Shown: positions 1-21,182 of the stretch, piece by piece
Position numbering within the stretch: the stretch's first letter is position 1
How the letters are laid out: each line of letters opens with the position of its first letter
Position numbers and translations under genes: made by a program
Notes under the pieces: generated by a model
The model's database searches: none
Told to the model about the DNA's origin: nothing
What the model saw: only the letters and a program-made list of their open reading frames with translations
Origin: a virus
Strand: one strand, 5' to 3'
Length of the DNA: 21,182 nt
IMG/VR virus record: IMGVR_UViG_3300035698_006614
Location: 1 to 21,182 of that record

Positions 1-1238
1 CCACCTGAACCCAAGATAGTCAAAGGAGCAAAGGCAAGAGTTTGAACTGCAAGTTCTCTCGGAGTTAGCTTAACCGAAGCCTTGACTTTGTTTAACCAAG
101 TTCTCGTATCTCCCTCGTGCGAAGTTTCAGTCCCAAAGACAGCATTAAGAATCTTACCAAGATACTCCTCCCCAAGTTCGGGCACAATTCCATCGTACCC
201 GCCTTCTTTAATTAACTTCTCCATGAACGTCGCAGTCGTCCGACCTTTCCCGCCAGTGATCCAAGCCTTTTCGAGAGCCTTGTGGACCTTATCAACTCCA
301 AGTTTCTTTGCAATCTTTCCTAAAATAGGAGCAAAGATTACTTCCCCGGCTTCTTCGGTCAAGTTCTCAAAGGCTACACGTCCGATAGCTTTAATCCAGG
401 CCGTCGCAGGTTTGTCAGTCTCCTCGCCTTCGACATTCATATTACCATCTTCGTCGAAGGACACGTAGTCTGGAAGTCCTGATTCAAGCCTCTCAGCTAT
501 AACAGACTGAGGAGTTAAGGCTGTTCGACCGACACCTCTTGCTCCTAACTTAAGTGCTCCGACGCTTATCTTCCTCAAGATACTTGCCTTCTCAGCCACA
601 GTCCCTGCAGTTGCAAGAGCAGGAAAAACCGACTTAAGGAATCCCCCTGCGACAGCAAACTCTGTCATCCAAGCAGGCATGTCGGAGATAACTTCAAGAG
701 CCTCGAAGGGAATCGAAGTCCCTCGTCGAATACGTTCATCGATGGCAGAGAAGTGTTCGGCAAGGACAGCTCTGTGTTCTTTAGTATCCACCTTTTGCCA
801 CACAGAAGGACGGTAAGCTCGAACTTCCTTTCCTCTCTTGTCAGTATACGCAACAGGCTGTTCGAGGTCACGCATTTGTTTCTTGGCTTCCTCTTCAGGA
901 ATTTCCCCCTCGTCGAACTGCCTTTGAATCTCTTTTCCCTGAGCATTATACTCAAGCTGTCCAATTGCACGTTGAAGCCCCTGTGCCTTGATGATTCGAT
1001 ACGAGAACCGTGCGAAGGGAATCTTAGAGATATACTTATGCCGAGCAATAGTTCGACTCAGGGGGTCTTCAATGTCACCCCCACTTCCGAAGAACGGACG
1101 TGTGAAGGAGTTAAAGACTCCAATAGGTTCCTCTTTGACTTCAACCTGCGGACGCTCAAGTCCAAGAGCCTCTGCGAGAGTCTCTTCTTTCTTTTGACTT
1201 CCATGCATCAGAGCCATAATATCATCAGTAGACGCCAT
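1..1238 (-). CDS. Large virion/internal protein, partial (runs off left edge)
   Basis: The frame is open from an ATG at 1238 to base 1 without a stop, so at least 412 codons are present and the C-terminus is missing. A GGAG ribosome site lies 8 nt before the ATG. The visible part is mostly helical and charged, with a more hydrophobic stretch near residues 190-210 and another at the cut end (LAFAPLTILGSGG). Two similar helical pieces, TEEAGEVIF and LGEEYLGKIL, recall the helical segments of very large phage polyvalent or internal virion proteins. It is the last gene seen of the late operon, 20 nt after the 422-residue coiled-coil protein, a position where podoviruses keep ejection proteins. 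The ejected internal protein role is inference from position and composition; no catalytic motif is visible in this part. Confidence 0.75.
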   Translation of the reverse strand, partial: MASTDDIMALMHGSQKKEETLAEALGLERPQVEVKEEPIGVFNSFTRPFFGSGGDIEDPLSRTIARHKYISKIPFARFSYRIIKAQGLQRAIGQLEYNAQGKEIQRQFDEGEIPEEEAKKQMRDLEQPVAYTDKRGKEVRAYRPSVWQKVDTKEHRAVLAEHFSAIDERIRRGTSIPFEALEVISDMPAWMTEFAVAGGFLKSVFPALATAGTVAEKASILRKISVGALKLGARGVGRTALTPQSVIAERLESGLPDYVSFDEDGNMNVEGEETDKPATAWIKAIGRVAFENLTEEAGEVIFAPILGKIAKKLGVDKVHKALEKAWITGGKGRTTATFMEKLIKEGGYDGIVPELGEEYLGKILNAVFGTETSHEGDTRTWLNKVKASVKLTPRELAVQTLAFAPLTILGSG

Positions 1239-1258
1239 CTTTAGTTCTCCAGATGGGA

Positions 1259-2527
1259 TTAAAAATCATGCCGATTCAAGTTTTGAATTCCTTCGATTGT
1301 CTTATCATACCAACTTCTACTATCATACTTAGCCTGGTTCGTTCTTTCCCTTATCCTTCTATCGACACGAACTTTCTGTCTATCCACGTAACCTGAGGTC
1401 CTTAGATGATTAGCGATAACTTCTTTTTGTTCTTCAGTAAGACTATCGATCACTGACCTTGGAATGTCTTTGTCAAGGTCGATGTCTCTAAGATAACCTT
1501 CAAACTTCTTTCTCTTTGAAGGGGTCTTAAACGAAAGTCCCTTAGACAACGTGGTATACTTTGAGGCCACCTTCTTCCTCTGCGCGATGTCTGCAAGGAT
1601 TCTCGAAAACTCTTCCGCAGGACTTATAGGAACCTCGTGCGGAGGAGGATTACCTTGTGTGATAGCAAGAGTATTCTCGTTCTTTTGCTCGTCAGTCAAT
1701 TCCTTCGCCTTACCCTTCGTTCCGATACCGTAGAGAAACGGAGCAAGGTCAGGTCGAATTTCGAGAACATCAGCTACGATTTTCCTCTGAGCTTTCGCTT
1801 GATCTGCTGTGCTTCCTTCGAGAGGGAAGTCCTTATAGAGATCATATACTTCTGGATTTTCTACCTTCAACACCCCTCGATAGGCTTCCTTTTCTTCTAC
1901 TGTAGTGCTGTCGTTTGTAAAGATTTGATGTGCTTTCTCTCCTGATGCAAGGTTTCTCTTGTCACTGTTATCTTGTTTTGTCCTCTTTGCAACCCTTTGG
2001 GCTTCCTGGCCTAAGACAATCTTAGTCTCAAGCATAGTGTTATTAGCCTCAAGTTCCTTCTTCATATATTCAACTTGAGCGTCAGCATTCTCATTCAGAT
2101 GCTTCTGCATAAGATTCGCTTTAGTCTCTCGAACACCGGCCTCCGCAACCTTAGCCCCTACGCCAGCTTCAGCAGTTGTTGCTGAAGCTTCTCCGACACG
2201 TGCTCGGCTTTGAAGAAGTGACTTCTCTAAAGAGTGCCTCTCCTTGTTGTTAGCGAGAAGTCGTTTATCCTCATCTTCTGCCAATTGACTATGAATAGCT
2301 CTTGCATGCGCGGTATCTTTAACTTCACCCAGCTTTATTTTTGAAAGCTCAAGTTGAACCTCTCGCATTGCTTCAGTAGACTTTGCAGAAATTGACTTCT
2401 GTTTTATAAGCTCCTCTTGAAGAGTCAACTGCTTGAACTTTGAAATCGAATTAGCAAGCCCAAGGATTGCACTTCCCGTAGAAGCTTTCCTCTGACCTCC
2501 AAGTTGTCCTAAGAATTGAACAGCCAT
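1259..2527 (-). CDS. Coiled-coil internal virion protein, putative ejection protein
   Basis: This 422-residue protein starts at an ATG that overlaps the previous stop in TAATG, with GGAGGG 8 nt upstream. Residues about 30-200 are dominated by long charged helices rich in E, K, A and Q, including an Ala/Glu/Val-rich piece (EASATTAEAGVGAKVAEAG) typical of an extended coiled coil. The C-terminal third is more varied and ends in a basic region (RQKVRVDRRIRERTNQ). There is no signal peptide or obvious membrane helix. It sits between a glycine-rich protein and a very large protein at the end of the structural operon, the usual place for the podovirus DNA-ejection proteins. The function is inferred from context; a scaffold or tail-fibre chaperone is possible but less likely here. 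Confidence 0.75.
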   Translation of the reverse strand: MAVQFLGQLGGQRKASTGSAILGLANSISKFKQLTLQEELIKQKSISAKSTEAMREVQLELSKIKLGEVKDTAHARAIHSQLAEDEDKRLLANNKERHSLEKSLLQSRARVGEASATTAEAGVGAKVAEAGVRETKANLMQKHLNENADAQVEYMKKELEANNTMLETKIVLGQEAQRVAKRTKQDNSDKRNLASGEKAHQIFTNDSTTVEEKEAYRGVLKVENPEVYDLYKDFPLEGSTADQAKAQRKIVADVLEIRPDLAPFLYGIGTKGKAKELTDEQKNENTLAITQGNPPPHEVPISPAEEFSRILADIAQRKKVASKYTTLSKGLSFKTPSKRKKFEGYLRDIDLDKDIPRSVIDSLTEEQKEVIANHLRTSGYVDRQKVRVDRRIRERTNQAKYDSRSWYDKTIEGIQNLNRHDF

Positions 2528-3276
2528 TAGAAGAGCCCTCCAATTCCGCCCGCTACTGCACCTATTCCAGCTCCGATTCCAGTGCCAATGCCGGGGACAA
2601 CTGACCCTATCTGACTCCCAATATACGCTCCTCCGAGTCCACCCTGAACAGCCCCTCCAAACCCTCCGGATTGATTACCTTGATTCTGATAGGCAAGTGT
2701 CTGATTCTGACCAATATAGTTCAACCCAAGGTTAAGATAAGGATTCGCCCACGGTTGCTGCATCTGCCAGTTTTGTCGTTGGGCTTGGTCAGCACCTTGC
2801 GCGACAGCGAGAGAACGGTTCGCAGCACTCTCGGCAAGTTGAGCAGCGAGTGTTCTCGTATCAAGCTGCGCCTTTCCGAGGAGTTCGGAGTATTTATCAT
2901 TAAGGTCTCCAAGACCCCTCCCCAGAGCATCACTCCGTCTCGATGAGAAGAGTCCACCTGCTCCTGCAAAGGCTTCGTTAAGTCTTGGTTTAATCTCTCG
3001 ATCAAACTCCTTGAGCATAGGAGCTTGCACCGCCACCTTCATCCATCTGGCAGTATCTTCTTCTGATAGACCGTATGCCGGAGCACCGGAGATTGCCTTT
3101 AACAAGACGCCATCAATCTGCTTTCTTAACTGCTCCCCCAGAATCCCCCTCTCCGGGAACCCCTCCACTCCTCCCTTCAACCCCTTCTTCAACAACTGTT
3201 TTATCAGCTCCGAGATCGACTTCTGCCCTGAGGTTAGGGCCGGCATCGTCTCCATCCCTCCTGACTCCTGTCCCAT
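2527..3276 (-). CDS. Glycine-rich internal virion protein, putative DNA-ejection protein
   Basis: The protein has 249 residues. The ATG at 3276 has a strong GGAAAGGA ribosome site 8 nt upstream, which supports this start although the upstream frame overlaps it by 164 nt. Residues 1-120 are mixed helical. Residues about 150-195 are rich in Q and A. The last 45 residues are a repeating glycine pattern (GIGTGIGAGIGAVAGGIGG), a glycine-zipper type segment able to insert into or pack against membranes. Small virion proteins with such tails are common among podovirus ejection proteins that form the channel through the cell envelope. It is translationally coupled to the downstream coiled-coil gene. 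The role is inferred from tail composition and operon position; no enzymatic motif was seen. Confidence 0.75.
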   Translation of the reverse strand: MGQESGGMETMPALTSGQKSISELIKQLLKKGLKGGVEGFPERGILGEQLRKQIDGVLLKAISGAPAYGLSEEDTARWMKVAVQAPMLKEFDREIKPRLNEAFAGAGGLFSSRRSDALGRGLGDLNDKYSELLGKAQLDTRTLAAQLAESAANRSLAVAQGADQAQRQNWQMQQPWANPYLNLGLNYIGQNQTLAYQNQGNQSGGFGGAVQGGLGGAYIGSQIGSVVPGIGTGIGAGIGAVAGGIGGLF

Positions 3277-3742
3277 CGTTTGTTTCCTTTCCTACAAGAA
3301 CTCGATGATTCCCTTTAACCAACTCGCCTTCAAGGTCTTCTGGAATCTGGAACGACAACACGTTGGAGAATATCTCAAAGTTCCATCTTCGAAGGAAGGC
3401 CTCAGGGCTTCGTTTAGACTCTGCTCGAAGCTCCATTCGTCCTATCGACTCGGTCCATAGACAAAGTCGAAGGAACATTCTATCCGGAGTTTCATTGTCT
3501 TCAAGTGAACTCCATGCTTGGAGCACAAACACATGATTCTGCTCTGGAGGTGCAACTGCAATTAAAAACGCTTTCAAGTCTTCCCCATCATACGCTTGCA
3601 ATATGAAGGTAGATTCAGGAGTGCCGGTCAACAAGGTCTTTAACGCTCCGGCAAAAGCCTCTTTAGAATAATCTCCATCCGAAAGAAGATGCTCCATCAT
3701 CATATCAACTGCTATCGAGTTCTTCGCTTTGATCAATCTCAT
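3113..3742 (-). CDS. GNAT-like acyltransferase-fold protein (C-terminal tail possibly out of frame)
   Basis: The ATG at 3742 has AAGGAG 7 nt upstream, which favours it over a TTG two codons earlier. Residues 1-145 look like the small GNAT-fold proteins found among phage tail genes: a helical N-terminus, strands such as AFLIAVA and VFVLQAW, and the end pattern KRSPEAFLRRWNFEIFSNVL, which resembles the family's R-x-P-x-A-x-x-RR-W-F closing strand. Catalysis is unproven; many phage members may be structural. From about residue 150 the frame runs 164 nt into the next gene and encodes a low-complexity Gly/Glu/Asp tail that does not look like part of this fold. One base fewer near 3311-3316 would instead end the protein at a TAG at 3292, just before the next ribosome site. 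The true C-terminus is therefore doubtful. Confidence 0.65.
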   Translation of the reverse strand: MRLIKAKNSIAVDMMMEHLLSDGDYSKEAFAGALKTLLTGTPESTFILQAYDGEDLKAFLIAVAPPEQNHVFVLQAWSSLEDNETPDRMFLRLCLWTESIGRMELRAESKRSPEAFLRRWNFEIFSNVLSFQIPEDLEGELVKGNHRVLVGKETNDGTGVRRDGDDAGPNLRAEVDLGADKTVVEEGVEGRSGGVPGEGDSGGAVKKAD

Positions 3743-3765
3743 CTTCAAGCTCCTTCTCTCTTAAC

Positions 3766-4305
3766 TTAAATTAGGAGGTCCTCAGTAACAATCCTTGGAC
3801 CACTCCACATCCACAAGAAATACTGATACTCAGCAAAAAAGTTAGTTGACTCGAAACTTAATGTTCCGTCAGCATTATATTGAAGAGCATAATCTCCATA
3901 CGCTCCAGCTGACCCGGTTTGAAGGTCTGTTGGAGTAACAAACCCATCTCCGATAAAGAAAGATGCGTCTGAAGCGTATCCATTTAGTGCTGCTTTAACT
4001 GTTGCTTTATCGTCTTTTTGCCATTGATAGAACATATGAATATTACGACCACTCCAGTTCTTATCACTAACAACAACAGTTCCGTTTCCAGTAACTCGAA
4101 TCCATTTGTTAACAGAAATACCTGCAAGGTTCGAAGTTGATGGAGAGTCTTCAGCAATTGAATCAGCCATCGCTTCACCACTAACATGAGACCATTGTCT
4201 CCTTAGATACGTATGAAGGTCTCGAATATACTTTTCAACATCTTCATCCGCCTTCGGGGGCATCAACGGAAGCGGTTCAGCACTAAGGATAGACACAAGA
4301 CTCAC
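3766..4305 (-). CDS. Small virion protein of unknown function
   Basis: This 179-residue protein starts at a GTG in a GTGA overlap with the stop of the 677-residue tail gene, with GAGGGAGG upstream. Residues 20-40 form a charged helix (DEDVEKYIRDLHTYLRRQW). The rest is rich in Gly, Ser, Thr, Asn, Trp and Tyr and looks beta-stranded, as in virion decoration or fibre-associated proteins. It has no signal peptide, cysteine cluster or catalytic motif. Its coupling to the nozzle-like gene suggests a tail or collar component whose amount is matched to it. I do not recognise the family; the structural role is inferred from composition and neighbours. Confidence 0.7.
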   Translation of the reverse strand: MSLVSILSAEPLPLMPPKADEDVEKYIRDLHTYLRRQWSHVSGEAMADSIAEDSPSTSNLAGISVNKWIRVTGNGTVVVSDKNWSGRNIHMFYQWQKDDKATVKAALNGYASDASFFIGDGFVTPTDLQTGSAGAYGDYALQYNADGTLSFESTNFFAEYQYFLWMWSGPRIVTEDLLI

Positions 4306-6335
4306 GACTCACCTCCCTCGATGAACCAACTTCTCAACCATCTTAGACTAAAGTGTCCTGTCGTGGAGCTTACTTTGAAACGAATTGTCTTCCCGACGAC
4401 ATCGATAAAGACTTTCTCCCGAGTCCACGAACTCTCGAGGCTAATACTTCTCCCAAGAGTCCACGAGCCTCCTTGATTCGTTGAGTAATAAACATCAACT
4501 GCGGTTCCCTTGACGTCAAGTTCAACTTCAATCCATCTGGCATAGAGGGAACCAAAAGTCGCAGGAACCGCAAAGTCCATAGACTCCCAGGAGCCTTCGT
4601 AAGTAGTTCCATCATCTTCGAGAGACGTGTCGTCGTTGTAAAAGACCTTTCCATCTGAAGTTCCTATCGTCGGAACAAACGCACCCTTTTTCGACCTCGC
4701 GTCCTCCCAGGTCATTCCCCAATCCGACCAACTCATCGTTGAAAGGAAAGTCGAGTTCCATGTAATTGCATCGTGTCTTTGATACAAACCCATCGCTGTT
4801 GGGCGGTCAGTATATTCAAGAGGAACCCATCTATGATTCCGAGGGTCAGTGATGTCGTATTCGAATAGATACGTTTTCGAAGTCCCAACAGTCAAAGGAA
4901 TCGTCCACCAGACAAGATGCTTCTCGGTGAACTCCATTCCGAACGCTTTATACGCTTCATCGACATCGACCTCGTTTCGGAGGCTTTGTCGAATCTCCCT
5001 CCCCATCGACCTCAGCCCTCTCGAACCATCAAACAACAAGACGTCTTCCTTTGTCATAACCAGGTGAAATGTCCCAATCGAAACGACCGACCTTGGAGAT
5101 AGAAGTCTGACATTTTGGACAAGCTGTTCGAAGGAGTAAAGAACATCTCCTCCGACATATGTCATTACTCCTATCGAGTCTTCAGCATAGACAACAAGTC
5201 TGTCTCCAAGGAGAAGGAGCTTTTGAATATCCCCAACTGCATCCGCAAGGAGAGCCGTCCCGGAACCATAACTCGACCAATCCGTAAAGTCTCCAGCAAC
5301 ACTCCAATAAATCGCCTTCGGATAGTCCGCTGCAAGTTCGACATTCCCAAGAACAAGATGGTCTTTATAAACCTTAATCGACTTACACGTCTCAAACCCT
5401 GTCGGTCCTGCAAGTTGAACAAAGAACTCCGTCGTGCCATCCATGAAGAGAGGATGATCAAGGCCGTTTGCAATAAAGAGATACCGTCCACTTAAATCCG
5501 TTGCAACTTCATAATCCAACACATTCGACTCATCCCCAGTCCAAATTGCAGATGTCCTGATGTCGTCGAAGTAAACTGAGTGAACCCCTTTGTCTACATT
5601 TTGATACAAACCTATCGACACCGTAAGGTTCATCTCGTCCATATCCAAGTCACCAGCTGTTGGAAGGGACCTGACAAGCATCCACGTATTTGCTGCGATG
5701 GCCGGAACTTCAAACTCAACCCAGTTGTTCTGAGCACCATCGGCATCTTCACTTAAAACAACTGACCAGTCGCCAGCATCAAGGGCAACTGTCGAACGGA
5801 ACCAGAACGACATTCCAGTCTCGGCTATCATATTAACAGCTGCAAAGTTATCATAGCAAACAAGGCCAGTTCCAAAGGCGTCTGCAAGAGTTAGTTTAAG
5901 GGATTCTGAACCGACCTTAACAAGAGTGGATTCGTCCGCAGTGGTCACATTAGCCGATGCAGTCCAATCTCCGTGAGTCTCACAGTCTTCTACAACTCTA
6001 CCAAGAATTCTCCACTCTTCGTCTGTCGAGTTATATAGAAACCGACTTCTCGTCGTGACGGCGATGAATTGACTTACTCCAGCAAGAGTCTCAAAGTGAA
6101 CGAGTCCAAGAATTGGATCTCCGACCGCGTCAGGTTGAGTAATCGGAATGTCTCCACCTGTCTCAGCGAAGTCTCGATAACCACGTCTCTTAGATAGTAT
6201 TCCATCCGTAACCGTCGTATTCAAACTCTTCGGACTATACCGAGGGTTCAGCATAGTCGAAGGAATATCCGTATCAAGCCCTTGAATTGGGAAGATTGAA
6301 TCCTGAGGCATAAAGCTCTTAGACGCACGTTTCAC
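4302..6335 (-). CDS. Podovirus tail nozzle/stabilisation-type protein with an inserted beta-sandwich
   Basis: The protein has 677 residues from a GTG at 6335, with GGGAGG 7 nt upstream. The N-terminus (IFPIQGLDTDIPSTMLNP) matches the opening of podovirus proteins that continue the tail below the adaptor (P22 gp10 and T7 gp12-like group). Many beta strands with recurring Gly-Asp/Asn turns (DYEVATDLSGRYLFIANG, LLLGDRLVVYAED, FHLVMTKEDVLLFDG) fit a beta-propeller. Residues about 117-262 differ: GSESLKLTL, MSFWFR, NTWMLVRSLP and VYFDDIR are the strand pattern of a jelly-roll carbohydrate-binding or LamG-like domain. This insertion may add a sugar-binding surface to the tail. It lies after the adaptor and fibre-like genes, as expected. 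Fold names come from pattern reading, not from a search. Confidence 0.75.
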   Translation of the reverse strand: MKRASKSFMPQDSIFPIQGLDTDIPSTMLNPRYSPKSLNTTVTDGILSKRRGYRDFAETGGDIPITQPDAVGDPILGLVHFETLAGVSQFIAVTTRSRFLYNSTDEEWRILGRVVEDCETHGDWTASANVTTADESTLVKVGSESLKLTLADAFGTGLVCYDNFAAVNMIAETGMSFWFRSTVALDAGDWSVVLSEDADGAQNNWVEFEVPAIAANTWMLVRSLPTAGDLDMDEMNLTVSIGLYQNVDKGVHSVYFDDIRTSAIWTGDESNVLDYEVATDLSGRYLFIANGLDHPLFMDGTTEFFVQLAGPTGFETCKSIKVYKDHLVLGNVELAADYPKAIYWSVAGDFTDWSSYGSGTALLADAVGDIQKLLLLGDRLVVYAEDSIGVMTYVGGDVLYSFEQLVQNVRLLSPRSVVSIGTFHLVMTKEDVLLFDGSRGLRSMGREIRQSLRNEVDVDEAYKAFGMEFTEKHLVWWTIPLTVGTSKTYLFEYDITDPRNHRWVPLEYTDRPTAMGLYQRHDAITWNSTFLSTMSWSDWGMTWEDARSKKGAFVPTIGTSDGKVFYNDDTSLEDDGTTYEGSWESMDFAVPATFGSLYARWIEVELDVKGTAVDVYYSTNQGGSWTLGRSISLESSWTREKVFIDVVGKTIRFKVSSTTGHFSLRWLRSWFIEGGES

Positions 6336-6338
6336 GTC

Positions 6339-6950
6339 TTATCCTCCCAGAGGAACGAACTGAAGCCGAGTCAAAGTCTCTGAACAAATGATATTCCAAT
6401 AATCACCCTTCTTCACTGGGAATGTAATCGAAAGAGGTGCGTTTGATGCAACATAATTTCCTGCAACAAGCGTAATAGGAGTAGCATTTACATCAGTATA
6501 TCCATACATCGACGCAGCTGCTCCCTTATAGTATGCTGTAACAATTCCATCTGTCGCTGCTTGATATCGAGTAGTCTGCACAAGAGTCGTGTTAACTGTT
6601 CCAATTCCACCATTCACCTTAACAAATTCGGTAGCTTTCCAAAAGTAAAGTTGTCCGTCGTCTGAGTCAATCCAAAACCTTCCATTATCGGCGGCAATAA
6701 GAGCAGTTAGAGGATCAACCGCAGCCCCTGAAACTCTTGTCGTCGGAGCAGTTGCCTGGTAGAAGGCCTTCGCACTTCCGGCAAGATGTTCACCTCCTGC
6801 ACTTGACGCGGCAGGAAGAACATGCCCCTTTTCAAGCCTCTGCCTCACGCCTATCCGAAGGTCTCTAATCTCCTGAGCCCCAGCGTCAGCTGTCTCAGCA
6901 TTAGTTGGGTCAGTCTCCGTCCAACCATCTCCAGTTCCATCATGTGCCAT
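6339..6950 (-). CDS. Fibre-like tail/virion protein
   Basis: This 203-residue protein has an ATG at 6950 with AGGAG 7 nt upstream, and its stop lies 3 nt before the nozzle-type gene. The N-terminal 45 residues (DPTNAETADAGAQEIRDL, then RIGVRQRLEKGH) follow a pattern often seen at the start of phage tail or fibre proteins, where an acidic loop is followed by a short helix that anchors to the virion. GEHLAGSAKAFY and DNGRFWIDSDDGQLYFW are Gly-rich beta segments, and the last 80 residues look like a beta-sandwich head. It is probably a short fibre or decoration protein of the tail. The family is not named with certainty; a receptor-binding role is possible but the sequence does not show it directly. 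Confidence 0.7.
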   Translation of the reverse strand: MAHDGTGDGWTETDPTNAETADAGAQEIRDLRIGVRQRLEKGHVLPAASSAGGEHLAGSAKAFYQATAPTTRVSGAAVDPLTALIAADNGRFWIDSDDGQLYFWKATEFVKVNGGIGTVNTTLVQTTRYQAATDGIVTAYYKGAAASMYGYTDVNATPITLVAGNYVASNAPLSITFPVKKGDYWNIICSETLTRLQFVPLGG

Positions 6951-6960
6951 GACTTAACTC

Positions 6961-7632
6961 CTAATGTCCTGCAAACGGGTCAAGATATCTTTCACTCGGA
7001 AGGGTTAAACTTTCGGGAACATCAAGAGCGGCCTTAATCTCCATACGAACAACCCTTCCGTTTGCTTGAACAGCAACTTGGAAAGCTCTCTCTGCCATAC
7101 GTTCCCAGGTAGCAGCCTTCTCGTATTGCTCCGTCGCGTTATACAAATATGCAGTTGCCCAATGGACAATCGCCGAGTCGAGGAGAGGCACTGGGTTCTC
7201 TGTCGTTGATGCCGAAAGGGTTCCACAGTTCGAGTATGTCGTAACCCTCACAGTATACGTTCCATCAGAGACAGGATAGAGATATAAGGTCCCAGTCTCC
7301 TCATACAAATACTGAGGCTTCGAAGTCGACAGTTCACTTACATCTGCCCATCGACTTGTTAACCAAGACTTCGACTTGATCCTCATAGGATATGACATCG
7401 TTCCATCGATAAGCCTTGCTTCTTCGATAGTCCTCATTGTCGAGGGAGCCGAGACACTTTCATCGTCGGCAACGATGGATAGGTCCGACTCGAGTCGAAG
7501 TGCCCTAAACTCGTGTCTCATTGTAAACTCTTCGAGTCCAAGGTCCAGACCTTCGATAATAACAGAGTCCTTATCCGTCCGAGCAGTTCGATTCTTAACC
7601 ATCGCAAGAAGAGTTGCTCTTGTCCTGGCCAT
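6961..7632 (-). CDS. Head-tail adaptor protein
   Basis: The protein has 223 residues, with an ATG at 7632 and GAGGAG upstream. The N-terminus (ATLLAMVKNRTAR) and the helix around EEFTMRHEFRAL resemble the start of podovirus adaptor proteins that dock under the portal. The centre holds the pattern KPQYLYEETGTLYLYPVSDG followed by TYTVRVTTYSN, very like the G-x-P-x-x-Y ... L-x-L-x-P ... Y-x-V motif of these adaptors, with PLLDSAIVHWATAYLY and a helical C-terminus. In the virion it would form the ring joining the portal to the tail nozzle. It lies between the capsid genes and the tail proteins, which agrees. Assignment rests on motif recognition and gene order. Confidence 0.75.
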   Translation of the reverse strand: MARTRATLLAMVKNRTARTDKDSVIIEGLDLGLEEFTMRHEFRALRLESDLSIVADDESVSAPSTMRTIEEARLIDGTMSYPMRIKSKSWLTSRWADVSELSTSKPQYLYEETGTLYLYPVSDGTYTVRVTTYSNCGTLSASTTENPVPLLDSAIVHWATAYLYNATEQYEKAATWERMAERAFQVAVQANGRVVRMEIKAALDVPESLTLPSERYLDPFAGH

Positions 7633-7643
7633 CTTATTCTCCT

Positions 7644-7913
7644 CTAATCGACAATCTTAGTCCAAGTCGTAGTCGTCGGAGCCGTGATTGAATCAACATT
7701 AGATGCGATGTAAATATCCGAAGCATCTACTGCCCAACACAATGTCCCGTTAGCATACGCAAGGTCATTGTCGTTAGAAGGAGTCGTTGCCGTAGAGCAT
7801 ATGACAGGAATCCCATGCTTTGCTGTTCCCGTCTCCTCAAGACCTGCAATCTTATCAAGCATCGTCTTCCAAAGTCTTGCTTTATTCGTCGGAAAAACCA
7901 GTGTGCTAGCCAT
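7644..7913 (-). CDS. Small virion-region protein of unknown function
   Basis: This 89-residue protein has an ATG at 7913 and GGAG 7 nt upstream; the adaptor gene follows after 11 nt. The first 30 residues are helical and the rest is rich in Thr, Ala, Asn and Asp with short strands (GTLCWAVDASDIYIAS, TTTTWTKIVD). This Asp/Thr-rich beta pattern, also seen in the fibre-like protein downstream, is common in phage decoration or fibre heads. There is no signal peptide or membrane helix. A minor capsid or neck component is the likeliest role, by position only. Confidence 0.65.
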   Translation of the reverse strand: MASTLVFPTNKARLWKTMLDKIAGLEETGTAKHGIPVICSTATTPSNDNDLAYANGTLCWAVDASDIYIASNVDSITAPTTTTWTKIVD

Positions 7914-7924
7914 CTCTCATCTCC

Positions 7925-8500
7925 CTAAGATAAAACCCCTTGGGGGCTATCAACTAAAACCGCCTTCACATCAAAAACATTACTTAAGACCAAAGTCTCA
8001 GGTCCTGTGAGCTTGAATTTCCATTGATACTTGAAGCTTTCAACAAACGAATTCCAATCTTCATCATCCTTAAAGTCCCAATAGTCTGAATCGTGTATCA
8101 CAATTACGTCACATATCCTCGCACAAACCTTAGCACACCTCTTCCTTGACCCATAAGTCATCCCTGTCTCAGGGGAACTCGACCCATCAAAACATTGATC
8201 AATCAAAGCTACTCCAAACTTCCACTCTGCACTTTCCAAGAACTCAAGCACAGACTCCATACACAAAGCATGTCTAAACGAATGCCAAGGACACTCAAAG
8301 TCCTTCTGCATCATACCCAACCAACTTGGGTTTTCTTCAAGCGTCACAATCTTCCTTTGAGGTTTCGTAAACATACACAAACCATGAAGGAGGGGAGTCG
8401 AGACGGACCCAGTGCCTAACTCAAGAACATCTCCTTTCACCTGACTAATCGCAAGAGTAAGAGGAACGATATGAGTAGAAAAGTCATAGGTCATTTCCAT
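7925..8500 (-). CDS. Class I SAM-dependent methyltransferase-like protein
   Basis: The protein has 191 residues. Residues 25-38 (VLELGTGSVSTPLL) are a glycine-rich motif I of the Rossmann methyltransferases. An acidic residue after strand 2 (E55 or E56 in IVTLEEN) would bind the SAM ribose. Strand 4 carries ALIDQCFDG (D101), and DVIVIHDSDY (131-140) is the strand and acidic loop common in sugar- or small-molecule-modifying members. The start overlaps the glycosyltransferase stop by 10 nt and has its own GGAGGG site, so the two are expressed together. A likely reaction is methylation of a sugar or a virion protein. DNA methylation is unlikely because no DPPY-type motif is seen. The substrate is inferred from pairing with the glycosyltransferase. 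Confidence 0.7.
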   Translation of the reverse strand: MEMTYDFSTHIVPLTLAISQVKGDVLELGTGSVSTPLLHGLCMFTKPQRKIVTLEENPSWLGMMQKDFECPWHSFRHALCMESVLEFLESAEWKFGVALIDQCFDGSSSPETGMTYGSRKRCAKVCARICDVIVIHDSDYWDFKDDEDWNSFVESFKYQWKFKLTGPETLVLSNVFDVKAVLVDSPQGVLS

Positions 8501-9150
8501 GGCCTTCCCTCCTGAATCTCCTTCACCCGTAACTCCTCAACATTCCCATCCTCTACAACTATCGGAAACCCGAGATGTCCACATCTAACTCTTGCATCTC
8601 CAAGCACCACACCTCCAAGGGCGCGAACCTTATTGAAGAAAGTAACATCATCATAAACTATCGTCCCTTCGTCACTTGGCTTCATTTCAAACCAAGGCTG
8701 AGGACCCATGTTCTCTCGCATCCACTTCATATCAAGCAGTGCACATCCAAGACCGCACATGTCTATCTCGTGAATCCCTTCCTTCGCATCGCACTGTTGC
8801 ATACCGCTTTCCGTATCCTTCGACCACACGCTTGTGAAGGGATACCCTCTTCGATAATAATGTCCACTTACGACAGCAGGTTTTCTCTCTTGCATAGTAT
8901 TCATCAACAACCCAAACGCTCCGACTGGAATGGTCTGATCAGCATCAACAAACATCAGGTAGTCCACACCGTCTCGAATAACATCTTTAACAACTTGAAT
9001 CCTTGCCCTATCATGCGGCATGACGGCAAGAGGAGTATAAACATAAACCTTACCTCTCCTGCCCATATCCACTGCGAGTAACAAGTCTCCAAGTAAACAC
9101 TGACCTGGAAGTCCCCATAACATAGGTATCGCAAGTCCAAGTTTCAACAT
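8491..9150 (-). CDS. GT-A fold glycosyltransferase
   Basis: The protein has 219 residues, with an ATG at 9150 and AAAGGAG 7 nt upstream. The fold is recognisable: an N-terminal nucleotide-sugar binding part, then YLMFVDADQTIP with a DxD motif (D69-A70-D71) for metal and sugar nucleotide, AVVSGHYYRR, DMCGLGCALLDMKW as the acceptor loop, and YDDVTFFNKVRALGG with D167/D168 as a candidate base, followed by H192 in RCGHLG. It is shorter than cellular family-2 enzymes but typical of phage ones. There is no membrane anchor, so it acts in the cytoplasm. Its place inside the structural operon, just after the capsid genes, suggests it glycosylates a virion protein; host surface glycan is an alternative. 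Fold assignment is strong, acceptor unknown. Confidence 0.82.
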   Translation of the reverse strand: MLKLGLAIPMLWGLPGQCLLGDLLLAVDMGRRGKVYVYTPLAVMPHDRARIQVVKDVIRDGVDYLMFVDADQTIPVGAFGLLMNTMQERKPAVVSGHYYRRGYPFTSVWSKDTESGMQQCDAKEGIHEIDMCGLGCALLDMKWMRENMGPQPWFEMKPSDEGTIVYDDVTFFNKVRALGGVVLGDARVRCGHLGFPIVVEDGNVEELRVKEIQEGRPWK

Positions 9151-9170
9151 TCGCGTTCTCCTTTAATGAA

Positions 9171-9197
9171 TGGGGAGGGAAGAAATCTCCCTCCCCA
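9171..9197 (-). terminator. Strong intergenic hairpin after the capsid genes
   Basis: A perfect 10-bp stem (9171-9180 with 9188-9197) and 7-nt loop lies in the 58-nt gap between the capsid-associated gene and the glycosyltransferase. On the minus strand it comes soon after a stop codon, but the following bases (TTCATTAAAG) hold no real T-run. It is therefore more likely a leaky terminator or an RNA-processing or stabilising hairpin that keeps capsid mRNA abundant over downstream genes. Confidence 0.5.
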
Positions 9198-9208
9198 CAA
9201 ATCAACCT

Positions 9209-9703
9209 CTACAGACAGTTCACCAATCCACCATACAGTGTAGTGCTTGTCGTCGCACTAATCGCAACTTCCATCAACTGGATATTACGATTATACAACG
9301 GCTGCGTTGCCGCGTCTGCACTTAGATACGCGTTACCATTCACGCCCTTCATGTAATACCCAACCGCATAGCTTGTGCCAGTTGCATTCAGCACGCTAAC
9401 GCTTGCGCAGAACCCAAGGACCTGAATCCAACCATAGTCATCGTCAGCAAGTGACGCGGCCATGATCACACCAGCCATCATACCGAGGTCTGCCGTGTCA
9501 CACTTCGTGACGGTCTTAAAGACATCGGCTGCAGTAGCAGTTGATTCATAGAAAGCAATCATACCTACAGTCATCGCAGCCGCTTCCGTGTTCTGAACCC
9601 ACCTGAACAAACTATCACCGACCCACCGCAACGTTCCGACACCTTCGAGATCTTCGTCGGACGTTTCAGTAACGAGACGGGTTCGAAAAATTTGCTTCTC
9701 CAT
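9209..9703 (-). CDS. Capsid-associated (decoration-type) protein
   Basis: The start chosen is ATG at 9703, giving 164 residues. It has AAGGAG 6 nt upstream, whereas the longer frame to 9739 would overlap the capsid gene without such a site. The sequence is rich in Ala, Thr, Val and Gly, with beta-type segments (GVGTLRWVGDSLFRWVQN, GWIQVLGFCASVSVL, TTSTTLYGGLVNCL). There is no signal peptide or enzymatic motif. It directly follows the major capsid gene, the usual position for decoration or cement proteins that stabilise the expanded head. I recognise it as a common neighbour of podovirus capsid genes but cannot name the family; the role is inferred. Confidence 0.72.
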   Translation of the reverse strand: MEKQIFRTRLVTETSDEDLEGVGTLRWVGDSLFRWVQNTEAAAMTVGMIAFYESTATAADVFKTVTKCDTADLGMMAGVIMAASLADDDYGWIQVLGFCASVSVLNATGTSYAVGYYMKGVNGNAYLSADAATQPLYNRNIQLMEVAISATTSTTLYGGLVNCL

Positions 9704-9716
9704 CTCATTCTCCTTT

Positions 9717-10685
9717 CTACGCGGTATAGAGCCGACCATGACGTCTCAGCTGGTCCGAAACGATATTCATCGCACTTAAGATATGCGCGATTCTTTCGCC
9801 CTGCAGAGCAATAGGCTTCCACTCTGTCATGTCAAACCATAGCTGGGGATCATAGACAACATCGATGTAGTTGGTGTTCAAGAACAGCATGTTGTTAGAC
9901 GTCATATTCGACGTCCAAATCATGTCTTGTCCTTTGAACTTCAACACATCAAAACCCAAATCAGCCATCTGTGAACCAGAGTTCTTTACGATTTGGCTCA
10001 TATCGAGCGCAAAGTCCTCGTAAATCTCAAACAACCCTTGGTCACTGATAATCAGGTTCGGGCCTTCTTTTCCGTTTGCAATCGTGTTGAATAAGTTCTT
10101 CATATCCGACACGAGATTAACTGCAATCGGAGCAGTCGTTGCCTTGTATTTCGGGACCCACCACGCATTCGAACGACTAATCTTTCCATACGTTCCCGTC
10201 GCACGGGAACCATACGCAGGAACGATATCATTCAACCCTTGGATATTCTTCCCAGTTTCAGCCGTCACGACAGCCCGGAGAACGTCGGCCTCGTATTGCT
10301 GTTCGAGGGCTTCCCTCGCTGCCTGAAGCCTCGTGCCAACATACGACTTGATCTTAAACTTTCCGTTGTTCTTCTGATCGTCGAAAATCGAACGCTGGAC
10401 GTGTGAACTCAAATATCTCCAAGTCCACATAGCCATCGTTTCGAGAGACGGTTCGCCCTGTTCAAAAGTATCACCCTTCGTGACTGCCTTCGTTGACGCT
10501 TCACCATACCGAACAGTCCTGGTAATATACTGTCCACCAACCTGCGTCTTAAAGCAACCCTTCTCACGAAGAGCCACCCAGACAACAAGAGCGTCGAGGA
10601 TATTATCCACCGCTTCCGGTCGGATTTCATACCACGTCGAAACGAAGTAGTCATCGATGGTCCGGGTCAAGCTCGGAATTGCCAC
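9717..10685 (-). CDS. Major capsid protein
   Basis: The protein has 322 residues from a GTG at 10685, with GAGGAG 6 nt upstream. Length, position after scaffold and composition match HK97-fold coat proteins of podoviruses. An N-terminal helix (SLTRTIDDYFVSTWYEIRPE) leads to an E-loop-like beta region (YITRTVRYGEAS), a long spine-type helix (VGTRLQAAREALEQQYEADV), a central domain with NLIISDQGLFEIYEDFALD, and a C-terminus ending ALQGERIAHILSAMNIVSDQ then LRRHGRLYTA, like the closing strand and arm of coat proteins. It would form the icosahedral shell around the scaffold before DNA packaging. The fold call comes from pattern and context, but the identity is well supported by its neighbours. 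Confidence 0.82.
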   Translation of the reverse strand: MAIPSLTRTIDDYFVSTWYEIRPEAVDNILDALVVWVALREKGCFKTQVGGQYITRTVRYGEASTKAVTKGDTFEQGEPSLETMAMWTWRYLSSHVQRSIFDDQKNNGKFKIKSYVGTRLQAAREALEQQYEADVLRAVVTAETGKNIQGLNDIVPAYGSRATGTYGKISRSNAWWVPKYKATTAPIAVNLVSDMKNLFNTIANGKEGPNLIISDQGLFEIYEDFALDMSQIVKNSGSQMADLGFDVLKFKGQDMIWTSNMTSNNMLFLNTNYIDVVYDPQLWFDMTEWKPIALQGERIAHILSAMNIVSDQLRRHGRLYTA

Positions 10686-10702
10686 CGTTTTCTCCTCTTA
10701 AA

Positions 10703-11467
10703 CTACTTTATGTCGAGTTGCACACGGTCTTGAGCCTCGTTGAGAAGCTGTTCAAATCCTTGCCTCCCACGAGCTAAAGGCGTGTCTCGCTCGACCTTCT
10801 TGCCAACTCTTGAGGCCGTCGTCGTCGGTTTTTCCGACGCTGTCTTGGCCTTACGTGAACCTCCCTCACGACGCTTTGCCACAAGGTAGAGTTCTTCGAC
10901 TGTAAGCTCAGGGTTTTGACCATTCAACGCAACCATTTGTTCTTGGAAGTCGTCGAAGTCGTCATATTTCTTCTTCGCCTTGTCGATTTGTGTCTTGACC
11001 GTGGTTTTTCTGCCTTCTTCTGCAAAGGACAAGGCATCGTTTACCTTGTTCATAACAGGTTTCAGCTTCGCGTCCAGGGCCGTATCCACGACATGCGCAA
11101 GTTTCTTCGTCATATGCTTAGCGAACTCTTCGTTCGTTAGCTCGTCAAGGTCAACCTTCTCGTCAGGGTCTTCGATAACCGTCTTCTTCAACGACTCCTC
11201 GAAGTCAACAACCTTAACTCGTCGGCCTTCTTGACGTGCATCCAAAACCGCACGCACATTTGGATCACTTAACAGCCTCGCAATCGCCTTTCCTTCGTCC
11301 GCCTTCTCTTCCACCTTTGTAAGTCTATTTTCAACCTCGTCTTCAAGGGAGGACTTGTCCTTAGTCTTGTCCACCTCCGCAGGCTTAGTAATATTCATAT
11401 CCAGTGCTTCCCTGGAAACGAGAGGGGCATCGTCTGTGGACGTAACCCTGTCACTTAGCTTCGGCAT
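10703..11467 (-). CDS. Capsid scaffolding protein
   Basis: The protein has 254 residues, with an ATG at 11467 and AAGGAAGGAA upstream; it overlaps the previous small gene by 17 nt. It is highly charged and almost wholly helical, with an acidic N-terminal half (KSSLEDEVENRLTKVEEKAD), the segment DPNVRAVLDARQEGRRVKVV seen in many phage scaffolds, and a Lys/Arg-rich C-terminus of the kind that contacts the coat protein. There is no protease motif. Its position immediately before the major capsid gene is the standard one. It would direct assembly of the procapsid and then leave it. The call is confident from composition and context. Confidence 0.82.
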   Translation of the reverse strand: MPKLSDRVTSTDDAPLVSREALDMNITKPAEVDKTKDKSSLEDEVENRLTKVEEKADEGKAIARLLSDPNVRAVLDARQEGRRVKVVDFEESLKKTVIEDPDEKVDLDELTNEEFAKHMTKKLAHVVDTALDAKLKPVMNKVNDALSFAEEGRKTTVKTQIDKAKKKYDDFDDFQEQMVALNGQNPELTVEELYLVAKRREGGSRKAKTASEKPTTTASRVGKKVERDTPLARGRQGFEQLLNEAQDRVQLDIK

Positions 11468-11675
11468 CTTTCTGTTCCTTCCTTAGTTTAGATTCTTGAA
11501 CTAATTTCGCTCTATACTGACGATACAAAACCTTTGCAAGCCTGAGTACTCGAAGTAAATCCCTTGGACTGAAAGGGTCCATGAGGTCCGCAGAATCAAA
11601 CTTACCTTCCCACTGTCCGTTGATTAACTTCAAGATAACTCTCTTGCTCCAGACCTTCTTCGTTTCTACACTCAC
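11451..11675 (-). CDS. Small basic helical protein of unknown function
   Basis: This 74-residue protein starts at a GTG overlapping the zinc-ribbon stop in GTGA, with GGAG 7 nt upstream. The sequence is Lys/Arg-rich and helical; SPRDLLRVLRLAKVLYRQYR is a clear amphipathic helix and the tail (ESKLRKEQKDAEAK) is charged. It has no cysteines, signal or membrane segment. It ends 17 nt inside the scaffold gene, so translation of the two may be linked. Many podoviruses have a small unassigned gene between portal and scaffold; I do not recognise this one. Confidence 0.68.
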   Translation of the reverse strand: MSVETKKVWSKRVILKLINGQWEGKFDSADLMDPFSPRDLLRVLRLAKVLYRQYRAKLVQESKLRKEQKDAEAK

Positions 11676-11932
11676 AACAGGGCTCCTGATTCAAGGTTAT
11701 GTTCCCTGCAATAATCTTGCAAGGACTTCTTCGTTTCAAATCTCATCGGTTCGGAAGCTATGTGATCGAGAGTAATAGGCTTCCAACTATCGCGTTGGGG
11801 AGTGTATACCTCAACGAACTCCATAACCTCTCCACACTTCGGGCACTTAATCTTATCCCGCCGGTTGCGGACCTCCCGCAGAACCTCCACCACCACCTGG
11901 TCCACCGGGCACTTGTGCTGATACATTGGCAT
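11672..11932 (-). CDS. FmdB-like zinc-ribbon protein, one cysteine missing
   Basis: The protein has 86 residues. The start MPMYQHKCP is the typical opening of FmdB-type zinc ribbons, and CPKCGE (C30, C33) is the second knuckle. The first knuckle reads CPVD, with C8 present but Asp where the second cysteine is expected, so the metal site would be Cys3 or Cys3-Asp. The gene overlaps the 3' end of the portal gene by 80 nt in another frame and has GAGGAG 10 nt before the ATG. A second ATG two codons later is possible. Such small ribbons are frequent in phage head modules, often beside portal or terminase, but their job is unknown. Binding of nucleic acid or protein is an inference. Confidence 0.72.
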   Translation of the reverse strand: MPMYQHKCPVDQVVVEVLREVRNRRDKIKCPKCGEVMEFVEVYTPQRDSWKPITLDHIASEPMRFETKKSLQDYCREHNLESGALL

Positions 11933-13586
11933 TCGCTGGACTCCTCGACGTTTGATTAAACAATCCGGCTAACTCCGGATCGTTGAAAGCATTCACGAGA
12001 TATTGTCTAAGGGCAATCGGGTCAATCATCGGGTCTTGAACAAGGGCTGCATACATTTGAACAGCCTGTTGTCTCCGAGATTCGACAGACATCCCTGGTT
12101 CAGACGAGAAGTCAACATCATATGCGTATGGACCCTTGAGGTCTGTTCCTCTGAATCGAACCCACTTCTCGATTCCATCCTCTCCAAGTATCTGTGCCCA
12201 TCGAGGAAGGGTCCAAAATTCAAAGATGATTGAGTTAATCTTCTTAAACGTCGACTTGTAGACTTCCTTGATAATCTTCTCTCTTCGACTCATCCTAAGG
12301 TCTGAACTCTTTCCGACTATCAACGACTCCGTTGCAGTCCTTCGTCCCTTTTGTTCATACTCACCCATCTGATTCCTTGAGAACCCAACAGCTTCACGGG
12401 CATTACGTCTCACGTATTCTGAATCCATGTAAAGAAGCTGGTTGTTGTTTGGAGCAGTGATAGTCTGAATAGACTCCGCAATCGTGTTCCCCTGCTTAAC
12501 CTTAATTCCACTTCCGACCTCAATAGACAGAAGCTTCTCAAGGTCGTCCACATCCATCGCGCCTTCTTTGAAAAGGAACTTAAGGACGGATAGTCTTCGT
12601 TGTTTAGTTGTCTGGATTGAAATATCCGACAACTCCGCCTGAGCTTGTTTCAGATAATAGGCATCTGGAGTAGTCCAAAAACATCTTGCAGAGGGTGTCA
12701 ACGTAAACGAGACAAAAGGAACCCCGTGAGTCTGAAGAGCATCTTCATCGTTCCGAAGGAACTTCTTATGTCCCGTCGCAACTACTAGAATCTTCCCGGA
12801 CCTCTTATCCCTGATCTCAAACATCTCGACAAACTCAGCCTTGCCTTCGTTACTTCGGCGAAGTTGTCCTCCGACCGTTTCCCCTGCTCGATAAGGCTTC
12901 GTGACAGTCTGATACGACTTGACATAGTCTTCCATCGACATAACTGGCTCAAGGGACGAAGTGTTCTCATACTTCGAATCAGCCTTGACATCCTCGATGT
13001 GTCTAACGACTCGATGGATAACCCAGGGAGAACGTTCAAGTGATACACCCGTTCCGAAGGGAACGAGGAGGTCGTGAGGTAAGACCGCCTTCACCCACGG
13101 CATTCCAGGGCGGACAAGCGAGTCGAACTCAAGTCGAGAGCCCTTCTTGTTGAATTGTGAAAGTGATATACCCGTTCCTTCTTGGAACTCTAAATCAGGG
13201 TCCCACCCAAACTCGGAGTCGTAGCCTATCTTCAACGTCCCACGTCCCCAAAGATACGCATGAAGACTTGCTGTCTCTACTTCCGACCCGACGTCGAGGT
13301 CTTGAAGAAGTTCATTATCAACACTCTCCAGAATCCTTATTGCCTCAGGATTCGACCGTCTCCGAGCCTTTACCATGATATGAGGATTTGGAACATTAAG
13401 GGACGAAAGGAGTGAATCTCCTGTTCCCGCTATAATATTCGGACCCTCGTGAACTGAACCCTCGTGAGTATTGTAGAACAACGCTTCAAGAGAAGCCCAA
13501 GATTCCTCCAATCCATGAAGCCTCCGGTATTCCATGGCGTTCGAAATCTCATTCATCCAATCATCAACATCGAGTTCTTTCCACAT
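11853..13586 (-). CDS. Portal protein
   Basis: The chosen start is the ATG at 13586, giving 577 residues. It overlaps the lipoprotein stop in TGATG and has AAGGGG about 10 nt upstream; the frame stays open 24 codons further but without coupling. Portal features include the helical N-terminus with YRRLHGLEESW, the wing domain segment VGSEVETASLHAYLWGRGTL, the PHDLLVPFGTG segment, LSDISIQTTKQRRLS before the stem, the tunnel-loop region (NNNQLLYMDSEYVRRNAREA), SRNQMGEYEQKGRRTATE and a helical crown, ending in a Gly/Pro-rich tail (PGGPGGGGGSAGGPQPAG). It forms the dodecameric DNA entry ring and docks the terminase. Size fits the short-tailed phage group. The C-terminal 26 codons overlap the zinc-ribbon gene. 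Confidence 0.83.
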   Translation of the reverse strand: MWKELDVDDWMNEISNAMEYRRLHGLEESWASLEALFYNTHEGSVHEGPNIIAGTGDSLLSSLNVPNPHIMVKARRRSNPEAIRILESVDNELLQDLDVGSEVETASLHAYLWGRGTLKIGYDSEFGWDPDLEFQEGTGISLSQFNKKGSRLEFDSLVRPGMPWVKAVLPHDLLVPFGTGVSLERSPWVIHRVVRHIEDVKADSKYENTSSLEPVMSMEDYVKSYQTVTKPYRAGETVGGQLRRSNEGKAEFVEMFEIRDKRSGKILVVATGHKKFLRNDEDALQTHGVPFVSFTLTPSARCFWTTPDAYYLKQAQAELSDISIQTTKQRRLSVLKFLFKEGAMDVDDLEKLLSIEVGSGIKVKQGNTIAESIQTITAPNNNQLLYMDSEYVRRNAREAVGFSRNQMGEYEQKGRRTATESLIVGKSSDLRMSRREKIIKEVYKSTFKKINSIIFEFWTLPRWAQILGEDGIEKWVRFRGTDLKGPYAYDVDFSSEPGMSVESRRQQAVQMYAALVQDPMIDPIALRQYLVNAFNDPELAGLFNQTSRSPANANVSAQVPGGPGGGGGSAGGPQPAG

Positions 13587-13855
13587 CAGGGTGTTTCCCC
13601 TTTGTCTTCGAGCTTGCTTACGATATATTCCCAATGCTCCGGAGGCATCGCTACCCATCCGCCTATGTCTTGAACAATCGAATCCTCTTTACCATTCAAC
13701 AACTTCACCCTTAACACCCGACTTTCAAGTATCCTACACGGCATCCCTGGACCAACCATAACATAGATTGTCCTAACTTGAGGGCCTATCATGCACCCCA
13801 AAATCGTCCATGTTAATATCATCATTAGACAAACCGTCAGGAACTTCCGGCGCAT
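13586..13855 (-). CDS. Small lipoprotein, o-spanin candidate
   Basis: The start chosen is the ATG at 13855 with AGGAGG 6 nt upstream, giving 89 residues; the longer frame (GTG at 13906) has no such site. The N-terminus MRRKFLTVCLMMILTWTILG then C is a bacterial lipoprotein signal, with a lipobox ending at the Cys at position 21. The mature part (about 69 residues) has RTIYVMVGPGMPCRI and IGGWVAMPPEHWEYIV, a pattern I associate with small phage lipoproteins. Release of this type of protein at the outer membrane would suit an Rz1-like spanin, but it lacks the Pro-rich stretch of classical Rz1. Its first 83 nt overlap the preceding 55-residue gene in another frame. Confidence 0.72.
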   Translation of the reverse strand: MRRKFLTVCLMMILTWTILGCMIGPQVRTIYVMVGPGMPCRILESRVLRVKLLNGKEDSIVQDIGGWVAMPPEHWEYIVSKLEDKGETP

Positions 13856-13940
13856 GGACTTCCTCCTCGTGGGGTTTGTCCGTTCCCCACAGATACCCAA
13901 TGACACTTAAGACTATCTTCGTGATTACAGCCCAGATCAT
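13773..13940 (-). CDS. Very small membrane protein with acidic tail, nested against the lipoprotein gene
   Basis: This 55-residue frame starts at an ATG in an ATGA overlap with the preceding gene, with AAGGAA 9 nt upstream. Residues 1-19 (MIWAVITKIVLSVIGYLWG) form one membrane helix. The remainder is acidic and polar (DKPHEEEVHAPEVPDGLSND). The last 83 nt overlap the lipoprotein gene in a different frame, an arrangement like nested spanin genes, although this product is far shorter than a usual Rz. It could also be a lysis regulator or simply a leader that couples lipoprotein translation. Evidence is coupling, ribosome site and helix; the family is unknown. Confidence 0.5.
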   Translation of the reverse strand: MIWAVITKIVLSVIGYLWGTDKPHEEEVHAPEVPDGLSNDDINMDDFGVHDRPSS

Positions 13941-14047
13941 TTATTCTTTTTCCTTACGGGACACTTCATACCTGCTGCCCTTCTTCGACCAACCTTCCTA
14001 CTTGCAGAACCTGTTCCATCCCGTTTTCCTGGATTATTTCTTCCCAT
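13937..14047 (-). CDS. Very small basic protein
   Basis: This 36-residue gene starts at an ATG one base after the stop of the holin-like gene (TAAGATG), with GAAGG 8 nt upstream, and ends in an ATGA overlap with the next gene. Eleven of the residues are Arg or Lys, and Gly and Asn are frequent (GRNNPGKRDGTGSASRK, GRRRAAGMKCPVRKKNK). It has no membrane segment and one cysteine. Tight coupling on both sides supports expression. Function is unknown; a nucleic-acid-binding or virion-packed peptide is possible. Confidence 0.52.
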   Translation of the reverse strand: MGRNNPGKRDGTGSASRKVGRRRAAGMKCPVRKKNK

Positions 14048-14048
14048 C

Positions 14049-14231
14049 TTATTTACCTTCTTTCCCAAAATCAGCAGCCCCTTGAGCAACCAGATACGCC
14101 ACGATGAGTGCCGAGATCTCAGTCCCTGCCATTCCCCATTCTTGAACTCCAGAGAGCCCTGTCCCGACGATACCGATAACAGCACACGCCAAAACGACGA
14201 ACTTCTTACTAAGGAACAATTTCTTAAACAT
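14049..14231 (-). CDS. Holin-like small membrane protein
   Basis: The protein has 60 residues, with an ATG at 14231 and AGGGAGAG 5 nt upstream. A basic N-terminus (MFKKLFLSKK) is followed by a hydrophobic helix (FVVLACAVIGIVGTGLSG), a short polar turn (VQEWGMAG) and a second, weaker helix (ISALIVAYLVAQGAADFG) ending KEGK. The AYLVAQGAADFGK ending and overall plan resemble small two-helix holin-type proteins of many phages, which would collect in the inner membrane and open it at lysis. Neighbours with a membrane-anchored coiled coil and a lipoprotein support a lysis cassette. An antiholin or structural membrane protein is not excluded. No muralytic enzyme is encoded in the window. Confidence 0.68.
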   Translation of the reverse strand: MFKKLFLSKKFVVLACAVIGIVGTGLSGVQEWGMAGTEISALIVAYLVAQGAADFGKEGK

Positions 14232-14232
14232 T

Positions 14233-14556
14233 TCATCTCTCCCTTGTCAAAATATCCAAGACTTTAGTTTCCATCACAATAGCAGAGTCAACTGCTCTTA
14301 TTGCAGCTTCAGATGCTCGAGTAGATGAAATCATAGCTTCAGTATTACGGCTTGTTTGATTTTCAATTCGATCAAGTGTTTTCAACACAGAAACTAACAA
14401 CTGATCTCGTCCTGCGTCTACTCTCTCCAATGCACGGAGTCTATCTGCATGAACACACTGAGTATTAAAAACAATAGTCAATACAGCTCCAATTAGAAGG
14501 ACCACAATCCCTCCAAGCCAAAGTTCAAACTTAAGTCTGTTTCCATTTTCAATCAC
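14233..14556 (-). CDS. Membrane-anchored coiled-coil protein, i-spanin candidate
   Basis: The start is a GTG at 14556 with AAGGAG 6 nt upstream; the longer frame into the GC-rich block is unlikely. The product has 107 residues. Residues 1-11 are short and charged, about 12-32 (LWLGGIVVLLIGAVLTIVFN) form one membrane helix, and 36-107 are a long polar helix (RLRALERVDAGRDQLLVSVL, RASEAAIRAVDSAIVMET) suited to a coiled coil. This is the plan of Rz-type inner-membrane spanins: N-terminal anchor and periplasmic coiled coil. The lipoprotein needed as partner lies three genes downstream. Family identity is inferred from topology alone; a holin-associated XhlA-type protein would have its helix at the other end. 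Confidence 0.65.
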   Translation of the reverse strand: MIENGNRLKFELWLGGIVVLLIGAVLTIVFNTQCVHADRLRALERVDAGRDQLLVSVLKTLDRIENQTSRNTEAMISSTRASEAAIRAVDSAIVMETKVLDILTRER

Positions 14557-14566
14557 ACAAAACTCC

Positions 14567-14725
14567 TTAAGAGAATTGTCTTCGACTACCCTGCCCACGT
14601 CTTGCCCACGGAAGTCCAGGAACCCACGTCGGCGCCGTGACGTTGCCCTCCTTGTCCACCTCGGGTGCGGCAAAGCGACACGAACCACAGCACCGTGCGA
14701 TTACTGCTTGCTCGATCTCGGACAT
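14567..14725 (-). CDS. Small CxxC protein at the edge of the GC-rich block
   Basis: This 52-residue frame has an ATG at 14725, 2 nt after the upstream stop; GAGAGGGGG lies about 7 nt before it. Residues 12-16 (CCGSC) form a cysteine cluster, followed by RFAAPEVDKEGNVTAPTW. Phage proteins starting this way usually have a second cysteine pair for zinc; here none follows and the end (ARRGQGSRRQFS) runs across the point where GC content drops. It may be a truncated gene left at a recombination joint. Its stop overlaps the ribosome site of the next gene. Function unknown. Confidence 0.5.
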   Translation of the reverse strand: MSEIEQAVIARCCGSCRFAAPEVDKEGNVTAPTWVPGLPWARRGQGSRRQFS

Positions 14726-14727
14726 CT

Positions 14728-15021
14728 TCAGCCCCCTCTCAGTAAAGGCGTCTTCTTCTCGGCCTCCACATACGACTCTGTCTTTCCGTCCAGGCCCACT
14801 TGAGTCAGATCGGCCAGAGCTCGGTGCAGCTTGTCGATGAACTCAAGCGTGCCAGGCCGATAGTGAACCCCGTTCCGGCTCACCCGCAGCCTCGTGATGT
14901 CGCATACAAGTTGGCGCATTCCCCACCTGGAACAAGACTCGGCGATCTTCCTCACGTAGTCCAGGGGCAACGACGCGCCGGGCTCTGCGTCCATCCCATC
15001 GCGCTCGATCTCGGTCGTCAA
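14728..15021 (-). CDS. Small protein of unknown function in the GC-rich block
   Basis: The frame is open from a TTG at 15045. I prefer the TTG at 15021, which lies after the upstream stop and has AAGGGG 6 nt before it, giving 97 residues. The start is uncertain. The sequence is charged and probably helical (LDYVRKIAESCSRWGMRQLV, TLEFIDKLHRALADLTQVG), with a basic middle (DITRLRVSRNGVHYRPG) and no membrane segment. Codon use is GC-rich like its neighbours and unlike the rest of the operon. I do not recognise the family; a virion or assembly role would be guesswork from position. Confidence 0.6.
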   Translation of the reverse strand: MTTEIERDGMDAEPGASLPLDYVRKIAESCSRWGMRQLVCDITRLRVSRNGVHYRPGTLEFIDKLHRALADLTQVGLDGKTESYVEAEKKTPLLRGG

Positions 15022-15031
15022 GCTGCTCCCC

Positions 15032-15721
15032 TTACGAACCGCCAAGCCGACGGCATGTAATCAACTCGCCGGTCTTGGTGTGACCCGCCTCGCCGTAGAC
15101 TACGTTCTTCTTCACGGATTCGACAGGCGGCTGCACGGCGTCCTGCGCTGAGTAATGCGCTGCCATCGAGAAGGCAATAGTGGCATACTGTCCGGCGATA
15201 GTGGCGTCCAACTCGTAAAAGACAAAATCGGTGGGCATCGTCACCCACCAATTGCCGATGATGGTGTGTTGCCCGTGAGCATGGACGGCGTCCGGCGGGT
15301 TGGATACACCGTCGGGGTCGCTGAATCCCGCTGTGTCATAAAGAGTCATCGTAGTGGGAGCACAGAAATCAGACTCTCCGGGCCCCCCTTGTGGTGTGTA
15401 GATGATGTCCCCAGCCAGGGTCACTGGGCCGTTCAGATACATTCCCTTTCCGGCTCCGAAGCACTCTATACCCCACGCCGGATACAGCGTTGCAAAGGCT
15501 GCATCGACTACGATTCCGCTCCACGTTACTCGTGCCGCTCCGCCATTCTTTCCCGGCTGGATAGAAGGAGTGACCACTGATGCCTCGAAGTGCGCGAAGT
15601 CAGTGCCACCACCGTCACCAGGATAGCCAGACATGGCAGCATCACCGGCGGTCTTCCAGTTGCCGTCGAGGTCAATCCGGTTGGATACCGGACCCTTCCA
15701 ATAGAAATGTCTATCAGCCAC
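15032..15721 (-). CDS. Beta-rich virion/fibre-type protein
   Basis: The protein has 229 residues from a GTG at 15721, with GGAGG 8 nt upstream. The N-terminus (FYWKGPVSN, DLDGNWKTAGDAA, GTDFAHFEASV) has the W-x-G ... NW ... PG ... D-x-x-x-F pattern of beta-helix or beta-solenoid surface proteins, with Gly, Asp, Thr and aromatic residues throughout. The C-terminus (VKKNVVYGEAGHTKTGEL) is a motif I recognise from phage structural proteins, where a V-x-x-x-V-x-Y-G ... T-G-x-L tag ends a fibre-like protein. There are no catalytic residues to name. It sits in the imported GC-rich block, consistent with an exchangeable surface component. Structural role likely; receptor binding is only a possibility. 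Confidence 0.68.
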   Translation of the reverse strand: MADRHFYWKGPVSNRIDLDGNWKTAGDAAMSGYPGDGGGTDFAHFEASVVTPSIQPGKNGGAARVTWSGIVVDAAFATLYPAWGIECFGAGKGMYLNGPVTLAGDIIYTPQGGPGESDFCAPTTMTLYDTAGFSDPDGVSNPPDAVHAHGQHTIIGNWWVTMPTDFVFYELDATIAGQYATIAFSMAAHYSAQDAVQPPVESVKKNVVYGEAGHTKTGELITCRRLGGS

Positions 15722-15724
15722 GGG

Positions 15725-15874
15725 TTATTCCTCCTCTGCCTTTTCAAGAGCGGCTTCGCGTTCCACCTTCACAATGCCAGCCCACGCAACCCGTCCTTCA
15801 CACCGGGCTTTCGTGGCCGCGCACTTGGCATCGGCGTCGTCCATGCGTTGTTGCATCCGCTGTTCGTAGGTCAT
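15725..15874 (-). CDS. Very small helical protein
   Basis: This 49-residue gene has an ATG at 15874 with GAGGA 7 nt upstream and a stop just before the ribosome site of the next gene. The whole product is predicted helical and charged (TYEQRMQQRMDDADAKCAAT, EREAALEKAEEE), with two cysteines (residues 18 and 25), and looks like a short coiled coil. It lies between two beta-rich virion genes in the GC-rich block. Phages often keep such small coiled coils as fibre chaperones or linkers, but nothing in the sequence proves that here. Confidence 0.58.
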   Translation of the reverse strand: MTYEQRMQQRMDDADAKCAATKARCEGRVAWAGIVKVEREAALEKAEEE

Positions 15875-15901
15875 TGTCGGATCCTCATTAGACTCTCGGC
15901 T

Positions 15902-16537
15902 TTACGACGCCACGATGTTCAGGTAGTAAGAACTCAGATCCTCAGTGACTTTAAGCCACACAGCCTTGATGGGATCTTTGCTGTGAACGGAGAGGACCAT
16001 CGCCCCGTCTATCGCTGGACTCAGGGCCACCGGGCTTCCCACGAAGCTCACCTGGGCGACCGCGTCGGTGTCCAGCCAGTAGATGAGGTTCTGCCAGCGC
16101 GAGTTGATTCGCTCGACGGTGAAGGTGTCGCCGACCACCATGTCGTAGTCCAGGGCGTCGATCACCACGTTGTCGGCGTCGGTGTAGCTGTTGATCACTC
16201 GACTCACGCCAGCGTTGTTCCCTGTGAGCCATCGCAGCGTTGCTCCGGCCATCGGAGCGGCAAACGTGGCGGTGGCGTTGTCGCGCACCTCGGTCGTGTC
16301 GTTGCCAGTCAGACTCGTCACGACCCCCAACGTGCCAGGGTAGGCCTGCTCGGTTGCGTCCGGGCGGGGCAACAGGACGTGCTTGACCACTGTGGTGTTC
16401 GCTGGAAGAGCGAGACGAGTCTCAAGCAACAAATGTGCTGCAACGCCCTTAAGAGGACCATCATATGCATCAAGAGATGCGTTTACTCCCTCCGTAACAA
16501 CCGAAACTGCTCCATCTCCACCTGTATACCATGCCAT
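15902..16537 (-). CDS. Virion protein with a phage beta-barrel module; mosaic gene
   Basis: The protein has 211 residues, with an ATG at 16537 and GGAGGAG 8 nt upstream. Residues about 95-150 (LTGNNAGVSRVINSY, NVVIDALDYDMVVGDTFTVE) follow the G-x-N-a-G ... V-G-D-x-F pattern of a small beta-barrel module seen in several phage virion proteins. The C-terminal part (VAQVSFVGSPVALSPAIDGA) is also beta-rich. There is no enzymatic motif. Codon use changes inside the gene: about the first 45 codons match the AT-richer operon, the remainder the GC-rich block. This suggests a recombination point within the gene that kept the N-terminus, perhaps the part that attaches to the particle. Role in the virion is inferred. 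Confidence 0.68.
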   Translation of the reverse strand: MAWYTGGDGAVSVVTEGVNASLDAYDGPLKGVAAHLLLETRLALPANTTVVKHVLLPRPDATEQAYPGTLGVVTSLTGNDTTEVRDNATATFAAPMAGATLRWLTGNNAGVSRVINSYTDADNVVIDALDYDMVVGDTFTVERINSRWQNLIYWLDTDAVAQVSFVGSPVALSPAIDGAMVLSVHSKDPIKAVWLKVTEDLSSYYLNIVAS

Positions 16538-16553
16538 TAGTTAAACTCCTCCT

Positions 16554-16955
16554 TTAATTCTGCTGCCAGTAGGCTGTCGATGCGCTTGCAGCTGCATTCC
16601 CTTGTGCGACGAACCGGACGGCATAAAGTCCTTTAATATCCAACCACAAAAGTCCCACTCCTGCTGCCGGTTGAGATGTCATGTCTATTGAACACCCAAG
16701 GAGAGGAAACTCTGGAGATGTGAAGTCCGCTGAAACAGACGCCACAACGTGCCATGATGCGTCGGGGTGAACTTGAACTTGGATTTCAAACACATCAAAG
16801 GCTGCCGCTCCTGAGTTTGTAATCTCAATGGATAGTCGTTCAGCCCACGGAAAGACCTCGACAGTCGCAATAACGGTGTCCGTTGCATCTGCAATAACTA
16901 CGCTTCCAACCGAAACTCCATAGTTATCGTGAATTACCTCTGGCCTCTTTGACAT
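16554..16955 (-). CDS. Beta-rich virion protein of unknown function
   Basis: The protein has 133 residues, with an ATG at 16955 and AAGGAG 6 nt upstream. After a short basic start (MSKRPEVIHDNYGV) the sequence alternates hydrophobic and polar residues in strand-like runs (SVVIADATDTVIATVEV, WAERLSIEITNSG, FEIQVQVHPDASWHVV, YAVRFVAQGNA), a compact beta-sandwich pattern common to capsid fibre or decoration proteins. There is no signal peptide. It lies between the terminase and the mosaic virion gene, with codon use matching the resident operon. I cannot name the family; structural role is the best reading. Confidence 0.65.
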   Translation of the reverse strand: MSKRPEVIHDNYGVSVGSVVIADATDTVIATVEVFPWAERLSIEITNSGAAAFDVFEIQVQVHPDASWHVVASVSADFTSPEFPLLGCSIDMTSQPAAGVGLLWLDIKGLYAVRFVAQGNAAASASTAYWQQN

Positions 16956-16991
16956 ATCAAACTCCTTGATACTACCCTATGGGTTATATCA

Positions 16992-18581
16992 TTAGTTAAA
17001 ACTCAGCGTATCCCTCGTTCGATAGACATCAAAAACTCGTGAATCTCCTGAGTTCCTCTTTGCACGGTGTTTAAGTTCCTTGATTGCCAAGTCAATGGAC
17101 AAAGGGTCAACATCGTTCTGTTGAATTTCCCTTGTCTTCGATGCATCCGAAAGCCCCCACAGTTCAAGTTGCGACGCCAAGTCGTCTAATACATCGTCGA
17201 ACTCGCCGAGCGGGAAGGCAAGCATTTCGTTTAGGAGAACTGTCATGTGGGACTTAATGAGAATCATCCCATTCGAGAACACAGGTTGAAGTCCCTTGAT
17301 TCGTTCAAACTTCGACCTCTTTGTATGCGTGAGGGATTGAACTTCGAAGAATACATTCTCCTTTAAGGACTTCTCCTTTATCCAATACTTAAGGGACTTT
17401 TGATACTGAGTAGTTTCAAGTCCAACCTTCACAGGATTCCATTTAACGACTTGGTCGAATAACATATCGAGCAAACGTCCAGGTGAACACCTTTCCCTCT
17501 TGTATTCAAGAACGTAAACACGTCCAGTCCGAAAACACTTACCACACGTGAGCACTACATTAAAGTCTGGCTTACCCTTCGAATCCGCAGGATCACCTGC
17601 CGGGTCAACGGTTGTATAACAGATAAGGTCCTTTGGAGGAGTCTCGTAATATTGAACCCATTCAGGCTGAAAGACCATATCGGTGCTTCGGACGGGCTTA
17701 TTCAGGTAGAGGCAACTGAACATGTATGGACCTAACGAAGCTCTCAGTCCCTCCAAAACCTTCTTGTCGAACCTCTCCTTATACGTGATCTTCCCATTCT
17801 CATCAGCCTCGCCATTTGAGTTCTCAAGGCATGCTCTTGAGATGAAGGCAAACTGAGGTTCGTTTGCCTTCACCCAGGATAATAGGTCTTTCTCGAACCA
17901 TCGAGTTCCAACGACGATGTTCTGACTTTCGCCAGGAGATACGAGAAGAGGAGTAACAAGCCTATGCCATCCGATAGCCTGATCAACATCTTCCTTCTTA
18001 GGGCAAAGATTCGATTCACCAAGGTCGTCGAGTTCAGGAGCCACCGTATCGTCTTCGGTGATGAGGTCATAATGCCTCGACGTAACTTGGGTCCAAACTC
18101 CTGCCGCCTCGAAGGTCGAAGTATCATAGGTTCCCGGCCTATTGAGACACAACGCTTCAGCTTTCCACGTGCAAGTCTTGTTTGGAAGAATCTCCGGAAA
18201 CAGGGCTCTAAATAATTCGTTCTGTTCGACTATCTTCTTTATGACACCCAGTTTCTGAACAGCGTTAGTGAACGTGTTCTGAACAAGAAGTGATCTGAAG
18301 TTCGGATCTCGTATTGCCCGCCAAAGAGGATACGCTTCTGAACATACCGTAGTCTTTAACCATCCTCTCGGAAGGATAAACCCTTGACGAATAAGCGTCT
18401 TATATCTCTGAAGTTGATTACAAACGGGAAGATGAATATGAGGAACAAGCCAGTCAAATCCAAGAACTCCCTTGGCGAAGACATATAGGTCTCTTTTTGA
18501 TAACTCCCGAAGTTTGCGAATATGGGTTTTGGTCAGTTTAGAAACGACCGCACCATGCTCGACATTTAACTCACTGGTCAA
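16992..18581 (-). CDS. terL: Terminase large subunit
   Basis: The protein has 529 residues. The start is a TTG at 18581, 11 nt inside the terS frame; no ATG or GTG nearby does better. The ATPase has a Walker A PRGWLKTT (71-78), where the glycine usually before the lysine is leucine, Walker B YDLITEDD (171-178) and a coupling motif VVGTRW (223-228). The nuclease has VDPAGD (D326), VGLETTQYQ (E389) and FDDVLDDLA (D463, D466, D467), the three acidic clusters of the RNase H-like fold. Length is typical. The enzyme docks on the portal, pumps DNA into the procapsid and cuts the concatemer. Identity is secure from motifs and from terS beside it. Confidence 0.93.
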   Translation of the reverse strand: MTSELNVEHGAVVSKLTKTHIRKLRELSKRDLYVFAKGVLGFDWLVPHIHLPVCNQLQRYKTLIRQGFILPRGWLKTTVCSEAYPLWRAIRDPNFRSLLVQNTFTNAVQKLGVIKKIVEQNELFRALFPEILPNKTCTWKAEALCLNRPGTYDTSTFEAAGVWTQVTSRHYDLITEDDTVAPELDDLGESNLCPKKEDVDQAIGWHRLVTPLLVSPGESQNIVVGTRWFEKDLLSWVKANEPQFAFISRACLENSNGEADENGKITYKERFDKKVLEGLRASLGPYMFSCLYLNKPVRSTDMVFQPEWVQYYETPPKDLICYTTVDPAGDPADSKGKPDFNVVLTCGKCFRTGRVYVLEYKRERCSPGRLLDMLFDQVVKWNPVKVGLETTQYQKSLKYWIKEKSLKENVFFEVQSLTHTKRSKFERIKGLQPVFSNGMILIKSHMTVLLNEMLAFPLGEFDDVLDDLASQLELWGLSDASKTREIQQNDVDPLSIDLAIKELKHRAKRNSGDSRVFDVYRTRDTLSFN

Positions 18582-19041
18582 TTAGTTTCGCCCTCTCGTC
18601 CTCCGCCAAGGAAGCTTCTTGAATAGCCACGTTAAGAACTTGGATAGAACCTTCGGAGATTACAATAGATGGCATGTCACTTCCGACAATTTTCTGACCC
18701 TTGTATGTTCGGTCGAGGATGTCCTTCGCGGAAGCAAGTTGGATGTGTTCTTTGTCTGAACTTAGTAGACTCACCTGGGTCTTAGCGGCGGAAACGGAAG
18801 CTTCTTCGAGAATACCACGTGCTTTCTCGAGGTGAACACTTCTACCTTCATCGTCTTTCTTATTTCTCGTATCTCGCCTACGTGCAATTTCATCTTGGAA
18901 AATCGGAGAGTTTGTAATCAACGAGATGGCCTGTTCAGTTAATCCGACCGTCTGAGCGATAGTCTTCCGTGAATGTCCCTCCAGACAAAGCTCCAGGACT
19001 TTAAAATGCCTCGGTAACAACCTTTGAAGTTCGTTTCCCAC
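18571..19041 (-). CDS. terS: Terminase small subunit
   Basis: I prefer the GTG at 19041 (GGAGGA 10 nt upstream), giving 156 residues; the frame is open to a TTG at 19059. Residues about 12-45 form a helix-turn-helix (FKVLELCLEGHSRKTIAQTV, then GLTEQAISLITNSPIFQ) like that of small terminases that recognise the packaging site. The middle is a charged helix (EGRSVHLEKARGILEEA) that would form the oligomeric ring, and the C-terminus is acidic and suited to binding the large subunit. It overlaps terL by 11 nt. Four tandem 10-bp repeats lie just upstream and could be its DNA target. Family call from HTH, size and position. Confidence 0.8.
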   Translation of the reverse strand: MGNELQRLLPRHFKVLELCLEGHSRKTIAQTVGLTEQAISLITNSPIFQDEIARRRDTRNKKDDEGRSVHLEKARGILEEASVSAAKTQVSLLSSDKEHIQLASAKDILDRTYKGQKIVGSDMPSIVISEGSIQVLNVAIQEASLAEDERAKLIDQ

Positions 19042-19064
19042 TTTGTCCAAATCCTCCAAATCTC

Positions 19065-19104
19065 CGCGTAAACTCGCGTAAACTCGCGTAAACTCGCGTA
19101 AACT
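19065..19104. repeat. Four tandem 10-bp repeats upstream of terS
   Basis: Four perfect head-to-tail copies of CGCGTAAACT run from 19065 to 19104, followed by a degenerate CCGCC. The period is close to one turn of DNA, so each copy faces the same side of the helix. They lie immediately before terS, within its leader. They may bind the small terminase (a packaging site) or a regulator of the late operon; the sequence alone does not decide. Confidence 0.85.
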
Positions 19105-19687
19105 CCGCCTACTTATAGAACGACTGGCGCAGCTAACCGAGACCTCGCGATAGGGACCTAAGACTTCAAAATCTGATACCCGAATAAATTCGTCCTAATC
19201 AGTATTCAGACCCCCCCTTGGGAGAGAGGTAGGTCCACTGGTAGGTGGCATTAGAAGATACAAGGAAGATGAAGAGAGTCGCTTGTCTACAGAAGAAGGA
19301 GAAGCTAAGTAACAGTAGAAGTAACGGCAGGAGTAACAACCTCAAGTAAAGGAAGATACCCAACACCGGTGGTGAGGTCACGCGATGATTCTACATATGT
19401 TCAATAGCTTATTCATGATACTATACAATCATGATATACCTATTATGGCAGTCAAATAATCGCCATAACCTGTTGATATCATTGAACTTACAACGCCTGC
19501 CATATTTGGATTCAACTCAACCGCCATTTTGGCACCTCGTTTGGGTTCTTGGATATACTTATACGAATACCAACGTCGTAAGTCCTTTGACCGTAAGGGT
19601 TTAAAGTTTTTAATTATCTAGGGCGATTTAGGGTAGTTTGGAACGGTAATTGCTTCTTATAAGGTTAGTAGACGAGAAAGTTCGGTT
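19105..19687. other. Gene-free divergent control region
   Basis: This stretch between the late operon and the plus-strand genes has no convincing gene. It is AT-rich with low-complexity patches: a purine-rich run on the plus strand (about 19230-19350), three AGTAAC copies at 12-base spacing (19308, 19320, 19332), an 8-bp CACCGGTG palindrome near 19365, and two TCATGATA copies. TATAAG appears on the minus strand at 19112-19117, facing terS, and on the plus strand at 19658-19663, facing the early genes, but neither has a good -35 at normal spacing. The packaging site, late promoter and perhaps origin are likeliest here. Confidence 0.6.
19413..19436. promoter_or_regulatory. Candidate promoter flanked by TCATGATA direct repeats
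   Basis: Two perfect TCATGATA copies begin at 19413 and 19429, 16 bases apart, each with a palindromic TCATGA core. Between them lies TATACA (19422-19427), with TTCAAT 16 bases upstream (19400-19405). This could be a weak plus-strand promoter with paired repressor sites. The match to promoter consensus is modest and chance is possible in AT-rich DNA. Confidence 0.3.
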
Positions 19688-19730
19688 TGCTCTTTGACAT
19701 TTTGGTTTACAGAAGTTTAAGTTGTTAAAC
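19688..19730 (+). promoter_or_regulatory. boxA-like element and hairpin (possible nut-like antitermination site)
   Basis: TGCTCTTTGACA at 19688-19699 matches bacterial boxA closely (the E. coli rRNA boxA starts TGCTCTTTAACA). Fifteen bases later a perfect 6-bp inverted repeat with 4-nt loop (GTTTAA, GTTG, TTAAAC; 19715-19730) could act as a boxB-like RNA hairpin. It lies 20 bases before the first plus-strand gene, and two terminators follow in that operon, so an antitermination site makes sense. The same bases contain TTGACA (19694-19699), which could instead be a -35 box, but no good -10 follows at 16-18 bases. Confidence 0.45.
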
Positions 19731-19750
19731 CTTTTCTTTAGGAGATTGTT

Positions 19751-20053
19751 ATGTTGAAGGAACGGACGAAAGAAGCGAAGGACCATGGTCATATCGTTAG
19801 CGTAACGTATGACTATGCGGAAACCGTTCAGGATTGGGTAGATAGCGATGTGGCCGAATCCACGTTGTTATCAAGGTTAAATCAAGGCGCGTATAACGCG
19901 GCCAAGACGAAGGCGTGTGTCAAGGTGTCGGCGGACGACTTGGCGAAGGAAATCAAGGCGATGTCGGCAAGTGACCCGCTTGTCTTTGCCGAGTTAGCCG
20001 GACAGGGTTTGCTTGTCAAGACCGCCGAAGCGAACATTCGCTCGCGCGGGTAG
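19751..20053 (+). CDS. Early protein of unknown function
   Basis: The protein has 100 residues, with an ATG at 19751 and AGGAG 6 nt upstream. It starts basic (MLKERTKEAKDHGHIVSV), then has a charged, likely helical body (YDYAETVQDWVDSDVAESTL, DDLAKEIKAMSASDPLVFAE) and ends basic (ANIRSRG). There are no cysteine clusters, membrane segment or clear helix-turn-helix. Codon use is GC-richer than its flanks. It is the first gene of the divergent plus-strand set, followed by a strong terminator, which suggests high early expression. I do not recognise it; a host-takeover or regulatory protein is only a guess from place. Confidence 0.72.
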   Translation: MLKERTKEAKDHGHIVSVTYDYAETVQDWVDSDVAESTLLSRLNQGAYNAAKTKACVKVSADDLAKEIKAMSASDPLVFAELAGQGLLVKTAEANIRSRG

Positions 20054-20067
20054 TTAGACGGTAGAAT

Positions 20068-20107
20068 GGTGGGGAGGCGGACGACGCCTCCTTACCGTTT
20101 TGTCGTT
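20068..20107 (+). terminator. Rho-independent terminator after the first early gene
   Basis: A 12-bp stem (20068-20079 with 20085-20096, including two G-U pairs) with a 5-nt loop (GACGA) is followed by GTTTTGTCGTTTT. It begins 15 nt after the stop codon of the 100-residue gene and directly after GACGGTAGAAT, which also precedes the next terminator. Confidence 0.82.
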
Positions 20108-20134
20108 TTCTGTTACCTAAGAGGAGGTTAGGAT

Positions 20135-20317
20135 ATGGAATTGTTTAAGTTAGACGTCTATTTTCTGGAAAGCGTCGCCGAGAGGTATGAACTTGCGATT
20201 AGAATAATCGAAAAGGCCGGGTTGCGGAGAGAAGCGTCGTTGAGGGATTGGGAAAATCAGTGTAAGGAATTACAAAAGAAAGTCGCAGACTGGCGAAAGG
20301 AAGGCGATTTGTATTAG
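20135..20317 (+). CDS. Small helical early protein of unknown function
   Basis: The protein has 60 residues, with an ATG at 20135 and AGGAGG 7 nt upstream. After a short N-terminus (MELFKLDVYFLES) the whole chain is a charged helix (AERYELAIRIIEKAGLRREA, DWENQCKELQKKVADWRKEG), probably a two-helix hairpin or coiled coil. It has no membrane segment or metal site. Terminators lie on both sides, so it depends on read-through or on its own unrecognised promoter. The family is unknown to me. Confidence 0.68.
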   Translation: MELFKLDVYFLESVAERYELAIRIIEKAGLRREASLRDWENQCKELQKKVADWRKEGDLY

Positions 20318-20333
20318 GGTCGACGGTAGAATA

Positions 20334-20368
20334 GTTTGGGGGATGAAGTATTTGTCCCCCAAACTTTT
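20334..20368 (+). terminator. Rho-independent terminator after the second early gene
   Basis: A perfect 10-bp stem GTTTGGGGGA (20334-20343) with TCCCCCAAAC (20355-20364), an 11-nt loop and a TTTT run. It lies 16 nt after the stop codon and one base after the shared GACGGTAGAAT sequence (20322-20332). Confidence 0.83.
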
Positions 20369-20414
20369 GTGCTATCGGACACGAATCGGTTCTGGTATGT
20401 GGGAGGTTGGATAG

Positions 20415-20588
20415 ATGACAGGCAAAGATCAAATGGCAAGGGACTTTAATATGGCCTTGATCGAAGGAGGTCCTTCTTATATGATAAAGAGTCTATTGAA
20501 GCTTGCTGAAGGCCAGGAGCAAATTACGGAAGACGGAAAGTGGTGGGTTGAGAAGATGAAAGAGGAACTTCAACGAAGGGAGGCTTGA
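20415..20588 (+). CDS. Small early protein, paralogue of the next gene
   Basis: This 57-residue gene has an ATG at 20415 with GGGAGG 8 nt upstream. It has a short polar start (MTGKDQMARDFNM), a helix (ALIEGGPSYMIKSLLKLAEG) and the end pattern GKWWVEKMKEELQRRE. Residues 14-56 align without gaps to residues 21-63 of the next gene with 16 of 43 identical, including G-x-W-W-V and E-L-x-x-R-E, so the two arose by duplication. The WWV core with a charged helix suggests a compact fold rather than a membrane protein. Function unknown. Confidence 0.68.
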   Translation: MTGKDQMARDFNMALIEGGPSYMIKSLLKLAEGQEQITEDGKWWVEKMKEELQRREA

Positions 20589-20589
20589 G

Positions 20590-20790
20590 GTGGTCGACAA
20601 GGTTGAGGCAATAAGCGACGTGGAGATGGTGGAGAGGGTGAAGGACAGGAGTTTAATACAGAGAGGTGCAACGGCGTTGTTGAAGGGGATTTTAGTCTTG
20701 GGGGAACGCCATGTCTTGCATACAGTTCATGGACGATGGTGGGTTGGGGAGATTAGGAAAGAGTTGAAGTCGAGGGAGGATAGGACGTGA
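20590..20790 (+). CDS. Small early protein, paralogue of the previous gene
   Basis: This 66-residue gene starts at a GTG two bases after the previous stop, with GGGAGG 6 nt upstream inside that gene. It has a longer charged N-terminus (VDKVEAISDVEMVERVKDR), the shared helix (SLIQRGATALLKGILVLGER) and the shared end GRWWVGEIRKELKSRE. It ends in a GTGA overlap with the membrane protein, so the three genes are translated as a unit. Divergence from the neighbour is large, so the duplication is old or the copies have different partners. Function unknown. Confidence 0.7.
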   Translation: MVDKVEAISDVEMVERVKDRSLIQRGATALLKGILVLGERHVLHTVHGRWWVGEIRKELKSREDRT

Positions 20791-20954
20791 AGGACTCAAC
20801 GGGTATGTATCTTATTGCTATTGTTTGTGCTTTAGTGTCCTTGCTTACTATCTTAGACGGAGGGTCAAACCCAACTTCCCGTGCGATATTACTCATGGGA
20901 TGTATGTGGCTTGTTGGAGGTGTGGTTGTCAAGGTTATCGAGAAGAAGGGATAG
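20787..20954 (+). CDS. Two-helix small membrane protein
   Basis: This 55-residue frame starts at a GTG overlapping the previous stop (GTGA), with GGGAGG 7 nt upstream. Two membrane helices are clear: residues about 7-23 (MYLIAIVCALVSLLTIL) and 34-50 (ILLMGCMWLVGGVVVKV), joined by a short loop (DGGSNPTSR) with a charged tail (KVIEKKG). Position in the early set makes an inner-membrane protein acting on the host envelope more likely than a lysis holin, for example superinfection exclusion, but this is inference from timing and topology. Confidence 0.65.
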   Translation: MKDSTGMYLIAIVCALVSLLTILDGGSNPTSRAILLMGCMWLVGGVVVKVIEKKG

Positions 20955-20957
20955 AAC

Positions 20958-21098
20958 ATGAAGACCTTTATAGTTCGAAAGAGCCGCAAGACGACGAGTC
21001 GAGGGTTTAGGAGTGTTCTTCGAGATCACCGACAAAAGGGCCGGGTTGTGGTGAGGATACCTGAAGGGGCTCTCGTTATAGAGTATGATAAGGATTAG
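20958..21098 (+). CDS. Very small basic early protein
   Basis: This 46-residue gene has an ATG three bases after the previous stop, with GAAGAAGGG about 7 nt upstream. The first 31 residues are strongly basic (VRKSRKTTSRGFRSVLRDHR) and the end is a short beta-type piece (RVVVRIPEGALVIEYDKD). This could bind nucleic acid or a host protein. There is no signal or membrane segment. Close coupling to the membrane protein supports expression. Confidence 0.6.
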   Translation: MKTFIVRKSRKTTSRGFRSVLRDHRQKGRVVVRIPEGALVIEYDKD

Positions 21099-21182
21099 GT
21101 CGCTCGAAGGGCTCTTATCCCTGAGGCAAGAAACCTTGATTAGCCCACGACCCTTAGACGACCGCTTGACGACCCCTTAGGG
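21099..21182. other. Non-coding right edge with short repeats
   Basis: The last 84 bases hold no gene. GACGACC occurs twice (in TTAGACGACCGC and TTGACGACCCC) and CCCTTAG occurs twice, the second within CCCTTAGGG. AGGG, a 7-nt spacer and CCCT near 21110 could form a weak hairpin. The role is unclear because the window stops here. Confidence 0.4.

Follow-up and report, generated by a model that had tools for sequence, protein, structure and literature searches.

The interval between the terminase large subunit (TerL) and portal genes of an uncultivated tailed phage is probably an optional cassette site with fast turnover, and the middle of the cassette that it now holds was probably replaced fairly recently, and in frame, from a GC-richer source. 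The phage is represented by a metagenomic virus record that was read from its sequence alone; the whole stretch analysed, 21,182 bases in length, is referred to here as the window. The genes of the slot and of the backbone on either side of it, all on the minus strand, are as follows.

9717–10685, minus: major-capsid-like protein (MCP), backbone; named by position and conservation; at most 72% identity in a relative
10703–11467, minus: scaffold-like protein, backbone; named by gene order and its position before the capsid gene; homologues in 87 loci
11853–13586, minus: portal protein, conserved left flank; 48–50% identity to L002–L004
13587–16991, minus: TerL–portal slot, a variable cassette between the conserved TerL and portal genes; in relatives, the unrelated genes found here take up 0 to 6.7 kb
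13586–13852, minus: lipoprotein-like protein of 88 residues with a lipobox (LGC), in a spanin-like position, as read from sequence; PHROG Rz-like spanin at E = 0.24
13937–14047 (approximate), minus: small basic ORF with a GKRDGTG motif, which also occurs in one ORF in the slot of a relative (L008, 6195–6338)
14049–14231, minus: holin-like membrane protein of 60 residues; PHROG 9987 (holin) at E = 0.17 only
14233–14559, minus: membrane protein of normal G+C with one hydrophobic stretch, next gene to the left of the block, possibly lysis-related; PHROG 6065 (unknown function) at E = 0.004, holin at 0.2
14570–14725, minus: Cys-containing ORF of 51 residues (from its translation), with its final codons on or beyond the left edge; possibly cut short by the left junction
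14588–16417, minus: GC-rich block of ~1.83 kb, G+C 0.60 vs 0.47 elsewhere (change-point scan, shuffles, dinucleotide signature); likely an imported segment
14728–15045, minus: ORF of 105 residues in the block (from the ORF list), start maybe further in; no relative found
15032–15721, minus: gene of 229 residues in the block; no family, phage, plasmid or viral-contig match
15722–15871, minus: ORF of 49 residues in the block (from sequence)
15902–16537, minus: gene of 211 residues spanning the right edge; codons 1–42 of flank composition, the remainder GC-rich by sliding third-position G+C (GC3)
16554–16955, minus: slot gene of 133 residues with normal G+C; no significant family match and no relative in viral contigs
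16992–18581, minus: TerL, conserved right flank; PHROG 38, E = 3e-69
18571–19059, minus: terminase small subunit (TerS); PHROG 2538, E = 3.5e-8; homologues in 88 loci

Two small genes lie between the portal gene and the scaffold-like gene. The portal gene takes its name from its sole match among GenBank phages, which is annotated as a head-to-tail joining protein.

Base composition across the slot

The four 60-base G+C counts from which the block was first proposed (23 at 14461–14520, 39 at 14641–14700, 40 at 16201–16260 and 28 at 16441–16500) were exact upon recount. A two-edge scan of the whole window identified 14,585–16,405 as the best single segment, with a G+C of 0.60 inside and 0.47 outside, and its log-likelihood gain was 57 as compared with at most 10 in 60 block-shuffled controls; the change described in the original prediction as sharp on both sides is therefore sharp at both edges and far above what shuffled sequence produces. 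A GC segmentation limited to one split returned none, since an inner block needs two cuts to be set apart. Local estimates placed the left edge at 14,588 (interval 14,569–14,604), at the extreme end of the small Cys-containing ORF and a short way upstream of the following gene, and the right edge at 16,417 (interval 16,367–16,471). The latter does fall inside the 211-residue gene as predicted, at approximately codon 42 (range about 22–57) rather than 45, and the left boundary was likewise corrected to 14,588.

The 211-residue gene is a single open frame, with a good Shine-Dalgarno sequence (AAGGAGG) upstream of its ATG, and sliding GC3 within that frame rises from 0.26 in codons 1–38 to 0.80 thereafter. 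The three genes that follow have third-position values of 0.62–0.76, as opposed to roughly 0.3–0.6 in the backbone genes; because the step is found at third positions, the block is not an effect of amino-acid composition. Codon choice differs accordingly, with CTG accounting for 49% of Leu codons in the block vs 10% in the backbone and AGC for 29% vs 3% of Ser codons, and the dinucleotide signature of the block deviates more than those of all 158 other windows of the same length. By G+C, GC3 and dinucleotides alike, the block is unlike the backbone in the manner of an exchanged module. The normal-GC genes of the slot have the same composition as the backbone.

Conserved flanks and unrelated slot contents in relatives

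With TerL, portal and capsid alignments as queries, approximately 150 loci, some of which overlap on the same contigs, were fetched from IMG/VR; two further loci came from bacterial and archaeal genomes, and 153 loci were compared in all. Homologues of TerL were found in 136 of them, of the portal protein in 141 and of MCP in 122, and the TerS–TerL–portal–scaffold–MCP backbone is collinear across relatives. The nearest relative has a TerL that is 61% identical and a capsid protein that is 72% identical; neither a strain-level relative of the window nor a donor of the block was found in the collections searched. A search of bacterial and archaeal genomes with the portal protein returned no match, and the corresponding terminase search returned one distant match on a contig of a Thermoplasmata MAG plus a 26% fragment in a Daviesbacteria MAG, which is too little to name a host. 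One distant member of the lineage, L153 (QMSR01000043.1), comes from a 7.3-kb contig in a bin assigned to a Thermoplasmata archaeon.

A tblastn search with nine of the window's slot genes against the other loci revealed no credible homologue; the sole entry was for the 105-residue gene, at E = 0.03 and outside the slot of the relative in question. The TerL–portal interval spans 0–6.7 kb, being shorter than 100 bp in 25 of 90 non-redundant loci, 100–900 bp in 30 and at least 900 bp in 35, and the portal-to-MCP distance is 2.5–3.3 kb in almost every locus that has the two genes. When the filled or empty state of the slot was mapped on the portal tree, branches with strong support required 11 or more changes, and two loci with flanks of ~76% DNA identity, L054 and L149, have slots of 35 bp and 1,652 bp, respectively. 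Homologous, collinear flanks with non-homologous contents, as in an exchanged module, are thus a property of the lineage, and the test that the original prediction had set for itself, relatives sharing both flanks yet differing between them, was borne out by these loci. There are hints that the TerS–TerL interval is a second cargo site: among loci with a filled slot, 20 of 23 have TerS directly or almost directly next to TerL, and 48–3,866 bp separate the two genes in 11 of 14 loci with an empty one. Loci that carry extra genes between TerS and TerL when the TerL–portal slot is empty include L003, L039, L127 and L137, among others.

That replacement takes place in the slot was upheld by this comparison; the limits first drawn for the replaced unit were not. 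Since the 133-residue, holin-like and lipoprotein genes, which have normal G+C and lie on both sides of the block, are as absent from relatives as the block itself, the replaceable unit is the whole slot (13,587–16,991), and the GC-rich block is its most recent-looking and most foreign part. This equal absence, together with the lack of homologues in the relatives for either half of the 211-residue gene, would also suit a cassette that came as one unit from a mosaic donor, the GC step in the 211-residue gene being old and made elsewhere. We consider such an arrival unlikely, as it would need the donor composition to coincide with that of the backbone, which the normal-GC slot genes match and for which a longer residence of these genes is the simplest reading.

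Two pairs of near-identical relatives record replacements at strain level. L012 and L048 are 99–100% identical over nearly 7 kb except at ~4,390–5,590; in this interval, identity falls to 61–95% across a GC-rich slot gene with its borders, around a middle of 97–100%. L061 and L062 are 97–100% identical over 9 kb except at two spots, the larger of which (3,611–3,972) lies within one slot gene: its first ~67 codons and its C-terminus are kept, and its lectin-like middle, called by eye and by alignment with L038 and not by Pfam, is replaced. The second spot is small and lies at ~9,375–9,600 in L061, ~1 kb downstream of the capsid gene. The sharp drop in identity at the borders was seen in these two pairs of relatives rather than in the window. 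A kept N-terminus with the rest replaced, as proposed originally, holds as far as the N-terminus goes for the slot gene of L061 and L062; for the window's 211-residue gene, the evidence for a breakpoint inside the gene is compositional, because no relative carries either half. From the composition of the window genome, a junction within this gene is likely, and we infer that the same replacement process happened in the window phage.

GC-rich islands were also present in the same slot of eight other loci (L008, L010, L012, L016, L019, L026, L046 and L090). A segment with a gain above 15 was detected in 10 of the 36 non-redundant loci with slots of at least 0.9 kb and was located in the slot in nine of these. 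All nine strong slot islands, the window's included, are GC-up, and there were only two weak GC-down anomalies. Sliding GC3 placed both island edges within genes in L019 and the left one in L010, and the dinucleotide signature of the island was the most deviant in six of the nine loci. That high G+C might be universal among the slot genes of relatives was rejected, as L004, L006 and L009 carry slot genes with a GC3 below that of the backbone. As a tentative and somewhat doubtful extension, the slot may be a dedicated exchange site for surface genes, with imports that are systematically GC-richer and often joined in frame and with the TerS–TerL interval as the alternative site when it is empty; such a site would imply either that the donors form a biased pool or that recombination proceeds in a way that preserves N-termini.

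The uniformly upward direction of the nine islands, a bias not expected from random donors, would agree with a native block that gained G+C where it stands, whether through GC-biased gene conversion at a hot spot of recombination or through translational selection acting on virion proteins made in abundance. We find this very unlikely given that the composition changes in steps, over no more than tens of bases, at edges of which one lies within a gene, that the MCP and portal genes, conserved and presumably expressed at high levels, are themselves not rich in G+C, and that the dinucleotide signature shifts too. Still less probable is an assembly chimera, in which a piece of another genome was joined into the contig; the contig is indeed a metagenomic virus record, but the same collinear backbone resumes at both ends of the block, the reading frame and third-position bias stay in phase across the right edge, and a similar island occupies the same site in several independent contigs. 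Import of the GC-rich block is well supported, with the relatives that speak to it being at most 61% identical in terminase.

Products of the slot genes

The original prediction had described the 211-residue gene as a virion gene with an anchoring N-terminus and at least one of its neighbours as fibre-like; no significant family match stands behind any of these names. None of the window slot proteins scored above the curated cut-off of a family profile, the closest case in the 211-residue protein being residues 100–142, which weakly resemble Pfam Phage_BR0599 (E = 0.009, below the cut-off). Receptor-binding, lectin, depolymerase or fibre domains, which would mark a host-recognition module, were not found at significance in these proteins. 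The 211- and 229-residue proteins had no match in phages and viral contigs, nor the latter in plasmids; the 105- and 133-residue genes had none in viral contigs, and the DNA of 13,500–19,000 had none among GenBank phages. AlphaFold models of the 211- and 229-residue proteins made without an alignment (pLDDT 33 and 30) were discarded as useless. No reverse-transcriptase-like ORF, as in a diversity-generating retroelement, was noticed in the ORF list of the window. As for the predicted location between terminase and lysis genes, the terminase side is secure (PHROG 38), and the lysis side has holin and spanin matches at E = 0.17–0.24 only.

The slots of relatives hold more recognizable genes. Family matches of the largest slot genes comprise a right-handed beta-helix in L002 and L016, a polysaccharide deacetylase in L007, YadA head repeats plus a phage depolymerase domain in L006, and Laminin_G_3 in L008 and, below the cut-off, in L010; by eye, membrane and lipoprotein genes are located near the portal end of the slot in many relatives. 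These contents support adsorption-type cargo in the slot by analogy and do not speak for the window's own genes. The window's 229-residue protein, which by eye resembles slot proteins of L009 and L020, is possibly a beta-rich structural protein. An indispensable receptor-binding protein cannot reside in the slot, which is empty in 25 of the 90 loci, unless those phages encode it elsewhere.

In the import reading that we favour, the slot would host accessory virion-surface genes, for adsorption or decoration, along with genes for membrane proteins and lipoproteins with a possible part in lysis. The replaced part would begin near codon 42 of the 211-residue gene and stop just short of the first membrane-protein gene, and the in-frame replacement would have turned the 211-residue protein into a hybrid and brought in three or more new neighbours. 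The kept N-terminus would attach the 211-residue protein, the slot products would sit on the virion, and selection by hosts would drive their exchange.

Outside the slot, a 179-residue protein (3766–4305, minus strand) is matched by ten relatives, mostly in its N-terminus only (residues 1–50 up to 1–119). On this sequence pattern of a kept anchor and a variable C-terminus, it would be a more promising receptor-binding candidate than the product of the 211-residue gene.

Comparison with known exchangeable modules

In the Alteromonas phages A5, V22 and P24, a host-recognition module is exchanged by horizontal transfer and recombination (PMC10579305). The window resembles schitovirus A5 and its relatives in having collinear, conserved TerL, portal and capsid genes together with an unrelated, exchanged module; unlike the slot, the module of the A5 group includes a tail fibre, a chaperone and tail parts and has relatives in other phages (PMC10579305). 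In the window the site lies between TerL and portal, the slot proteins are without a significant family match, and the donor search was negative. Receptor-binding proteins of Klebsiella and E. coli phages are described as an N-terminal structural module joined to an exchangeable C-terminal specificity module (PMC8262889, PMC10408124). A kept N-terminus with a replaced remainder is likewise suggested by the composition of the 211-residue gene and seen in the sequences of L061 and L062, and the window's 179-residue gene is similar in being conserved mainly at its N-terminus. Unlike those proteins, the window slot proteins have no detectable enzymatic, beta-helix or lectin domain, and in L061 and L062 the C-terminus is kept too. 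Since no recognizable domain was found in them, the window's slot proteins are only candidates for modular receptor-binding proteins within an exchanged host-recognition module.

Morons and other accessory phage genes are of foreign composition, optional in their presence and inserted between conserved backbone modules. The window slot is like them in all three respects; unlike them, it is on the late-gene strand, comprises several genes, has a likely junction inside a gene, recurs at one site and has adsorption-like contents in relatives.

Mosaicism of host-recognition modules is well known; the present case is set in an undescribed phage lineage and at a poorly described site. With its many relatives, the lineage shows clearly where an uncultivated phage group exchanges its probable surface genes, and it demonstrates that a compositional step spotted by eye can flag an exchange site. 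As GC-rich islands recur at this one locus, existing metagenomes could serve to test where the donor DNA comes from and by what mechanism it enters.
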